Source: Rhodococcus sp. ARC_M6
GTDB taxonomy: Bacteria; Actinomycetota; Actinomycetes; Mycobacteriales; Mycobacteriaceae
Direction: 5' to 3'
Assembly: GCF_022810305.1 (NCBI RefSeq)
Contig: NZ_JALGQH010000004.1
Span: forward strand, 124,001 to 188,000
DNA: 64,000 bases
Shown: positions 1 to 64,000 of the stretch, piece after piece
Layout of the letters: the number at the start of each line of letters is the position of its first letter
How positions within the stretch are numbered: the stretch's first letter is position 1
Notes under the pieces: generated by a model
Databases searched by the model: none
The model's input: the letters and a program-made list of their open reading frames with translations, nothing else
What the model was told of the DNA's origin: nothing
Made by a program: the position numbers and the translations under genes

Positions 1-88
1 CTGCCGGCACTCCGGCCGCGTAGTCCTTGGGGTGAGTGATCTCGAGGTCCGACTCGTCGATGTCCTTCGAGGGTCCGCGGCGCGTCAT
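1..88 (-). CDS. FdhF/YdeP-family molybdopterin oxidoreductase, N-terminal fragment
   Basis: The reverse strand reads from ATG at 88 through 29 codons to the window edge without a stop. The peptide begins MTRRGPSKDIDESD and includes PKDYAAGVPA. A short acidic N-terminus followed by 'PK..AAGVPAV' is how YdeP/FdhF-type molybdopterin oxidoreductases begin, but only the N-terminus is visible, so the family call is recognition from a short stretch. The gene is divergent from the acetyltransferase, sharing a 154-bp intergenic region with a palindrome. No strong Shine-Dalgarno is seen. Confidence 0.5.
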   Translation of the reverse strand, partial: MTRRGPSKDIDESDLEITHPKDYAAGVPA

Positions 89-170
89 GTGTCCATACTG
101 GCCTGAAGTGACGTGCACCGCCATAGGAGATTGGAACGACGGTCAAAAAACCACGAGAAGGTTTGGCGAA

Positions 171-185
171 CGTTATCTAATAACG
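171..185. promoter_or_regulatory. 15-bp perfect palindrome in divergent intergenic region
   Basis: CGTTAT-CTA-ATAACG is a perfect 6-3-6 inverted repeat between two divergent genes, the size and symmetry of a dimeric-repressor operator. The protein that binds it is not evident from the sequence. Confidence 0.4.
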
Positions 186-242
186 CGCCCAGGGGAGAGT
201 GGTCTGAGCGTTCGAGCCGACTTTGCCCGGTACGCTCACATG

Positions 243-851
243 ATGGGTGTGAGCGTAAGGCCGGCTGAAACCGCGGACATTTCTGCTCTTGCAGCAGTAC
301 TTGCCGACGCGTTCGAGGACGATCCGTTGATGGCGTGGATACTTCCGGACGAGGACGGGCGTCGAGGCCGGTTGGCCAAATTGTTCGCCGCCGAAGTTCG
401 ATACCACCACCTGTCCGGTGGCGGCGCCGAGGTGGCCGTCGACGGCAACGGCGTGATCGGGGGCGCGGCGCTCTGGGATCCGCCGGGGCGATGGAAGCAG
501 TCCACCTGGGAATCCATGATCAGTTTCCCGGCTACCTTGCGTGCGTTGGGTTCTCGCATCATGGTTGGTGCAGAAGTGGGTGGAGTCCTCGAGAAGGCTC
601 ACCCGACAACGCCGCATTGGTACCTCGCCACCATCGGCACGGGAGCCAACGCGCGCGGCGGCGGTTATGGCAAGGCGCTGCTGAACTCGCGACTCGACCG
701 ATGTGATCGTGATCGGATTCCCGCGTATCTCGAATCCAGCAAGAAGGAGAACATCCCGTACTACAACCGCTTCGGGTTCGAAGTGACGGGCGAAATCGTG
801 ATCCCCGACGGAGGGCCGATGGTCTATCCGATGTTGCGGGAACCGAAGTGA
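243..851 (+). CDS. GNAT-family N-acetyltransferase
   Basis: About 202 residues. The C-terminal half carries the GNAT acetyl-CoA-binding loop (ARGGGYGKAL) followed by ESSKKENIPYYNRFGFEV, the usual beta6/beta7 region with an 'NxPYYxRxGF' signature. The acceptor substrate cannot be deduced. The frame is open upstream to 36, but that part is antisense to the YdeP-like gene. Two ATG codons lie at 240 and 243. A TACGCT -10-like hexamer at 231-236 lies six bases before 243, favouring a leaderless start there. The stop overlaps the next start (TGATG), so the peptidase is probably cotranscribed. Confidence 0.85.
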   Translation: MGVSVRPAETADISALAAVLADAFEDDPLMAWILPDEDGRRGRLAKLFAAEVRYHHLSGGGAEVAVDGNGVIGGAALWDPPGRWKQSTWESMISFPATLRALGSRIMVGAEVGGVLEKAHPTTPHWYLATIGTGANARGGGYGKALLNSRLDRCDRDRIPAYLESSKKENIPYYNRFGFEVTGEIVIPDGGPMVYPMLREPK

Positions 852-2878
852 TGTTGCCGGAATTGCATGGGGGTACGCCGTTCGACGAGATGGACGATTA
901 CATTGCCCTACCTCGCCTGTCCGGCCTCGCACTCTCGCCCGACGGTTCTGTTCTGATCTGCGGGAGAACTGTTCTCGACGATGCCGGTGCCGAGTACGTG
1001 ACGTCGCTATGGGAGTTCGATCCCGCCGGGCGTCGGCCCGCTCGCAGATTGACCTGGGGCACGACCAGTGAATCCGGCGCGGTATTTGCTTTCGACGGTG
1101 ACATCCTTTTTACCGCAACACGTTCCGTGCCCGGGGAGGAAACCCCGCAGCCGGCATTGTGGCGACTACCCGCTGCGGGCGGTGAGGCACAGTTGGTGTG
1201 CACTCGCGGCTCCGGAATCTCGGGTGTCACAGCAGCCAAGGCGGCTCCGACTTTTGTTGCCCACACACCGGTGATGGCGTCGGCGCGCACCCTCGACCTC
1301 GATGACGAAATCCGCAAGGCACGCAAGGACGGCAAGGTTACGGCGATGCTCCACACGGGTTATCCCGTGCGCCACTGGGATCATGATCTGGGTCCCGATC
1401 AGCCGCATCTGGTTGTCGGAGAATCGGATTCGGAAGGTGCCGTCGTACTGCGGGACGTGACGCCCGATGCCGGCGGCGCGTTGCGTGAGGGGACGCTCTC
1501 GATCAGTAGTGACGGCATGTTTGCGATATCGACCTGGGCCGTCGGAGATTTCGGTGCTGCCCGTCGGTCGACGCTCGTACGTATCGACACAGTGAGCGGC
1601 GATCGCGTCACGGTGGTGGACGACGCGAGCGCAGATGTGCACAGTCCGGTTCTGTCGCCGGACGGAACCCAGGTTGTCTTCATCCGTGAAACTTTGACAA
1701 CTCCGGAACTCGCGCCGCGAGTTTCCCTGGGGCTCTACGTTTTCAAGACCTCCACGGAGACCACTGTCGCGGAAGGCTGGGATCGGTGGCCGACGTCGCT
1801 GGCATGGCTTTCGGATGGTTCCGGGCTGGTTGTGACCGCGGACGACAACGGGCGTGGCCCAGTCTTCACCATTGACCTGTGGGGTCAGCCTGTCCAGTTG
1901 ACCACCGACGACGCGGCCTACAACGATGTCCGGGTGTCTTCCGACGGTGAGTCGATCTACGCCTTGCGTGCGTCGTACGAAACGCCGCCGCACGTAGTGC
2001 GCATTGCCATTCGCACGGGTGAGGTTTCGGCCCTACGAGGACCGGACCCCTTGCCGGAATTGCCGGGCACTCTGACCGAGATCAGTGCCAAAGGCGAGGA
2101 TGGGAGCCCGATTCGGAGTTGGTTGGCGCTGCCGACGGGTGCAGCGGCTCACTCGCCGGTGCCTCTGTTGCTGTGGGTGCACGGTGGTCCGCTCAACTCG
2201 TGGAATACCTGGTCATGGCGATGGAATCCGTGGCTGTTGGTGGCCAAGGGTTATGCGGTACTGCTGCCCGATCCGGCGTTGTCCACGGGATACGGCCAAG
2301 ATTTTGTGCAGCGCGGCTGGGGGCAGTGGGGCCAAGCGCCCTTCACCGATCTGATGGCGATCACCGACGCCGCCGAGGCGCGCGACGAGATCGACCCGAA
2401 CCGCACCGGCGCAATGGGTGGTTCGTTCGGCGGCTACATGGCGAATTGGATTGCAGGCCATACGGATCGGTTCGATGCCATTGTCACTCACGCAAGTCTG
2501 TGGGCGCTGGACCAGTTCGGGCCGACGACGGACTCGGCGTGGTATTGGCAACGGGAGATGACTCCCGAGATGGCCGTCGAGAACTCACCCCACCTCTATG
2601 TAGCCGACATCAATACCCCGATGCTGGTTGTTCACGGGGACAAGGACTATCGAGTACCGATCGGCGAAGGGTTACGACTCTGGTACGAACTGCTGGCGGA
2701 GTCCGGATTGCCGGCCGACGCAGATGGCAAGACGGACCATCGGTTCCTGTACTTCCCGGACGAGAATCACTGGGTGCTCAAGCCGGCACATACCAAGATT
2801 TGGTACGAGGTTGTCACCGCATTCCTGTCCGAGCACATCCTGGGTGAGGATGTACCGCTCCCGGAGATTCTCGGTTGA
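851..2878 (+). CDS. S9 family prolyl oligopeptidase-type serine peptidase
   Basis: About 675 residues. The N-terminal ~400 residues hold beta-propeller-type repeats (SPDG and SSDG segments as in WD/PD40-like blades). The C-terminal alpha/beta-hydrolase domain carries the nucleophile elbow GGSFGGYM (Ser near residue 525), HGDKDYRVP with the catalytic Asp near 599, and DENHWV with the catalytic His near 640. It is an acylaminoacyl/dipeptidyl-peptidase-like enzyme; the substrate is unknown and no signal peptide is present, so it is probably cytoplasmic. ATG at 851 overlaps the acetyltransferase stop; an in-frame GTG at 848 is an alternative. Confidence 0.9.
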   Translation: MLPELHGGTPFDEMDDYIALPRLSGLALSPDGSVLICGRTVLDDAGAEYVTSLWEFDPAGRRPARRLTWGTTSESGAVFAFDGDILFTATRSVPGEETPQPALWRLPAAGGEAQLVCTRGSGISGVTAAKAAPTFVAHTPVMASARTLDLDDEIRKARKDGKVTAMLHTGYPVRHWDHDLGPDQPHLVVGESDSEGAVVLRDVTPDAGGALREGTLSISSDGMFAISTWAVGDFGAARRSTLVRIDTVSGDRVTVVDDASADVHSPVLSPDGTQVVFIRETLTTPELAPRVSLGLYVFKTSTETTVAEGWDRWPTSLAWLSDGSGLVVTADDNGRGPVFTIDLWGQPVQLTTDDAAYNDVRVSSDGESIYALRASYETPPHVVRIAIRTGEVSALRGPDPLPELPGTLTEISAKGEDGSPIRSWLALPTGAAAHSPVPLLLWVHGGPLNSWNTWSWRWNPWLLVAKGYAVLLPDPALSTGYGQDFVQRGWGQWGQAPFTDLMAITDAAEARDEIDPNRTGAMGGSFGGYMANWIAGHTDRFDAIVTHASLWALDQFGPTTDSAWYWQREMTPEMAVENSPHLYVADINTPMLVVHGDKDYRVPIGEGLRLWYELLAESGLPADADGKTDHRFLYFPDENHWVLKPAHTKIWYEVVTAFLSEHILGEDVPLPEILG

Positions 2879-2918
2879 TCGACGCCGGCCTCGGCCGTCG
2901 AACGGGGCCCACGACGGG

Positions 2919-3032
2919 TCAGGCGCCCGGGCCCTGAACGGTGTAATTCCAATCGGTGTAGTTGGGGCCCGTGACACGGACCAGTCCTGACGACGCGAGC
3001 CCCGGCGGAACGTTGACGACCAGCGCACCGGT
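2919..3032 (-). pseudogene. In-frame continuation of the secreted protein beyond its stop
   Basis: After the TGA at 3033-3035 the same reverse-strand frame is open for 37 codons to a second TGA at 2919-2921. It encodes TGALVVNVPPGLASSGLV then RVTGPNYTDWNYTVQ, a stretch with the alternating hydrophobic pattern of beta-strands that fits the preceding domain. The simplest reading is that the original gene ended at 2919 and one substitution created the stop; readthrough or a sequencing error are alternatives. Confidence 0.5.
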
Positions 3033-3533
3033 TCACTGGTTGATGTCGCCGCCGGCGTACCCGGTGCTCTGGATCAGCTGGCCTTCGTAGAAGACCTCGA
3101 TCAGCTCCGGGATGGCGTAGGTCTCGTAACCCACGAGGAACGAGGTGGGACCGCCCCGGCCGATCTGATGCTTGGTGCTGGTGATGCCGGCGCCGCCGGA
3201 AATAGTCGATGCATTGCAACCTTGTGTCGGTGTAAACGATCCGCCGCCGCCGCCACTGCCACTCGCCAAACCGTTGAGAGTTGCCCGGGGATCGCCGGTG
3301 GCAATACCGTCGGCAATGTCACCGCGGCTGCCGCTGGCGATGCCGTTCGCACTATCGTTGCCGGCGTCGCCGATGCTGCCGTTGATCGTGGCAATGCTTC
3401 CGTCCACGCTTCTTTCAATTCCGGGTTGGGCGGACGCTGCGGCCGGAACCACGAGGGCAATCGCTGCTCCGATGGTGGCCGCGGCAGCCCGAGTGCGAAC
3501 ACTGCTGTATCGAGAACCCAACTTGTTCAACAT
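3033..3533 (-). CDS. Secreted protein with Ala/Gly/Ser-rich repeats, apparently cut short by a TGA
   Basis: Starts at ATG 3533 behind GGAGGA. Residues 1-36 form a signal peptide: basic start, hydrophobic AAATIGAAIALVVPAA, then ASA before cleavage. Next is a low-complexity region with recurring Gly-Asp-Ile/Ala units, a poly-Gly run, then a denser C-terminal segment including FLVGYETYAIPELIEVFYEG that looks like a beta-sandwich domain. The protein stops at TGA 3033-3035 after GYAGGDINQ (166 aa). The same frame then continues for 37 further codons to TAG/TGA-type termination at 2919-2921 with sensible coding content. No function is recognised. It stands alone between the peptidase and valS. Confidence 0.6.
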   Translation of the reverse strand: MLNKLGSRYSSVRTRAAAATIGAAIALVVPAAASAQPGIERSVDGSIATINGSIGDAGNDSANGIASGSRGDIADGIATGDPRATLNGLASGSGGGGGSFTPTQGCNASTISGGAGITSTKHQIGRGGPTSFLVGYETYAIPELIEVFYEGQLIQSTGYAGGDINQ

Positions 3534-3738
3534 GATTCCTCCGGAGAGTGATTGTCGGAAATCCTTCGCCACGATCATTTCAGCGGGGCGGATCGATGAG
3601 TATCCTTCGTTCGGCGGACAACAGCCATGCGCGAGAAGGCCTCGGCTGTGACTGTGTCGCTGGTCTCGAGTTCAGAGGTCGCTGCAGATCTGCCGGGTCT
3701 CACGTGACGGGCAAATTCGCTCGCAGCGGGGGAGTCAC

Positions 3739-3744
3739 TAGGAT
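3739..3744 (+). promoter_or_regulatory. Putative -10 element of valS (leaderless arrangement)
   Basis: TAGGAT lies six bases before the GTG start of valS and no Shine-Dalgarno is present, as expected for a leaderless mRNA. No convincing -35 is seen. Confidence 0.4.
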
Positions 3745-3750
3745 CATGGG

Positions 3751-6432
3751 GTGACCAGTGCATCCCCAGAGAACCCTCAGACCCCCGCCGACGCCCTCCC
3801 CAAAAGCTGGGACCCCAGCGCTGTAGAGGCTGATTTGTATCAGGGTTGGGTGGATGCGGGCTACTTCCAGGCCGACGCATCCAGCGACAAGCCCGGATAC
3901 TCGATCGTGCTCCCGCCGCCGAATGTGACGGGCAGCCTGCACATGGGCCATGCGCTCGACCACACCCTCATGGATGTGTTGAGCCGTCGCAAGCGGATGC
4001 AGGGCTACGAGGTTCTGTGGCTGCCGGGTATGGATCACGCCGGTATTGCGACGCAGTCCGTTGTGGAGAAGCAGCTGGCAGCCGAGGGTAAGAAGAAGGA
4101 AGACCTCGGGCGCGAAGCGTTCATCGAGAAGGTCTGGGATTGGAAGCGTGAGTCCGGCGGCACCATCGGCGGCCAGATGCGCCGTATTGGTGACGGCGTC
4201 GACTGGAGCCGCGAGCGCTTCACGATGGACGAGAACCTCTCGCGCTCCGTGCAGACCATTTTCAAGCGGATGTTCGACGAGGGCCTGATCTATCGCGCCG
4301 AGCGCCTGGTCAACTGGTCGCCCGTGCTGCAGACCGCGATCTCCGACATCGAGGTCAAGTTCGAGGACGTCGAGGGGGAGCTAGTTTCCCTCCGTTACGG
4401 CTCCCTCAACGACAACGAGCCGCACGTGATCGTTGCCACCACTCGCGTCGAAACGATGCTCGGTGACACCGCAGTGGCAGTGCACCCGGAAGACGAGCGC
4501 TACAAGCATCTGCTCGGCACCACCCTCGAGCACCCGATCACCGGCCGTCAGATCCCGATCATCGCCGACGATTATGTCGACCCCGAGTTCGGCACCGGCG
4601 CCGTCAAGATCACGCCCGCCCATGATCCCAATGACTTCGAGATGGGTATGCGGCACAACCTGCCCATGCCCACGATCATGGACAAAGCCGGCAAGATCGC
4701 CGATACCGGAACCGCGTTCGACGGCATGGACCGTTTCGAGGCTCGTGTCAAGGTTCGTGAGGCACTCGCCGAGCAGGGTCGCGTCGTCGCCGAGAAGCGC
4801 CCGTACCTGCACAGTGTCGGACATTCCGAGCGCAGTGGTGAAGCCATCGAACCGCGTCTGTCGTTGCAGTGGTGGGTCAAGGTCGAGACCCTGGCCAAGG
4901 CTGCCGGTGATGCAGTTCGTAATGGCGACACCGTGATTCACCCGGCCAGCCAGGAACCGCGTTGGTTCGACTGGGTCGACAACATGCACGACTGGTGCAT
5001 TTCGCGTCAGCTGTGGTGGGGTCACCGCATCCCCGTCTGGTACGGACCTGAAGGCGAAGTTGCCAGCTTCGGCCCCGACGAAACCGCACCCGAAGGCTGG
5101 GTTCAGGACCCCGACGTTCTCGACACCTGGTTCTCGTCCGGCCTGTGGCCCTTCTCGACGATGGGCTGGCCCGAGAGCACGGCGGAACTCGAAAAGTTCT
5201 ACCCCACCAGTGTTTTGGTGACGGGTTACGACATCCTGTTCTTCTGGGTCGCCCGCATGATGATGTTCGGCACGTACGTGTCCGAAGATGAATCGATCAC
5301 TGCCGGTGCCGGAAAGTCGGGCCCGCAGGTTCCGTTCAAGGACGTGTTCCTGCACGGTCTGGTCCGCGACCAGTTCGGCAAGAAGATGTCGAAGTCGCGC
5401 GGTAACGGTATCGATCCGCTGGACTGGGTCGAGCGTTTCGGCGCCGATGCTTTGCGCTTCACCCTCGCCCGCGGTGCCAACCCGGGTAGCGACCTCTCAG
5501 TCGGTGAGGATTCTGCGCAGTCCTCGCGTAACTTCGCCACGAAGCTGTTCAACGCCACCAAGTTCGCGCTCATGAACGGCGCCGCGCCGGCACCGTTACC
5601 GGCGCGCAGCGAGCTTACCGACGCGGACCGTTGGATTCTCGATCGTCTGGACGTTGTTGCAGCCGAGGCTGATTCGGCGTTCGATCGATACGAGTTCAGC
5701 AAGGCCTGTGAAGGCCTGTTCCACTTCGCGTGGGACGAGGTCTGTGACTGGTACCTCGAACTGGCCAAGGTTCAGTTTGCCGGCGACGAGACCACCGCGG
5801 CCAACACCCGCGCTGTCCTCGGCAACGTCCTCGACGCGCTGCTGCGCCTGCTGCACCCCGTCATTCCGTTCGTCACGGAAACCCTGTGGAAGGTACTGAC
5901 CGGTGGCGAGTCCATCGTCGTCGCAGATTGGCCGACGCTGTCCGGCGAAGCCGTCGACACTGCGGCTGCTACCCGGATCGAAGATACCCAGCGTTTGATC
6001 ACCGAGGTCCGACGCTTCCGAAATGATCAGGGCCTCAAGCCTTCTCAGAAGGTCCCGGCTCGGGCTTCGGGACTGTCCGAAGCTGGACTGGACGGCCAGT
6101 TTGCCTACGTCCAGGCGCTCGCGAAGCTGACAGAGCCGCAAGAGGGCTTCGAGGCCTCCATCTCGGTGGAGGTGCGCCTGAGTCAGGGAACCGTGACTGT
6201 CGATATCGACACGTCCGGCACCATCGACCTCGGCGCCGAGAAGAAGCGGCTCGAGAAGGACCTGACCGCGGCGCAGAAGGAACTCGTCACCGCGGACAAC
6301 AAGCTTGCCAATGAAGCCTTTCTCGCGAAGGCGCCCGACGCCGTTGTCGACAAGATCAAATCGCGTCGTCAGATCGCCATCGAAGAGATCGAGCGCATCA
6401 CCAACCGTTTGAAGGAGCTGGGCGACAAGTGA
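3751..6432 (+). CDS. valS: Valyl-tRNA synthetase
   Basis: Charges tRNA-Val with valine. The 893-residue class I synthetase has the HIGH-type motif in [15 protein letters not shown] near residues 51-65, a CP1 editing domain ([17 protein letters not shown]), KKMSKSRGN near residue 547, an anticodon-binding domain, and a C-terminal ValRS coiled coil ([19 protein letters not shown]). Length and motif order are complete. Translation starts at GTG 3751, probably on a leaderless transcript. Its stop overlaps the folC start by four bases, beginning a valS-folC-DUF4233 operon. Confidence 0.98.
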
Positions 6433-7898
6433 GCTCGGTAGAGCCCCCGCCGTTCGGGGAATCAGAATTCGGAGATTTCGGTGCAGTACCGCTCAGTGCG
6501 GTACCGACACCGGTAGATATCGCCGAGTTGGCGCTGGTCGAAGCAGCACTCGACAAGCGTTGGCCGGAAACCAAGATGGAGCCGTCGCTGACGCGCATCG
6601 AGGCCCTGATGGATGTGCTCGGGTCACCGCAGCACAACTATCCGGCCGTGCATGTCACCGGCACCAACGGCAAGACGTCGGTGACGCGCATGATCGATTC
6701 GCTCATGAGCGCACTGCATCGTCGTACGGGCCGCACAACCAGTCCGCATTTGCAGATCGCCACCGAGCGGATCAGCATCGACGGCAAGCCGATCTCGCCG
6801 CGGCTCTATGTCGACACGTACCGCGAGATCGAGCCCTACGTACAGATGATCGATCAGCAGTCCGAGGCCGCCGGGGGACCGGCAATGAGCAAGTTCGAGG
6901 TGCTCACCGCTATGGCGTACGCCGCATTTGCGGAAGCGCCGGTCGATGTTGCCGTTGTCGAGGTCGGTCTGGGCGGACGGTGGGATGCCACCAACGTTAT
7001 CGACGGACAGGTCGCGGTCATCACCCCGATCAGTCTCGATCACGCCGAGTACCTGGGCAGTGATCTCGGCGGTATCGCTGAGGAGAAGGCCGGAATCATC
7101 AAGAAGGGCCGCGAAGGCCTGGTTCCACTTGACACCGTCGCGATCATCGCGGAGCAGACTCCCGAGGTCATGGAGGTTCTGCTGCGACGTGCCGTCGAAA
7201 CCGATGCAGCAGTGGCGCGTGAAGGTTCCGAATTCAAGGTGCTCGGCCGACAGATCGCAGTCGGTGGGCAGCAGCTGGAACTTCAGGGTCTCAGCGGCGT
7301 CTACACCGAGATCTTCCTGCCTCTCCACGGTGAACATCAGGCCCGCAACGCAGTACTCGCGTTGGCCGCAGTCGAGGCATTCTTCGGTGCCGGCCCGGAT
7401 CGCCAGCTCGATCAGGATGCCATCCGCTCCGGGTTTGCTTCCGTCGTCAATCCTGGTCGCCTCGAACGAGTTCGGAGCGCGCCGACGGTTTTCCTCGATG
7501 CAGCTCACAACCCGGACGGTGCGCGTGCGCTCGCTGCGGCGCTCGCCGCCGAGTTCGACTTTCGCAAGCTCGTCGGAGTTGTCAGCGTCATGGCAGACAA
7601 GGACGTCGACGCGATCTTGACGGCGTTCGAGTCCGTCTTCGACGAGATTGTCGTGACCCACAACGGCTCGCCGCGCGCGATGGACGTCGAGGAACTCGCG
7701 AACATCGCCGTCGCCAAGTTCGGTGACGAACGCGTCGTCGTATCGCCGCTGTTGGTGGACGCTCTGGAGACCGCCATCGAAATGGCGGAGCAGGTTGCCG
7801 AGCCGGGCGAAGCAGTATCCGGGGCCGGTGTCGTGGTGACCGGATCGGTGGTTACTGCAGGCGCAGCCCGCACATTGTTCGGAAAGGATCCAGCGTGA
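6429..7898 (+). CDS. folC: Bifunctional dihydrofolate synthase / folylpolyglutamate synthase
   Basis: Adds glutamate to dihydropteroate and extends the polyglutamate tail of folates in the cytoplasm. The 489-residue Mur-ligase-family protein has the ATP loop VTGTNGKTS near residues 77-85, [20 protein letters not shown] in the central domain, and [14 protein letters not shown] in the C-terminal domain. The ~40-residue N-terminal extension is Pro/Glu-rich and likely disordered. GTG 6429 overlaps the valS stop and its own stop overlaps the next GTG at 7895, implying translational coupling. Confidence 0.97.
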
Positions 7899-8311
7899 GT
7901 ACCCCGTCAGACCCGAGTTCGACGCCGGATGGACAGTTCGGCCCGCCGACCAAGGATCCGTGGAAGGGCTTCCGCGGTGTCATGGCGGGAACCTTGATCG
8001 TCGAGTCGATCGTGGTGTTCCTGACGATTCCGGTAGTGCAGGTTGTCGGTGGTGGACTCACGTGGTTCAGCGGTACGTACATCATCGGGCTGGGTGTGCT
8101 GATGATTCTGGGCGGCGGCATCCAGGGACGGCCTTGGGCGATCTGGTACAACGTCGCCTTGCAGGTACTTCTGGTCCTCGGCGTCTTCATTCACGTGTCG
8201 ATCGGTGTGATGGGACTTGTGTTCGGCCTCGTCTGGGCCTACCTGGTCTACCTGCGAAGAGACATCGCGCAACGAATGGAGAAGGGCCTGCTTCCAGGTC
8301 AGCGAGACTGA
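7895..8311 (+). CDS. DUF4233 small integral membrane protein
   Basis: 138 residues with a ~27-residue polar N-terminus and four predicted transmembrane helices (GTLIVESIVVFLTIPVV; TYIIGLGVLMILGGG; WYNVALQVLLVLGVF; IGVMGLVFGLVWAYLVYL), ending with a basic cytoplasmic tail. It matches the DUF4233 proteins found between folC and ndk across actinobacteria (Rv2446c position). Function unknown. GTG overlaps the folC stop by four bases. Confidence 0.9.
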   Translation: MSTPSDPSSTPDGQFGPPTKDPWKGFRGVMAGTLIVESIVVFLTIPVVQVVGGGLTWFSGTYIIGLGVLMILGGGIQGRPWAIWYNVALQVLLVLGVFIHVSIGVMGLVFGLVWAYLVYLRRDIAQRMEKGLLPGQRD

Positions 8312-8316
8312 CCATT

Positions 8317-8322
8317 TAGGCT
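8317..8322 (+). promoter_or_regulatory. Putative -10 element of ndk (leaderless arrangement)
   Basis: TAGGCT is followed by seven bases and then the GTG of ndk, so transcription could start at the start codon. It sits in the 18-bp gap after the DUF4233 gene, giving ndk its own promoter. Confidence 0.35.
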
Positions 8323-8329
8323 GGCGGAC

Positions 8330-8749
8330 GTGACTGAGCGCACCCTCGTACTGATCAAGCCCGATGCCGTTGCCCGTGGATACGTGGGAGAAATCCTTAG
8401 TCGTATCGAGCGCAAGGGCCTTACCATCGCAGCACTCGACCTCCGGGTTGCTTCCGAAGACGTGGCTGGTAGCCACTATGCGGAGCACGCCGAGCGTCCG
8501 TTCTACCCGAGCTTGTTGGAGTTCATCACCTCCGGTCCGCTGGTTGCCGTAGTGCTCGAAGGCCCCCGTGCCATTGCAGCTTTCCGTCAGCTTGCCGGCG
8601 GAACCGACCCGGTGGAGAAGGCGCTACCAGGAACAATCCGCGGAGACTTCGGCCTGGAGTCGCAGCAGAACTTGGTTCACGGAAGCGATTCCGTCGAGTC
8701 CGCAGAGCGCGAAATCGCACTCTGGTTCCCGGCGCTCTCTTCCATCTGA
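8330..8749 (+). CDS. ndk: Nucleoside diphosphate kinase
   Basis: Transfers phosphate from ATP to nucleoside diphosphates through a phosphohistidine. The 139-residue protein is full length, with [10 protein letters not shown] at the N-terminus and the active-site His at residue 117 in [16 protein letters not shown] precedes it as in the family. GTG 8330 is the only sensible start. A strong hairpin 30 bp downstream separates it from rne. Confidence 0.97.
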
Positions 8750-8779
8750 TTTTTCGTACGCTTCACCCGAACGGCACTG

Positions 8780-8827
8780 ATCCCACATCGGTGCGCCCTT
8801 GCAGTAACGGGTGCACGGATGTGGGAT
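8780..8827 (+). terminator. Hairpin downstream of ndk
   Basis: ATCCCACATC at 8780-8789 pairs perfectly with GATGTGGGAT at 8818-8827, and after a single mismatch GTGC pairs with GCAC inside (14 bp in total, 18-nt loop). It starts 30 bp after the ndk stop and has no T-run, typical of actinobacterial terminators. It could alternatively belong to the rne leader. Confidence 0.6.
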
Positions 8828-9171
8828 ACTGCTATCAGTTGGACCGCAAATTTGTTGTACGCGCGTTCAGCCGGATGGCACTAGGTTCGATGTGACACAG
8901 ATTCGATGCCCTTTCATCGCTGCTACCGGTCAACAGGAAATCCCTGGACCCGTGCATGCTGGATGATCAGGCGCTCGAGTTGCGGATCGCTGCCATCCAG
9001 CCAGGCACTTCATGCGTCCGCAGTGAATAACGGGCATTACGGACCATGCGGAGCGAGACCTTTACAATCTCGTACTCACTTCTGAGTGCGAGTACACACA
9101 GCGCGCCCCTGCGTGGCCGCGTGACAACTCGATTGCAGAGTTGGACGCGCCCGGGGGCTGAGGAGACTTAC
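8828..9171 (+). promoter_or_regulatory. Long structured leader upstream of rne
   Basis: No coding sequence is seen in this stretch. It holds two clear hairpins: GCTGGATG 8958-8965 with CATCCAGC 8994-9001, and CTCGTACTC 9069-9077 with GAGTGCGAG 9084-9092 (nine pairs, one G-T, six-base loop). RNase E mRNAs carry long, self-cleaved leaders in other bacteria, so autoregulation is a reasonable inference. The frame is open upstream to 9046 but the better start with a Shine-Dalgarno is at 9172. Confidence 0.5.
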
Positions 9172-12100
9172 GTGGCCAATCAAGCCCCAACAGAATCAGA
9201 ATCAAACGAAACCCCGGTCTTTCCGGACAAGATGCGCGTCCACGCGCTGGCGAAGCAACTGGGAATCACCAGCAAGCAGGTACTCGCCGAGGCCGTTGCG
9301 CTCGGAACTGATGTCCGCAGTGCTCAGTCAAGCCTGAACCGTGACCTCGCAGAACGCATTCACGCATCGCTTCATTCCGCGGCCGAGGCAATCGAACCCG
9401 TTGTCGCCGAACTAGACGCGCTGATCGACCCAGTCGTCGAAAAGCCTGTTGTCGAAGAGCCCGTCGAAAAGCCTGTTGCCGAGAAGCCGGTTCGTGCCCG
9501 GCGCTCGCGCAAGAAGGTTGTTGTCGAAGAGCCTGCAGTTACCGAACCGGCAGTCGAAGAGCCAGCCGTCGTCGATCCCGCAGTTGCCGAGATCACTGCA
9601 GATCTGGATGCAGCAGCGGCCTTGCAGACCAAGGAAGCTGAGCAGTCCGACCTTTTCACGTCCTTCGAACGTCCCCAGGCGCAGCCGTCCAAGGCAGCGC
9701 CCGCACCGGCACAGGTACCGCTGTTCCTCCAACCGGACCTCGAAGCCGTCGAGGTGGCGCCGCGTCGTCGTCGTGCGCGTCGTGAGCCGGCCGCACCCGT
9801 AGTCGCCCCGGAATCGACAGTAACGCCGGTCGAAACCGAGATCGCAGAACCGGAGACGGCAGTAGTCGAGCCGGCACCGGAGAGCATCACCTCGGCACAA
9901 ACCGAAGGTGAGAGCACCGAAGCCGAGTCCGATGAGGATGAGGACGGCCAGCCGCGTCGTCGTCGTCGTGGACGCCGTGGCCGTGGCCGCGGTCGCGGCG
10001 AGCAGGCCAACGAGCAGGGTGACGACGAGTCCGAGTCTTCGGATGCCGAGCCGGAATCGGCTCCCGAAGCCACCCAGACCCCTGCTGTGAGCCCCTCAGC
10101 TGACAACGCCGAGGAAAGCTCCGACGAGACCACCGAGTCCGAGTCCGAGAATGCTGACGATTCAGACCTCGATGCCGACGGCACCAACCGTCGTCGTCGC
10201 CGTCGTCGTCGTCGTAAGACCGGAACCGACGCCGCCGTCGATGCCACCGTCGTATCGGAAGACGATCCGCCGAACACCGTCGTTCACGAGCGTGAACCGC
10301 GTAGCAAGACTCGCGTCGTCAAGGACGAAGTCCAGGGGATCAGCGGCTCGACGCGTCTCGAAGCGAAGCGTCAGCGTCGCCGCGACGGTCGGGATGCCGG
10401 TCGTCGTCGTCCGCCGATCTTGACGGAGTCCGAGTTCTTGGCACGCCGTGAGGCTGTCGATCGTGTGATGGTTGTTCGTGATCGTGCGGACAGCGGTCAG
10501 CCGCATGCCACCACGCAGGTCGCGGTCCTCGAAGACGGCGTTCTGGTCGAGCACTTCGTCACCAACTCGGCAGCTGCCTCGATGGTCGGCAACGTGTACC
10601 TGGGCCGCGTCCAGAACGTGCTGCCCAGCATGGAAGCTGCGTTCATCGACATCGGACGTGGTCGTAACGGTGTGCTGTACGCCGGCGAGGTCAACTGGGA
10701 AGCCGCCGGTCTCGGTGGCAATTCCCGCAAGATCGAGCAGGCTCTCAAGCCGGGCGATCAGGTTCTGGTGCAGGTCAGCAAGGATCCGGTCGGGCACAAG
10801 GGTGCTCGCCTGACCACGCAGATCTCGTTGGCCGGACGATTCCTGGTGTACGTGCCGGGAGGTTCGTCCACCGGTATCAGCCGCAAGCTGCCCGACACCG
10901 AGCGCAAGCGTCTCAAGGAAATCCTGCGCGACATCGTTCCGGCCGACGCCGGCGTGATCATCCGCACTGCCTCCGAAGGCGTCAGCGAAGAAGAGTTGGC
11001 GCGCGACGTCACTCGCCTGCAGTCGCAGTGGGCCGGCATCGAAGAGCAGGCCGCAGCGGCGGACACCGGCAAGTCCGGTCAGCCGCAGGCACTGTACGAA
11101 GAGCCGGACATGCTGGTCAAGGTGATTCGCGACCTGTTCAACGAAGACTTCTCCAAGTTGGTCATCGAAGGCGAGAAGGCGCACACGACGGTTGAGAACT
11201 ACATCAACTCCGTGGCTCCCGATCTGCTGCCGCGGCTCGAGAAGTACACGCCGAACAACAACATCGACGTCTTCGCAGCGCGTCGCATCGACGAGCAGTT
11301 GGCCAAGGCACTCGACCGCAAGGTGTGGCTGCCGTCCGGCGGCACCCTGGTGATCGACCGCACCGAGGCCATGACGGTTGTCGACGTCAACACCGGCAAG
11401 TTCACCGGAGCGGGTGGCAACCTCGAAGAGACCGTCACGCGAAACAACCTCGAAGCTGCCGAAGAGGTCGTTCGCCAGATGCGCCTGCGGGACATCGGCG
11501 GAATGATCGTCGTCGACTTCATCGACATGGTCCTCGAATCGAACCGAGATCTTGTCCTGCGTCGTCTCACCGAATGCCTGGGCCGCGATCGCACGCGCCA
11601 CCAGGTATCCGAGGTCACCTCGCTGGGCTTGGTTCAGATGACGCGTAAGAAGCTGGGCACCGGATTGGTCGAGGCATTCTCGACTACCTGCGAGCACTGC
11701 CATGGCCGCGGCATCATCGTGCATTCCGAGCCGGTCGAGGTGAAGTCGGCTGACGACGGTGGATCACGGTCCGGTTCACAGCGGAGCGAGCCCGGAACAT
11801 CGCGCAAGAACAAGCGCGGCCGCGCCGACAAGCCCGCGCCGAGCGAGTCCAACGGCCAGGAAGCGCCCGCGGTTGAGGTTCCGCCCGTCGACGCGACCGT
11901 CAAGCGTGCACATCCGGTCGCCCTGGCGATGGCTTCGCATCATGACGAAGACGGCAACGTAGCAACGGACGCTACCTCGGAGTTCGATGCTTCCAAAAGC
12001 GTCGAACGTGCGGATTCGGCTGTTGCCGATTCTGGCCGGGTTAATGATGGCGCTGTGGATAATGTTGCGGCGCAGCCCGATACGGCCAAGAGCGATGCGA

Positions 12101-12402
12101 CTGAGCGTCAGGACGGACACGTCGAATCTGCTCCGCGGGGTCGTCGTCGCAGTCGTAGGGCGTCTCGGGCAGCGTCGGCACCCGTCACGGAAGCGCCCGA
12201 AGTGAGCACGGTCTTCGTAGTTCCGACGCCGGAACCTGTCGTCGAGGCGGTAGCGCCGGAACCTGTCGCAGAGGTAGTCGTGGCAGAACCGGCAGTGGCA
12301 GCCGTCTCGGCGCCGGTGGAAGACGACGTCGTGGTGGTCAAGAGGCCTCGCCGTCGCCGCGCAGCAGCACGTCCGGCCGGTCCTCCGGTCGAAGGCGAGT
12401 AG
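9172..12402 (+). CDS. rne: Ribonuclease E/G family endoribonuclease
   Basis: Central RNA-decay and processing endonuclease. From GTG 9172 (behind GAGGAG) the protein has 1076 residues. An IF2-N-like segment (MRVHALAKQLGITSKQVLAEA) is followed by a long acidic, Pro/Ala/Glu-repeat region with arginine-rich RNA-binding blocks (RRRRRGRRGRGRGRG). The catalytic core has an S1 domain (NVYLGRVQNVLPSMEAAFIDIG), the DNase I-like Mg-binding Asp residues in VDVNTGKF and VDFIDM, and a Zn-link CEHCHGRG. The C-terminal ~230 residues are disordered. The N-terminal extension ahead of the catalytic core is the actinobacterial arrangement. It has its own leader and terminator. Confidence 0.96.
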   Translation: MANQAPTESESNETPVFPDKMRVHALAKQLGITSKQVLAEAVALGTDVRSAQSSLNRDLAERIHASLHSAAEAIEPVVAELDALIDPVVEKPVVEEPVEKPVAEKPVRARRSRKKVVVEEPAVTEPAVEEPAVVDPAVAEITADLDAAAALQTKEAEQSDLFTSFERPQAQPSKAAPAPAQVPLFLQPDLEAVEVAPRRRRARREPAAPVVAPESTVTPVETEIAEPETAVVEPAPESITSAQTEGESTEAESDEDEDGQPRRRRRGRRGRGRGRGEQANEQGDDESESSDAEPESAPEATQTPAVSPSADNAEESSDETTESESENADDSDLDADGTNRRRRRRRRRKTGTDAAVDATVVSEDDPPNTVVHEREPRSKTRVVKDEVQGISGSTRLEAKRQRRRDGRDAGRRRPPILTESEFLARREAVDRVMVVRDRADSGQPHATTQVAVLEDGVLVEHFVTNSAAASMVGNVYLGRVQNVLPSMEAAFIDIGRGRNGVLYAGEVNWEAAGLGGNSRKIEQALKPGDQVLVQVSKDPVGHKGARLTTQISLAGRFLVYVPGGSSTGISRKLPDTERKRLKEILRDIVPADAGVIIRTASEGVSEEELARDVTRLQSQWAGIEEQAAAADTGKSGQPQALYEEPDMLVKVIRDLFNEDFSKLVIEGEKAHTTVENYINSVAPDLLPRLEKYTPNNNIDVFAARRIDEQLAKALDRKVWLPSGGTLVIDRTEAMTVVDVNTGKFTGAGGNLEETVTRNNLEAAEEVVRQMRLRDIGGMIVVDFIDMVLESNRDLVLRRLTECLGRDRTRHQVSEVTSLGLVQMTRKKLGTGLVEAFSTTCEHCHGRGIIVHSEPVEVKSADDGGSRSGSQRSEPGTSRKNKRGRADKPAPSESNGQEAPAVEVPPVDATVKRAHPVALAMASHHDEDGNVATDATSEFDASKSVERADSAVADSGRVNDGAVDNVAAQPDTAKSDATERQDGHVESAPRGRRRSRRASRAASAPVTEAPEVSTVFVVPTPEPVVEAVAPEPVAEVVVAEPAVAAVSAPVEDDVVVVKRPRRRRAAARPAGPPVEGE

Positions 12403-12422
12403 AGAACTACCTTCTTTCGGAT

Positions 12423-12460
12423 GGCTGGATGTCCGCGCACCTAGTGGCGGGCATCCAGCC
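12423..12460 (+). terminator. Terminator of rne
   Basis: GGCTGGATG (12423-12431) pairs with CATCCAGCC (12452-12460), followed inward by a T-G wobble and CCGC/GCGG, giving a 14-bp stem with a 10-base loop. It begins 20 bp after the stop. No T-run follows. Confidence 0.75.
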
Positions 12461-12738
12461 GTGGTCCGAAGTTTCCGCTGGTAGAAGCAGTAAATGTACA
12501 ATCGATTTACCCCTCGGCGGGGCGGTTTGACCATGACGGTTGCTTTCCCGTAACCTTGCATAGTCGCCACCCGGCGGTAGAGATTCCGTGTGCCTAGAGT
12601 GCATGAGAATTTCCAGGTACTGACCGTTTGTTGGTTCAGTACCGAGCCGAGGTGACATAAACCAGACCAGTCGCGATGCATTTGAAGCCTGAAGGCAGCA
12701 GCGCGAGCAAGTTCGAAGAAGCAAGGGGTAGCCCTCCG
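12461..12738 (+). promoter_or_regulatory. Promoter and leader of the rplU-rpmA operon
   Basis: No gene is seen. A possible promoter is TTGACC at 12527-12532 and TAACCT at 12551-12556 with an 18-bp spacer. That would give a leader of about 180 nt before rplU, long enough for ribosomal-protein autoregulation, though I recognise no known leader motif. A small inverted repeat GTAAAT/ATTTAC flanks 12490-12510. Confidence 0.4.
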
Positions 12739-13050
12739 ATGGCAACGTACGCGATCGTCAAGACCGGCGGAAAGCAGTACAAGGTCGCTGTTGGTGACCT
12801 CGTCAAGGTCGAGAAGATCGAGGGTGAGCCCGGCACTGCTGTCTCGCTTGCTCCCGTTCTCGTGGTTGACGGATCTGACCTGACTGTCGAGGCCGCCAAG
12901 TTGGCGAACGTCTCGGTCACCAGTGAGATTGTCGAGCACACCAAGGGCCCGAAGATCCGCATTCACAAGTTCAAGAACAAGACGGGTTACCACAAGCGTC
13001 AGGGCCACAGGCAGCCGCTTACCGTGATCAAGATCACGAGCATCAAGTAA
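12739..13050 (+). CDS. rplU: 50S ribosomal protein L21
   Basis: Structural protein of the large subunit that binds 23S rRNA. The 103-residue protein begins [16 protein letters not shown], the family N-terminus, and ends with [15 protein letters not shown]. The frame is open further upstream but ATG 12739 gives the standard length. rpmA follows 42 bp later in the usual L21-L27 operon. Confidence 0.98.
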
Positions 13051-13092
13051 CTCGTTCTTTTCAGCTGATTTCACCCGAGGAGGGTCAACAAC

Positions 13093-13362
13093 ATGGCACA
13101 TAAGAAGGGTGCATCCAGCTCCCGTAACGGTCGCGATTCAAACTCTCAGCGCCTCGGCGTGAAGCGTTTCGGCGGCCAGTCGGTCAGCGCAGGCGAAATC
13201 CTGGTTCGCCAGCGCGGCACGCACTTCCACCCCGGCGTTAACGTCGGCCGTGGCGGCGACGACACCCTGTTCGCTCTCGCTGCCGGTGCAGTCGAGTTCG
13301 GCCAGAAGCGTGGACGCAAGACCGTGAACATCGTTCCGGCCGTCGTTGCGGTTGAGGTCTAG
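13093..13362 (+). CDS. rpmA: 50S ribosomal protein L27
   Basis: Large-subunit protein close to the peptidyl transferase centre. The 89-residue product begins [16 protein letters not shown], with the [17 protein letters not shown] core expected for L27. It needs no N-terminal cleavage of the Firmicutes type, as it starts directly with the mature sequence. Shine-Dalgarno GAGGAGGG precedes ATG. A strong terminator follows, separating it from obg. Confidence 0.98.
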
Positions 13363-13429
13363 TCTTTCTCGCTAGTAGTACGCTTCCGGTTGCGCTCCTG
13401 TAGTAATGCCGAAACGTGTTCAAGCTCCC

Positions 13430-13473
13430 AATAGGGGCGGACCAGGGTTGAAATAACCTGGTCCGCCCCTATT
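13430..13473 (+). terminator. Intrinsic terminator of rplU-rpmA
   Basis: AATAGGGGCGGACCAGG at 13430-13446 is perfectly complementary to the arm at 13457-13473 (17 bp, ten-base interior), followed by GTTTGTTT. This is the most conventional intrinsic terminator in the window. Confidence 0.9.
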
Positions 13474-13578
13474 GTTTGTTTAAGCAGTCCTGTTTGTTTT
13501 GTCCCGAGCAACCCTGCTCACCAGAAGTTCAGCTCATCGCGTGAGACCCGCAATTGACTGAGGAAGGATCCGGCAGTC

Positions 13579-15030
13579 ATGTCCCGATTCATTGACCGTG
13601 TTGTGCTGCACGTCAGCGCTGGAAGAGGCGGCAATGGTTGTGCCTCCGTTCACCGTGAGAAGTTCAAGCCGCTGGCTGGCCCCGACGGAGCAAACGGTGG
13701 ACGCGGCGGCGATGTAGTTCTCGTCGTCGCCGAGAACATCCACACCCTCCTCGACTTCCACTTCCACCCCAATGCGAAGGCCACCAACGGCAAGCAGGGA
13801 GCCGGCAGTAACCGCGAGGGCGCAAACGGTGAGGACCTCGTCCTCAAGGTTCCCGACGGAACCGTCGTGCTCGACACCAAGGGCAACATCCTCGCCGATA
13901 TGGTCGGCGTCGGGACGCGTTACGACGCAGCTCAGGGTGGACGCGGTGGCCTCGGCAATGCTGCATTGTCCTCGAAGGCCCGCAAGGCTCCCGGTTTCGC
14001 GCTTCTCGGTGAAGACGGCGTCGAGCGTGATCTGGTTCTCGAACTCAAATCAGTCGCCGACGTCGGACTGCTCGGATTCCCGTCCGCCGGTAAGTCGTCG
14101 TTGGTTTCCGTTCTGTCGGCTGCCAAGCCGAAGATCGCGGACTACCCCTTCACGACTCTCGTCCCCAACCTCGGCGTCGTGTCGAGCGGTGAAACCACCT
14201 TCACCGTCGCCGACGTGCCTGGCCTGATTCCCGGTGCCAGTGAGGGGCGCGGTTTGGGTCTCGACTTCCTGCGTCACATCGAGCGCTGTGCTGTGCTGGC
14301 TCACGTAGTCGACTGCGCGACCCTGGATCCGGGACGCGACCCCATCTCCGACATCGACGCACTTGAAGCCGAACTGGCGGCATACACGCCGGCACTGTCC
14401 GGCGATTCGGGACTGGGAGATCTCGACAAGCGTCCGCGCGTTGTCATTCTCAACAAGACCGACGTGCCCGAAGCTGCGGAGTTGGCCGAAATGGTCACTC
14501 CTGAAATCGAAGCTCGCGGATGGCCGGTCTTCACGATCTCGGCAGTAAGTCGAGAAGGTTTGCGTCCGTTGACATTCGCGTTGGCGAAGATGGTCCTCGA
14601 CTATCGTGAGGCCAATCCCAAGCCGGAGCCCAGCCGTCAGATCATTCGTCCGGTCGTGGTCAAGGACTCCAGCTTCACCGTCGAACCAGATCCGGAAGAG
14701 GTGGGCGGATTCATCGTCCGCGGTACCCGTCCGGAGCGGTGGATCCGTCAGACGGCATTCGACAACGACGAAGCCGTCGGCTACCTCGCCGACCGTCTCG
14801 CTCGGTTGGGTGTCGAAGCAGCACTGGTCAAGAAGGGCGCGCAGCCCGGTGCACCGGTTACGATCGGCGACGTCTGCTTCAATTGGGAGCCGCAGACGCC
14901 GGCCGGCGTCGACCTCACCCGTACGGGCCGCGGTACTGATCCGCGACTCGATCAGGTCGAGCGCATCGGTGCCGACGAGCGTAAGCACGCTCGCCGCGTC
15001 CGTCGCGGGCTGCTCGACGAAGACAACTGA
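13579..15030 (+). CDS. obg: Obg-family GTPase
   Basis: Essential ribosome-associated GTPase linked to 50S assembly and stress signalling. The 483-residue protein has the glycine-rich Obg fold (residues 1-158, many GGRGG turns), a G domain with G1 GFPSAGKSS, switch/G2 [15 protein letters not shown]3 [10 protein letters not shown]4 NKTD, and a C-terminal OCT domain near residues 360-435 ([15 protein letters not shown]). ATG 13579 follows GAGGAAGG. proB starts 49 bp downstream on the same strand. Confidence 0.97.
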
Positions 15031-15079
15031 TTCAGAAGTAACCGGATACCGGCGAGACCAGAAGCGAGGGAACGGGACT

Positions 15080-16183
15080 GTGCTCGGTTCCACCAGGGAG
15101 TCGATTGCGTCGGCTCACAGTATTGTCGTGAAGATCGGGTCGTCCGCGCTAACCAGTTTGGTCGCGGGACTCGATACTCATCGACTGGATCTGCTGGCCG
15201 ACGCCATCGAAGCCCGCATGCGTGCGGGCTCCGATGTTGTCGTCGTGTCGTCCGGTGCTGTCGGTGCCGGGTTGGCACCGCTCGGGCTCACCAAGCGACC
15301 TCGTGATCTCGCAACCAAGCAGGCTGCTGCCAGCGTCGGACAATTGGCGCTGGCACATGCCTGGGGTACTTCCTTCGCGCGGTACGACCGCACCGTCGGG
15401 CAGGTGCTGCTCACCGCCGACGACATCGCGCGACGCACGCAACACCGCAACGCGCAGCGCACTCTCGATCGTCTGAGAGCACTGCATGCGGTAGCCATTG
15501 TCAACGAAAACGACACTGTCGCAACAACCGAACTCCGTTTCGGTGACAACGATCGCCTGGCTGCATTGGTTGCGCATCTGGTTGGCGCCGACGCCCTGAT
15601 TCTTCTGTCCGACGTCGACGGGCTCTACGACGGTGATCCCCGAAAGGGTGGCGCCACACTGATTTCCGAGGTCAACAGCCCCGAAGATCTGGACGGCGTT
15701 GTCGCCGGTTCCGGCGGAGCGTTGGGCACCGGGGGGATGGCCTCCAAGCTTTCAGCCGCTCGTCTCGCTGCGGATTCCGGAGTGCCCGTTCTACTGGCCG
15801 CGGCATCCGATGCGGCGCAGGCCCTCAGCGGCGCCGATGTCGGAACTGCTTTTGCGGCGCGGCCCACCAGGCTGTCTGCTCGCCGGTTCTGGGTGCGTCA
15901 TGCCGCTGATACGCAGGGAGACCTGCATCTCGACGAGGGTGCTGTCAGTGCAGTTGTGGGCAAGCGTCGAAGCTTGCTCTCGGCCGGAATCGTCGGTGTG
16001 TCAGGCGATTTCCATGCCGGTGACGTCGTGTCGCTCATGGGACCGGGGGAGAAGCCCGTAGCCCGCGGTGTTGTGGCCTTCGATGCGTCGGAAATCGAAG
16101 ACATTCTGGGACGTTCTACCGCCGAACTGCCCGCGGAGATGCAACGCCCCGTCGTTCATGCCGACGACTTGGTTGCCCTGTAA
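15080..16183 (+). CDS. proB: Glutamate 5-kinase
   Basis: Phosphorylates glutamate in the first step of proline synthesis. From GTG 15080 the protein has 367 residues: an amino acid kinase domain ([13 protein letters not shown] near 15; [31 protein letters not shown]) and a C-terminal PUA domain ([22 protein letters not shown]). The open frame extends far upstream, but that part is a shadow of obg. Its 3' end overlaps the convergent sirtuin gene by 28 bp. proA lies 11 kb away on the same strand. Confidence 0.97.
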
Positions 16184-17013
16184 GTTTCACTGGTTACCAG
16201 TGCGGAAAGTGCTTCGGTACAGCCGATTTCGAGTTTCAGATCTGCGAATTCGTCGCCGCGGGTGTGTCCGCGGTTGACTATCGCAATCGTCTTGCCGGCC
16301 TTCGCGGCATAGCGCACGAACCGTAGACCCGACATGACGGTTAACGAGGATCCGGTAACCAGCACCGCGTCGGCTGCGTCAACCAGGCTGTAGGCGCGGG
16401 CAACCCGCTCTTTGGGAACAGACTCACCGAAGTACACGATGTCAGGCTTGAGGATTCCGCCGCACACGTCGCAGTCCACCACGCGAAAATGTGCTGTCGA
16501 TTCGATGACGGCATCCGCGTCCGGTGCGATCTCCACTCCTTGTGCAGCAGCAACAGTTTCGGCAAACCCCGGGTTTGCTTCTTCCAGGCGCTCGGCAAGT
16601 GTGGTGCGGGAGATCAACTTCTGGCAGTCCAGGCAGCGAACCTGCGCGTAGGTGCCATGTAGATCAATGACGTTGCGAGCCCCGGCTTTGGTGTGCAGGA
16701 GGTCGACATTCTGGGTGATGACTCCGACGGCCTGGCCATTGCGCTCGAGCGAAGCCACCGCTCGGTGGCCGAGGTTAGGGCGGGCACCGTCCATGAACCG
16801 CCAGCCGATGTGGTTGCGCGCCCAATAGTGGCGTCGGAACGCGGAGTCGCCGATGAACTGTTGAAACGTCATCGGGTTGCGGGGAGGGGAATCGGGTCCG
16901 CGGTAGTCAGGGATCCCTGAATCGGTGGAGATGCCGGCCCCCGTCACGATGGCTAGGCGTCGGCCTGACAGAAGTTCGGTCAGAGCGTCGAGTCCGGCGT
17001 TGCTGGTGTGCAC
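16156..17013 (-). CDS. Sir2-family NAD-dependent protein deacylase
   Basis: Removes acyl groups from lysines using NAD. With a GTG start at 17013 it has 285 residues: [17 protein letters not shown] (NAD binding) near residue 25, [12 protein letters not shown] with the catalytic base His nearby in IDLHGT, and Zn-binding pairs CLDC and [13 protein letters not shown] and [10 protein letters not shown] complete the Rossmann fold. The extended length with an extra ~45 residues between Zn pairs resembles class II-like sirtuins. The frame is open to 17148, so the start is uncertain. The 3' end overlaps proB. Confidence 0.9.
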
Positions 17014-17125
17014 GGGTTCCAGGATAGGCGCGTCGGTCGCCCGCCGAGCCAGGGCGGGTAGTACGCAGTGTGGAACTCGGCGGCCTCGGGTAGTCCTCCT
17101 TGGAGTACAAAGACGAGGAGTAGTC

Positions 17126-17230
17126 ATGTTCGGGATTACGCTGCCCATAGTGTGGGATGGGGCTACTTTTGGTTTTACTCCCTGGAACCAGTTTGCCCAA
17201 GCGTGGAACTCCGGAGCTTTCGCGTCATAG
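17126..17230 (+). CDS. Candidate 34-residue small protein
   Basis: ATG 17126 lies six bases after a strong Shine-Dalgarno GAGGAG (17115-17120) and opens a 34-codon frame ending with TAG at 17228-17230. The peptide (MFGITLPIVWDG..., ending NSGAFAS) is rich in Trp and Phe, has a single Asp and no Lys or Arg, and is not a clear membrane helix. It sits in the gap between the sirtuin and the 2-hydroxyacid dehydrogenase, on the opposite strand to both. An upstream CTCCT (17096-17100) could mask AGGAG (17116-17120). I do not recognise the family. Confidence 0.4.
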   Translation: MFGITLPIVWDGATFGFTPWNQFAQAWNSGAFAS

Positions 17231-17241
17231 GCAGCCGTAGG

Positions 17242-18174
17242 TCAGTAACCGGCGATCGGATCCACGAGGGCTGCGAGAGTTTCACCCTTCGCGAAGCGGG
17301 CCACGTTCTTGCTCACGTGATCGGCAAACGCGGCGGGGCGGACACCCGGCGGATTGGAATCGTGCGGCGTGATGATGGCGTTGGTCAAGTCCCACAGGGG
17401 GTGACCGTCGGGGAGCGGTTCGGGCTCGGTGACATCGAGTCCGGCGCCGCCGATGCCCTCTGTTTCGATGGCCTCGACGAGGGCATCGGTGTCGACCAGT
17501 GAACCGCGCGCGACATTGATCACCCACGAATGGGGGCGCATCTGCGCAAGCTGAGCACGCCCTACGAGGTGGCGTGTCGCTGGAGTGGCGGGCGCTGCAA
17601 TGACGAAGTGGTCTGCACGAGAATAGATTTCATCCATCTTCGACGCCGGAAATGTTGCGATGGCGCCGGGTACTGGACTACCGCTGCGATTGACCGCGAT
17701 GCTGTCTGCCCCCTGTGCGGCCAGCATCGGGATCAACGCACGACCAATTCCACCGGCTCCGATAATTGCGACCGTGGAACCACGTAAAGTACCGATCTTC
17801 GGGAAGAACTCGAACTGACGCCACGTCTTTGCCTCGATGTGCGCGGGCAGGTGGCGAACTCCGGCCAGGAGCAACATCAATGCGTGTTCTGCTACCGAGG
17901 CGGAGAATGCGCCGGCAGCAGACGTCCACGTGATGTCGGTGTCCTTGGAAATCACTTTGGCCTCGAACCAGTCCTCGATCCCGGCGGAGGGCAGCTGCAC
18001 CCATCGGATCGACGGGGGCAATACTCTCGGAAACGAATCCGGCAAACCAGCCCAGATCAGGGCGTCGGCAGATTCGATCGGACTGATCACGCCGCCGCCC
18101 CGGAGCACTGCGCTGTCGAGCAGTGCATCGGGGGCGGGGCCGATAGCTACGCGGGGTGAAGTGTCAGGCGCCAT
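17242..18174 (-). CDS. D-isomer-specific 2-hydroxyacid dehydrogenase
   Basis: NAD(P)-dependent oxidoreductase acting on a 2-keto/2-hydroxy acid. In its 310 residues the Rossmann motif GAGGIG lies near residue 140, the substrate-binding Arg is in NVARGSLVDTDAL, the catalytic Glu in TEPEPLP and the His in TPHDSNP. The substrate cannot be read from sequence. ATG 18174 lies nine bases after the ectC stop with no clear Shine-Dalgarno, so it appears translationally coupled as the fourth gene of the ectoine operon, where some genomes have the hydroxylase ectD. Confidence 0.88.
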   Translation of the reverse strand: MAPDTSPRVAIGPAPDALLDSAVLRGGGVISPIESADALIWAGLPDSFPRVLPPSIRWVQLPSAGIEDWFEAKVISKDTDITWTSAAGAFSASVAEHALMLLLAGVRHLPAHIEAKTWRQFEFFPKIGTLRGSTVAIIGAGGIGRALIPMLAAQGADSIAVNRSGSPVPGAIATFPASKMDEIYSRADHFVIAAPATPATRHLVGRAQLAQMRPHSWVINVARGSLVDTDALVEAIETEGIGGAGLDVTEPEPLPDGHPLWDLTNAIITPHDSNPPGVRPAAFADHVSKNVARFAKGETLAALVDPIAGY

Positions 18175-18183
18175 GGCTTGACG

Positions 18184-18582
18184 TTACGCGGGGACCTCGA
18201 TGAGTGGGTAGATTCCGTTTTCATCGTGCACTTCCCGGCCGGTGACCGGGGGATTGAACACACACAACATACGCATCTCGGTGTCCGGCTCGACGCGGTG
18301 ACGCTCATGGCCGTCGAGTAGGTACATCGACCCGGGAGCCAGTCTGTATTCCTTGTTGTTGTCCAGGTCGATCAACTTGCCGGTGCCTTCGACGAGCCAC
18401 ACTGCCTCGACGTGGTTGGCGTAGTGGAACTCGTTGATGGATCCGGCCTTGATGGTGGTCTCGTGGAACGAGAAGCCCACGCGGTCGCCGCCGAGAACGA
18501 TGCGCTTGCTGCGCCAGTTTCCGTCCTCGCTGGAGACGTCGCGGTCTGTGCCGGAAATTTCGGTGGTGGTGCGAACGATCAT
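18184..18582 (-). CDS. ectC: L-ectoine synthase
   Basis: Cyclises N-gamma-acetyl-2,4-diaminobutyrate to ectoine, a compatible solute. The 132-residue cupin begins MIVRTTTEISGTDRDV and contains the metal-site region VEAVWLVEGTG and YLLDGHERHRVEP, whose Glu, Tyr and His match the iron ligands reported for EctC. It lies 15 bp downstream of ectB and is behind GGGAAGGA-type ribosome-binding sequence. Confidence 0.97.
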   Translation of the reverse strand: MIVRTTTEISGTDRDVSSEDGNWRSKRIVLGGDRVGFSFHETTIKAGSINEFHYANHVEAVWLVEGTGKLIDLDNNKEYRLAPGSMYLLDGHERHRVEPDTEMRMLCVFNPPVTGREVHDENGIYPLIEVPA

Positions 18583-18597
18583 GGGGGAGTCCTTCCC

Positions 18598-19860
18598 TTA
18601 GCTGCAGACCTTGAGTGTCGCTTCGGCCAGAATGGAGAGGCCGTGCTCGAGCTCCTCATCGGTAATCGTCAGTGCCGGAAGCAGTTTCACTACCTGGTCG
18701 GACGGGCCGGAGGTTTCCGCCAGCAATCCCTCGTCGAATGCCAGTTGGCAGACCTTGCCGGCCCGTTCGGGCTGCTCGAAGACAAGTCCCTGGACCAGAC
18801 CGCGTCCGCGGGTCGAAACCTCGCCGGGGAATTGATCGGCGAGATTTGCGAAGCACTCGCGGATGCGGGCGCCCTTCTTCAGGGTCGTCTTGGTGAGCGC
18901 ATCGTCGGACCAGTAATGATCGAGTGCCACCTTGGATGTGACAAACGCGGGGTTGTTTCCGCGGAACGTTCCGTTGTGCTCGCCGGGACCCCAGACATCG
19001 AGTTCACGTTTGAACAGTGTGAGCGCCATGGGCATTCCGTAGCCGCCGATGGATTTGGAGAGCGTGACGATGTCGGGAACGATTCCGGCTTCTTCGAACG
19101 AGAAGAACGGACCCGTACGGCCACAACCCATCTGGACGTCGTCGACGATCAGCAGGATTCCGCGATCGGAGCACAGCGTTGCGAGTGCCCGAAGCCATTC
19201 GGGGCGAGCGACATTGACGCCGCCTTCACCCTGCACGGTCTCGACGATGACAGCTGCGGGACGGTTGAATCCGCTGCCGGAATCATCGAGCACCCGTGAG
19301 AACCACTGGAAATCCTCGGTGACGCCGTCGAAGTAGTTGTCGAACGGCATCGGCGTTGTGTGCACCAGTGGTACACCGGCGCCGGCTCGCTTCATCGAGT
19401 TGCCGGTAACCGACAGTGCTCCCAGTGTCATACCGTGGAAAGCGTTGGTGAAGTTGATGATTGCGGATCGCCCAGTGACCTTGCGGGCCAGCTTGAGTGC
19501 GGCTTCGACAGCATTTGTTCCGGTGGGCCCGGGAAACTGGACTTTGTAGTCGAGGCCACGTGGCTCGAGGATGTTGCGCTGAAAGGTTTCCAGGAACTCA
19601 CGTTTGGCGACAGTCGACATGTCGAGGCCGTGGGTGATGCCGTCACTCATGATGTAGTCGACCAGTGCTGATTTCAGCACCGGGTTGTTGTGTCCGTAGT
19701 TGAGTGCGCCGGCGCCGGCGAAGAAATCCAGGTAGTCGCGCCCGCTCTCGTCACGGATCCACGATCCGGAAGCGCTGGTGAACACTGCCGGCCAATCACG
19801 GCAGTAGCTGCGAACTTCGGACTCGAGCGTCTCGAAAATGCTTGCTTCGTTGATGTTCAT
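18598..19860 (-). CDS. ectB: Diaminobutyrate--2-oxoglutarate aminotransferase
   Basis: PLP-dependent class III aminotransferase converting aspartate semialdehyde to 2,4-diaminobutyrate, the first ectoine-specific step. In the 420 residues I see GPTGTNAVEAALKLAR, VIVETVQGEGGVN, LLIVDDVQMGCGRTG and the PLP Lys in TLSKSIGGYG. The N-terminus (NINEASIFETLESEVRSY) is typical of EctB. It lies 48 bp after ectA and 15 bp before ectC. Confidence 0.97.
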   Translation of the reverse strand: MNINEASIFETLESEVRSYCRDWPAVFTSASGSWIRDESGRDYLDFFAGAGALNYGHNNPVLKSALVDYIMSDGITHGLDMSTVAKREFLETFQRNILEPRGLDYKVQFPGPTGTNAVEAALKLARKVTGRSAIINFTNAFHGMTLGALSVTGNSMKRAGAGVPLVHTTPMPFDNYFDGVTEDFQWFSRVLDDSGSGFNRPAAVIVETVQGEGGVNVARPEWLRALATLCSDRGILLIVDDVQMGCGRTGPFFSFEEAGIVPDIVTLSKSIGGYGMPMALTLFKRELDVWGPGEHNGTFRGNNPAFVTSKVALDHYWSDDALTKTTLKKGARIRECFANLADQFPGEVSTRGRGLVQGLVFEQPERAGKVCQLAFDEGLLAETSGPSDQVVKLLPALTITDEELEHGLSILAEATLKVCS

Positions 19861-19908
19861 ATCTTCTTAGTTCCTCCGGGGCATGCTGTGTACCCAGCGC
19901 GCAACGCG

Positions 19909-20424
19909 CTAGGCGCCGATGCGGAAAAGATCTTCGGCTTCGTGTCCATCGGGAAAATCATTGGGCGAGAACAAGCTCTGCCGACTGATAGGTAATTCGC
20001 GCCTTCGTGCGAGCGCGGTGAAGAGTGCGATCGAAGCCTCGTTGTCGGGGCTGATCGTCGTCTCCAGATGTGTAACACCCAGTGGCGCTGTGCGATCCAT
20101 CAATGCTGACAGCATGCGGCCGGCAATTGCCTTACCGCGCTGGTCTTCATCGACCGCGACTTGCCATACGAACAGGGTTTCCTGTGCGCTGGGCCGGGCG
20201 TAGCCGGAAACAAATCCGACAACACGTCCGTCTACTTCCGCAACAATCGATGTTGCGCTGAAATCCCTGCACCACAACAGGTATGCATAACTCGAATTGA
20301 GGTCGAGCACCTTCGAATCTCGTGCGATCTGCCAGAGCCGGACTCCGTCATCGATCTGTGGGCTTCGCAGTAACACCGCGTCCGGCGCGGTGGTCGGGAT
20401 AGCTCTCGTATCAACAGGCTTCAT
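19909..20424 (-). CDS. ectA: L-2,4-diaminobutyrate N-gamma-acetyltransferase
   Basis: GNAT enzyme that acetylates diaminobutyrate using acetyl-CoA. Across 171 residues LRSPQIDDGVRLWQIARDS, LDLNSSYAYLLWCRDF and the acetyl-CoA loop DEDQRGKAIAGRM are characteristic of EctA. It is the first gene of ectABC. The upstream 140 bp contain a near-palindrome at 20530-20544 that may be an operator; no known EctR-type regulator gene is adjacent. Confidence 0.96.
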   Translation of the reverse strand: MKPVDTRAIPTTAPDAVLLRSPQIDDGVRLWQIARDSKVLDLNSSYAYLLWCRDFSATSIVAEVDGRVVGFVSGYARPSAQETLFVWQVAVDEDQRGKAIAGRMLSALMDRTAPLGVTHLETTISPDNEASIALFTALARRRELPISRQSLFSPNDFPDGHEAEDLFRIGA

Positions 20425-20529
20425 CTGTCATCTGAACGTAACAAGCATTGCTGCAGAAGTCATGTAGATGTCCGTTTCGGGCCTTGGGTAACCGGGTACG
20501 GCGCAGGTGACAGCATGAATGTGAGGGTG

Positions 20530-20544
20530 GTCACATTATGTAAC
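20530..20544. promoter_or_regulatory. Near-palindrome upstream of ectA
   Basis: GTCACAT-T-ATGTAAC is a 7-1-7 inverted repeat with one mismatch in the 140-bp gap between the recQ 3' end and ectA, about 105 bp before the ectA start. Position and symmetry fit an operator or activator site for the ectoine operon. The cognate regulator is unknown. Confidence 0.35.
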
Positions 20545-20564
20545 TATTGGTGTTGTCGGAGCGA

Positions 20565-22673
20565 CTATTTCGGGCTTGCGAGCGCCAACGGAAGCACTGA
20601 CTGTGCACCGGCTTGACGCAATGCGCGGGCAGCCATCGTGAAAGTCCAACCGGTATCGGCGAGTGCATCTACCAGGAGGACGGGCCCTTGATGTGCGCTC
20701 ATGTCGGGAACATCCCACGCGTCAACCAATCCGGCGACGCGATAGGCCGAGTTGGCGGCCGAGACGGGTGGATGTTCAGGCCGAAGGTGAAGTACGCCGA
20801 GGTCGGTGAGTCGCCCGACCTGAGCCAACTTCGCCGAAAGGCTCCGGACAAGGATTGGGTGAGTTGACGATTCAAGCGCCATCACGCCGGTGGGTCGATC
20901 AGTCCAATCCCACGCTGCCAGAACACTGATGCAGGCACTGACTACTGCATCAGGCACCTCGGCATCGGGTCCGTCGAGCAACGCGCGTAGGCGCTGGCCC
21001 CAGCCGAGATCGGACAGACGTCCGAGGATGCGTCCGGATTCCGGCCCTTCCTTGATCTTTCCGGACAGGTTGATTCCCAGCTTGCTGAGTCCCGTCGGCC
21101 ACATCTTGCGTGGTTCGAGATCGAAACCGGGGCGCTGCAGGCGTGCCCGAGTTTCGTCGAGTGCGGCGGTGTCGACTGTCGTGTCATACCGCTGACCGGT
21201 GCAGTTGTCGCATCGACCGCACTGCGAGTTGTCCGGGGTGAGGCCGGGATCGTCGAGTTGCTCACGGAGAAAGGTCATTCGGCAGGTCGTGATGTTCTGG
21301 AATTCGACCATAGCAGCCTGCTCGGCCTGGCGAGCTTCCTCGAGACGGCCATAGCGCAGCGCGTCGTACACCCACGGTTCTCCGGTGCTGATCCAGCCGC
21401 CCTTGACGCGTTTGACCGCCCCGTCGACATCGAGGACTTTCAAGACCATTTCGAGCCGGGTGCGGTTGAGCTCGACCAAGGGTTCCAATGCCGGTGTCGA
21501 CGTGGCTTTTTCGGTGTCGAGGTGCTCGATGACACTGCGGACCAGGTGTTCACGCGGGAACGCAACGGACGCGAAGTAGCTCCAGATCTGCTTGTCCTCG
21601 GAGCCCGGAAGCAAGATCACGTCAGCGCGATCGGTGGAACGACCGGCGCGTCCGACTTGCTGGTAGTAAGAGATCGGTGATGACGGTGCGCCGAGGTGGA
21701 TCACGAAGCCGAGATCAGGCTTGTCGAAACCCATCCCGAGAGCAGACGTCGCGACAAGGGCTTTGACACGATTCCCGAGCAGATCCTGCTCGAGGGATTC
21801 ACGCTCGGTGGGGTCGGTTTGGCCGGTGTACGCGGCGACAGTGTGGCCACGCTCGGACAGCAGGCTCGACAGGTCGCGGGCTGCCGAAACGGTGAGGGTG
21901 TAGATGATGCCGGAACCAGGCAATGTGTCCAGGATCTGAGCGAGCCAGGCGGCGCGCGCTGTTGCCTCCGGGATATTAACGACAGATAGGTGCAGTGATT
22001 CGCGTTCGAGTCCGCCGCGCAGAATCAACGTTTCCTCGCCGCCGACTCCGAGTTGTGCGGACACGTCGGCGACGACGCGGTCATTGGCCGTCGCAGTTGT
22101 CGCGAGAACAGGAATGCCGTCCCCGAGTTCGGCGATCAACGTCCGGATGCGCCGGTAATCCGGACGGAAGTCGTGACCCCAGTCGGACACACAGTGAGCC
22201 TCATCCACGACGACCAGTCCGGCATCGGCAGCCAAGGACGGCAGAACCTGGTCCCGGAAGTCCGGGTTGTTGAGACGCTCGGGGCTGACGAGCAGAACGT
22301 CGAGATCATTTGCGGCGACGCGGGCGTGAATATCGTCCCATTCGGTCATGTTGCCGGAGTTGATGGTGGCAGCGCGAACACCCGCCCGTTCGGCGGAGGC
22401 GACCTGGTTGCGCATGAGCGCCAAGAGAGGGGAGACGATGACCGTTGGACCGTGCCCAGCAGCACGCAGGAGCTTTGCGGAGATAAAGTACACCGCCGAC
22501 TTACCCCAGCCGGTCCGCTGCACCACCAGAGCGCGCTTGCGCTGAACCACCAGGGCCTCGATCGCGATCCACTGGTCCTCGCGCAGGCAGGCATCGGGCC
22601 CGGCGAGTTCGCGGAGCAGACGCTCGGCTTCGTCGCGCAGTACGGGGGCAGTGGTGGTGGTCATGCCTCCCAT
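20565..22673 (-). CDS. RecQ-like ATP-dependent DNA helicase with C-terminal PRTase-like domain
   Basis: SF2 helicase of about 702 residues. LREDQWIAIEAL (motif 0) is followed by motif I RTGWGKSAVYF, motif II DEAHCVSDWGHDFRPDYRR (RecQ DEAH and aromatic-rich loop), ATTATA (III), and the C-terminal helicase lobe to QVGRAGR (VI). A Zn-binding segment CRMTFLRE...CGRCDNC follows. The last ~50 residues contain GPVLLVDALADTGWTFT, which resembles the PRPP loop of phosphoribosyltransferases. ATG 22673, behind GGAGG, is my choice; GTG 22685 and ATG 22664 are possible. Confidence 0.88.
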   Translation of the reverse strand: MGGMTTTTAPVLRDEAERLLRELAGPDACLREDQWIAIEALVVQRKRALVVQRTGWGKSAVYFISAKLLRAAGHGPTVIVSPLLALMRNQVASAERAGVRAATINSGNMTEWDDIHARVAANDLDVLLVSPERLNNPDFRDQVLPSLAADAGLVVVDEAHCVSDWGHDFRPDYRRIRTLIAELGDGIPVLATTATANDRVVADVSAQLGVGGEETLILRGGLERESLHLSVVNIPEATARAAWLAQILDTLPGSGIIYTLTVSAARDLSSLLSERGHTVAAYTGQTDPTERESLEQDLLGNRVKALVATSALGMGFDKPDLGFVIHLGAPSSPISYYQQVGRAGRSTDRADVILLPGSEDKQIWSYFASVAFPREHLVRSVIEHLDTEKATSTPALEPLVELNRTRLEMVLKVLDVDGAVKRVKGGWISTGEPWVYDALRYGRLEEARQAEQAAMVEFQNITTCRMTFLREQLDDPGLTPDNSQCGRCDNCTGQRYDTTVDTAALDETRARLQRPGFDLEPRKMWPTGLSKLGINLSGKIKEGPESGRILGRLSDLGWGQRLRALLDGPDAEVPDAVVSACISVLAAWDWTDRPTGVMALESSTHPILVRSLSAKLAQVGRLTDLGVLHLRPEHPPVSAANSAYRVAGLVDAWDVPDMSAHQGPVLLVDALADTGWTFTMAARALRQAGAQSVLPLALASPK

Positions 22674-22703
22674 GGTGCATGACACCTCCGACAGGTGCGT
22701 ATT

Positions 22704-23525
22704 TCAGACCTTGTCGATGGGCTGCTGAAGTTCGGTGACCCAGCCGTCGACGTCCTCGGTGTAAGCCAAAGTCACCTCGCGACCCGGTCCGGCATTGCGG
22801 TATCCGGCTTCGTCGATCCAGCGGGCAAGTGCCTGGTAAGCCGGTAGGCAGTTCTCCATCGAGCCCTTGTGCAGCAGAGTTGCCATCTGCTGTTCGCCCG
22901 GCAGATCGGTCACAGTGAAGTCGTATTCGTCACTGGGGTTCGCGTCTACCGGCAAAGCGGCATGTACGACGACGTTCTCTTCGTCCCCGGCGTCCTCGTA
23001 GTAGGCGATTGCCGGGCCAATGGGGATCAGGCCGGCGCGGCCCAGTTCGGAGCTGAGCTTGCCGTAGAGCCCTTGAACAACGGGACCGATGGACGACGGC
23101 TCCATGGACTTGGCGATACCGGTCAACTCGGCCACTCGCACGGCAGGAACCGGCTTGACTACAACTTCGTAGGTAGACATCTTTCCCTCACTCTCGATGA
23201 TGCGTAAACGCGCCTGGACGTGGGCCAGTCGCGCGGTGTCTTCCTGGATCCGGGTCTCGAGCTCGGCGCGGCGAAGCGTGAGCATCCCGCGAATCTCGTC
23301 GACGCTGACGGACGACTCGACCACTTGCCGGACCTGGGCAAGCGTGAGTCCCAGATCCTTCAACGCCACGATTCGGTTGAGCAACGCCAATTGGCCCGCG
23401 GAGTAGGAGCGGTATCCCGTGGAGGCATCTACTTCGACTGGGGTGAGCAGGCTGATGGCGTCGTAGTGGCGAAGCATCCGCACGGACACACGGCCGGCTC
23501 TCGCGAAGTCCCCGATGCTCAGCAT
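22704..23525 (-). CDS. MerR-family regulator with GyrI-like effector-binding domain
   Basis: 273 residues. The N-terminal winged-helix domain (MLSIGDFARAGRVSVRMLRHYDAISLL) and a dimerisation coiled coil to about residue 110 are followed by a C-terminal GyrI/AraC-effector-like domain (EVVVKPVPAVRVAELTGI...). Such proteins are ligand-responsive activators of transporters or of themselves (BmrR/TipA type). No export gene is adjacent. Its own promoter has the classic 19-bp MerR spacer with a perfect palindrome, so autoregulation is likely. Confidence 0.92.
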   Translation of the reverse strand: MLSIGDFARAGRVSVRMLRHYDAISLLTPVEVDASTGYRSYSAGQLALLNRIVALKDLGLTLAQVRQVVESSVSVDEIRGMLTLRRAELETRIQEDTARLAHVQARLRIIESEGKMSTYEVVVKPVPAVRVAELTGIAKSMEPSSIGPVVQGLYGKLSSELGRAGLIPIGPAIAYYEDAGDEENVVVHAALPVDANPSDEYDFTVTDLPGEQQMATLLHKGSMENCLPAYQALARWIDEAGYRNAGPGREVTLAYTEDVDGWVTELQQPIDKV

Positions 23526-23564
23526 GATTGCCTCACCTTCTTGCGTGAATTACCGACACCGTCA

Positions 23565-23595
23565 GTTCTACGGCCTCACACGGTGTGAGAGTCAA
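23565..23595 (-). promoter_or_regulatory. MerR-type promoter with 19-bp spacer and embedded operator
   Basis: On the reverse strand, -35 TTGACT (23595-23590) and -10 TAGAAC (23570-23565) are 19 bp apart. Inside the spacer at 23575-23589 lies the perfect 7-1-7 palindrome CTCACAC-C-GTGTGAG. Over-long spacers with an internal dyad are the hallmark of MerR-activated promoters. The -35 overlaps the 3' end of the ribokinase gene. Confidence 0.75.
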
Positions 23596-24458
23596 GCCGA
23601 GCTTTCCAGCAAATCCTCGATCGCGGTTCGGGTCGGCGACGACGCAGCCGCGCCGGGGACCGTCGTTGCGAGGCTCCCCGCCACGCACGCAAAATGCAGC
23701 GCACGTGATCGGTCAAGTATCCATTCCACGGCAAAGGCGCCGGTGAAGGCATCGCCCGCGCCGGTGGTATCGACCGGCGTCACTTTCGGTGAATCCGCGT
23801 GGACGGCGCTGCCTCGGCTGCGCAGATCGGCGCCACCCGCTCCGAGGGTCGTGACCAGGTGTTCGACGCGATCGGTGATCGAGGAAAGCTGTTCCACTTC
23901 GGTCTGATTCACGATCAGGATGCCTACTGCGTCGATCAGTGTGTTCGGAAGATCTTGTACCGGTGAAGGATTGAGTATGACGGTTGTGTCATTGAGCTGA
24001 GCGTGCTTTGCTGCGGCAACTACGGTCGCCAGCGGAATCTCGAGTTGGCACAACAGCACGTCCGCGTTTGCGATGGCGTCGAGATCGCTGTCGGTCAACT
24101 CAGTGACGGATCCATTGGCTCCGGCAACAACGATGATGCTGTTCTCGGCCCGAGCGTCGACGGTAATTGCCGCAACTCCGCTGGGGCCGTTGACGGTGCG
24201 CAACAGCGTCGTATCGACACCGGCAGAATCGAGCGTCTGCCGGAGTTCCCGGCCGAAACCGTCGTCGCCCACCGCGCCGATGAAGATGACGTCGCCGCCG
24301 GCTTTGGCGGCGGCAATGGCCTGATTACTGCCTTTGCCACCGGCAGCGGTGGCAAAGGCAGTGCCCAGCAAGGTTTCACCGGGAACCGGGAATCGGGAGA
24401 CAGTGGAGGTGAGGTCCATGTTGACGCTGCCGACAACGACGATGCGGGGCTGGCTCAT
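23592..24458 (-). CDS. rbsK: Ribokinase (PfkB family)
   Basis: Phosphorylates ribose or a related sugar at the 5 position. It has 288 residues. The N-terminal PfkB signature region has GGKGSNQAIAAAKAG and the C-terminal anion hole/catalytic base is in DTTGAGDAFTG. GSVNMDLTSTVSRFPVPGET is typical of ribokinases. ATG overlaps the stop of the upstream transporter gene by four bases, so they are cotranscribed. No ribose ABC genes are nearby, so the true substrate may be another sugar or nucleoside. Confidence 0.9.
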   Translation of the reverse strand: MSQPRIVVVGSVNMDLTSTVSRFPVPGETLLGTAFATAAGGKGSNQAIAAAKAGGDVIFIGAVGDDGFGRELRQTLDSAGVDTTLLRTVNGPSGVAAITVDARAENSIIVVAGANGSVTELTDSDLDAIANADVLLCQLEIPLATVVAAAKHAQLNDTTVILNPSPVQDLPNTLIDAVGILIVNQTEVEQLSSITDRVEHLVTTLGAGGADLRSRGSAVHADSPKVTPVDTTGAGDAFTGAFAVEWILDRSRALHFACVAGSLATTVPGAAASSPTRTAIEDLLESSA

Positions 24459-25897
24459 ACGTCGAGGTTATCGGCCTTCACCTTCTTGCGGCGCACCTTG
24501 AGGATGATTCGACGGGCCTCGTCGTTGGTGGCTACTGCCGGCGGCGAACCGTCGAGAGGCTTTCGGGCCGTCTCTGGGATCAGGAGAACTGCGAGACCAC
24601 CGATGACCGCTGCAATCATCATGTACATCGGAGCAACCAGATTGCTTCCGGTTGAACTTTCGAGAGCGGTCAGTACCAGGGGAGTGGTGCCGCCGAAGAT
24701 CGACACTGCGAGGTTGTATCCGATTGCCAAGCCGCCGTATCGAATTCCAGTGGGAAAGAGTGCGGGGAGTACTGAGGGGAACACACCGACGAAGAGGAGG
24801 AGAAGTCCGCCCAGGATCGCCAGGCCGAGAAAAACAGTGAAGTAGTTGCCGACGCCGATCAGGAGGTAGGCAGGCAACGACAACACGAAGAAGCCGATAA
24901 ATCCGCTGAGCAGCAAAGGTTTCCGGCCAACCCGGTCGGACCATTTGCCAACGTAGCTGATGCCGATCATCATCACGAGCATGACGATGATCATGAGAAC
25001 AAGACCATGGGATTCGTCGTAACCCAAAGTGTTGGTGAGGTAGGTAGGCATGTAGCTGAGCAGGCCGTAGTGGGCGATGTTGTACGTTGCGACGAGCACG
25101 ATGCACAGAACCAGTGGTCGCCAATTCTCGACGATCGTCTCGCGGAGCTTCGTGCCGGTGGATTCGTCGGCGAGAGAACGCTCTTCGGCCTGTTCCATCT
25201 GCTGAAATGCCGGTGTTTCCTCCAATCGTAATCGGAGATACAAGCCGATCAGGCCCAGCGGACCGGCGATGAGGAACGGGATGCGCCAACCCCATTGGAG
25301 GAGTTCTTCCGGGCTGACCACGGTCTGGATGATCGTGACAATGCCGGCCGCGGCCACATACCCTGCCAGAGTGCCGAATTCGAGGAAGCTGGCAAAGAAG
25401 CCGCGACGCTTGTCGGGTGCATATTCGGCGACAAAGGTACTGGCTCCGCCGTATTCGCCGCCGGTGGAGAAGCCTTGCAGAAGGCGAAGGAGAACGAGGA
25501 GTATCGGTGCCGCGATTCCGATGGACTCGTAGCTCGGGATAAGACCGATCCCGAATGTGCTGCCGGCCATCAGAATAATGGTGGTGGCCAGGACCTTCTT
25601 ACGTCCGATGCGGTCGCCGAGTGGACCGAAGAACAAGCCACCCAAAGGTCGGACGATAAACGCCGCGGCAAAAATTGCGAATGTCGAGAGGAGTTGCGCG
25701 CTACCGCTGACCTCCGGGAAGAACACTTTTCCGATAGTGGTGGCTAGATAGGCGTAGACGCCGAAATCGAACCATTCCATGGCATTTCCGAGCATCGTCG
25801 CCTTGACAGCCTTCTTGACCGACGCGTTGTCGGTGACGGTGACATCGGGTGATTCGGCCACGTCGAGGGCACTGATCGAGTTCTCTGGTGTTGTCAT
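24455..25897 (-). CDS. MFS metabolite:H+ symporter, ProP-like
   Basis: 480 residues with about twelve transmembrane segments. GNAMEWFDFGVYAYLATTIGK near residues 35-55 is nearly the ProP signature of the metabolite:H+ symporter subfamily. RPLGGLFFGPLGDRIGRKK is the MFS loop 2-3 motif, and RLLQGFSTGGEYGGA follows. Likely substrates are proline, betaine or small organic acids; the long ProP osmosensory coiled coil is absent. ATG 25897 is behind GGGGAG; the open frame upstream lacks membrane character. It overlaps ribokinase by four bases. Confidence 0.85.
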   Translation of the reverse strand: MTTPENSISALDVAESPDVTVTDNASVKKAVKATMLGNAMEWFDFGVYAYLATTIGKVFFPEVSGSAQLLSTFAIFAAAFIVRPLGGLFFGPLGDRIGRKKVLATTIILMAGSTFGIGLIPSYESIGIAAPILLVLLRLLQGFSTGGEYGGASTFVAEYAPDKRRGFFASFLEFGTLAGYVAAAGIVTIIQTVVSPEELLQWGWRIPFLIAGPLGLIGLYLRLRLEETPAFQQMEQAEERSLADESTGTKLRETIVENWRPLVLCIVLVATYNIAHYGLLSYMPTYLTNTLGYDESHGLVLMIIVMLVMMIGISYVGKWSDRVGRKPLLLSGFIGFFVLSLPAYLLIGVGNYFTVFLGLAILGGLLLLFVGVFPSVLPALFPTGIRYGGLAIGYNLAVSIFGGTTPLVLTALESSTGSNLVAPMYMMIAAVIGGLAVLLIPETARKPLDGSPPAVATNDEARRIILKVRRKKVKADNLDV

Positions 25898-26055
25898 GAC
25901 AGCGCTCCCCAGCGCAATCATCGAATCGAGCGGAGCACGTACCTGATGCACGCATCTTTTGTTGCCCACTCGCCGATGCGCCGGTCGGGAACAAAACGTC
26001 CGCGTGCCCTGTGGCTCGATGCGACCCCCGTCGCACGGCTCTGGCTCGCGGCAAT

Positions 26056-26080
26056 GTCCGGAGCCCCGAGGGCTCCGGAC
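26056..26080 (-). terminator. Hairpin terminator after the flavin oxidoreductase gene
   Basis: GTCCGGAGCCC at 26056-26066 and GGGCTCCGGAC at 26070-26080 form an 11-bp perfect stem with a three-base loop, about 58 bp past the stop of the flavin oxidoreductase at 26138 and 159 bp upstream of the transporter start. No T-run. Confidence 0.6.
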
Positions 26081-26137
26081 TACCGGCAAGTAAGGCACTC
26101 ACGGTATCAAAGGGAAACGCAGAAACCGATTCTCGGG

Positions 26138-27241
26138 TTAGAAAGCCCGGGCGTACTGCGACGGAACCCGGGGTCCCACTTCGGCATTCAGTTCTCGGGC
26201 GGCGCGCCGTGCCCAGTACGGATCGCGCAGTAGTTCGCGGCCGAGGAGCACGGCGATCGCGCTGCCGTCCTCGATGATTCTCTCGGCTTGTTCAGGTTCG
26301 GTGATCAGCCCGACTGCGGCAGCGGGGAGCAGAGTTTCATTCTGGATTCTGCGGGCAAACGGAACCTGGTATCCCGGCTCCACCGGGATCTGTACTCCTG
26401 GCGAATTGCCGCCGGTGGAGACGTCGATGAGGTCGACCCCGTAGTCGGAGAGGATATTGGCAAGTGCGACAGTCTGATCCGCCGTCCAACTACCAACCTC
26501 GAGCCCGCGCTCCTCCGTAAGCCAGTCTGTGGCGGACATACGGACGAAGAGCGGCAACTCAGCGGGCCACACTTCACGAACTGCGGTGAGGATTTCAAGG
26601 AGGAATCGGATGCGGTTGTCGAAGCTGCCGCCGTAGTGGTCTGTCCGCTTGTTGCTCTCAGGGGAGAGGAATTGGTGAATCAAGTAGCCGTGAGCCGCAT
26701 GGATTTCGACTACCTTGAATTCAGCCTTGAGCGCTCGGGTTGCTGCTGCGGCAAAGTCCGCAACCACCTTCGCGATGTCTTCGGTGGTGAGTTCGACGGG
26801 TTCGGTGAGGTGACCGAAGGGCGCAGCACTGGGCGCGACGGTCTGCCAGGCAAGGCGGTCGTCGGCATCGAGACTCTTGCCGCCGCGCCACGGAACCTGC
26901 GTCGACGCCTTACGGCCCGCGTGTGCCAACTGGATACCGGGAACGGCGCCGAAGTACGCGAGTTGCGCGTTGATCTCAGCGAAGGCGCGAGCCTGCTGAT
27001 CGTTCCAGATCCCCAGATCAGCGGCGCTGATCCGGCCGTTGGGGCTCACTGCCGTCGCCTCGGTGAGGATCAGACCGACGCCGCCGATCGCCCGGCTGAC
27101 GAGGTGAGTTCGATGCCATTCGTTGGGCACTCCGACCTGGTCACCGATGACATCGGCCGAGTATTGGCACATGGGCGCCATCCACACACGGTTAGGAATG
27201 GTGACACCGCGCAGGGTTATGGGTTCGAACAGCAGACTCAC
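26138..27241 (-). CDS. NADH:flavin oxidoreductase, old-yellow-enzyme family (YqjM-like)
   Basis: FMN-dependent ene-reductase fold, 367 residues from GTG 27241 behind CAGGAGC. LFEPITLRGVTIPNRVWMAPMCQYSA is the family N-terminus, with the Cys typical of the YqjM subgroup. EIHAAHGYLIHQFLSP holds the substrate-binding His pair, and HYGGSFDNRIRFLLE and GLITEPEQAE bind FMN. The physiological substrate is unknown, probably an alpha,beta-unsaturated carbonyl. Divergent from proA. Confidence 0.93.
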   Translation of the reverse strand: MSLLFEPITLRGVTIPNRVWMAPMCQYSADVIGDQVGVPNEWHRTHLVSRAIGGVGLILTEATAVSPNGRISAADLGIWNDQQARAFAEINAQLAYFGAVPGIQLAHAGRKASTQVPWRGGKSLDADDRLAWQTVAPSAAPFGHLTEPVELTTEDIAKVVADFAAAATRALKAEFKVVEIHAAHGYLIHQFLSPESNKRTDHYGGSFDNRIRFLLEILTAVREVWPAELPLFVRMSATDWLTEERGLEVGSWTADQTVALANILSDYGVDLIDVSTGGNSPGVQIPVEPGYQVPFARRIQNETLLPAAAVGLITEPEQAERIIEDGSAIAVLLGRELLRDPYWARRAARELNAEVGPRVPSQYARAF

Positions 27242-27378
27242 GGAAAATGCTCCTGACTGGAAGAATGTGGATAAGTAGGTCCCCGACTCGAACTTTGAGT
27301 CGGGTGGACTTCTCAACCTCGTGCAACAGCGATTCGAGTCCGAATCATTCCCGAAAGCAGGCTGTCGGGGTGGATGGC

Positions 27379-27384
27379 TAATGT
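27379..27384 (+). promoter_or_regulatory. Putative -10 element of proA (leaderless arrangement)
   Basis: TAATGT lies six bases before ATG 27391 and no Shine-Dalgarno is seen, so a leaderless transcript is likely. Confidence 0.4.
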
Positions 27385-27390
27385 GTATCT

Positions 27391-28677
27391 ATGACTGCTG
27401 TAACTTCTGCCGGGCCCACCGCGGGTTCAGGCGCTTCCGACACGCGCACTGTCGTGCACGAGGCCGCTCGCCGCGCCCGTAAGGCCTCGCGTGTTCTGGC
27501 CCTGTTGACCACTGCGCAGAAGGATGCCGCGCTCCATGCTGCAGCCGATGCAGTTCTTGCTGCCACCGATCAGATTCTTGCGTCAAATGCCATCGACATC
27601 GACACTGCCAAGGCTGCCGGTACCGAGGAATCACTCCTCGACCGTTTGCGCCTCACCGCGGACCGGATCGAGGGCATCGCCTCCGGCCTGCGTCAGGTTG
27701 CCGGATTGCCCGATCCCATCGGTGAAGTGCTCCGCGGATCTACCCTGCCTAACGGCTTGGAATTGCGTCAGCAGCGAGTTCCGCTCGGCGTCGTCGGCAT
27801 GGTCTACGAGGCTCGCCCCAACGTGACGGTCGACGCATTCGGCCTGACACTCAAGTCGGGAAATGCTGCGCTGCTTCGTGGTTCGTCGTCCGCAGTCAAG
27901 TCCAACGAGGCTCTGGTTGTAGCTCTTCGCGAGTCGTTGGTTGCGCAGAAGCTCCCGGAAGACGCAGTTCAGCTCCTGCCCAGCGCTGATCGATCCACGG
28001 TTACCCACCTGATTCAGGCTCGCGGACTCGTGGACGTCGTCATCCCGCGTGGTGGCGCCGGCCTGATCAGTGCGGTCGTCCGGGACGCCACCGTTCCCAC
28101 CATCGAGACGGGCGTCGGAAACTGCCACGTCTACGTGCATTCGGCAGCTGATCTGGTGATGGCCGAGAAGATTCTGATCAACTCCAAGACGCGTCGTCCC
28201 AGCGTTTGCAACACTGCCGAGACCATTTTGATCGACTCGGCCATCGCGGAGACCGCGGTGCCACAACTTCTGCAGGCCCTGCAGATGCACGACGTCGTTG
28301 TTCACGGAGATTTGCCCGGTCTGGTTCCCGCGACCGAGGACGACTGGTCGAAGGAATACCTGACACTCGACGTCGCTCTCAAGGTTGTCAAGGATCTCGA
28401 TGCTGCCGTCGAGCACATCGATCAGTACGGCACCGGACATACCGAAGCTATCGTCACAGCAGATCTCTCGGCCGCGCGCGAGTTCACCGCCCGCGTCGAC
28501 GCAGCTGCCGTGATGGTCAATGCGTCCACCGCATTCACCGACGGCGAGCAGTTCGGATTCGGCGCCGAGATCGGCATCTCGACACAAAAACTTCATGCAC
28601 GCGGCCCCATGGGGCTGCCGGAGCTGACGTCCACCAAGTGGATCGTCTGGGGCGACGGACACACCCGCTCCGCCTGA
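27391..28677 (+). CDS. proA: Gamma-glutamyl phosphate reductase
   Basis: Second step of proline synthesis, reducing gamma-glutamyl phosphate to glutamate semialdehyde with NADPH. The 428-residue aldehyde-dehydrogenase-fold protein has the catalytic Cys in [33 protein letters not shown] and [12 protein letters not shown]. Full length. It is separated from proB by about 11 kb that contains the ectoine genes. Confidence 0.97.
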
Positions 28678-28717
28678 AAAGTTCGCCCAGACTTGACCCA
28701 CCTTCAAGGAGTTAACC

Positions 28718-29599
28718 GTGGACCGCGCTCTTCCCGACACATCACCGTTTTTCTCGAGCGTCGACGACGTCATCGAGCGGCTGGCTCAAACCGGCTACCT
28801 GTCTGACAAGGGGACTGCCACCGCCGTATTCCTCGCGGACAGGCTCGGTAAGCCCTTGCTCATCGAGGGGCCGGCCGGCGTCGGAAAGACGGAACTGGCT
28901 CGCGCTGTCGCCCAGACGACGGGTGCGGAGCTCATCCGTCTGCAGTGCTACGAAGGCGTCGACGAGGCCCGCGCGTTGTACGAGTGGAACCACGCGAAGC
29001 AGATTCTGCGGATCCAGACAGGCTCCGATCACAGCTGGGATTCCACCAAGGCAGATGTGTTCTCGGAGGAGTTCCTGCTGGCTCGGCCGCTGCTCAAGGC
29101 AATTCGCCGCGAGGAGCCGACCGTGCTGCTGATCGACGAGACCGACAAGGCAGATGTCGAGATCGAGGGTCTCCTTCTCGAAGTTCTGAGCGATTTCGCG
29201 GTCACCATCCCGGAACTAGGCACCATCACGGCAACTCGCAAGCCGTTCACTGTGCTGACGTCCAACGCCACCCGTGAGCTGTCCGAGGCGCTCAAGCGTC
29301 GTTGCTTGTTCCTGCATCTGGACTTCCCGGATGCCGATCTCGAGCGCCGCATTCTCGCCAGCCGTGTGCCTGAGCTTCCCGAAGCCATCGCCGAGCAGTT
29401 GGTCAACACCATTCGAGTTCTGCGCGGAATGCAGCTCAAGAAGGTTCCTTCGGTATCGGAGACCATCGACTGGGGCCGTACGCTCCTCGCGCTGGGTATG
29501 GACACTCTTGACGACGACGCCGTGCGCGCAACCCTCGGTGTCATCCTCAAGCACCAGTCCGATCAGGTGCGAGCCACCGCTGAACTTCGGCTGAACTGA
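28718..29599 (+). CDS. MoxR-family AAA+ ATPase
   Basis: Chaperone-like AAA+ ATPase of 293 residues with Walker A GPAGVGKTE near residue 49, Walker B LLIDETDKAD, sensor 1 TSNATRELSEALKRRC and an arginine finger region. MoxR proteins usually act on a partner that carries a von Willebrand A domain, which is encoded immediately downstream. GTG 28718 follows AAGGAG. The pair corresponds in position to Rv2426c/Rv2425c. Confidence 0.93.
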   Translation: MDRALPDTSPFFSSVDDVIERLAQTGYLSDKGTATAVFLADRLGKPLLIEGPAGVGKTELARAVAQTTGAELIRLQCYEGVDEARALYEWNHAKQILRIQTGSDHSWDSTKADVFSEEFLLARPLLKAIRREEPTVLLIDETDKADVEIEGLLLEVLSDFAVTIPELGTITATRKPFTVLTSNATRELSEALKRRCLFLHLDFPDADLERRILASRVPELPEAIAEQLVNTIRVLRGMQLKKVPSVSETIDWGRTLLALGMDTLDDDAVRATLGVILKHQSDQVRATAELRLN

Positions 29600-29608
29600 G
29601 GTCTGGTC

Positions 29609-31072
29609 ATGGCCCTCGGAGGTTCGACGTCACCGCTCAAGCCGGGTGGGTTGGCAGCACCGCACGGTCTGCCCGGTCACCTCGTCGATTTTGTCGAGGC
29701 ACTTCGCCGACGCGGAATCATGGTCGGACCTTCCGAGACCGTCGACGCCGGCAAGGTCATGTCAGTCCTCGACCTTCTCGACCGTGAGTCCCTGCGTGAG
29801 GGGCTGGCTTGCTCGCTCCTGCGTCGGCCCACCCACCGAGCCACCTTCGACGCGGTATTCGATCTGTGGTTCCCGAAAGCGATCGGTAACCGTGCCGTCG
29901 GCGACGTCGACGTCTCGCTGCCGCGCAAGGCCGACGGAACCATCGATCTGCAGGCATTGCGTGAGCTGATCGCCGAACTGCTGACCGCCGGCAGCGACGA
30001 GGCAATGGAGCTGACCGAACTTCTCACCGCCGCGATGGTCGAGGAGATGGGGCAGTACCAGTCCAGTAACGGGCCGTCGTTCTCCGCGTACCAGGCACTT
30101 CGCGACGTGGCACCGGAGACGTTGCTCAACAAGATCCTTCAAGGTCTACTCGGCAATCAAGAAGGTTCGGGCAGCGAAGGCAAGGATGCATCCGACTATC
30201 AGTCGGAGGTCGCCAAGCGCACCGCAGCCCAGCGAATCGCAGATTTCCGCAAGATGGTCGAGAAGGAAACGCGTCGACGCACGGCCGAGAACCTCGGCAA
30301 GGAACGCGTCGCTACGTACGGCGTTCCGAAACTGGCGGAGGAAGTCGATTTCCTTCGTGCTTCCGACGCAGAACTCACCACACTCAAGAAGAACGTCGCG
30401 CCGCTGGCCAGGTTGCTCGCCAGCCGCCTGGCTGTCCGGCGGAGTCGAAGCCGATCGGGTTCCATCGATTTGCGCCGTACGTTGCGCAAATCCATGTCCA
30501 CCGGTGGGGTTCCGATCGATCTGGTGCAACGGAAGCCGAAGCGTGCGCGTCCCGAACTTGTGGTGATGTGCGACGTTTCCGGGTCGGTCGCCGGGTTCAG
30601 CCACTTCACCTTGTTGTTGGTCAACGCGCTGCGCGAGCAGTTCTCACGAGTACGAGTTTTTGCGTTCATCGACACCACCGACGAGGTCACCCGGTTCTTC
30701 GATTCCAATGCCGATCTCGGGTCTGCGATGTCGCGGATGATTCGCGAAGCCGAACTCATCACGTACGACGGTCACTCCGATTACGGAAATGCCTTCGGGG
30801 TGTTTCAGGAGAAGTTTGCGCAAAGCATCACCAGTCGCACATCGATGCTGATCCTGGGCGACGGCCGCAACAACTACCGGGACCCCAACCTCCAATCGTT
30901 GGCACAGATGGTTGCCGTCGCCAAGCACGCACACTGGCTCAACCCCGAGCCCAAGGGGCAGTGGGGGACGGGCGACTCTGCAGCCAAGGTCTACAACGAA
31001 GTCATCAGCATGCATGAGTGTCGCTCCGCCAAGCAGTTGGCCGAAGTGGTGTCCGGCTTGCTGCCGGTGTGA
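29609..31072 (+). CDS. VWA-domain protein, CoxE-like partner of MoxR ATPase
   Basis: 487 residues. The N-terminal half is helical and charged. The C-terminal von Willebrand A domain starts near residue 310 with the MIDAS signature DVSGSVAG (DxSxS), followed by a Thr-containing loop and [11 protein letters not shown] as a MIDAS Asp segment. It begins nine bases after the MoxR gene, so the two proteins likely form a metal-dependent complex. The client of this complex is unknown. Confidence 0.9.
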
Positions 31073-31110
31073 AACACGTAAGCTCGTCAGTCGTGCAGAA
31101 GGGACAATCG

Positions 31111-31797
31111 GTGGAACGTGCTCGACGCCGCCTCGGCGTGATGGGTGGCACTTTCGACCCCATTCACCACGGACACCTCGTCGCAGCCAGTGAGGTCGCC
31201 GACAGGTTCGGGCTCGACGAAGTGATCTTCGTCCCCACCGGCAGACCGTGGCAGAAGCAGGCGCGAGGTGTCAGTCCGGCGGAGGATAGATACCTCATGA
31301 CTGTCATCGCTACCGCCTCCAACCCGCGGTTTTCCGTCTCTCGCGTCGATGTCGACCGCGAAAAAGTGACGTACACCGTGGACACTCTCCGCGACCTACG
31401 GGCCTATCATCCCGACGCCGAACTGTTCTTCATCACCGGTGCCGATGCGCTGGCCAGCATCCTTTCCTGGCAAGATTGGGAAGAGTTGTTTGCATTGGCG
31501 AAATTTGTGGGCGTATCGCGGCCGGGTTTCGATCTCAACGCCGAACACCTGGCCGGTCATCTCGACACCATGCCCGCGGACGCGGTGACATTGATCGAGA
31601 TCCCGGCGCTTGCCATTTCGTCGACCGAATGTCGACGTCGGGCGAGCGAAGACCGTCCCGTCTGGTACCTGGTGCCGGACGGAGTGGTGCAGTACATCTC
31701 GAAGCGGAATTTGTATCGACCCGTCGACGCTCAGCGGCGTGACGGGGCGACCACGATGTCGGAGCCGGCGCCTGGCAAGTCCGCTGATTCGAACTAG
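31111..31797 (+). CDS. nadD: Nicotinate-nucleotide adenylyltransferase
   Basis: Makes deamido-NAD from nicotinate mononucleotide and ATP. The start at GTG 31111 (behind AAGGGA) gives [23 protein letters not shown], with the nucleotidyltransferase (T/H)xGH motif. [25 protein letters not shown] and [11 protein letters not shown] are family landmarks. The 228 residues match the mycobacterial length; ~20 polar residues at the C-terminus are variable. It is followed by rsfS as in most actinobacteria. Confidence 0.95.
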
Positions 31798-31832
31798 AAG
31801 CAAGACCTGAAGACGAAACTGGAGAACATCGA

Positions 31833-32279
31833 GTGAGCGCAACAACACAAGCCATCGACATGGCACGCATCGCGGCCCTGGCGGCCGACGAGAAGCTGGC
31901 TACCGAAGTGGTGGTGCTCGACGTGTCTGAGCAGTTGGTCATCACGGACTGCTTTGTCATCGCATCCGCCCAGACCGAGCGTCAGGTGAACTCGATTGTC
32001 GAGAACATCGAAGATTGCCTCCGCGAAGCCGGCCACAAGCCGCTCCGTCGCGAAGGCACCCGTGAGGGACGTTGGGCGCTGCTCGACTACGCCGAGATCG
32101 TCGTTCACGTCCAGCACGACGAGGAGCGCAATTTCTATGCTCTCGATCGCCTGTGGAAGGACTGCCCGACGGTAGAGGTCGAAGGCCTCGGCGAGAACCG
32201 TCCCGGACCGGCCGACGCACATACGGTTTTCGACACCGATACGGTTTCCGAGCCGGACGCGTCGGACCTCTCGCTGTGA
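31833..32279 (+). CDS. rsfS: Ribosome silencing factor (Iojap/RsfS)
   Basis: Binds L14 on the 50S subunit and blocks subunit joining when nutrients are scarce. In its 148 residues VVLDVSEQLVITDCFVIASA, RREGTREGRWALLDYAEIVVHVQHDEERNFY and the aromatic-rich LDRLW are the core of the family. The ~35-residue acidic tail is extra. GTG overlaps nothing upstream; the stop overlaps the next GTG by four bases. Confidence 0.95.
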   Translation: MSATTQAIDMARIAALAADEKLATEVVVLDVSEQLVITDCFVIASAQTERQVNSIVENIEDCLREAGHKPLRREGTREGRWALLDYAEIVVHVQHDEERNFYALDRLWKDCPTVEVEGLGENRPGPADAHTVFDTDTVSEPDASDLSL

Positions 32280-32947
32280 CTTCCTCGGCGCCCAGTCCGG
32301 CGTCGAGTGTCCGTCGGCTCATCTTGTTGCGCCACGGACAAACTGAATACAACGCCGATTCTCGGATGCAGGGGCAACTCGACACCGATCTTTCGGAGCT
32401 GGGCCGTACTCAAGCTAAGAGTGCGGGCCCAGTCATCGCTGATCGCAGGCCGTTGACCATCGTGTCCTCGGACCTGCGTCGCGCGTATTTCACGGCAGTT
32501 GCCGTCGGAGATGCGGCCGGACTGCCGGTCCTCACCGATCCGCGACTGCGTGAGACACACCTCGGTGACTGGCAGGGTTTGACTCACGGTGACGTCGACC
32601 GGCAGACACCTGGCGTGCGGCAGACGTGGCGCGCCGACGCGACCATCGCCCCGCCCGGCGGTGAGAGCCGAATCGACGTCGCGAAGCGCAGTGTGCCGGT
32701 GGTGCAGGAACTTCTGAAGTCGCTTCCGGATTGGTCCGAACGGCCAGTTGTACTGGTGGCGCACGGTGGGCTGATTGCCGCGCTGACGGCCGCATTGCTG
32801 GACTTGCCGGTTGATCGTTGGCCGGTCTTGGGTGGCCTCGGAAACACGAGTTGGGTGCAACTCAGTGGACACGGAGACCCCCAGTCCATCGAATGGCGAC
32901 TGGACGTATGGAATGCTTCTGCGAGTGTCGCAAATGACGTCCTCTGA
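32276..32947 (+). CDS. gpgP: Histidine phosphatase, glucosyl-3-phosphoglycerate phosphatase-like
   Basis: 223 residues from GTG 32276. [19 protein letters not shown] is the phosphoglycerate-mutase-like RHG motif with the phosphorylated His; [11 protein letters not shown] and VLVAHGGLI with the second His complete the site. Position and sequence match Rv2419c, which dephosphorylates glucosyl-3-phosphoglycerate in methylglucose lipopolysaccharide synthesis. The reaction is inferred from synteny; a general phosphatase is possible. Its start overlaps rsfS and its end overlaps the next gene. Confidence 0.85.
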
Positions 32948-33701
32948 GAGTGCCGACGGGCAGCGCCCCGTCTTGTTGGTTATTGCCGATTCGTTGTCCT
33001 ACTTCGGGCCCAAAGGCGGACTTGCCGCCGACCATCCCCGTATCTGGCCGAACATCGTGGCCGAGGAATTGGGTTGGGATGTCGAGCTCGTTGCTCGCAT
33101 CGGCTGGACGTGCCGCGACGCCTGGTGGGCGCTGACTCAGGACCCGCGAGTGTGGGCTGCCGTTCCGCGCGCCGGCGCCGTCGTGTTTGCCGTCGGCGGA
33201 ATGGATTCCCTGCCTTCGCCGTTGCCTACTGCGTTGCGTGAGACCATCCGCTACGTTCGGCCACCGGCGCTACGACGCGTGGTACGTGAGGGCTATCAGT
33301 GGCTGCAACCGCGGCTCGCTCCGCTCGGTCGCCCGGTCGCTCTCCCTCCGAAGTTGAGCGTCGAGTACCTCGAGAGCTCGAGAAATGCGTTGGAGTACAT
33401 GCGGCCGGAGTTGCCGATGATCGCCACGTTGCCGTCGGTACACCGCAGCGATGCGTACGCGAGTGTCCATGCGGGCCGTCCCGCGGCTGTTTCTGCGATC
33501 ACCGAGTGGGCTACCGAGAAAGACGTGCCGGTCGTGGATCTTGCCGACGCCGTCCGCGAGAACGTTTTTTCCGACAACGGAAACCCTGACGGTATTCACT
33601 GGGGTTGGGACGGCCATGTCGGCGTCGCCAAGGCCATGATTGCGACGATTCGCGCAGCCGAAGCTCAGCGTGTGTCCACCTCGGCGAGCGAGGTCGGGTA
33701 G
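32934..33701 (+). CDS. SGNH-fold acyltransferase, OctT-like
   Basis: 255 residues from ATG 32934 (GTG 32925 possible), overlapping gpgP by 14 bases. The N-terminal [17 protein letters not shown] carries a D-S-L block as in SGNH hydrolases, and [10 protein letters not shown] near the C-terminus supplies the Asp/His pair. The Rv2418c position in M. tuberculosis encodes OctT, which octanoylates diglucosylglycerate. The homologous role is inferred from position and fold. Confidence 0.75.
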
Positions 33702-33705
33702 CGAC

Positions 33706-34548
33706 GTGTCAGTTGTTGTCGTCACGGATTCGTCCGCCTGCGTCCCGCGTGAGCCGGCTGATGCGTGTGGGCTCCAGGTTGTGCCCTTGCATGTCCTGCG
33801 TGACGGCTGCGATTTCCTCGAAGGCGTCGATACCATTCCGGATGACATGACCGGGGTGACGACGGCTGGTGCGTCACCGGCAGAATTGATCGAAGCTTAC
33901 GGCCGAGCACTCGAACTGAGCAAGGGTGACGGTGTTGTGGCTGTGCACATCTCACGTCAGCTCTCCGGCACCTGGGAAGCGGGCCGGCAGGCGGCCCTGG
34001 AATTCGGTGGCAAGGTTCGAATTGTCGATTCAGCTTCTGCGGGTATGGGTTTGGGGTATCCCGCGTTGGAGGCCGCGCGATTCGCAGCGGCCGGGTCCTC
34101 GCTCGATGACGTGTACGACCGCGCCGTCGACATCGCAGACCGTTCTCGTGCCTTCATCTTCGTGGACAAGCTCGATCAGTTGCGCCGCGGCGGCAGGATC
34201 AGTACGGCCGCAGCGCTATTGGGTACAGCATTGGCGATGAAACCACTGTTGCATCTGGTGGACGGCAAGCTGGTACTGAAAGAGAAAACCCGCACCACCA
34301 CCAAAGCGCTTGCACGCCTGGTCGATGCCGCAGTCGAGCGGGCGGGGCTTGGCCGCGTTGCAATCGCTGTTCATCACATGAAGGCGCGTGAACGAGCCGA
34401 CGGCATTGCCGAGCAATTACAAGACCGAATCCCGGACATCGCCGAGACAGTGGTCACCGACTTCAGTGCGGTGATCGGTGCCCATGTGGGTGTCGGTGCG
34501 ATCGGTGTTGTGGTGTGTCAGCTCCCGGAACCCGGTGCGGATCAGTAG
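33706..34548 (+). CDS. DegV family fatty-acid-binding protein
   Basis: 280 residues from GTG 33706. VVVVTDSSACVPREPAD is the DegV N-terminus with the lipid-head-group Ser/Thr, and HISRQLSGTWEAG and IVDSASAGMGLGYPALEAA are typical. In Firmicutes DegV/FakB proteins bind fatty acids for a kinase; no FakA-like kinase is in view. Starts four bases after the SGNH gene in an operon-like run. Confidence 0.92.
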   Translation: MSVVVVTDSSACVPREPADACGLQVVPLHVLRDGCDFLEGVDTIPDDMTGVTTAGASPAELIEAYGRALELSKGDGVVAVHISRQLSGTWEAGRQAALEFGGKVRIVDSASAGMGLGYPALEAARFAAAGSSLDDVYDRAVDIADRSRAFIFVDKLDQLRRGGRISTAAALLGTALAMKPLLHLVDGKLVLKEKTRTTTKALARLVDAAVERAGLGRVAIAVHHMKARERADGIAEQLQDRIPDIAETVVTDFSAVIGAHVGVGAIGVVVCQLPEPGADQ

Positions 34549-34553
34549 GTCCG

Positions 34554-34580
34554 TTCTCCACAGGCCGGTAGTTATCCCCA
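34554..34580 (+). promoter_or_regulatory. Two DnaA-box-like nonamers upstream of comEA
   Basis: TTCTCCACA (34554-34562) and TTATCCCCA (34572-34580) lie in the same orientation nine bases apart in the 82-bp gap before comEA. Each differs by one base from a DnaA box (TTGTCCACA or TTATCCACA). Binding is conjectural. Confidence 0.2.
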
Positions 34581-34630
34581 GCTTGATTTCTCGTCGACGC
34601 GCTTTCGCTTCTCCTCGCTAGCGTCCCCTT

Positions 34631-35497
34631 ATGCGGATCAGTGAAGAGCGGGAGAGGGTGCGCGATCGCCTCGCCGCGATGAGTGGTGACTTTTCCAGCG
34701 CGCGTGTCGGTTTCGGACGGGAAGACGTCGCGGAACCAACTGTCCCCGATTGGTTGCTCGAATCCGACGAAGACGAGGAGCTGGAACCTCTCACCCCTCG
34801 TTTTCAGGCTGTGCCCGAGCGCTGGCGGGATATGCGCTGGAGCCCACGCCGCCGAGGTGCCCTGGCTCTGGTGATTGTTGCGCTCGTCGCTGCCGGGATC
34901 GGTGTGTTCACAGTGTGGTGGGGTTCGCCGACCATGCAGGCGGTTCCGCCGTTGCCGACGGCGGTGGGCGTTCCGATCACAGTGTCGGGGCAGCCCAGTG
35001 CCACTGAGCGCGTATCGCCGCCGATCGAATCCCCGCGGGCCGCTGCGCCGGTGGGTGTGGTGGTCAGTGTTGTGGGACTGGTACGCAACCCTGGATTGGT
35101 GACGCTTCCGGACGGCTCACGTGTTGCTGATGCATTGACCGCGGCCGGCGGTGTGAACGCGGGTGCCGACACACTGAGCTTGAATCTGGCGCAGAAACTG
35201 TCCGACGGTGATCAAGTAGTGGTCGGCGTGGTCGGTGATTCGGCTCCCAAGACAAGTTCCACGGCCGCGGGCACCGGCGGCGCACCGGCCGCGCCGGAGG
35301 GCGGGGGCCTGATCAATCTGAACGCTGCCACCGAAGCCGAACTCGACACGCTACCCGGAGTCGGGCCCGTCACGGCGAGTGCCATTGTGGCGTGGCGAAC
35401 TTCCAATGGAAAGTTCACGGACGTAGAACAATTGGGTGAAGTAGATGGTATCGGGCCAGCTCGGCTCGACAAGCTGCGTCCGCTGGTTTCGGTGTGA
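34631..35497 (+). CDS. comEA: ComEA-like helix-hairpin-helix DNA-binding protein
   Basis: 288 residues. A ~75-residue cytoplasmic N-terminus precedes one transmembrane helix (ALALVIVALVAAGIGVFTVWW). The exposed part has an SLBB-like domain (VVGLVRNPGLVTLPDGSRVADALTAAGG), a Gly/Ala linker, and tandem HhH motifs (INLNAATEAELDTLPGVG; GEVDGIGPARLDKL). It captures double-stranded DNA in competence systems. It overlaps comEC by four bases. Confidence 0.93.
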   Translation: MRISEERERVRDRLAAMSGDFSSARVGFGREDVAEPTVPDWLLESDEDEELEPLTPRFQAVPERWRDMRWSPRRRGALALVIVALVAAGIGVFTVWWGSPTMQAVPPLPTAVGVPITVSGQPSATERVSPPIESPRAAAPVGVVVSVVGLVRNPGLVTLPDGSRVADALTAAGGVNAGADTLSLNLAQKLSDGDQVVVGVVGDSAPKTSSTAAGTGGAPAAPEGGGLINLNAATEAELDTLPGVGPVTASAIVAWRTSNGKFTDVEQLGEVDGIGPARLDKLRPLVSV

Positions 35498-37854
35498 GCG
35501 GTGAGACCGAGCAGCCGGTCCTTGATGCTCGACTCGTACCCGTAGCGTTGACCGTGTGGGGTGTGACGGCTGCGGGAATCGTCTTCGGCTCGACTGTTTC
35601 GTGGATTCTTGCGTCGGTGTCGGCTGCCTTCTGTGCCTGCCTCTTCGTCGTCGTTCGGCGGCGGGGATATGCAGCCTGGGTTCTGGTTGTGTTGGTGGCC
35701 TGCGTGTTCGGCACCGCGTTCAGTGTCCTGACGGCGTGGCGGATGTCCGAGGCGGAGGTGCATCCGCTGACGAGAGCGGCGGAGTCGGGAGGGTGGGTGA
35801 GCGTACAGGTAACGCCGATCGAAGACCCGCGGGTAATGGCGTCGTCGATGGGGCCCGCTCGAGTGTATTTCCACGCCTCGGTCCGATCGGTCACCGTAGG
35901 CAAGCAGCGATTCGATGCCGGCGGTTCGGTGACAATTCGCGCGCCCAGTGACCTCTGGCCCAAAACGCTTCCCGGGCAAGTGCTCACGGTGCGGGGAAAG
36001 GTGAGTGTGCCGCGTCGATCGGATCTGACTTTGGCGGTCGTCACCACGGAAGGTGGGCCGATCGCGGTCGGTGACACACCGTGGTATCAGCGGTGGGCGG
36101 GAGCTGTACGGTCTCGGTTCGCAGCTGTCTGTGCCGCGGCGCTGCCCGCTGATCAGGCGGGATTGTTACCCGGGCTGGTTGTGGGGGATACGTCGGCGTT
36201 GTCGCCGGTAGTCAAGGACAACTTCACTGCCGCTGGGCTTTCGCACCTCACCGCGGTGTCCGGCGCAAACATCAGCATTCTTCTGGGCGCTGTCTTGTTG
36301 CTGGTCCGAGCAGCGTCGTTCGATCCCCGGATCGGCGCAGCGCTTGCGGTGGTGACGCTCGTTGCCTTCGTCATTGTCGCGCGGCCTTCGCCCAGTGTGC
36401 TGCGGGCCGCGGTGATGGGCACGATCGGTCTGCTCAGTTTGGTCACCGGACGTCGCAAGCAGGCGCTGCCGGCATTGGGGTGCGCGGTCATCGTTCTGGT
36501 GACAGTGATGCCGGAACTTGCCGTGGACTGGGGATTCGTATTGTCGACCACGGCCACCGGCGCGTTGGTGATCCTCGCACCGGTGTGGGTCGACGGACTC
36601 CGTCGGTGCGGTTGGCCACGGTGGCTGGCTGAGGCGACAGCCGTTTCTTGCGCTGCCTTTGTCGTGACGGCGCCGGTGGTGGCCGCGATGGCGGGAACGC
36701 TCAGTGTTGTTGCGATCGTGGCGAATCTGTTGGTCGCGCCGGTCGTCGGGGTGCTGACGGTATTGGGTGCGCTCGTGGCACTTCTGGCGTTGATCAGTGC
36801 TCCGGCGGCCACACTGGCGGCACACACCGTTCGGCCGCCGATGTGGTGGTTGCTTTCCGTCTCGGAGCGAGCAGCGGCGGTTCCCGGCGCAAATCTGACC
36901 GTGCCGTCGGGAATTCTCGGAGCGGTGTTCGTCATCGGTGTGCTACTGGTGGCAGTGGTGCTGGTGTGGAATCGTATCTCGCGGTGGGTGATCGGCACGA
37001 TTGTGCTCGGAGTTGCTCTGGCTCTGGCATTTCAGCATCTGTTCGCAGGCGGACGGATTGCGCCCGGCTGGGGATTCGTGATGTGCGACGTCGGGCAGGG
37101 AGACGGTCTGGTGTTGTCGACGGGAGACGGTCGCGTAGTCGTGATCGACGTCGGTCCTGATCCGACATCGATGGACAGATGCCTGAAAATGCTGGGGGTC
37201 AACGATATTGCGCTGGTTGTGATCAGTCATTTTCATGCGGACCATATCGGTGGGCTCGAAGCGGTGCTTGCCGGTCGTTCGGTTTCAGCGGTGGGTGTCG
37301 GTCCGATGTTGTTGCCTGAATCAGGTTTTCGTGTTGTTGAATCTGCTGCCAGCTCGAAAGGGGTTCCACTGATCGGTTTGCGTAGCGGGTCGGAGTTCAC
37401 GTTGGGTTCCGTGCGCCTGAGTGTTCTCGGTCCTACATTGGCTGTGCCGCGTGACCGCGACGACGCGGCTGAATCCGCCAATGATCAATCTCTTGTACTG
37501 ATGGCGTACACAAGCGCTGGGCGAATCCTGCTGACGGGTGATGCGGAAGTTGCCGGTGAAGCTTCGATACTGCGCGCCGGAATCGACGTGCGGGCGGACA
37601 TTCTGAAGCTGCCCCATCATGGTTCGCGGACCACGTCCGAAGCCTTCCTCGAAGCCGTTCGCCCACGGCTGACGTTGGTGAGTGTCGGCGTCGGCAACAC
37701 GTTCGGGCACCCGAATCCCGCAGTGTTGGGCGAACTCGAATCCTTGGGCGGCGCCGTGGCGCGGACCGATCGTGACGGCACCCTCGCTGTGTACGGGAAC
37801 GGCGACGGGTCCATGTCCGTGGTGTCGGTACCTCGTGGGAACATCTTCGGGTGA
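35494..37854 (+). CDS. comEC: ComEC/Rec2-like DNA-uptake channel protein
   Basis: 786 residues. The N-terminal part has transmembrane helices and an OB-like domain. The competence domain begins near residue 230 (HLTAVSGANISILLGAVLLLV), followed by more helices. The C-terminal metallo-beta-lactamase domain (MCDVGQGDGLVLST; SHFHADHIGGLEAVL) may degrade the non-transported strand. Its HxHxDH zinc motif is intact. It lies with comEA and holA. Whether Rhodococcus is naturally competent is not shown by sequence. Confidence 0.95.
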   Translation: MSGETEQPVLDARLVPVALTVWGVTAAGIVFGSTVSWILASVSAAFCACLFVVVRRRGYAAWVLVVLVACVFGTAFSVLTAWRMSEAEVHPLTRAAESGGWVSVQVTPIEDPRVMASSMGPARVYFHASVRSVTVGKQRFDAGGSVTIRAPSDLWPKTLPGQVLTVRGKVSVPRRSDLTLAVVTTEGGPIAVGDTPWYQRWAGAVRSRFAAVCAAALPADQAGLLPGLVVGDTSALSPVVKDNFTAAGLSHLTAVSGANISILLGAVLLLVRAASFDPRIGAALAVVTLVAFVIVARPSPSVLRAAVMGTIGLLSLVTGRRKQALPALGCAVIVLVTVMPELAVDWGFVLSTTATGALVILAPVWVDGLRRCGWPRWLAEATAVSCAAFVVTAPVVAAMAGTLSVVAIVANLLVAPVVGVLTVLGALVALLALISAPAATLAAHTVRPPMWWLLSVSERAAAVPGANLTVPSGILGAVFVIGVLLVAVVLVWNRISRWVIGTIVLGVALALAFQHLFAGGRIAPGWGFVMCDVGQGDGLVLSTGDGRVVVIDVGPDPTSMDRCLKMLGVNDIALVVISHFHADHIGGLEAVLAGRSVSAVGVGPMLLPESGFRVVESAASSKGVPLIGLRSGSEFTLGSVRLSVLGPTLAVPRDRDDAAESANDQSLVLMAYTSAGRILLTGDAEVAGEASILRAGIDVRADILKLPHHGSRTTSEAFLEAVRPRLTLVSVGVGNTFGHPNPAVLGELESLGGAVARTDRDGTLAVYGNGDGSMSVVSVPRGNIFG

Positions 37855-38828
37855 GTAATCCGGCTGGCGTCGAACCGCTACACCTTGTTCTCGGGGACGA
37901 CGAGTTCTTGATTGACCGCGCGGTATCTAAGCTCATCAAAGAGGTTCGGGGCGATCGAGGCCAAGGAATTACGGATCTTCCGGTGACGCGGATGCGTGCG
38001 GGGGACGCCAACGCTCCTGAACTTGCCGAGCTGTTGAGCCCGTCCCTGTTCGCGGAAGATCGTGTCATCGTGCTGGAAGCTGCCGCGGAGGCAGGCAAGG
38101 ATGCTGTCGCGCTGGTACTCGATGCTGCTCGCGAACCGTCCGAAGGTGTGGTTCTCATCGTCCTGCATTCGGGAGGTGGCCGCGCAAAAGCGCTGGCGCC
38201 GGCGCTGGAAAAATTGGGTGCCGTAGTTCATCAGGCCACCAAACTCGCCAAAGGCCAGTTGGCAGACTTCGTTCGGGGTGAATTCCGCACTGCCGATGTC
38301 AAAGTATCTCCGGATGTCATCACGGCAATGATCGAAGGCGTCGGATCGAAACTGCGCGAACTTGCTTCGGCCTGTTCGCAGTTGGCTGCAGATACCGGCG
38401 GCAAGATCGACGTCGCAGCGGTGCATCAGTACTATGCCGGCAGAGCCGAGGTATCCGGATTCGATGTCGCAGACAAGGTGATCGTCGGCGACGTCAAGGG
38501 AGCTGTCGAAGCCTTGCGTTGGGCTGATCAGATCGGAACCGCGCATGTTCTTCTGGCCGACGCTCTGGCCGATGCAGTCCACACCATCGCGAAGGTGGGC
38601 CCGTACGCGCGGAATGGTGATCCGTTCCGATTGGCGTCGGAGCTGGGGATGCCGCCGTGGAAGGTCAAAAAGGCAATCAAGGAAGTGAACGGCTGGGATC
38701 CAGCGTCGATCGGCGCTGCCATGCAGATTGTTGCGGCGCTTAACGCGGATGTGAAGGGCGCGGCAGTCGATTCGTCCTTCGCCCTGGAGATGGCTGTGCG
38801 CAAAGTGTGTGCGCTGCGCAAGAGCTGA
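37851..38828 (+). CDS. holA: DNA polymerase III subunit delta
   Basis: Clamp-loader subunit that opens the sliding clamp. The 325-residue protein has LHLVLGDDEFLIDRAVSKLIKEV at the N-terminus, a degenerate AAA+ fold, and a C-terminal collar domain (LRWADQIGTAHVLLADALADAV; LGMPPWKVKKAIKEV). GTG 37851 overlaps the comEC stop. Followed by a hairpin terminator. Confidence 0.94.
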   Translation: MSNPAGVEPLHLVLGDDEFLIDRAVSKLIKEVRGDRGQGITDLPVTRMRAGDANAPELAELLSPSLFAEDRVIVLEAAAEAGKDAVALVLDAAREPSEGVVLIVLHSGGGRAKALAPALEKLGAVVHQATKLAKGQLADFVRGEFRTADVKVSPDVITAMIEGVGSKLRELASACSQLAADTGGKIDVAAVHQYYAGRAEVSGFDVADKVIVGDVKGAVEALRWADQIGTAHVLLADALADAVHTIAKVGPYARNGDPFRLASELGMPPWKVKKAIKEVNGWDPASIGAAMQIVAALNADVKGAAVDSSFALEMAVRKVCALRKS

Positions 38829-38857
38829 ATCTCGAGAGAGGTACCTGACACCACGAG

Positions 38858-38885
38858 CGGGCCACATCACTTTTGATGTGGCCCG
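38858..38885 (+). terminator. Terminator of the comEA-comEC-holA operon
   Basis: CGGGCCACATCA (38858-38869) and TGATGTGGCCCG (38874-38885) form a perfect 12-bp stem with a CTTT loop, 29 bp after the holA stop. Confidence 0.85.
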
Positions 38886-38929
38886 TACTTGTGTGCTCTG
38901 CCGTCGAAACGGGTCTGTCTGCGGAACGC

Positions 38930-38970
38930 ACAATAGCCGCTCCGGTCGAAGTGACCTGAGCGGCTATTGT
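38930..38970 (-). terminator. Terminator of rpsT
   Basis: ACAATAGCCGCTC and GAGCGGCTATTGT form a perfect 13-bp stem with a 15-base loop, 38 bp downstream of the rpsT stop on the reverse strand. With the holA hairpin it separates the convergent genes. Confidence 0.85.
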
Positions 38971-39008
38971 TGCACCACTGGTGACGGCGAACCGTCAGAA
39001 AGTGTGTG

Positions 39009-39269
39009 TCAGAGCTTGTTGGCAGCCTGCGAGAGTGCAGACTTCTTGTTTGCAGCCTGGTTGGCGTGAATAACGCCCTTGCTGGCTGCCTTGTCGAGCT
39101 TGCGGCTGGTGGCGACGAGGAGCTCGTTGGCCTTGTCCTTGTCACCGGCTGCCGCAGCCTCGCGGAATGAACGAATCGCGGTACGGAGCGCGGACTTCAC
39201 CGACTGGTTACGGAGTCGGGCCGCCTCGTTGGTACGGATTCGCTTCACCTGGGACTTGATGTTGGCCAC
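39009..39269 (-). CDS. rpsT: 30S ribosomal protein S20
   Basis: Binds 16S rRNA in the small subunit body. GTG 39269 behind AAGGA gives an 86-residue, strongly basic helical protein, [22 protein letters not shown], with [16 protein letters not shown] at the C-terminus. The open frame continues upstream but the family starts here. Monocistronic, convergent to holA. Confidence 0.97.
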
Positions 39270-40141
39270 GCGTAAAATCCTTGTCGTCTTTAGCTGGTTA
39301 CGGTCGAGAAAGCTGTGGGCACACTGATGCACCGACTGGCAAGATTACCAGTCCAGGGTCCAATATCCCAAACCGCCGCACGATGCGCCTGCCGAGAAGG
39401 TTACACGTTGTACGCCTCAACTCCTCCCACGGTCGCAAACGCCCACATGTAGGCAGTGTCTGCCGCAGTCCTACGCGGCCTCCCAGGTCGGCAGTGGACG
39501 GAAGGTCTGACAACCCACACGTGGTGCGAATCCATGCGTCGGAGTGATCTGTCGACAGCAGTTGGATAGCCGTGCCGATGTTGCTCGAAGGCCGTCGTCG
39601 GATGCGCGGGTCTGGTGTGGGGCGTGTCAAGCACGATAACGAAACGATTCAGCGCGGATCTCGGAACTATTCGAAATGTGCCCCGGATTTGACGTTGTCG
39701 GTAATTGCCAAGGAATTGCGATTAGTGGACGAACCCGGATTGACGGTTGGTAACTGAGCTGTAACAAGTTTTCGGAGGAATGTCTCTTGTGTCGCAAAGT
39801 ACCGTTGTATGTACTTCGTTGGCATGGTTCGGGAATGTTTGAAAGTTGTCCGTTGGGCAGACATCATCACGATTGATTAGGCTTCGAACCTGCGGAATTC
39901 TCGACAAGAATGATTGCGTGTACGTTCATTCGAAGCGAGATGCACCGACCGGGGGCTGGTGGTGCGCGGTTCGCATGCCGGTAAAGGGGGTGGGGCGGGT
40001 GCTGGTAGAAACTGTGCTCACATAGAAGAGTTAGCTGAGAATGAACAGAAACTCTCGGTGTATGCGCAGCAGCACTATTCATAGGATCCGTCAGTCGTCG
40101 GCACCTTTATCTTCTGTCCGGCCAAAAGAATCTCAAAGTTG
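39270..40141. other. Long region without a recognised gene
   Basis: About 870 bp between rpsT and the aquaporin promoter hold no convincing gene. The part from 39740 to 40140 is visibly more AT-rich. A possible promoter (TTGACG 39740-39745, TAACAA 39762-39767, 16-bp spacer) is followed by GGAGGA and a 20-codon frame at 39780-39842. GCTTCGAA (39881-39888) and TTCGAAGC (39929-39936) form an outer stem around ATTCT/AGAAT, so an RNA element is possible. Confidence 0.35.
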
Positions 40142-40170
40142 TTGTGGAGTTCACACACCTTGCGTAAAGT
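40142..40170 (+). promoter_or_regulatory. Putative promoter of the aquaporin gene
   Basis: TTGTGG at 40142-40147 and TAAAGT at 40165-40170 are separated by 17 bp, giving a leader of about 50 nt before ATG 40228. Confidence 0.4.
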
Positions 40171-40227
40171 CCGGAAAATCTAGTCGAGCGAGCATTACTA
40201 CCGATCCATGAGAAGTTAGGTGGAAAT

Positions 40228-41001
40228 ATGTCTCCAACTGCACAGGAATTGACTGAGATTGAACCGATCTCGGATGTGAAGAAGTATGCGGCTGAAGCAG
40301 TAGGGACATTTGTCCTCGTGTTCTGTGCCGTTGGAACTGCAGTGTTCGCCGGTGCCAAGGTCGGTAATCTCGGAGTCGCGCTGGCATTCGGTCTGACCCT
40401 GATGTTTCTGGTGTACGCAATCGGACCCATTTCCGGTTGCCACGTCAATCCTGCGGTAACCGTCGGCCAGTTTGTCATCGGCCGGATCTCCGCCGTCAAT
40501 GCCTGCATCTACATCGTCGCCCAGGTAATCGGCGGACTGATTGCGGGTGTTGTCATCTTCACAGTCGCCAACAGCCTTCCCGCGTATAACCGAGCAGTCG
40601 ACGGTCTGGGGGCAAACGGTTGGGGCGCGCACAGTCCGTCAGCTGAGAAGAACCTCCTCGGCCAGGTAGTTTCCGACGGTTACGGCATCGGTGCCGTGAT
40701 GATTATCGAGATCCTGCTGACCGCACTTCTGGTGTTTGTCGTTCTGGCGTCGACGGATCAGATTTCGGATGTGCCGCTGGCCGGCGTGTCCATCGGTTTC
40801 ACACTTGCAGTGATCCACTTGGTCTCGATTCCGATCGACAATACGTCCGTCAACCCCGCTCGTAGTCTCGGTGTGGCGGCCTTCCAGAACGGTGCCTTGC
40901 CGCAGGTCTGGGTCTTCATCGTGTTCCCGCTTATCGGCGGCGCTCTCGGCGCACTGATCTATCGTGCACTGTTCGGCCGTTTCAACCGCCTGAACAGCTG
41001 A
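40228..41001 (+). CDS. aqpZ: Aquaporin, AqpZ-like water channel
   Basis: 257-residue MIP-family channel with six transmembrane helices and two half-helices carrying NPA motifs (GCHVNPAVTVGQF and NTSVNPARSLGVAAF). The His before the first NPA region and the Arg after the second are as in water-selective AqpZ. An unusual ~35-residue loop (YNRAVDGLGANGWGAHSPSAE) sits between helices 3 and 4, also seen in AqpZ. ATG 40228 follows AGGTGG. It stands alone, with its own promoter. Confidence 0.93.
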   Translation: MSPTAQELTEIEPISDVKKYAAEAVGTFVLVFCAVGTAVFAGAKVGNLGVALAFGLTLMFLVYAIGPISGCHVNPAVTVGQFVIGRISAVNACIYIVAQVIGGLIAGVVIFTVANSLPAYNRAVDGLGANGWGAHSPSAEKNLLGQVVSDGYGIGAVMIIEILLTALLVFVVLASTDQISDVPLAGVSIGFTLAVIHLVSIPIDNTSVNPARSLGVAAFQNGALPQVWVFIVFPLIGGALGALIYRALFGRFNRLNS

Positions 41002-41032
41002 TCATTTTCTGTTCTCAACTCTCGGGTCGGCT

Positions 41033-41551
41033 TCAGCTCCAGCTGAAGTCGGCCCGAAGTTTTGCTGCCACGACATCGAATTTCTTGTGGTCCATAACCG
41101 CACCTTCACGGCGAATTCCCCCTTCGGGCACGTCGAGTACACGGTCCAGCCTGATCCAGCTGGGGCGGCCTTCGACGTCCCAAGGGCCGGATCCGATTGA
41201 AAGCCAATCTCGCTCACCGTCCCGCTTGCTCTGTGAGGACAGCATCAAACCCAGAAGTGTGTCGCCGTCGCGGCCGACGACCAGGACGGGGCGGTCCTTG
41301 CCTTGCGTGGGGTCCTCTTCGTAGGCAACCCAGGTCCAGACGATTTCGCCCGGGTCGGCCTTGCCGTCCAAGTCGGGGGAGTATTCGACCTTGCGGGCGC
41401 GGTGCGCCGTGGGGACAGTTCGGGCCGCCACCGGCCGTCCGGACGAGGCCTGGGGCCCGCTCGACGACTGGAGTTGACGGAGGAGCGCAGGCCCCTTGTC
41501 CCGGGCGAAGTTGCCCAGGGTTCTACCGATCTGCTTCCACATGCTTGCCAT
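41033..41551 (-). CDS. PemK/MazF-fold protein without an adjacent antitoxin
   Basis: 172 residues. A basic, Ser/Gly-rich N-terminal extension of ~65 residues precedes the PemK-like core, PGEIVWTWVAYEEDPTQGKDRPVLVVGR...GLMLSSQ. RPVLVVG resembles the conserved strand of MazF toxins. No antitoxin gene is next to it, and the gene sits in a conserved location by lepA, so a housekeeping role is more likely than a toxin-antitoxin module. Start ATG 41551; ATG 41542 possible. Confidence 0.75.
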   Translation of the reverse strand: MASMWKQIGRTLGNFARDKGPALLRQLQSSSGPQASSGRPVAARTVPTAHRARKVEYSPDLDGKADPGEIVWTWVAYEEDPTQGKDRPVLVVGRDGDTLLGLMLSSQSKRDGERDWLSIGSGPWDVEGRPSWIRLDRVLDVPEGGIRREGAVMDHKKFDVVAAKLRADFSWS

Positions 41552-41612
41552 AGCGTCCGAGCATAATCAGGTAGGTGCGGGAACCAGTGGCGCGGTGGCC
41601 GCAAGAGTTGGA

Positions 41613-41618
41613 TATCCT
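41613..41618 (+). promoter_or_regulatory. Putative -10 element of lepA
   Basis: TATCCT lies 11 bases before GTG 41630, which would leave a leader of at most a few nucleotides. No Shine-Dalgarno precedes the start codon. Confidence 0.35.
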
Positions 41619-41629
41619 AAGGGTTGACA

Positions 41630-43516
41630 GTGGCCCGGATCCGGGCCGGTGCCGGTCCGACTAAGGGGTCCCCCATCAGCAGCTTCGCCGACAAGACGTT
41701 TACGGATCCTGCGCAGATCCGGAACTTCTGCATCATCGCGCACATCGACCACGGCAAGTCGACGCTGGCAGACCGCATGCTCCAGCTCACCGGTGTGGTC
41801 GAAGAGCGGGCGATGCGTGCGCAGTACCTGGACCGCATGGACATCGAGCGTGAACGCGGCATCACCATCAAGGCGCAGAACGTTCGACTGCCGTGGACTG
41901 TCAACGGCGAAGAGTTCGTTCTTCACCTCATCGACACCCCCGGCCACGTCGACTTCACGTACGAGGTCTCCCGTGCTCTCGAGGCCTGTGAAGGTGCAAT
42001 TCTGCTGGTCGACGCTGCTCAGGGCATCGAAGCGCAGACGCTGGCCAACCTGTACCTGGCGATGGAGAAGGATCTCAAGATCATTCCCGTCCTTAACAAG
42101 ATCGACCTTCCCGCTGCTGATCCGGATCGCTACGCCGAGGAAATCGCGCACATCACGGGCTGCGAGCCTGGCGACGTTCTGCGTGTCTCGGGCAAGACCG
42201 GCATGGGTGTCAAGGAACTGCTCGACGAAGTTATCGTTCAGATCCCCGCACCGGTCGGCGAGGCCGACGGTCCCGCTCGCGCGATGATCTTCGACTCCGT
42301 CTACGACGCCTACCGCGGCGTGGTCACCTACGTGCGTGTGGTTGACGGCAAGATCCGTCCCCGCGAGAAGATCACGATGATGTCGACCGGCACCACCCAC
42401 GAACTTCTCGAGGTCGGCATCATTTCGCCCGAACCCAAGGCCAGCGTCGGCCTGGGCGTCGGCGAAGTGGGCTACCTCATCACCGGTGTGAAGGACGTTC
42501 GTCAGTCCCGAGTCGGTGACACCGTCACCTCAGCTCGCAACGGTGCAACGGAACCCCTCGTCGGTTACCGCGACCCCAAGCCGATGGTCTACTCGGGTCT
42601 GTACCCGATGGACGGCTCGGATTACCCCGTCCTGCGCGACGCTCTGGACAAGCTGCGACTCAATGACGCTGCACTGGCCTACGAACCCGAGACGTCCGTC
42701 GCCCTGGGCTTCGGTTTCCGTTGCGGCTTCCTCGGACTGCTGCACATGGAAATCACCCGCGACCGGCTCGAGCGCGAGTTCGGCCTCGAACTGATTTCCA
42801 CCGCACCCAACGTGGTCTACCGCGTTCAGCTCGAAGACGGAACGATGCAGGTTGTCACCAACCCGTCGTACTGGCCTGAAGGCAAGGTTCGTGAGGTCTA
42901 CGAGCCTGTCGCCAAGTGCACCGTCATCGCGCCGAGTGAGTACATCGGTGCCATCATGGAGCTGTGCCAGTCCCGACGCGGCGAACTCGGCGGCATGGAC
43001 TACCTGTCGGAGACGCGTGTCGAGCTTCGATACGAATTGCCGATGGGCGAGATCATGTTCGACTTCTTCGACGCATTGAAGTCGCGCACCAAGGGCTACG
43101 CCAGCCTTGACTACGAGGAGGCCGGCGAGCAGGCAGCGGACCTGGTGAAGGTGGATATCCTCCTGCAGGGTGAAGCTGTCGACGCATTCTCGTCGATCGT
43201 GCACCGCACCAACGCCGCTGCTTATGGTGGCCGAATGACCGGAAAGCTGCGCGAGCTGATTCCGCGCCAGAACTTCGAGGTCCCGATCCAGGCGGCTATC
43301 GGATCCAAGGTCATCTCACGCGAGACGATCCGCGCTATCCGCAAGGACGTTCTTGCCAAGTGCTACGGCGGCGATATCAGCCGTAAGCGCAAGCTGCTCG
43401 AGAAGCAGAAGGAAGGCAAGAAGCGCATGAAGACCATTGGGCGAGTGGAAGTTCCCCAGGAAGCCTTCGTGGCAGCGTTGTCGTCCGAATCGGTTACCGA
43501 CAAGCCCAAGAAGTAG
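41630..43516 (+). CDS. lepA: Elongation factor 4 (back-translocating GTPase)
   Basis: Ribosome-associated GTPase. 628 residues from GTG 41630 (a TTG at 41624 is also in frame). G1 [15 protein letters not shown]2 [16 protein letters not shown]3 [12 protein letters not shown] and G4 [10 protein letters not shown] are intact. The C-terminal EF4-specific domain ends with [20 protein letters not shown]. The N-terminal [19 protein letters not shown] matches mycobacterial LepA. The nitronate-monooxygenase-like gene follows 11 bp later. Confidence 0.97.
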
Positions 43517-43527
43517 GAGCACCGCCT

Positions 43528-44454
43528 GTGATCGCCACGTGGTTGACCCGAGAGTTCGGAATCGAGATCCCCGTTCTCGGGGCACCCATGGGCGGTCGCG
43601 CCGGCGGCGAATTGGTCGGCGCTGTGTCGGCCGCCGGCGGGCTGGGCCTGCTCGGTGCAGCCCGCTACAACAGTGCGCAATGGGTAGCTGACGAGGCCGC
43701 GAAAGCTCGCGTCGGCGGCCGCTTCGGTATCGGCCTCATGACGTGGTCACTCGACGGTGACACCAGCTTGCTCGACGCCGCTATCGCGGAGAAGCCCGCA
43801 CTGATCACTTTGTCCTTCGGTGACCCTGCCGCGTACGTCGAGCGGGTTCACGCGGCAGGCATTCCTGTTGTGTCGCAGATCAATACGCTCGAAGACTTAC
43901 GGGTTGTCGAGGCCGCCGGAGTCGACGCCGTCATCGCGCAGGGCGCAGAGGCCGGAGGCCATACCGGGCGCATCGGCACGCTGCCGTTGCTGCAGGAAAT
44001 CCTGGAATCGACAACGCTTCCCGTTCTTGCCGCCGGTGGAATCGGCACCGGCCGCGGGCTGGCAGCGGTCATCGCTGCCGGTGCCGAAGGCGCCATGATC
44101 GGCACCGCTCTTCTTGCGAGTCCCGAAACCACGGGACCCGATTACGCACGCACCCGAGTCGTCGAGGCCGGAAGTGCGGATACCGTCTACACCTCCGTGT
44201 TCGACCGGGCGCGTAGCCAGCCGTGGCCGCAACGGTGGGGTGGTCGGGCCATTGCCAACGAATTCACTTCCACGTGGGAGGGCGTCTCGGCCGACGAGGA
44301 AACTCTCGCGAAGGCATATGACCCGTCGGACCCCAACAACGGCGTCGTCTATGCCGGTGAAGCCGTAGGTCTCGTGCACGGTACCCATCCGGCCGGTGAC
44401 GTCGTCAGACGTATCGGCGCGGATGCGGACCGCTTGCTCTCTCGTTTCGCCTAG
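43528..44454 (+). CDS. Nitronate monooxygenase / flavin-dependent oxidoreductase
   Basis: TIM-barrel FMN protein of 308 residues. PVLGAPMGGRAGGELVGAVSAAGGLGLLGA is the N-terminal nitronate monooxygenase signature (split here only by family numbering), and AQGAEAGGHTGRIGT with the catalytic His and VLAAGGIGTGRGLAAVIAAGA with the FMN-phosphate site follow. It likely oxidises nitronates or reduces quinones; the substrate is not determined by sequence. It may be cotranscribed with lepA. It ends directly at a bidirectional terminator. Confidence 0.88.
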   Translation: MIATWLTREFGIEIPVLGAPMGGRAGGELVGAVSAAGGLGLLGAARYNSAQWVADEAAKARVGGRFGIGLMTWSLDGDTSLLDAAIAEKPALITLSFGDPAAYVERVHAAGIPVVSQINTLEDLRVVEAAGVDAVIAQGAEAGGHTGRIGTLPLLQEILESTTLPVLAAGGIGTGRGLAAVIAAGAEGAMIGTALLASPETTGPDYARTRVVEAGSADTVYTSVFDRARSQPWPQRWGGRAIANEFTSTWEGVSADEETLAKAYDPSDPNNGVVYAGEAVGLVHGTHPAGDVVRRIGADADRLLSRFA

Positions 44455-44504
44455 CTGCTGTGCGCCTTTATTAACCGCCCGCGGGTAATAAAGGCGCACA
44501 GCAG
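44455..44504. terminator. Bidirectional terminator with 19-bp perfect stem
   Basis: CTGCTGTGCGCCTTTATTA (44455-44473) is perfectly complementary to 44486-44504, with a 12-base GC-rich loop. It begins immediately after the stop of the flavin oxidoreductase and ends one base before the stop codon of the convergent GH15 gene, so it serves both. Confidence 0.9.
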
Positions 44505-44505
44505 G

Positions 44506-46464
44506 TTAGGTCGCGCTGTGCGCCGGCTGGAATGCGCCGGCCTCCGCGGCTTCCTCCGCTCGGATCACGTGCACGACCGCGTTGATCAATGCCAGGTGTG
44601 TGAACGCTTGCGGGAAATTTCCGAGGTGCCGACCAGTGTGTGCGTCGATTTCCTCGGCGTAGAGCTTGAGCGGGCTGGCGCATCCGAGTAGCCGCTCGCA
44701 CAAGTGTTTTGCGCGAGCCAGTTCGCCGATCTCGACCAGGGCGGACACCAACCAGAACGAACAGATCGTGAATGTTCCTTCTTCCCCGCTCAATCCGTCG
44801 TCGGTGGTCTCGACGCGATAGCGAAGCACCAAGCCGCCTTCGGTGAGTTCGTCGGCGATGGCCAGGACCGTCGCACGAATGCGTGGGTCGTCGGCCGGAA
44901 GGAACCGCAGGAGCGGTGCCAAGAGTAATGATGCGTCGAGTGAATCGTGGCCGTACCGCTGGGTGAGCACGCCGCGGGAGTCGACGCCGTGCGCGAGAAT
45001 GTCGGCCTTGATCTCGTCGGCAATTTTTGTCCACTGTTGCGCAAAGCTCTTCTCGCCCTGCATTTCTGCGAGCTTGGCGCCGCGGTCGAGAGCGACCCAG
45101 CACATGATCTTGGACGAGGTGAAGTGTTGTGGTTCACCGCGCACTTCCCAAATGCCCCGATCGGGCTGACGCCAATGTTTGATGGCCTCTTCGACCTGCT
45201 TCTTGAGGAGTGGCCACAGGGCTTCGGGAACGCGCTCGCGAGTACGGATGTGCAGGTACACCGAGTCGAGCATGGTGCCCCAAATATCGTGCTGTTGTTG
45301 ATTGAAGGCGCCGTTGCCGATTCGGACGGGACGGGCGCCGTCGTAGCCGGAAAGGTGGCTGAGTTCGGATTCCTCGAGGGTTCGTTCGCCGCCGATGCCG
45401 TACATCACCTGGAGTGGATGCGGTTGGCCGTTGTCGGAACTGGACACGTCGTAGATGAAGTTGAAGAAGTCGTTGGCTTCGCGATCCAGTCCGAGGGTGT
45501 AAAGCCCCCAGAGTGCGAATGTGGAATCGCGTACCCAGGCGTAGCGGTAATCCCAGTTACGTTCTCCGCCTGGTGTTTCCGGGAGTGACGTTGTGGCTGC
45601 AGCAAGCAGTGCGCCGGTGGGCGCGTAGGTGAGGCCCTTGAGGGTGAGTGCGCTGCGTTGAAGATAGGCTCGCCACGGATGGTCGGGGAACTTGCCGATG
45701 GTGACCCATTCGCGCCAGGACTTCGCGGTCTGCCACATCTTGTCGGTGGCCTCGTCGAAAGTCTGGGGCGCAGATAGCTCGGACCAGGTGAGTGCCACGT
45801 AGCGGTTGTCGCCTTCGACGAGACGGGTACGCGCACGCGCTTCGCGGCCCTCGATGCCCAGCCTCAAGTCGGTGGTGATCTTCAGCGTCGGGTGATCGCC
45901 GGGCTTGGTCGATCTACACGTCGCGGTGGCTTCCTCGTAGACCTTGCCGGTGTACTCCCACTGCGCCGGGGAGCGGTGATAGTCGAACGCAGGCTCGCAG
46001 CTCATCTCCAACTCCACCGTGCCGCTGACGCACTTCACAGTGCGCAGCAGGATGTGCTCCGCATCCCAGTCGGTAGGGGTGCGGCGACGTGTGCTGGAAC
46101 GCTCGGTGACGTTGTGCCACGGACCGAGAACCAGCGCGTCACGCACGATGAGCCAACCGGTTTCCGTTTGCCAGGTGGTTTCGAGGATGAGGCCGCCGGG
46201 GAGATAACGTCGCGCAGCCGGAACGTTCTGGCCGTAGGGGCCGATTCGGAAATGTCCTGCACTGCGGTCGAGAATGGCTCCGAAGACGCTGGGGGCGTCG
46301 GGGCGTGGAATGCACATCCACTCCACCGAACCGTTCCGCGCGATCAGGCACGACGTCTCGCAGTCGGAAAGAAACGCGTAGTCGTCGATCGGGGGGAAGG
46401 TACTTCGGTGATGGCCGGACGTGACGGAAGGCACGGTCTCCAGAACTTCGTCGTCAACACTCAT
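44506..46464 (-). CDS. GH15-family glycoside hydrolase, trehalase-type
   Basis: 652 residues. The N-terminal beta-sandwich domain is followed by an (alpha/alpha)6 barrel with NWDYRYAWVRDSTFALWGLY and general acid/base segments GIWEVRGEPQHFTSSK and EEGTFTICSFWLVSALV. Its position matches Rv2402, and the M. smegmatis homologue is described as a trehalase, so trehalose hydrolysis is the likely activity; glucoamylase-like activity is the alternative. ATG 46464 begins MSVDDEVLETV; the open frame upstream is Pro-rich shadow. Divergent from the small membrane genes. Confidence 0.88.
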   Translation of the reverse strand: MSVDDEVLETVPSVTSGHHRSTFPPIDDYAFLSDCETSCLIARNGSVEWMCIPRPDAPSVFGAILDRSAGHFRIGPYGQNVPAARRYLPGGLILETTWQTETGWLIVRDALVLGPWHNVTERSSTRRRTPTDWDAEHILLRTVKCVSGTVELEMSCEPAFDYHRSPAQWEYTGKVYEEATATCRSTKPGDHPTLKITTDLRLGIEGREARARTRLVEGDNRYVALTWSELSAPQTFDEATDKMWQTAKSWREWVTIGKFPDHPWRAYLQRSALTLKGLTYAPTGALLAAATTSLPETPGGERNWDYRYAWVRDSTFALWGLYTLGLDREANDFFNFIYDVSSSDNGQPHPLQVMYGIGGERTLEESELSHLSGYDGARPVRIGNGAFNQQQHDIWGTMLDSVYLHIRTRERVPEALWPLLKKQVEEAIKHWRQPDRGIWEVRGEPQHFTSSKIMCWVALDRGAKLAEMQGEKSFAQQWTKIADEIKADILAHGVDSRGVLTQRYGHDSLDASLLLAPLLRFLPADDPRIRATVLAIADELTEGGLVLRYRVETTDDGLSGEEGTFTICSFWLVSALVEIGELARAKHLCERLLGCASPLKLYAEEIDAHTGRHLGNFPQAFTHLALINAVVHVIRAEEAAEAGAFQPAHSAT

Positions 46465-46534
46465 TTTCACATCATCCGGCCATATCGCGGACGCGTCCAC
46501 TCTTGGCGTATTCGGTGTGGGCGCAACCGGAGGA

Positions 46535-46540
46535 TAGGGT
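46535..46540 (+). promoter_or_regulatory. Putative -10 of the small membrane protein operon (leaderless)
   Basis: TAGGGT lies six bases before GTG 46547, in the 82-bp gap between divergent genes. Confidence 0.35.
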
Positions 46541-46546
46541 GATGGC

Positions 46547-46765
46547 GTGGATCGGATTGCGGGTTGGTGGGACGGCTTCGAGCTGTGGATTGCGGGTCTT
46601 CCCTTCATCCCACAGGTCGTGTTGGTCCTTGCCGTCGTTGTTCCACTGTGTTGGTTGATTGCGGTCGGTCTCGATCGTGGATTGTCAGCGGTGTTGTCCT
46701 GGCCGGTCTTCGGATGGTTGCGACGAACCCCCCGAGAAACTCTTAGAGAAGTTGAGGAAAACTGA
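46547..46765 (+). CDS. Small membrane protein, 72 residues
   Basis: Amphipathic N-terminus DRIAGWWDGFELWIAG, one hydrophobic helix FIPQVVLVLAVVVPLCWLIAVGL, and a charged C-terminus RRTPRETLREVEEN. Conserved in position in mycobacteria (the Rv2401/Rv2401A area). Function unknown. Its TGA overlaps the ATG of an even smaller membrane peptide gene. Confidence 0.8.
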   Translation: MDRIAGWWDGFELWIAGLPFIPQVVLVLAVVVPLCWLIAVGLDRGLSAVLSWPVFGWLRRTPRETLREVEEN

Positions 46766-46842
46766 TGCCCCGCTCACGGGTCACTCTTGCCCTGATCGCC
46801 CTGGTCCTTCTCTGCATCGTGGCGTGGCTTTTCACCCGATAG
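46765..46842 (+). CDS. 25-residue single-helix membrane peptide
   Basis: The ATG overlaps the preceding stop (TGATG at 46763-46767), with GAGG about ten bases upstream. The peptide is MPRSRVTLALIALVLLC then IVAWLFTR: positive-inside N-terminus, one transmembrane helix, Arg at the end. Overlap and topology argue that it is real and coupled to the 72-residue protein. I know of no assigned function. Confidence 0.6.
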   Translation: MPRSRVTLALIALVLLCIVAWLFTR

Positions 46843-46885
46843 TTTTGTCGATACAAGACGAGTAGAGACCCCGCGCGCGCTCTGC

Positions 46886-46891
46886 TAGAGT
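46886..46891 (+). promoter_or_regulatory. Putative extended -10 for the subI leader transcript
   Basis: TGCTAGAGT contains TAGAGT seven bases before GTG 46899, so transcription would begin at or next to the leader-peptide start codon. Confidence 0.45.
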
Positions 46892-46898
46892 CCACGAC

Positions 46899-46988
46899 GT
46901 GTCCGAAGCAGCAGCACCTCAGATCCGCCATGAGTTGGCGTTGATCGCTGTCGGCATGCTCGACGTCGCTGACGTCGCCTGTTGTTGA
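46899..46988 (+). CDS. Cysteine leader peptide upstream of the sulfate importer operon
   Basis: GTG 46899 opens a 29-codon frame, VSEAAAPQIRHELAL..., ending DVADVACC with TGT TGT directly before TGA (46986-46988). It has no Shine-Dalgarno, but a -10-like hexamer lies seven bases upstream, so it is probably leaderless. The stop is 172 nt before subI, and the gap holds alternative hairpins. Cys codons directly before the stop upstream of sulfur genes are the mark of the polycysteine attenuator peptides reported in mycobacteria. The peptide probably works in cis by ribosome stalling. Confidence 0.75.
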   Translation: MSEAAAPQIRHELALIAVGMLDVADVACC

Positions 46989-47008
46989 TTTCCTCCGGTT
47001 CGACTCCG

Positions 47009-47137
47009 TCGGCGGTGCCTTGCACCCCGCTCGAACTTTTCTGCACGTAGTCGTGCACTGCCGATAAGAGTTCTCTCTGTCGGATTCTCTTTCCGTCCAC
47101 TTGGGTTCGATCCCGTGGACGTTTATCGCTGCGATAA
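47009..47137 (+). promoter_or_regulatory. Structured leader with alternative hairpins upstream of subI
   Basis: Option A: TCGGCGGTGC (47009-47018) pairs with GCACTGCCGA (47055-47064, one G-T). Option B, exclusive with A: GGTGC/GCACC (47014-47026) and TGCACG/CGTGCA (47042-47057). Downstream, CGTCCAC..GGG pairs with CCC.GTGGACG (47094-47121) and TTATCG pairs with CGATAA (47123-47137), just before the AGGAAGG ribosome-binding site. CGATAA at 47062-47067 could compete for TTATCG. This is consistent with leader-controlled expression. Confidence 0.5.
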
Positions 47138-47160
47138 TCCCTTTCAGGAAGGTTTTTGCA

Positions 47161-48192
47161 ATGAAACGCCGTTCCCGCATCCTTGCCACAGCTATCGCGA
47201 CCCTGGGGGCCGTGGTACTCACAGCGTGCAGTGGTGGCTCGAGTGACGTCGTTGGCGGTGACAGCGCTGCCGGTGACGGTAGCGGCGGCACCATCAACCT
47301 GTTTGCCTACGCAGTCCCGAAGCCCGGATTCGACAAGCTCACCGAAGCCTTCAAGCAGACGGAGGAGGGTAAGAACGTCAATTTCAACCCCTCGTACGGA
47401 GCTTCGGGCGACCAGTCGCGCAAGGTCAAAGACGGCGCCGAAGCAGACTTCGTCAACTTCTCCGTCGAACCTGACATCACCCGCCTCGTCGATGCCGGCT
47501 TGGTGGACAAGAACTGGAATCAGGACGCCTACAACGGAATTCCGTTCGGATCGGTCGTGACCATCGTGACGCGTCCCGGAAATCCGAAGGGCATCAAGGA
47601 CTGGGACGACCTCCTGCAACCGGGGCTCGAAGTTGTTACGCCGAATCCGTTCAGTTCTGGCTCGGCCAAGTGGAACCTGTTGGCGCCCTACGCCGCAAAG
47701 AGTGACGGTGGAAAGAATGCGCAAGCCGGACTCGACTACGTCACCGCGCTTGTCAACGACCACATCAAGATTCAGCCGAAGTCCGGACGGGAAGCATCGG
47801 AGGCTTTCCTTCAAGGCAGCGGCGACGTCCTGCTCAGCTATGAGAACGAGGCACTCTTCCTCGAAGGAAACGGTGACCCCGTCGAGCATGTCACGCCACC
47901 GACCACGTTCAAGATCGAGAATCCGGTTGCCGTGATCTCGAACAGCAAGGTTCTGGACAAGGCAACCGCCTTCAAGGACTACCTGTACACCACTGAAGGT
48001 CAAAAGCTTTGGGCCGAAGCAGGTTTCCGTCCCGTCGATCCCGGAGTGGCCGCAGAATTCGCCGACAAGTTCCCGCAGCCCGCGAAGCTGTGGACGATCG
48101 CAGACCTCGGTGGATGGAAAGCCGTCGATAGTTCCTTGTTCACCAAGGACACCGGTTCCATCGCCGTGATCTACGACAACGCAACCAAGTAA
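47161..48192 (+). CDS. subI: Sulfate/thiosulfate-binding lipoprotein
   Basis: Extracytoplasmic solute-binding protein of the sulfate ABC importer. From ATG 47161 (behind AGGAAGG) it has 343 residues. The lipobox LTAC places the lipidated Cys at residue 23. INLFAYAVPKPGFDKLTEAF, SYGASGDQSRKV and FLQGSGDVLLSYENEA are typical of the sulfate-binding (Sbp/CysP) family. First gene of subI-cysT-cysW-cysA, eight bases before cysT. Expression is probably set by the cysteine leader. Confidence 0.95.
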   Translation: MKRRSRILATAIATLGAVVLTACSGGSSDVVGGDSAAGDGSGGTINLFAYAVPKPGFDKLTEAFKQTEEGKNVNFNPSYGASGDQSRKVKDGAEADFVNFSVEPDITRLVDAGLVDKNWNQDAYNGIPFGSVVTIVTRPGNPKGIKDWDDLLQPGLEVVTPNPFSSGSAKWNLLAPYAAKSDGGKNAQAGLDYVTALVNDHIKIQPKSGREASEAFLQGSGDVLLSYENEALFLEGNGDPVEHVTPPTTFKIENPVAVISNSKVLDKATAFKDYLYTTEGQKLWAEAGFRPVDPGVAAEFADKFPQPAKLWTIADLGGWKAVDSSLFTKDTGSIAVIYDNATK

Positions 48193-48199
48193 GGCTGCT

Positions 48200-49045
48200 G
48201 TGACTGACACTATCGAACACGCCCCCGTGATTAGCCGACGCAAACTCGCGCGGGTCACGGGGAGTGTGGGACCCCTCGGAATCGGTGTGGCCACGCTGTG
48301 GCTTTCCGTGATCGTTCTACTTCCGTTGGCTGCGTTGACAGCCACCGCTTTCGACGACGGTATCGCCGGATTCTGGAACGCCGTCACCGCGCCTGTCGCG
48401 CTGGCGTCGTTGCGCGTGACGCTGTTCGTCTCGATCATCGTGGCGTTGATCAACGTCGTGATGGGAACGATCATCGCGTGGGTTCTGGTGCGAGACGAGT
48501 TTCCGGGCAAGCGAATCGTGAACGCGCTGATCGACTTGCCGTTTGCGTTGCCGACCATCGTCGCGTCGATCGTGTTGCTGTCCCTGTACGGACCGCAGTC
48601 ACCGATCGACGTCCATCTCAACGCGACCCAGCCCGGACTGGTCGTCGCGCTCGCCTTCGTGACTTTGCCTTTTGTCGTGAGGTCGGTACAGCCGGTGCTG
48701 ATCGAAGTCGACCGTGAAGTCGAAGAGGCAGCAGCTTCTCTGGGCGCGTCCAATTGGACGATCTTCCGTTCAGTAGTCCTGCCGACTCTGGCTCCCGCGG
48801 TCATCGGCGGAGCCGGTCTCGCATTTGCCCGTGCCATTGGTGAATACGGTTCGGTTGTGCTGATCGGCGGTAACATCCCGCGCGTCACGCAGATGGCGTC
48901 GCAGCTCATCCAGCAGGACATCGAAATCGACCGGCCCACCGACGCCGCAGCGGTGTCGGTGGCGCTGCTCGCGATCGCGTTCTTTGTTCTGTTCGTCCTA
49001 CGGATCTATGCCAGCCGGGGCCAGCGCCGGGAGGAGAAGTCCTGA
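48200..49045 (+). CDS. cysT: Sulfate ABC transporter permease CysT
   Basis: Inner-membrane subunit, 281 residues and about six helices, first helix IGVATLWLSVIVLLPLAAL. The ABC-coupling EAA loop is EEAAASLGASNWTIFRSVVLP, and GEYGSVVLIGGNIP is typical of CysT/CysU. GTG 48200. Its stop overlaps the cysW ATG (TGATG). Confidence 0.95.
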   Translation: MTDTIEHAPVISRRKLARVTGSVGPLGIGVATLWLSVIVLLPLAALTATAFDDGIAGFWNAVTAPVALASLRVTLFVSIIVALINVVMGTIIAWVLVRDEFPGKRIVNALIDLPFALPTIVASIVLLSLYGPQSPIDVHLNATQPGLVVALAFVTLPFVVRSVQPVLIEVDREVEEAAASLGASNWTIFRSVVLPTLAPAVIGGAGLAFARAIGEYGSVVLIGGNIPRVTQMASQLIQQDIEIDRPTDAAAVSVALLAIAFFVLFVLRIYASRGQRREEKS

Positions 49046-49851
49046 TGAATATTTCCCGGAGTTCCAAACTCGGTCTGCGTACCGTCGCTCTCGTCTATCT
49101 CTTTGTGCTGGTGGTCGTTCCGATCGGCGTGATCTTGACGCGCACATTCGAGCATGGGATCGGTGCATTCATCGATTCGATCACGACGCCGGCGGCCATT
49201 TCGGCTCTGAACTTGTCGCTGATCATCGTCGCGATCGTCGTACCGATCAACGTCGTATTCGGCATCGTCACCGCACTTGCCTTGGTGCGTGGGCGTTTTC
49301 CCGGGCGCGGTGTGTTGCAGTCGGTAGTGGACCTGCCGTTCGCAGTATCCCCAGTGGTGGTTGGTGTTTCGCTGATCCTGCTGTGGGGCGCCAACGGCTG
49401 GTTCGGAGGTATCGAATCGCTGGGCTTCAAGATCATTTTCGGGTTACCAGGCATGGTGATCGCCACGATCTTCGTGACGCTGCCGTTCGTGGTTCGTGAG
49501 GTCGAACCCGTCCTTCACGAGATCGGCGACGAACAGGAACAAGCTGCCGCGACGCTCGGTGCGTCGGGCTGGCAGACCTTCTGGCGAATCACGTTGCCCG
49601 CCATCCGTTGGGGCTTGACCTACGGAATCGTGCTGACAGTCGCACGTTCCCTCGGCGAATTCGGTGCCGTCATCATGGTGTCCTCAGGTTTCCCCGGGGT
49701 ATCCCAGACATTGACGTTGCTCGTGCATTCACGATACATCGACGACCACAACACCTTTGGTGCGTACTCGGCAGCCACATTGCTGATGGGCATCGCCATC
49801 ATCGTCCTTTTGCTGATGACGCTTCTGGACCGCAAGAGGAGCACCACATGA
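49045..49851 (+). CDS. cysW: Sulfate ABC transporter permease CysW
   Basis: Second permease, 268 residues. Helices include [19 protein letters not shown]; the EAA loop is [23 protein letters not shown], and [24 protein letters not shown] is characteristic. Its ATG overlaps the cysT stop and its stop overlaps the cysA start by four bases. Confidence 0.95.
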
Positions 49852-50885
49852 TCACTGTGACCGGCGCCCGCAAGAACTACGGTGATTTTGCGGCTCTCAA
49901 CGACGTCTCCATCAACATTCCGTCAGGTTCGCTGACGGCTCTGCTCGGGCCCAGTGGCTCGGGAAAGTCGACGCTCCTGCGGTCGATCGCCGGGCTCGAA
50001 GAACTCGATTCCGGAACCATCACCATTGCCGGCAAGGACGTCACCGGCGTCTCGCCGCAGAAGCGCGACATCGGCTTCGTCTTCCAGCACTACGCAGCGT
50101 TCAAACACATGACCGTCCGCGACAACGTGGCCTTCGGTCTCAAGATCCGTAAGCGTCCCAAGCCTGAGATCGAGAAGAAGGTCAACGAACTTCTCGAGAT
50201 CGTCGGCCTCGACGGATTTCAGCATCGTTATCCCGCACAGCTTTCCGGCGGTCAGCGTCAACGCATGGCATTGGCCCGGGCATTGGCCGTCGATCCGCAG
50301 GTGCTCTTGCTGGACGAGCCCTTCGGTGCTCTCGACGCGAAAGTTCGTGCAGACCTTCGTACTTGGCTGCGTCGTTTGCACGATGAAGTGCACGTCACGA
50401 CTGTGCTGGTCACCCATGATCAGGAAGAAGCACTCGACGTCGCGGACCGCATCGCGGTACTCAACAAGGGTCGGATCGAGCAGATCGGCGAACCTGCCGA
50501 CCTCTACGACCGTCCGGCCAACGATTTCGTGATGTCATTCCTCGGATCTGTCGCGAAACTCAACGGGCAATTGGTGCGACCGCACGACATCCGTCTCGGC
50601 CGCGATCCCAGCATGGCACTGGCGCAGGAAGCGGGAACTGCCGAATCACTCGGTGTCACCCGGGCAACGGTCGAACGCGTCGTATACCTGGGCTTCGAGG
50701 TTCGCGTCGATCTGCGCAACGAGGCGACGGGGGAGTTGTTCTCAGCCCAGGTCACCCGTGGCGACAGTGCAGCCCTACATCTCGAAGCGGGGGAGACGGT
50801 CTACGCCCGCGCGACGAGGGTGCCGAATCTGCCCGAAGCGCCGCTGGAAGCTCCACTGACAGTCAGCATCGTCGGGGCGGTTTGA
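49848..50885 (+). CDS. cysA: Sulfate ABC transporter ATP-binding protein CysA
   Basis: 345 residues. Walker [10 protein letters not shown] near residues 34-42, Q-loop FQHYAAF, signature LSGGQRQRM, Walker [13 protein letters not shown] and His switch [10 protein letters not shown]-terminal TOBE-like regulatory domain follows from about residue 240. ATG 49848 gives the standard N-terminus [14 protein letters not shown]; longer versions are shadows of cysW. A 22-bp perfect hairpin closes the operon. Confidence 0.96.
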
Positions 50886-50910
50886 CGGCTTTGCGCACCT
50901 TCGCTTTCGA

Positions 50911-50957
50911 GTGAACGTATCGCTCCCCTTGTCTGACAAGGGGAGCGATACGTTCAC
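50911..50957. terminator. Bidirectional terminator with 22-bp perfect stem
   Basis: Positions 50911-50932 and 50936-50957 are perfectly complementary (22 bp; outer end GTGAACGTATC, inner end CCCCTTGT) around a three-base CTG loop. It lies 25 bp after the cysA stop and between convergent genes. No T-run on either side. Confidence 0.85.
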
Positions 50958-51023
50958 CTCAGGAGGGCGGGGCGGGGGCACGGGTGGGAAGGGGGTGGGG
51001 TGAGGTGGGAAAGGGCAGGCAGG

Positions 51024-51917
51024 TCAGCCCTCCCGGCAGACCAATACCGGGCACTGGGCGTGGTGAATCAGACTCTGGCTGGTGGAGCCCACGATCGAGG
51101 CCATGAACGGGCTGCGCCCGTGGCTGCCGACCACCACCAACTGGGCTTCGGCGGAATGCTCGAGAAGTGCCTTCATCGGACCACTTCGTTGAACGCTGCG
51201 GGTGACCTCGACCTCCGGGTACTTGTCACACATCCCCGCCAGGCTTTCGGCGAGCAGTGCGTTCTCATGCTCCTCGTACGGTCCCCAATCCGTGAAACGC
51301 CTCGCTTCCGAGTAACCGCCGAGCGAGGCACTGTCGTCCCAGGTGTGAACGGCGACGAGGGGCGCCTCGAGAAACGCGGCAAACTCGAAGGCGTGGGCGA
51401 TGGCCAATTCGCTGAGTTTGCTGCCGTCGACGCCGACGACGATGGGCCGCTTGTCGGCTACGGCGTGGTCGCTGGACCCACGGAAGACGGCTACCGGGCA
51501 GTGCGCGCGGTTCACTATTCGGATGGCGTGGGAACCCAGGAAAACTGATTGCATCTCGGTAGTAGCGGCCTGACCCAGCGCGAGGATGCGGGCAGATTTC
51601 GAGAGTTCGACGAGGCTGGTTGCCGGTGTACCGGCTACGAGGCTGCGTTCGATCGTGACATCGGTATGGTCGTCACGAATGGCGTTTTCGGCCTCGTCGA
51701 GTAGCTTGGCACCGTCTGCGCGGGTGTGATGATTGAACATCTCTTCATCGGTGACGGTTACCGACGTCGACTTCGGGCGCCCGGGCAGTATGTGGGTGAG
51801 ACGCAGCGGCTCGTCGAATTGTCGGGCCGCCGACGCAGCCCACCGTGCGGCATTCACCGCGCTGGCAGAGCCGTCGATGCCGGCCACGATTCCGTGGCGA
51901 ACAGATGCACTGGTCAT
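51024..51917 (-). CDS. Tandem-domain universal stress protein
   Basis: 297 residues with two UspA domains. Domain 1 starts IVAGIDGSASAVNAARWA and domain 2 starts IVVGVDGSKLSELAIAHA. The second has the ATP-binding GSHGRSPFMASIVGSTSQSL (G-x2-G-x9-G-S/T), while domain 1 has a divergent GSHAIRIVNRA. Tandem Usps of this type are induced in hypoxia and stasis in mycobacteria. ATG follows GAGGAGA. Confidence 0.93.
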   Translation of the reverse strand: MTSASVRHGIVAGIDGSASAVNAARWAASAARQFDEPLRLTHILPGRPKSTSVTVTDEEMFNHHTRADGAKLLDEAENAIRDDHTDVTIERSLVAGTPATSLVELSKSARILALGQAATTEMQSVFLGSHAIRIVNRAHCPVAVFRGSSDHAVADKRPIVVGVDGSKLSELAIAHAFEFAAFLEAPLVAVHTWDDSASLGGYSEARRFTDWGPYEEHENALLAESLAGMCDKYPEVEVTRSVQRSGPMKALLEHSAEAQLVVVGSHGRSPFMASIVGSTSQSLIHHAQCPVLVCREG

Positions 51918-51971
51918 GGGAGTCTCCTCACGTTGCCTCCTACCAGTGTGTCCCTGCTTACCTCAGGTTCG

Positions 51972-52793
51972 CTACACGGAAGTCTTTACTCGTGTGGCCA
52001 GAACATCGGTAGAGACCGTGGGCAGCGATCGATGTGGGAGCAATGAGCGTGCTGCAGAGATCAATTCGTTACCGGGAAGCCTGAATTCGACGTCCTTCAA
52101 GACGGTGCGACGCATCAGGGCGAGCAGTGCGGCGACGCCGGTAACTGCCATCCACATGGGCAGGGGATACAGCGTCAGGCGCTCTCCCAATCCGAAGGTG
52201 AGGGTTCGGGCGAGTAGAAGTACGGCGCCGACGATTCCGGTGGCTGCGCACAGTCCGGACCACACTGCGATCCATCGCTTGTGATTCCAGAACGAAACAG
52301 CCAGGAGGACTAGAACGGCGTGACGGGCGACGAAGCCGGGAAGTACTGCTGTCCAGTGGACAAAGGTTCCGTCGTTCGCGGGGAAAAGACCGGTTGCCGC
52401 GGTACTCAGGGCAACAACAACGGCGAGTCCCATGATCCATTTTTTGGCGCGACCGTCCGGAATGTACTTGTGCAGCAACGCTGCTCCGAGGATGGTGAGT
52501 GCGCCCAGGATCATGAACGCAGCGTTCATCACGTCGTGGAGTGGTGAACAGGAATCTGCACTACAGGTTGTGACGCCGAGCGAACTGATGGAGTCGCGAG
52601 CGAAGCTGTACGGGGTTTTCCAAGCACCAGCGGTGAAGATCTCGACCAGTAGGTAGAGAATGGAGAGGACCCAGGCGATGCCCGCTGCGCCGAGGCGAAA
52701 ATTGTGAGTGATCGTGAGGCTCCCTGTCGCGATACTGTCGCAGGCGACGCACGAGCTCTCGTCTGCTGGACATATCCAACAGTACGGTAACAA
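51972..52793 (-). CDS. DUF998 membrane protein
   Basis: Up to 273 residues with about six membrane helices (GIAWVLSILYLLVEIFTAG; AAFMILGALTILGAALL; IMGLAVVVALSTAATGLF and others). SFARDSISSLGVTTC and SPLHDVMNAAFM fit the DUF998 family. No ATG or GTG start precedes the conserved part, so TTG 52793 is the likely start, giving a cysteine-rich N-terminus CWICPADESSCVAC; the true start is uncertain. Function unknown. Confidence 0.75.
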   Translation of the reverse strand: MLPYCWICPADESSCVACDSIATGSLTITHNFRLGAAGIAWVLSILYLLVEIFTAGAWKTPYSFARDSISSLGVTTCSADSCSPLHDVMNAAFMILGALTILGAALLHKYIPDGRAKKWIMGLAVVVALSTAATGLFPANDGTFVHWTAVLPGFVARHAVLVLLAVSFWNHKRWIAVWSGLCAATGIVGAVLLLARTLTFGLGERLTLYPLPMWMAVTGVAALLALMRRTVLKDVEFRLPGNELISAARSLLPHRSLPTVSTDVLATRVKTSV

Positions 52794-52818
52794 TCTGATA
52801 ACGGCCTGTGGAAAGTGC

Positions 52819-53574
52819 TCAGGCGGAGCGAACCAGGCGATCGGTCAGGCGTTCTACAGCCTGCTGGTACCGGTCGATCATCGTCTCGATCAAGAGTGGA
52901 TGCGCACCGATGGTGTCAGCGAACACGGCTCGATCGTCGGCCGCTGTGGCGGCCGCGCCGAGTCGATCGGTCAAAAGACCGGGCGCGAGGAACCAGGGGG
53001 CGACGACGATGCGGTGGGCACCACTCTCTCGCAGCGCGGACATTGCCTGCGCAACGGTGGGTTGGGTGGACGTCGCAAAACAGATCTGAACGCCGGACCA
53101 TGTGGTTCCCGACGCCAGAAGATCGGCAAGTTTTGTGGTGGCTGCGTTGGCGAGTGCTCCGGATGAACCGACGGCAGCGAGGGCAACCCCGACGGACGGA
53201 TCGTCGGGGTGTGCGCCGGCATCGAGGATGCGATGACGCACCGCAGATACGAGGCGTTTGTCACGGCCGAGAACATCGGCCTGGAATACGGCCAACTGCG
53301 GGTGACGCTGCCGAGCGGCGGCGAGGAGGCCGGGTAGATCGACTCGCGCATGGAAAGCGTTGCCCAGCAACATCGGAACTACGACGGCCTGGGTGTACCC
53401 GTCGGAAGCAACCCCGTCCAGCACCTGGTCGAGTGACGGAGCATTGAGGTCGAGAAACGCCAGCCTGATATCGAGATCGGGTCGGCGCTCGCGAAGCGCC
53501 GCGACGGCAGCCGCGATCACCCGAGCGGATCGGGGATCACGGCTGCCGTGTGCGACAGCGATCAACGGCATCAT
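52819..53574 (-). CDS. Sirohydrochlorin ferrochelatase (CbiX-like)
   Basis: 251 residues from ATG 53574, five bases after the cysN stop. PLIAVAHGSRDPRSA holds the catalytic His, followed by VVVPMLLGNAFHARVDL, and the second half repeats the fold (HRIVVAPWFLAPG). It would insert iron into sirohydrochlorin to make the siroheme required by the sulfite reductase encoded at the head of the same operon, matching Rv2393 in position. Confidence 0.9.
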   Translation of the reverse strand: MMPLIAVAHGSRDPRSARVIAAAVAALRERRPDLDIRLAFLDLNAPSLDQVLDGVASDGYTQAVVVPMLLGNAFHARVDLPGLLAAARQRHPQLAVFQADVLGRDKRLVSAVRHRILDAGAHPDDPSVGVALAAVGSSGALANAATTKLADLLASGTTWSGVQICFATSTQPTVAQAMSALRESGAHRIVVAPWFLAPGLLTDRLGAAATAADDRAVFADTIGAHPLLIETMIDRYQQAVERLTDRLVRSA

Positions 53575-53578
53575 CGAG

Positions 53579-54895
53579 TTAGACGCGCTCGCCCAGTTCG
53601 ACTGCAGCGATGACATCGCCCACGAGTCCGGCGGCGAGCGTATTTCCGCCGGCCGGATCGATGAGCAGAAAGCTGCCGGTGTGGCGGTTCACGGTGTAAT
53701 CGTCGGCCACGATCGGCTCGGCGACGCGCACCGAGATCTTGCCGATCTCGTTGAGCTCGAGGGTTTCCGGGCTGGGATCGGTGGTGAGATCCTGCTCGTT
53801 GAAACGCTCCACCAAGCTACCCACGATTGCCTGCGTCGTACGCGTGCCGTGCTTGAGCAGCAAGCGTGCGCCGGGACGCAGCGGCTTCTCGGCCAGCCAG
53901 CAGACGGTGGCGTCGAACTCGCCGATCGGTTCCGGTGCATCGGAGGGCGAAGCGATGGTGTCGCCGCGCGAGACGTCGACGTCGTCGGCCAGAATCAGCG
54001 TGACACTGCGTCCGGCGTGAGCGATATCCAGTTCACCGTCGGCGGTGTCGATCCGGACAACTGTGGTGCGGGTGCCTGAGGGCAGGATCACCACTTCGTC
54101 GCCGGGTACGACGCTGCCGGCAGCAATCTGACCGGCATAGCCGCGGTAGTCCAAGAACTCTGCGGTTCGGGGGCGGATCACGTACTGCACCGGGAAACGC
54201 AGGCCGACGCGATGCGGCTCGGCGTCGACAGGAATCGACTCGAGGTGCTCGATCAGCGTGGGACCGGTGTAGTACGGGGTCTTGTCCGAGCGGATGGCAA
54301 CGTTGTCGCCGTGCAGAGCCGACACCGGGATCTCGACGACGTCTTCGCTCGCCCAGCCCAAGGAGCTGGTGAGCTCGTTGAACTCGGCGGAGATCGACGT
54401 GAAGACCTCTTCCGGGTTCTCGACGAGGTCGATCTTGTTGACGGCGAGAACCAGCTTCGGTACGCCGAGCAACGCGAGAACCGCTGCATGCCTGCGAGTC
54501 TGGGAGATGACACCCTTGCGGGCATCGACCAGCAGAATTACCAACTGTGCCGTGGACGCACCCGAAACGGTGTTGCGGGTGTACTGCACGTGTCCCGGTG
54601 TATCGGCCAGCACGAACGTGCGATTCGGGGTCGCGAAGTAGCGGTACGCCACGTCGATGGTGATGCCCTGCTCACGCTCGGCGCGCAGACCGTCTACCAG
54701 CAACGAGAGGTCCGGCGTGTCCAGGCCGCGGTCAACCGAGGCGCGTGTGACGGCGTCGATCTGGTCGGCGAGAACGGATTTTGTGTCGTACAACAGACGG
54801 CCCACGAGAGTGGACTTTCCGTCGTCGACGCTGCCGGCCGTGGCTAGTCGCAGAAGCTGAGCAGAATGGTTGCTCCGCGCTTGTAGGTCGCTCAT
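53579..54895 (-). CDS. cysN: Sulfate adenylyltransferase large subunit
   Basis: GTPase subunit of ATP sulfurylase, 438 residues. G1 GSVDDGKSTLVGRLLYD, G3 DTPGHVQYTRN and G4 NKIDLVE are present, followed by EF-Tu-like domains 2 and 3. Unlike CysNC fusions it has no C-terminal APS kinase, consistent with direct reduction of APS by CysH. Its ATG overlaps the cysD stop by one base. Confidence 0.96.
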   Translation of the reverse strand: MSDLQARSNHSAQLLRLATAGSVDDGKSTLVGRLLYDTKSVLADQIDAVTRASVDRGLDTPDLSLLVDGLRAEREQGITIDVAYRYFATPNRTFVLADTPGHVQYTRNTVSGASTAQLVILLVDARKGVISQTRRHAAVLALLGVPKLVLAVNKIDLVENPEEVFTSISAEFNELTSSLGWASEDVVEIPVSALHGDNVAIRSDKTPYYTGPTLIEHLESIPVDAEPHRVGLRFPVQYVIRPRTAEFLDYRGYAGQIAAGSVVPGDEVVILPSGTRTTVVRIDTADGELDIAHAGRSVTLILADDVDVSRGDTIASPSDAPEPIGEFDATVCWLAEKPLRPGARLLLKHGTRTTQAIVGSLVERFNEQDLTTDPSPETLELNEIGKISVRVAEPIVADDYTVNRHTGSFLLIDPAGGNTLAAGLVGDVIAAVELGERV

Positions 54896-55845
54896 CAGAA
54901 GTAGCCCTCTCGCTTGCGGTCTTCCATGGCCGCTTCGGAAACTCGGTCGTCGCCACGGGTCGCGCCGCGCTCGGTCAAACGTGATGCGGCAACCTCGGCG
55001 AGAATCGCCTCGTTGTCAGATGCTTCCGAAAGGACTGCACCGGTGGTCGAGCCGTCACCGACAGTGCGGTAACGCACCGAAAGGGTCTGCAGCTCTTCGC
55101 CTTCAGCTGGGCCGCCCCACACGCCGGGGGTCATCCACATGCCGTCGCGCTGGTACACCGGACGCTGGTGGGCGTAGTAGATGCTGGCCAGTTCGATGTT
55201 GTCGCGGGCAATGTAACGCCAGATGTCCAACTCGGTGAAGTTGCTGAGTGGGAACACGCGAACCTGCTCGCCGGGGGAGTGGCGACCGTTGTACAGGTTC
55301 CACAGTTCCGGGCGCTGCTTCTTCGGATCCCACTGGCCGAAGGAGTTGCGCAAGGAGAAGATCCGCTCCTTCGCGCGAGCACGCTCCTCGTCGCGCCGGG
55401 CGCCACCGAAGATCGCATCGAAGCGGTTCTCGGCGATGGAATCCAGCAACGGCACGGTCTGCAGCGGGTTGCGGATACCGTCGGGACGCTCGGTGAGACG
55501 ACCGTCCGCGAGGTACTCCTCGACGCTGGCAACCTGCAGACGCAGGTTGTACTTGGCCACGACGTGATCGCGGAAGTCGAGAACTTCCTGCAGGTTGTGG
55601 CCGGTATCGACGTGAAGCAGCGTGAACGGCACCGGTGCCGGCCAGAATGCCTTGATCGCCAGGTGCAGCAGCACCGTGGAGTCCTTGCCGCCAGAGAACA
55701 GAATGACCGGGCGTTCGAACTCGCCTGCCACCTCACGGAAGATGTGGATGGCTTCGGACTCGAGGGCGTCAAGGGTGTCGAACTGTGTCCCGTCGAGCTG
55801 AGGCCGTGAAGGTGTCAATGCAGTAGGTGTCAATTCAATGGTCAT
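54895..55845 (-). CDS. cysD: Sulfate adenylyltransferase small subunit
   Basis: Adenylates sulfate to APS together with CysN. 316 residues from ATG 55845. PP-loop motif ILFSGGKDSTVLLHLA near residue 50, HVDTGHNLQEV, FGGARRDEERARAKER and the C-terminal region EDRKREGYF are typical of CysD. ATG overlaps the cysH stop by four bases. Confidence 0.96.
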   Translation of the reverse strand: MTIELTPTALTPSRPQLDGTQFDTLDALESEAIHIFREVAGEFERPVILFSGGKDSTVLLHLAIKAFWPAPVPFTLLHVDTGHNLQEVLDFRDHVVAKYNLRLQVASVEEYLADGRLTERPDGIRNPLQTVPLLDSIAENRFDAIFGGARRDEERARAKERIFSLRNSFGQWDPKKQRPELWNLYNGRHSPGEQVRVFPLSNFTELDIWRYIARDNIELASIYYAHQRPVYQRDGMWMTPGVWGGPAEGEELQTLSVRYRTVGDGSTTGAVLSEASDNEAILAEVAASRLTERGATRGDDRVSEAAMEDRKREGYF

Positions 55846-56555
55846 GATGCGTGCAACCCGCATTCTGTCTTGGAGGCGCCGGCCCAACGACCGCTACGCG
55901 GATCGCTGCCGGGGGCTGGCTTATTGGTGCAAGGTGCGCAGCCGATGGACGGATAGCCCTCGTCGACAAGAGGATTGACGAGGATGGAATGGGTATCGAT
56001 GTAGCTCTGCATTTCTTCGTCTGACCAGGGAGCGATCGGATTGATCTTCACGAGTCCGAAGCCCTCGTCGAAGGAGATCAGAGGTGCGTTGGCGCGGGTG
56101 GGGGCTTCGACGCGGCGGATGCCGGTCACCCAGGCCCCGTAACCGGACAGAGTCTGCTTGAGCGGTGCGACCTTGCGAAGTGCGCAGCAGCGGTTGGGAT
56201 CTCGGGCAAACAGATCCTTGCCTTCTGCGACGTCCTGCTCGGCAACACTGGCCAGTGCGCGGGCATTGATGACGTTGACGCCGTACACCTGCTCGACCGC
56301 GTCACGCGTTCCGATGGTCTCGGGGAAGTGGTAGCCGGTGTCGAGGAACAAGACGTCGACGCCCGGATGCACCTGTGCGGCAAGGTGAACGAGCACCCCG
56401 TCCTGCATGTTCGACGCAACAATGTAGTTGCTGCCGAACGTATCTTCGGTCCACTGCAACAGTTCTTGCGCGGTGGCGCCTTCGAGTTCTGCGGCACCCT
56501 TCTCGGCGATCGCGCGCAGTTCGTCGGCGGTGGCCCTCGTGATGTCTACAGTCAT
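55842..56555 (-). CDS. cysH: Adenylylsulfate (APS) reductase
   Basis: Reduces APS to sulfite using thioredoxin. 237 residues from ATG 56555. The 4Fe-4S cysteines are in DPNRCCALRKV and GCAPCTN, which mark the APS rather than the PAPS enzyme, and the catalytic Cys is in KTECGLH at the C-terminus. LDTGYHFPET is the PP-loop-family loop. Overlaps sir and cysD by four bases each. Confidence 0.96.
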   Translation of the reverse strand: MTVDITRATADELRAIAEKGAAELEGATAQELLQWTEDTFGSNYIVASNMQDGVLVHLAAQVHPGVDVLFLDTGYHFPETIGTRDAVEQVYGVNVINARALASVAEQDVAEGKDLFARDPNRCCALRKVAPLKQTLSGYGAWVTGIRRVEAPTRANAPLISFDEGFGLVKINPIAPWSDEEMQSYIDTHSILVNPLVDEGYPSIGCAPCTNKPAPGSDPRSGRWAGASKTECGLHAS

Positions 56556-58282
56556 CGCAAATCTCCTTCGTCTGCTCGCACTGCCCATTCGGCGAAACGT
56601 TCGCCCTCGTTGCGGTTCTTCACGAACTGCCGGACGACTCGATCGATGTAGTCACCCATTTCGACGCTCGTGACCTTGTGCTGGCGTAGCTTTCGCCCGA
56701 AGGCGGTGTCGAAGCCGAGGCTGCCGCCCAGGTGAACCTGGAAGCCTTCGACCTGGTTGCCTTCACCGTCGTCGACCAACTGGCCCTTGAAGCCGATGTC
56801 CGCGACCTGCGAGCGGGCACAGGAGTTGGGGCAACCGTTGATGTTGATCGTGATAGGCACGTCGAGCTGGGCGTTGATGTCCGCCAAACGCTCTTCGAGT
56901 TCGGGTACGAGAACCTGTGAACGCTTGCGTGTTTCGGCAAACGACAGCTTGCAGAACTCGATGCCGGAGCAGGCCATCAGGTTCTTGCGCCAGTGCGACG
57001 GCCGAGCCGGCAGGCCCAGGGCGTCGAGGTCGGCGATCAGGGGTTCGAGAGTTTCTTCGGCCACGTCGAGAATGATCAGCTTCTGGAAGGGCGTGAAGCG
57101 GATCCGGTCACTTCCGGCCTTCTCGGCTGCGTCGGCAACCTGAGCCAGGATGGTTCCCGAGACGCGGCCGGCGATCGGCGCGAAACCGACTGCGTTGAGA
57201 CCGTTCTGGGTCTTCTGGATACCGACGTGGTCGATGGGACGCGTCGGCTTCTCGGGTGCCGGGCCGTCGATGAGGGGACGCTTCAGGTACTCGGTCTCGA
57301 GGACTTCGCGGAACTTCTCGATGCCCCAGTCCTTGATGAGGAACTTGAGCCTGGCCTTGGCGCGCAGACGGCGGTATCCGTAGTCGCGGAAGATCGAGAC
57401 AACGCCTTCCCAGACGTCGGGGACCTCGTCGAGCGGAATCCAGGCGCCGACGCGCTGAGCGAGCATCGGGTTGGTGGACAGGCCGCCGCCGACCCAGAGA
57501 TCAAGTCCGGGACCGTGTTCCGGGTGGTTCACGCCGATGAACGCGACGTCGTTGATCTCGTGGACTACGTCCTGCTGGCCGGAGATTGCGGTCTTGAACT
57601 TGCGGGGCAGGTTGGAGTAGCGGGGATCGCCGATGTAGCGGCGGACGATCTCGTCGATCGCGGGGGTGGGATCGAGTACCTCGTCGAGGGATTCGCCGGC
57701 CAGGGGAGAACCGAGAACGACGCGGGGGCAGTCGCCGCACGCTTCCGTGGTCTTGAGGCCGACAGCTTCGAGACGGTTCCAGATCTCCGGGACGTTCTCG
57801 ACCTCGATCCAATGGAACTGGACGTTCTCGCGGTCGGACAGGTCGGCGGTATTGCGGCCGAACTCCTGTGAGATGCCGGCGATGGTGCGCAGCTGCTCGA
57901 CGTTGAGAGCGCCCGCGTCGCAACGCACTCGCATCATGAAGTACTTGGCCTCGAGGAGGTCGAGGTTCTCGTCACCGGTGAAGGTGGCGTCGTATCCCTC
58001 TTCGCGCTGTGTGTAGAGGCCCCACCAACGGAAGCGTCCACGCAGGTCGCTCTTGTCGATGCTGTCGAACCCCTGCTTGGAGTAGATGTTCTCGATGCGC
58101 GCCCGCACGTTCAGCGGGTTGTCGTCCTTCTTCGCCTGCTCGTTGGCGTTGAGGGGCTCGCGGTATCCGAGGGCCCACTGACCTTCGGCGCGAGACTTCG
58201 TCGGGCGAGGAGAACGGGCAGGCCGTGCTGGTGCGGCAGCTGCGTCATCAGCAGCTGTAGCGGCGTCGGTCGTCGACGTCAT
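56552..58282 (-). CDS. sir: Ferredoxin-dependent sulfite reductase (siroheme, 4Fe-4S)
   Basis: Six-electron reduction of sulfite to sulfide. 576 residues from ATG 58282 behind CAGGAGAT. Two half-repeats are present, with siroheme/cluster cysteines in CSGIEFCKLSF and NINGCPNSCARSQ. The homologue in M. tuberculosis is annotated nirA (also sirA) but acts on sulfite; operon context here supports sulfite reduction. The N-terminal ~45 residues are Ala/Pro-rich. First gene of sir-cysH-cysD-cysN-chelatase, preceded by a 222-nt leader with a polycysteine peptide. Confidence 0.95.
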   Translation of the reverse strand: MTSTTDAATAADDAAAAPARPARSPRPTKSRAEGQWALGYREPLNANEQAKKDDNPLNVRARIENIYSKQGFDSIDKSDLRGRFRWWGLYTQREEGYDATFTGDENLDLLEAKYFMMRVRCDAGALNVEQLRTIAGISQEFGRNTADLSDRENVQFHWIEVENVPEIWNRLEAVGLKTTEACGDCPRVVLGSPLAGESLDEVLDPTPAIDEIVRRYIGDPRYSNLPRKFKTAISGQQDVVHEINDVAFIGVNHPEHGPGLDLWVGGGLSTNPMLAQRVGAWIPLDEVPDVWEGVVSIFRDYGYRRLRAKARLKFLIKDWGIEKFREVLETEYLKRPLIDGPAPEKPTRPIDHVGIQKTQNGLNAVGFAPIAGRVSGTILAQVADAAEKAGSDRIRFTPFQKLIILDVAEETLEPLIADLDALGLPARPSHWRKNLMACSGIEFCKLSFAETRKRSQVLVPELEERLADINAQLDVPITININGCPNSCARSQVADIGFKGQLVDDGEGNQVEGFQVHLGGSLGFDTAFGRKLRQHKVTSVEMGDYIDRVVRQFVKNRNEGERFAEWAVRADEGDLR

Positions 58283-58310
58283 CGATGATCTCCTGGATCT
58301 GGGCGGTGTT

Positions 58311-58365
58311 GACCGGTACGCACGGCGGTAAGTCCGTGTTGGTGTCCGATCGGGGTGCACCGGTC
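58311..58365 (-). promoter_or_regulatory. Leader hairpin next to the sir ribosome-binding site
   Basis: On the reverse strand GACCGGT-GCAC (58365-58355) pairs with GTGC-GT-ACCGGTC (58323-58311 with a two-base bulge), 11 pairs in all. It ends about 20 nt before the Shine-Dalgarno of sir, well placed to influence translation or transcript extension. Confidence 0.45.
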
Positions 58366-58433
58366 CGTATCGAGCGAGGGGGCTGTCCTCGTTCTCGGAA
58401 GGCTCTGGGCCGGCAGATGTGCTCACGAAGAAA

Positions 58434-58452
58434 GTCAGCTATCAATGCTGAC
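58434..58452 (-). promoter_or_regulatory. Second small hairpin in the sir leader
   Basis: GTCAGC and GCTGAC form a six-bp stem with a seven-base loop. The loop and arm contain ATTGAT, which can alternatively pair with ATCAAT in the hairpin downstream of the leader peptide, so the two structures may be mutually exclusive. Confidence 0.35.
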
Positions 58453-58484
58453 GACTGGTGAAGCAGATGAAGATGAGCGGGAAG

Positions 58485-58512
58485 GCTGATTGATCAGGTG
58501 AAGATCAACAGC
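58485..58512 (-). promoter_or_regulatory. Hairpin that includes the Cys codons and stop of the leader peptide
   Basis: Reverse-strand GCTGTTGATC (58512-58503) pairs with GATCAATCAGC (58495-58485), ten pairs with one bulged base and a seven-base loop. The first arm covers part of the TGC and the final TGT-TGA codons. A ribosome stalled there would prevent this pairing. Confidence 0.6.
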
Positions 58513-58597
58513 AACAGGAGGGCAGACACGTAGAGCTGCACACACGCTTGAAGTCGACGTGGCGACGCGCCACAAGTCGTACTCCGAGTCCGGTCAT
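58505..58597 (-). CDS. Polycysteine leader peptide upstream of the sulfite reductase operon
   Basis: From ATG 58597 (ATG 58606 also in frame) 30 codons read MTGLGVRLVARRHVDF... and end RVCSSTCLPSCCC, with TGT TGC TGT directly before TGA at 58507-58505. Five cysteines in the last eleven residues is extraordinary in this GC-rich genome. CACAAT seven bases before 58597 may be a -10, giving a leaderless message. It matches in type the polycysteine leaders described upstream of mycobacterial cysteine operons, and lies 222 nt before sir. Confidence 0.8.
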   Translation of the reverse strand: MTGLGVRLVARRHVDFKRVCSSTCLPSCCC

Positions 58598-58733
58598 GAC
58601 GACCATTGTGCCACGTCAAATCGATAATTCCGACCCGGGTACCTATTTCCACCAAAATTGGGGGAAATGCACTGCTCAGGCTGTCGGCGCAAGTGGAGTA
58701 GGACGACGCTGCGAATGCTGGGAGACTGGTGGA

Positions 58734-59957
58734 GTGAATGTCACCGGTACAACTCCTGCTCAACAGACTGCGGCTCCGTTCGCGTTGCCCGCACAGTCGC
58801 TGGAGGGCGTCGGAAAGCGGCCGTTCGGGATCTACATCCACGTTCCGTTCTGTGCGACGCGGTGCGGCTACTGCGACTTCAACACCTACACAGCCGGTGA
58901 GTTGGGCACCTCCGCGTCGCCGCAGTCCTGGATGGAAGGGCTCAAACGTGAACTCGACCTCGCGGCCGAGATGACGGGGGCTCCGGCAGCGGAGACGGTA
59001 TTTGTCGGTGGCGGTACGCCGTCGTTGCTCGGTGGCGACGGACTCACCGAAGTGTTGGCGGCAGTGCGCAGCAGTTTCGGACTTGCTCCCGGTGCCGAGG
59101 TGACGACGGAATCGAATCCGGAGTCGACGTCGCCGGAGTTCTTCGATGCTCTCCGTGCCGGCGGATTTACCCGCATCTCGCTCGGTATGCAGTCTGCCGC
59201 GCAGCATGTACTCAAGATCCTCGACCGCACCCATACTCCGGGCCGCGCGGTGGCGGCCGCGAAAGAGGCTCGCGCAGCGGGCTTTTCGCATGTGAACCTC
59301 GACTTGATCTACGGAACGCCGGGGGAGCGGGACATTGATCTCGACGCGTCCCTGGATGCAGTTCTCTCCGCCGACGTCGACCATGTGTCTGCCTACGCGC
59401 TCATCGTCGAGGACGGAACTGCCATGGCGCGCAAGGTCCGCCGCGGTGAGTTGCCGGCCCCCGACGACGACGTGTTGGCGACGCGTTACGAACGGATCGA
59501 CTCACGGCTGTCCGAGGCCGGCCTGTCTTGGTACGAGGTGTCCAACTGGGCGAAGGCCGAAACCGCCGAATCCGGCGACACCCGGTGCCGTCACAACCTC
59601 GGCTACTGGGACGGTGGCGATTGGTGGGGCGCCGGCCCCGGCGCGCACAGCCATGTCGGCGGAGTCCGCTGGTGGAACGTCAAACATCCCGCGCGCTATG
59701 CCGAGCAACTCGCGCAGGGTGAACTGCCCGTCGGTGGCAGTGAAGAACTGACTGCCGACGATATTCACATGGAGCGGGTGATGCTGACCGCCAGGCTGCG
59801 TACCGGCCTTCCGTTGTCGGAATTGGATGCGTCCGAACGACTTTCGGCTGATCAGGTTGTGGTTGACGGTCTGGCTGTAATCGAGAACGATCATCTGGTT
59901 CTGACCGATCGTGGGCGTCTACTTGCCGATGCTGTGATTCGTACGGTGCTGGCATAA
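58734..59957 (+). CDS. hemW: Radical SAM heme chaperone HemW
   Basis: 407 residues from GTG 58734 behind GGGAG. The radical-SAM cluster motif CATRCGYC is near residue 42, with FVGGGTPSLL and ESNPES following, and a HemN-type C-terminal domain. The cysteine spacing CxxxCxxC, with no fourth Cys after it, fits HemW rather than coproporphyrinogen dehydrogenase HemN. The frame is open upstream to 58548 but that part overlaps the leader-peptide locus on the other strand. Divergent from the sir operon. Confidence 0.93.
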   Translation: MNVTGTTPAQQTAAPFALPAQSLEGVGKRPFGIYIHVPFCATRCGYCDFNTYTAGELGTSASPQSWMEGLKRELDLAAEMTGAPAAETVFVGGGTPSLLGGDGLTEVLAAVRSSFGLAPGAEVTTESNPESTSPEFFDALRAGGFTRISLGMQSAAQHVLKILDRTHTPGRAVAAAKEARAAGFSHVNLDLIYGTPGERDIDLDASLDAVLSADVDHVSAYALIVEDGTAMARKVRRGELPAPDDDVLATRYERIDSRLSEAGLSWYEVSNWAKAETAESGDTRCRHNLGYWDGGDWWGAGPGAHSHVGGVRWWNVKHPARYAEQLAQGELPVGGSEELTADDIHMERVMLTARLRTGLPLSELDASERLSADQVVVDGLAVIENDHLVLTDRGRLLADAVIRTVLA

Positions 59958-60103
59958 ACGTGGCGGTGCCGGCCTAGAAGTTGCGTCGTCATTCGTGCAG
60001 GTGCGTGGCCGCGAGGCTGGTGGCTTGTTCGATCTCCCGGTCGTGTCCTGGACACGTACATTGCACCGCCTCGCATCGTCATACGGCGGTCGGTTTCGGC
60101 GGG

Positions 60104-60109
60104 TAACGT
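60104..60109 (+). promoter_or_regulatory. Putative -10 of the Mak_N_cap-like gene (leaderless)
   Basis: TAACGT lies seven bases before GTG 60117 with no Shine-Dalgarno. Confidence 0.35.
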
Positions 60110-60116
60110 CACTTCC

Positions 60117-60743
60117 GTGGCCCTCATCTACAGTGCGCAATTGAATCCGTCGAAGATCGAGTTGCTCAGGGCATGGGTTCCCGAGCAGTCGTGGCTGGGA
60201 TCTACTGATGCCTCGAGCCTCGAACCGATCGGTGCCTATCGTTTCGACGATCCGGCCGGTGAGGTCGGTATCGAGACCCACCTCCTTCGCGCTGCGGACG
60301 GCACGGTCCTACAGGTTCCGCTCACCTATCGTGCTGCTCCCATCGTCGGGGCAGAAGCGTTTCTTATCCGGACGATGGACCATTCCGTTCTGGGGGAGCG
60401 GTGGGTCTACGACGCGTGCGGCGACCCGGTGTATGTTCGCGCACTTGCGACGACGATCATCACCGGTGGTTCCGAGGCAACGTTGGAGTTCGCGAATCCA
60501 GATGATGCCCGCGAGGTCACTACTCACGTATTCGGTAGCGGTGCAGTGGGTTCCGTTTTGCCGGAAATTGGCGCCGCAACATGTTCGCCCGCCGCTGGGG
60601 GTACCAAGATTTCGGCCGGTACGACGGAGTTGACGGTGGTGCGAGTGGTCGATCCCGAGCGGACTTCGGGTGGCTTCACCTTGACGGGTACCTGGCCAGA
60701 CCAGACGGATCCGGCGCTGCTGGCGTCGATGCGGATCGCTTAG
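60117..60743 (+). CDS. Maltokinase N-terminal cap-like domain protein
   Basis: 208 residues. LLRAWVPEQSWLG, AYRFDDPAGEVGIETHLLR, VPLTYRAAPI and DHSVLGERWVYDACGDPVYV resemble the N-terminal cap domain of actinobacterial maltokinases (CG0192-related proteins), but here it stands alone without a kinase domain. Function unknown. Its stop overlaps that of the convergent gene at 60740. Confidence 0.75.
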   Translation: MALIYSAQLNPSKIELLRAWVPEQSWLGSTDASSLEPIGAYRFDDPAGEVGIETHLLRAADGTVLQVPLTYRAAPIVGAEAFLIRTMDHSVLGERWVYDACGDPVYVRALATTIITGGSEATLEFANPDDAREVTTHVFGSGAVGSVLPEIGAATCSPAAGGTKISAGTTELTVVRVVDPERTSGGFTLTGTWPDQTDPALLASMRIA

Positions 60744-61063
60744 CGGGCACTCTCGATGACGCCGGGCATGGCATCGAAGTCGAAAACGCGGGCGTGCAGG
60801 ACAACACGATTTCGCAGTGCCGAACGCACGGCACGATGCAGGCCGTCCTCGAGATAGAGCGTGCCCTTCCACTGAACTGCGTGCGGAAAAAGATCGCCGT
60901 AGAAGGTTGAGTCCTCGGACAGCAAGCGGTCCAATTCGAGGACTTTGGTTGTTGTCACGATTTCGTCGAGTCGGACCTGGCGCGGCGGAAACTTGGCCCA
61001 GTCGCGCAGAGACAGTCCGTGGTCGGGATACGGCTTGCCGTCCATGACGCCCTTGAAGATCAT
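60740..61063 (-). CDS. Conserved actinobacterial protein (Rv2375-like)
   Basis: 107 residues from ATG 61063: MIFKGVMDGKPYPDHGLSL, PPRQVRLDEIVTTTKVLELD, STFYGDLFPHAVQWKG and LYLEDGLHRAVRSALRNR. The DGxHR segment recalls ParB/sulfiredoxin-like proteins (QV.LDEL...DG.HR), but I see no proven relation. Conserved next to hrcA in mycobacteria. Convergent overlap of stop codons with the preceding gene. Confidence 0.8.
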   Translation of the reverse strand: MIFKGVMDGKPYPDHGLSLRDWAKFPPRQVRLDEIVTTTKVLELDRLLSEDSTFYGDLFPHAVQWKGTLYLEDGLHRAVRSALRNRVVLHARVFDFDAMPGVIESAR

Positions 61064-61091
61064 GACTCCAGAGTAAGGGCAACACCCGAGA

Positions 61092-61118
61092 CTGGCGCTC
61101 GGGCGATTAGACTGCCAG
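61092..61118 (+). promoter_or_regulatory. Degenerate CIRCE operator upstream of hrcA
   Basis: CTGGCGCTC, nine bases, GACTGCCAG: an exact 9-9-9 layout, 43 bp before the hrcA start. The CIRCE core is GCACTC-N9-GAGTGC, and each arm here differs from it by one base. TTAGACT within it may be the -10. Confidence 0.6.
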
Positions 61119-61161
61119 TTGGGACAGTGCACACAGAACGTAGGGAACGGAGGTCGCAACG

Positions 61162-62205
61162 ATGTCGAGTACCGACGACAGGCGATTCGAGGTCCTGCGG
61201 GCTATCGTCGCTGATTACGTCTCCACGCAAGATCCGGTCGGATCGAAAGCTTTGGTCGAGCGTCACAACCTCGGTGTGTCGAGTGCCACGGTGCGCAATG
61301 ACATGGCATTTCTCGAAGCTGAGGGATACATCGCACAACCTCACACCAGTTCCGGACGTGTTCCGACGGACAAGGGTTATCGCGAGTTCGTCGATCGCAT
61401 TGCCGACGTCAAGCCGCTGTCCGGACCCGAGCGTCGTGCCATTCTCGAATTTCTGGAATCCGGCGTCGACCTCGACGACGTGCTCCGACGCGGTGTGCGT
61501 CTGCTTGCTCAACTGACCCGCCAGGTTGCCGTGGTTCAGTACCCGACGCTGTCGGCGTCGTCGGTCCGCCACCTCGAAGTTGTGGCGTTGACACCGGCCC
61601 GCCTGCTCCTCGTGCTGATCACCGACTCCGGACGAGTCGACCAGCGCATCGTCGAGTTGGGTGACGTGCTCGACGACGAGGACCTCGTCCGTCTGCGAAC
61701 GCTCCTCGGTGACGCACTCGAAGGTAAGCGTCTGGCTGCCGCGTCCATCGCAGTGTCCGAATTGGCCGAAGAGTCTCCCGACGATCTGCGCGACGCCGTC
61801 ATCCGGTCCGCGACGATCCTGGTCGAGACACTGGTCGAGCACCCGGAAGAGCGTCTGGTGCTCGGCGGCACGTCCAACCTGACGCGCAACGCATCCGACT
61901 TCTCGGGGCTGGCAGGATTCCCGGGTTCACTGCGGGCAGTTCTCGAAGCGCTCGAAGAGCAGGTTGTAGTGCTCAAACTGCTGGCGTCGACGCAGAATGC
62001 CGGCATGGTCACCGTCCGGATCGGCGAAGAAACCCAGGTCGAACAAATGCGCGGGACCTCCGTGATTTCGACGGGCTACGGCGCAGCCGGTACCGTTTTC
62101 GGTGGTGTCGGTGTGCTCGGCCCCACTCGGATGGACTATCCGGGAACAATTGCATCGGTTGCCGCCGTTGCCAGATACATCGGCGAAGTTCTCTCCGAGC
62201 GATGA
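61162..62205 (+). CDS. hrcA: Heat-inducible transcription repressor HrcA
   Basis: 347 residues. An N-terminal winged helix ([47 protein letters not shown]) is followed by GAF-like and dimerisation domains ([42 protein letters not shown]). It represses chaperone genes by binding CIRCE. ATG 61162 follows GGAGG. A CIRCE-like site sits at its own promoter and dnaJ is next, so it probably controls itself and dnaJ. Confidence 0.96.
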
Positions 62206-62285
62206 CGGGGCGTCGACACCAGTCGGCACTCCTCTTCGTGAGGTTCGAGGAAAACTAGAAGTAAGAGAAGGACGAGAGAAAAAAC

Positions 62286-63440
62286 GTGGCACGGGATTAC
62301 TACGGATTGCTCGGCGTCAACCAGAACGCGACCGACCAAGAACTCAAGCGCGCATACCGCAAACTTGCCCGCGAACTGCACCCCGACGTCAACCCTGACG
62401 AAGAAGCGCAGGCCCGGTTCAAGGAGATCTCGACCGCGTACGAGGTTCTGACCGATCCGGAGAAGCGCCGCATCGTGGACCTCGGCGGCGATCCCCTTGA
62501 ATCAGGCGGAGGCGGCGGTGGCGGCTTCGGCGGTGGATTCGGTGGAGGCGGCGGCCTGGGTGACGTCTTCGAGGCATTCTTCGGCGGCGGTGGCGGCGCA
62601 GGCCGTGGACCGCGTGGGCGCGTGCAGCCCGGAGCCGACTCGTTGCTTCGTACCAAGCTGACCCTCGCTGAATGTGCGACGGGCGTCAGCAAGCACGTCA
62701 CCGTCGAGACGGCAATCCTGTGTGACGGTTGCACCGGTGCCGGAACCAACGGCGATTCCAAACCCGTTCGTTGTGAGACCTGCAATGGTGCCGGCGAAGT
62801 GCAGTCCATTCAGCGTTCTTTCCTCGGCCAGGTTATGACCTCGCGTCCCTGCCCGACATGCCGCGGCGCCGGCGAAACCATTCCCGATCCCTGCCACAAG
62901 TGTGGTGGCGACGGACGCGTCCGCGCCAAGCGCGATATCACCGTGAAGGTTCCGGCCGGTGTTGCCGGCGGTATGCGTATCCGGTTGACCGCACAGGGTG
63001 AAGTTGGCCCCGGCGGCGGACACCCCGGCGACCTGTATGTCGAAATCGTCGAACAGCAGCATGAGATCTTCGTCCGTGACGGCGAAGACCTGCACTGCAC
63101 CATCCGCGTTCCTATGATCGATGCGGCATTGGGCACCACGGTCACCGTCGACACCATCATGGACGGCCCCAAGGACATCACTATCGAGCCCGGAACTCAG
63201 CCCGGCCATGTCGCTGTCCTGCGTGGACACGGAATGCCGAAGTTGCGGTCCGGTGCGCGGGGCGACATCCACGCTCACCTCGAGGTAGTTGTCCCGAGCC
63301 GCCTCGATCACAAGCAGGCCAAGCTGCTCAAGGAATTCAAGTTGCTCCGCGATCGCGACGAGGCCGAGGTCGTCTCATCCGGATCGCAGAACAGCGGCGG
63401 GTTGTTCTCGCGTCTGCGCGAAGCATTCAGCGGCCGCTGA
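62286..63440 (+). CDS. dnaJ: Chaperone protein DnaJ (DnaJ2 type)
   Basis: 384 residues. J domain with HPD at ELHPDVNPD near residue 36, Gly/Phe region with a very long glycine run, and four CxxCxGxG zinc repeats ([32 protein letters not shown]), then substrate-binding domains. Co-chaperone of DnaK. GTG 62286. The hrcA-dnaJ order corresponds to Rv2374c-Rv2373c, where this is dnaJ2. Confidence 0.97.
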
Positions 63441-63442
63441 CA

Positions 63443-64000
63443 GTGGCTGCAACAGTCTTTTTCCTCGACCCCGTTCCGGGTGTCGGGGAGACAGCGGTTC
63501 TCGACGGCCAGGAAGGTCGCCACGCGGCGACCGTCCGCCGGATCGGCGTCGGCGAGCGCCTTGTGCTCGCCGACGGCCGGGGTCGCGTAGCCGATGCCGA
63601 GGTAACAAGCGTCGGGAAGGATCGACTCGAACTTCTGGTCTCGGACGTTCAGGTGCTCGAGCAGCCGAAACCGCTGGTCACTCTCGTTCAGGCTTTGCCC
63701 AAAGCTGAGCGGTCCGAGTTGGCTGTGGAGTTGGCAACAGAAGCCGGCGTCGACGCAGTCATTCCCTGGCAGTCATTGCGATGCGTCGCAAAGTGGGAGG
63801 GTCCAAAGCTCGCCAAAGGTGTTGCGCGGTGGCGTAGTGCCGCGGTGTCGGCGGCTAAGCAGTCACGCCGCGCATTCGTTCCGGATATCGCTGAACTGCA
63901 CAAGACCCCAGCTGTAGTTGCTGTGGTTCGCGAAGCGGTTTCACGCGGCGCTGTAGTTGCAGTTCTTCACGAATCTGCGACGACGCCGTTGGCTGCCCTT
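63443..64000 (+). CDS. rsmE: 16S rRNA (uracil-1498-N3)-methyltransferase, truncated by window end
   Basis: GTG 63443, two bases after the dnaJ stop, opens a frame that runs off the window (186 codons visible). AATVFFLDPVPGVGE, GQEGRHAATVRRIGVGERLVLADG form the PUA-like domain, and VTLVQALPKAERSELAVELATE begins the SPOUT methyltransferase domain. The knot with the SAM site lies beyond the window. Follows dnaJ as in Rv2373c-Rv2372c. Confidence 0.93.
   Translation, partial: MAATVFFLDPVPGVGETAVLDGQEGRHAATVRRIGVGERLVLADGRGRVADAEVTSVGKDRLELLVSDVQVLEQPKPLVTLVQALPKAERSELAVELATEAGVDAVIPWQSLRCVAKWEGPKLAKGVARWRSAAVSAAKQSRRAFVPDIAELHKTPAVVAVVREAVSRGAVVAVLHESATTPLAAL

Follow-up and report, generated by a model that had tools for sequence, protein, structure and literature searches.

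Among bacteria with mycolic-acid membranes, the closest described systems are the corynebacterial PorA, PorH, and PorACj, tiny cell-wall channels described as having no Sec or Tat sorting signal and a proposed amphipathic helix, with CgporH and CgporA in one Corynebacterium operon (PMC3792995). The Rhodococcus channels PorARc, PorARr, and PorBRr are MspA-like (PF09203) and carry signal peptides, PorARr and PorBRr having 234 and 180 residues without them (PMC9233653). A 34-codon open reading frame (ORF) of Rhodococcus sp. ARC_M6 and a family of tiny Trp-rich peptides resemble PorA, PorH, and PorACj (PMC3792995) in small size, absence of a Sec or Tat sorting signal, a proposed amphipathic helix, and a mycolic-acid host, whereas the Rhodococcus arrays encoding such peptides can include a signal-peptide-like member. 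PorA, PorH, and PorACj are best regarded as the nearest known analogy; membership is not claimed. PorARc, PorARr, and PorBRr share the genus and the putative envelope location but are not tiny and are MspA-like (PMC9233653). The explanation given slight preference here is that the ORF is a real gene whose peptide is probably made, and that it is a lone chromosomal relative, now diverged, of putative envelope peptides forming a family; it is possibly on its way to loss.

Genomic context and sequence of the ORF

The window, i.e., the whole 64-kb stretch of DNA analyzed, contained the following features at and around the ORF:

Left of the ORF, minus strand: Sir2-family (sirtuin) gene (PF02146, E 2e-40)
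17014 to 17125: 112 bases separating the ORF from the probable sirtuin start on the opposite strand
17115 to 17120, plus strand: ribosome-binding site GAGGAG, kept in relatives G016 and G023
17126 to 17230, plus strand: 34-codon gene, MFGITLPIVWDGATFGFTPWNQFAQAWNSGAFAS, identified from its sequence, a frame-specific synonymous bias versus G023, and an identical protein in G016
17183 to 17209, plus strand: codons 20-28, WNQFAQAWN, aligning with the family motif WNxFAxWWN and lying within a predicted helix (residues 17-29)
17242 to 18174, minus strand: D-2-hydroxyacid dehydrogenase gene, right of the ORF (PF02826, E 1.5e-47)
18184 to 18582, minus strand: ectoine synthase gene, 9 bases beyond the dehydrogenase gene (PF06339)

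The ORF starts with the ATG at 17126 and its stop ends at 17230. An earlier note on this DNA placed it between a sirtuin gene and the ectoine operon, on the strand opposite to both; the sirtuin and the minus-strand neighbors were confirmed, and the right-hand neighbor proved to be the D-2-hydroxyacid dehydrogenase gene, which may itself belong to the ectoine operon because ectoine synthase lies only 9 bases beyond it. The GAGGAG that the note set six bases before the ATG is present with a spacer of five (TAGTC), and its description of a Trp- and Phe-rich peptide without Lys or Arg agreed with the counts (three Trp, five Phe, one Asp, and no Lys or Arg). The comparison set comprised the 954 start-to-stop frames of 25-45 amino acids within the window. 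Among these, at least eight aromatics in 34 residues combined with no Lys or Arg occurred only in the ORF peptide and its own nested start, and eight frames carried GAGGAG, AGGAGG, or AAGGAG at most 16 bases upstream. Overall, the ORF is very likely a real small-protein gene and is probably translated.

It had also been suggested that an upstream CTCCT could mask the ribosome-binding site. This idea was not borne out, as the CTCCT (17096-17100) lay mostly in a small loop of the predicted leader fold, the fold was no more stable than shuffles (z -0.71, 41/200), and G023 has lost the CTCCT while retaining GAGGAG. In the same fold, half of GAGGAG (17115-17117) paired with a CTC at 17085-17087 and not with the CTCCT. 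The region 16900-17400 contained no detectable sigma-70-like promoter, and one terminator-like site was found inside the ORF at 17144-17161 (0.4 expected). An RNA element was rejected, since 16900-17400 gave no Rfam match at E ≤ 1 and the folds were no more stable than shuffles (17140-17240, plus strand, z -0.24; 17126-17241, minus strand, z 0.41). A leader peptide for attenuation was also rejected because the downstream genes lie on the minus strand.

Variation at the sirtuin/dehydrogenase junction

The probable start of the sirtuin gene is the GTG at 17013-17011, because a one-base deletion at about 17032 in G023 breaks any longer frame. TATCCT lies seven bases before this GTG on the minus strand (17011-17026), the surrounding 18 bases are identical in strains bearing a VOC-like gene at the junction, and the sirtuin mRNA may be leaderless. 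The site of the ORF (17013-17241) holds different genes in different lineages, since the junction inserts vary among rhodococci; the insert names used here are readings of translations and not results of family searches. In outgroups G010 and G024, the dehydrogenase and sirtuin genes are directly adjacent or overlapping; they are separated by a VOC-like gene in four genomes (G001, G002, G012, and G013) and in G022 by a VOC-like gene together with MFS-like, MerR-like, and quinone-reductase-like ORFs. G018 carries a helicase-like ORF, and G003 has a similar sequence next to its dehydrogenase gene, although the stretch taken from G003 showed no sirtuin. The ORF was probably gained at this junction. 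As a minor observation, the 21 bases at 17036-17056 (reading VARRARA) resemble the VOC-like gene's 3' end in related strains (E 0.19-8.2, four strains) and start right after the last base in common with the VOC-bearing strains; they are a possible deletion scar.

Conservation and coding-type substitutions

At E ≤ 0.001, the peptide was found in 3 of 28 genus genomes (ARC_M6, G016, and G023), the remaining 25 giving no match. The G016 copy encodes a 100% identical protein, and its two base differences from ARC_M6 within the ORF are both synonymous. The G023 copy has 79% identity and one premature stop at codon 10 (TGG to TGA), such that the frameshifts or stops in relatives that the earlier note counted against a gene were seen, as a stop, in one of the two relatives holding the ORF, G016 being intact.

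Synonymous-biased substitution, the check proposed in that note, was observed. ARC_M6 and G023 differ at 16 bases within the ORF (3, 4, and 9 at the three codon positions; dS 0.45, dN 0.11), giving a pN/pS of 0.30 in the ORF's own frame (Fisher p 0.009, uncorrected for the six frames tested and based on 16 changes) compared to 1.10-2.21 in the five other frames. Between G016 and G023 the values were 0.40 in the own frame (p 0.063, uncorrected) and 0.96-1.93 in the others. Both flanks carry indels versus relatives and the ORF carries none, GAGGAG is intact in all three copies, and identity to G023 was 84.8% over 17126-17230 and 80.8% over 17026-17125. Purifying selection on the frame is supported by the pN/pS of 0.30, alongside the TGA in G023. 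The ORF therefore appears to have evolved as a coding gene, since the bias is confined to its own frame, yet it is broken in one relative, where the stop would have arisen in the G023 lineage.

ARC_M6 and G016 differ at only 5 of 341 bases over 16973-17313, compared to about 5% in the flanking genes. Because this low-divergence tract extends into both neighboring genes, recombination may explain the likeness; recombination and selection are not separable here.

A family of tiny Trp-rich peptides

The ORF peptide had no match in Pfam, NCBIfam, PHROGs, or PADLOC, so that the earlier statement that no family was recognizable holds for these collections, although related peptides do exist in genomes. 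A phage gene (no match in PHROGs or in a phage collection) and a defense gene (no PADLOC match) were rejected, and a match on an Embleya plasmid (E 3), which falls within a longer frame, was judged to be chance. Solved structures yielded no sensible relative: a match to the R4 surface protein (E 0.00018) covered only 11 positions, and one to designed TIM barrels (E 0.013), spanning 15 residues of the peptide, was not accepted.

Searching 401 genomes of the taxonomic family with a two-row profile (A1) returned the three true copies and 29 weak matches, 27 of which were examined as loci. One of these 27 had a start within 4 codons and a stop within 6 codons of the expected positions, and a Shine-Dalgarno sequence (G118; MIGHLPDLPSILDGDIWGFLSWNPFARWFNQF), and the other 26 were rejected as chance because start and stop were not both in register. 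The G118 peptide had matches in 11 genomes. Besides G118, 7 genomes, six from the genus of ARC_M6 and one from another genus, carry tiny ORFs with 53-66% identity to it; the G023 copy of the window ORF also matched (E 0.042), and the matches in G327 and G370 (46% identity, lying within long frames of 472 and 502 codons) were dropped. A 15-row profile built without the window ORF (A4) gave 52 matches at E < 0.06, spread over 13 of the 28 genus genomes, a count that includes its own rows and some fragments of one gene. With a 30-row profile (A5) at E ≤ 0.01, matches were found in 19 of 401 genomes, namely 13 of 28 in the genus and 6 of 373 others belonging to three other genera.

Members have 31-35 residues with the consensus MIGxLPDLP...WNxFAxWWNQF. 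None of 15 members matched Pfam at E ≤ 10, NCBIfam gave a single match for one member (E 0.32), and a PADLOC match of one member to Csx19 (E 0.049) was judged to be chance. The family is regarded as coding because the pooled pN/pS was 0.043-0.289 in all five subgroups of near relatives, and no description of it was found in the literature searched. It appears to be an unnamed, undescribed family under purifying selection. Broken members were also observed, namely a copy on an R. opacus plasmid that is interrupted by internal stops (L089 7001-7105) and a seemingly frameshifted copy in DK17 (L090 about 6309-6383). Beyond these genomes, an order-level search (profile A2, E ≤ 0.05) matched 5 of 397 genomes, ARC_M6 plus four weak matches of which none was accepted as a member, and A5 searched against viral contigs gave 30 stretches fitting the pattern, none confirmed as relatives.

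Relationship of the window ORF to the family

The ORF shares with the MIGxLPDL...W(W/F)NQF family its length (34 versus 31-35 codons), its own ribosome-binding site, richness in Trp and Phe with few or no Lys and Arg, an M-hydrophobic-G start, LP, an in-register WNxFAxxWN, and a predicted C-terminal helix. The GGAGTAGTC-ATG of the ORF is identical to the AAGGAGTAGTC-ATG of family member L112. It scored 14.2 bits with a 29-member profile excluding both G118 and itself, the best of the 954 window ORFs (next unrelated ORF, 8.3 bits), and this score was reached by 10 of 5000 composition-preserving shuffles; these rank and shuffle values are optimistic because the family was reached via a match chosen for its likeness to the ORF. 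Among 7196 small frames from the loci examined, the ORF was level with the weakest member fragments and above every other frame, including array-resident peptides of other sub-types.

The G023 copy scored 6.4 bits with the 29-member profile. The ORF was not reported by A4 in the whole ARC_M6 genome at E ≤ 1 nor by A5 at E ≤ 0.01, its HMMER alignment covers residues 13-28 only, and 568 and 424 of 3000 shuffles reached its scores of 2.8 and 4.7 bits against two further array sub-types, which it does not match. In contrast to the family, the ORF has neither the conserved Asp of LPDL nor the terminal NQF/NPF, and its final aromatic pair is missing the first W; it is also solitary and ends in NSGAFAS. 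Because the W(W/F)N(Q/P)(F/L) family end is absent, WNxFAxxWN being followed by SGAFAS, it was filed as a probable diverged relative and not as a typical member. Common ancestry as a solitary diverged homolog is, on this sequence evidence, likely.

Tandem arrays and plasmids

Matched plasmid records included Rhodococcus sp. WAY2, DK17, DK180, DK176, BH4, R. oxybenzonivorans, R. opacus, R. qingshengii, and R. pseudokoreensis. No gene was annotated under the match in 5 of 5 and 7 of 12 Rhodococcus plasmid records (overlapping sets with an incomplete gene table). Tandem arrays occur at several family loci without being universal, and three were delineated on Rhodococcus plasmids:

L088 6315-7108, pRWAY01: 65-residue signal-peptide-like leading peptide, then six peptides of 26-35 residues
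L090 6024-7108, pDK3: array similar to that of pRWAY01
L120 4684-5420, R. opacus VOC-14: array similar to that of pRWAY01

The signal-peptide-like start of the 65-residue peptide was judged by eye. These three runs mix GGGS-ended, DWRY-ended, and NQF-ended Trp-rich sub-types, and a family-type peptide with an MFG start lies just before a MIG peptide on an R. qingshengii plasmid. G027, G010, and G017 have the order 65-residue peptide, GGGS-ended peptide, and MIG peptide. At several array sites, the start overlaps the preceding stop (GGATCATGATCGG) or the stop itself is part of the next Shine-Dalgarno sequence (TTCTAGGAG, TTCTAAGGAG), which suggests that the array genes are translationally coupled. 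No neighboring protein recurred consistently around the arrays in 28 loci; of three ORF clusters, each common to three or four loci, the first runs antisense to the leading-peptide gene, the second is transposase-like by our own reading, and the third is of unknown kind. No array was found at the window ORF, as no other of the 954 frames exceeded 8.3 bits save its own nested start.

Predicted structure and possible function

AlphaFold2 predicted a helix over residues 17-29 of the ORF peptide (mean pLDDT 78.9, 88 over residues 21-30, pTM 0.48; five models 59.6-78.9) and over residues 6-29 of the canonical member L071 (72.8, pTM 0.33), in predictions that poorly constrain short peptides. The hydrophobic moment at 100 degrees peaked in the C-terminal half of four of five peptides tested, including the ORF, and beat nearly all shuffles in two of them (reached by 5/500 and 1/500), that of the ORF being unremarkable (62/500).

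A membrane or envelope site is suggested because the peptides are Trp-rich and nearly uncharged and the leading peptide is signal-peptide-like. By analogy, action of the ORF peptide at the envelope is conceivable, with the balance tipping a little against it. The C-terminal WNxFAxxWN helix, with aromatic and Asn faces, would bind or span the membrane, and in the arrays several tiny peptides and the secreted leading peptide might assemble in the cell envelope in the manner of corynebacterial PorA/PorH. A bolder and doubtful proposal would make the ORF a stray from an undescribed, plasmid-spread, multi-peptide envelope system forming a hetero-oligomeric pore or surface layer. Such a system would comprise operons in which a single secreted peptide precedes five to seven different Trp-rich peptides of about 25-35 residues, and in which the end of a gene frequently provides the ribosome-binding site for the gene after it.

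Alternative explanations

The ORF might instead be a decaying relic, a formerly functional family member left behind after recombination brought an array or plasmid segment into the junction, and now inactive; the G023 stop would then be the earliest sign of decay to be seen, and the intact copies would simply be young. The TGA, the presence of the ORF in only 3 of 28 genus genomes, the differing junction content among relatives, its isolation from array partners, and the 16973-17313 tract, through which recent recombination could explain both intact copies, are consistent with decay. This is nevertheless judged unlikely, as substitutions stayed synonymous-biased over the ARC_M6-G023 divergence, both ARC_M6-G016 changes in the ORF are synonymous, and GAGGAG is intact in all three copies.

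It is improbable that the ORF encodes a real translated protein whose Trp, Phe, and Asn richness converged on that of an unrelated MIG...WNQF family: start, length, ribosome-binding site, and WNxFAxxWN are in register and only 10 of 5000 shuffles of the same composition reach its score, even though the family profile gives no genome-wide match to the ORF at E ≤ 1 and the C-terminal half alone aligns. Similarly little weight is given to a chance intergenic ORF whose conserved bases serve, for example, as sirtuin regulatory DNA or untranslated RNA. The stop in G023, the missing promoter, the terminator-like site within the ORF, and an identity to G023 only slightly above that of 17026-17125 (84.8% versus 80.8%) would fit this reading; the frame-specific bias, strong ribosome-binding site, and rare composition argue against it, as do folds resembling shuffles (z -0.24 and 0.41) and the lack of an Rfam match at E ≤ 1.

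Genes of this kind are often missed in annotation, as in most of the matched Rhodococcus plasmid records. Should the peptides be produced, rhodococci would possess a concealed repertoire of small peptides, perhaps located in the envelope, whose genes follow one another like beads on a string. This would bear on the permeability of mycolic-acid membranes and on the origin, plasmid-borne spread, and loss of very small genes. The window ORF would offer a simple single-gene case for studying peptide function outside an array.

A second solitary Trp-rich peptide in ARC_M6

The GGGS type was present in 7 of 28 genus genomes and absent from ARC_M6 (E ≤ 0.01). ARC_M6 does encode a solitary Trp-rich relative of the array leading peptide with a signal-peptide-like start:

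G000:C41:106695-106871 (L126 1510-1701, minus strand in L126): 63-residue leading-peptide relative, E 2.4e-5 with a single DK17 sequence

It gave an E of 5.4e-26 with profile A10, of which it is itself a row, and is also present in G003.

Follow-up and report, generated by a model that had tools for sequence, protein, structure and literature searches.

A conserved Cys-rich leader peptide of the Ms4527A family and a CAGCCC hairpin upstream of the sulfite reductase operon in Rhodococcus sp. ARC_M6

Cysteine leader peptides were predicted before mycobacterial cys operons in 2005 (Seliverstov et al., PMC1262725), in a survey that found no terminators at these leaders and no conserved hairpin fit for a terminator role, and in which Rho-dependent attenuation was put forward. 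Ribosome profiling in 2015 detected conserved Cys-rich leaderless sORFs (PMC4633059), and later papers credit Canestrari et al. (2020) with describing the M. smegmatis leaders as cysteine-responsive attenuators (via PMC13236596, PMC9094748 and PMC9031893), with translation attenuation given as their mechanism (via PMC13236596 and PMC9031893).

Here we describe a Cys-rich frame upstream of the sulfite reductase gene sir in a 64,000-nucleotide stretch of the genome of Rhodococcus sp. ARC_M6, referred to as the window. The locus resembles the polycysteine leaderless sORF attenuators of M. smegmatis (Ms5788A and others; Canestrari 2020), as these are presented in the papers that cite them, in placing an apparently leaderless Cys-rich sORF before a cysteine operon and in the sequestration of a ribosome-binding site relieved by a stalled ribosome, which is a prediction here. 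It differs in that the Rhodococcus case is drawn from sequence and folding, in that the predicted pairing is not kept in relatives, and, relative to the same accounts, in carrying an extra conserved CAGCCC hairpin. With the leaders surveyed in 2005 (PMC1262725) it shares its class, Cys codons near the stop and the lack of a consistent terminator; the difference is a conserved non-terminator hairpin across the Mycobacteriaceae.

The leader peptide and the sir operon

The features of the leader and operon are as follows.

58605..58613, minus strand: -10 promoter element TGGCACAAT, separated from the leader ATG by 7 nt
58505..58597, minus strand: leader peptide ORF, MTGLGVRLVARRHVDFKRVCSSTCLPSCCC and its stop, assigned by NF042936 match and conservation
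58290..58295, minus strand: sir Shine-Dalgarno sequence CAGGAG, found shortly before the sir start in nearly all relatives
56552..58282, minus strand: sir, a member of the one-subunit ferredoxin-dependent nitrite/sulfite reductase family and the first structural gene, with NCBIfam nitrite/sulfite reductase matches under their equivalog cut-offs
52819..56588, minus strand: cysH, cysD, cysN and sirohydrochlorin chelatase, the rest of the operon, from ORFs and NCBIfam

The leader frame begins with an ATG at 58597 and runs for 30 sense codons to RVCSSTCLPSCCC and a TGA stop (58507-58505, minus strand), which leaves 222 nt to the start codon of sir, the ATG at 58282; re-reading the coordinates bore out the Cys-rich frame and the spacing given in an earlier, sequence-only reading of this DNA. 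Its 3' end, TGT TGC TGT TGA, sets consecutive Cys codons directly at the stop. When stops preceded by 12 open codons were counted in all six frames of the window, the leader was the sole case among 1794 with at least five Cys in those 12 codons.

The gene order sir-cysH-cysD-cysN-chelatase of that reading was likewise recovered from the ORFs and NCBIfam, with CysH, CysD and CysN over their cut-offs and the chelatase under its own. The sir start was set by the beginning MTST/MSST, which is conserved in relatives. Identity of sir reaches 99% with Rhodococcus sp. IEGM 1379 and 96% with R. qingshengii, which puts the organism close to R. qingshengii. A five-gene operon of the same make-up has been described in R. 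qingshengii IGTS8, where Sir and CysDN showed no significant change between dibenzothiophene and sulfate cultures, a comparison that lies apart from cysteine limitation itself (PMC8557817).

Against NCBIfam NF042936 ('Ms4527A family Cys-rich leader peptide') the leader scores 47.7 bits (E 8.2e-13), or 46.5 bits when the whole genome is scanned, in both cases over the curated cut-off of 45, which upholds the proposed homology to mycobacterial polycysteine leaders. Because this cut-off is passed and the mycobacterial reports date from 2005, 2015 and 2020, the leader counts, by its sequence, as a further conserved representative of a family that had been named before, and neither the class nor the family is new. 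Besides the score, it shares with the Ms4527A family a Cys-rich C-terminus, an apparently leaderless start and a place before sir; it differs in its gap to sir, 222 nt where most other relatives examined have about 105-165 nt, and in a CCC end peculiar to its nearest relatives. The leader also has the RRHVD core of NF042934 (putative leader peptide, cis_reg_atten), but at 20.4 bits falls under the 27-bit cut-off of that model, and the RRHVD-core sir leaders outside the Mycobacteriaceae differ in having one Cys. A search of Rfam returned no match at the leader/sir locus up to E 1, and a known riboswitch or RNA family was discarded on this result.

Conservation in close relatives, the lack of which had been named beforehand as a refuting point, is extensive: the leader was found in 28/28 Rhodococcus genomes (E 1 or better), has a match in 123/151 genomes of the family (E 0.01), and lies upstream of sir in all 78 named sir loci whose upstream sequence could be read. 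Between 61 distinct leader sequences the difference rates at codon positions 1, 2 and 3 are 0.12, 0.062 and 0.347, and the residues L, RRH, D and R are invariant among them; the synonymous substitutions show that selection acts on the leader as a peptide. The occurrence at 78/78 sir loci, the codon-position bias and the unique Cys clustering together rule out a chance ORF. A TGGCA-type -10 element is present 6-7 nt ahead of the start codon in 77 of the 78 named loci, and is also visible in the loci of the genus; this conserved distance implies that the transcript is leaderless and would begin at the leader start codon.

Aligning the relatives for conserved Cys codons, a check proposed with the sequence-only reading, gave a divided answer. 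The number of Cys after RRHVD ranges from 1 to 7 and is mostly at least two; the steadiest is the Cys after RV, which together with one or more soon after it makes up the conserved Cys codons, and the CCC run is restricted to the closest relatives of the window. Elsewhere in the order, outside the Mycobacteriaceae, the leader of 17 sir loci bears RRHVD, RLHVD or RLHID and has just one Cys, close to its end, and the motif was not found before sir in six loci of one genus of the same order. Given the single Cys of these sir leaders, the polycysteine end looks like an addition that arose within the Mycobacteriaceae. The same distribution bears on a mechanism of nascent-peptide arrest, in which the LVARRHVD-KRV segment in the ribosome tunnel would bring about a pause at the following Cys codon, one Cys being sufficient and the extra ones sharpening the response. 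The near invariance of the motif in protein, with synonymous change free, and its retention beside one Cys in the other families speak for such an arrest, which could act jointly with sequestration of the sir ribosome-binding site; the argument is nevertheless drawn from sequence, and the conservation of the motif could serve another end, such as ribosome spacing. We therefore treat arrest as a tentative possibility, with the balance tilted against it.

Hairpins, terminator-like sites and C-rich sequence after the leader

Two hairpins had been proposed over the end of the leader and the sequence that follows it.

58485..58512, minus strand: hairpin 1, the Cys codons and stop paired with GAUCAAUCAGC, folding at -11 kcal/mol (z -4.05)
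58434..58452, minus strand: hairpin 2, a terminator-like match with GUCAGC-loop-GCUGAC followed by UUUCUU

Folding reproduces both at these positions, as well as the alternative pairing of the 3' arm of hairpin 1, GAUCAAUCAGC, with part of hairpin 2. The switch that had been built on them, in which a ribosome stalled on the Cys codons opens hairpin 1, fares differently. In the 10-genome clade of the window, seven pairs of hairpin 1 are unvarying and three of ten vary solely by breaking, with no compensatory changes; the covarying stem bases that were to be looked for are absent from these 10 genomes. Outside this clade the sequence after the leader stop differs, so that hairpin 1 is confined to it. 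The hairpin mechanism is unsupported because compensatory changes are lacking and the structure is confined to the clade of the window, and the two-hairpin switch was discarded as a conserved mechanism.

Transcription attenuation in its simpler form, with the leader ribosome deciding whether hairpin 2 and its UUUCUU form and end transcription before sir, draws on several local observations. The terminator-like site at 58452-58434 is one match where 0.3 would be expected, the region 58420-58520 is more stable than its shuffles (z -3.8), and a hairpin with an altered stem persists at the same place in the clade of the window, as judged by eye from the alignment. Against this, terminator-like sites between leader and sir occur in just 7/78 loci, the U-run here is weak, hairpin 1 is without compensatory change, and terminators were not found at mycobacterial cys leaders in the 2005 survey (PMC1262725). 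An intrinsic terminator was discarded as a general mechanism on the figure of 7/78 loci, and this figure and the uncompensated hairpin 1 are at odds with the conserved terminator and antiterminator that mark a classical trp-type attenuator. We consider attenuation of this kind very unlikely.

The sequence beyond the leader stop is C-rich, and therefore Rho-dependent attenuation stays a rival: the ribosome would leave at the leader stop, Rho would load on the C-rich stretch, and transcription would end before sir. The first 60 nt past the stop contain 41.5% C and 24.4% G, as against 34% and 32% in the sir coding sequence, and the 2005 survey had put Rho forward for the cys leaders of mycobacteria (PMC1262725). 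However, this C excess is moderate and has the sir coding sequence as its sole yardstick, little of the stretch would be shielded by a ribosome that has stalled on the Cys codons, and the M. smegmatis work, as cited by later papers, reports translational control. Termination by Rho is in our judgement quite improbable.

What stands of the sequence-only reading is a cysteine leader placed to control sir-cysH-cysD-cysN-chelatase (NF042936; 78/78 loci); its two-hairpin mechanism does not. It was probably right in function and wrong in its structural switch.

The sir ribosome-binding site and the proposed mechanism

A different structural partner for the leader emerges when the sir Shine-Dalgarno sequence is included in the folding.

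58515..58520, minus strand: CUCCUG within the Cys tract, the partner of the sir Shine-Dalgarno sequence predicted by folding

Folding gives CAGGAG a probability of 0.67-0.89 of pairing with CUCCUG, in the window as well as in the two relatives nearest to it, values to be read with the caution that long-range pairing predicted from energy alone is unreliable; the pairing is absent in the other Rhodococcus species folded. In the free RNA of the window the predicted accessibility of the Shine-Dalgarno sequence is 0.26. Placing a model ribosome on the Cys codons raises it to 0.5-0.82, with about 0.8 for the last Cys codons; on earlier leader codons the values are mostly 0.01-0.25, several of them below 0.1 and one at 0.55. 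In the other Rhodococcus tested, accessibility is little changed as the model ribosome moves along the leader. The exact pairing may be species-specific or an artefact of long-range folding, as the response is not seen in these other species. For the window, the folding points to sequestration of the sir ribosome-binding site in preference to the earlier hairpin switch, and the predicted pairing agrees with the translation attenuation that PMC13236596 and PMC9031893 relate for M. smegmatis.

Our data suggest the following model for this locus. Transcription would begin at the leader AUG, and therefore every ribosome loading at the 5' end would read the leader first. With ample Cys-tRNA, the ribosome would complete the leader and depart, leaving the sir ribosome-binding site hidden in RNA structure, where its masking partner in the window is most likely the CUCCUG inside the Cys tract. 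With charged Cys-tRNA scarce, the ribosome would pause on the Cys codons and cover CUCCUG; CAGGAG would then be freed, and sir and the genes behind it translated. We judge it likely that the leader is a leaderless, cysteine-responsive peptide of the Ms4527A family which sets the expression of sir-cysH-cysD-cysN-chelatase in this way, by masking of the ribosome-binding site relieved by stalling. The analysis itself shows the frame and its family match, the conservation of the peptide, a promoter arranged as for a leaderless mRNA, and the predicted pairing with its response to the model ribosome; from sequence and precedent we infer leader translation, stalling and the cysteine response in Rhodococcus. 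Counting against the model, the pairing is local, the CCC run is not conserved, and Sir and CysDN were not significantly changed in the IGTS8 comparison (PMC8557817). The roles of the RRHVD motif and of the CAGCCC hairpin described below fall outside it.

The CAGCCC hairpin and further Cys leaders

The strongly conserved structure at the locus, on comparison of sequences, is a hairpin that the sequence-only reading had missed.

58375..58391, minus strand: conserved hairpin cgagg-ACAGCCC-cctcg with the loop CAGCCC and a covarying stem, between leader and sir

Whole leader regions were consensus-folded by clade, which gave covariation no higher than in shuffled columns; the CAGCCC hairpin was spotted by reading the alignments and tested afterwards. 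In a set of 108 loci no other hexamer comes near CAGCCC in its frequency in hairpin loops, the next one reaching 19, and a stem of at least 5 bp is formed in 52 of the 92 loci that hold it. Elsewhere in the same loci only 8.7% of CAGCC sites form such a hairpin. When arms were swapped between genomes, 10% (at most 18%) retained five pairs, compared with 53% in their own combination. Among 17 distinct hairpins all seven pairs change on both sides, with a covariation score of 1.02 against 0.24 for shuffled sequences; these 17 were chosen because they pair, so that arm swapping gives the fairer test. A clean 5-bp stem is missing from roughly half of the loci, and longer or variant loops occur in some. 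The hairpin has no Rfam match at the locus, and sampling of other families in the order did not recover it. G-U as opposed to A-C mismatches in the stems favour the sense strand by 10 to 5, a weak bias.

A pseudoknot between the loop and the leader or early sir was discarded, as no recurrent complement to CAGCCC was found in either and complements are rare there. A wider regulon of such hairpins was likewise discarded: in a covariance-model search of the organism's own genome the sir site is the only one below E 2, and the weak matches in 61 genomes are about the number expected by chance.

One possibility is a partner in trans, and the hairpin might itself be the switch, with a protein or small RNA on the loop controlling the translation or stability of sir mRNA and the leader modulating access. 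The conserved loop and covarying stem are in keeping with this, and the rarity of loop complements in the leader and early sir makes the loop seem free for such a partner. No partner is known, however, and the leader extends further than the hairpin, which part of the family lacks or has in altered form and which did not turn up in the other families sampled; we hold this reading to be unlikely. A broader proposal joins it to the peptide: that the sir mRNA of the Mycobacteriaceae has a second control in this undescribed hairpin, bound in trans, and that the leader is at root a one-Cys nascent-peptide arrest turned polycysteine. Taken jointly, these two claims are rather doubtful. The preferred reading, in which the leader acts through the sir ribosome-binding site, draws further support from a second leader of the same set in the window.

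46899..46988, plus strand: second Cys leader, VSEAAAPQIRHELALIAVGMLDVADVACC and its stop, before a sulfate-binding protein gene (NCBIfam NF042937, Ms4533A family; 53.3 bits, cut-off 31)

A TAGAGT at 46886-46891 (plus strand) lies 7 nt ahead of the GTG of this leader, in a leaderless arrangement. The genome offers six further candidates; the genes that follow them are a cysA2-like rhodanese gene, those of ABC transporters and a symporter, and osmC-like/metY, the names being read from the sequences rather than from a family search; three have clear Cys-rich ends and three are weaker. Several leaders in one genome would fit a set of operons tuned separately by cysteine-sensing ribosomes.

Away from the leader locus, a very stable hairpin at 50902-50969 (stem of more than 20 bp, z -8.3) lies between the convergent cysA and universal-stress-protein-like genes and is probably a bidirectional terminator. 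Weak matches to microRNA models at 50900-50971 were rejected, as they are accounted for by this long, near-perfect hairpin.

Our analysis extends the mycobacterial regulatory scheme to Rhodococcus, whose members serve in fuel desulfurisation and whose control of sulfur assimilation is poorly understood. It also offers two testable leads beyond the known scheme: an RRHVD motif that is better conserved than the Cys run and, ahead of sir, a covarying hairpin whose loop is conserved.
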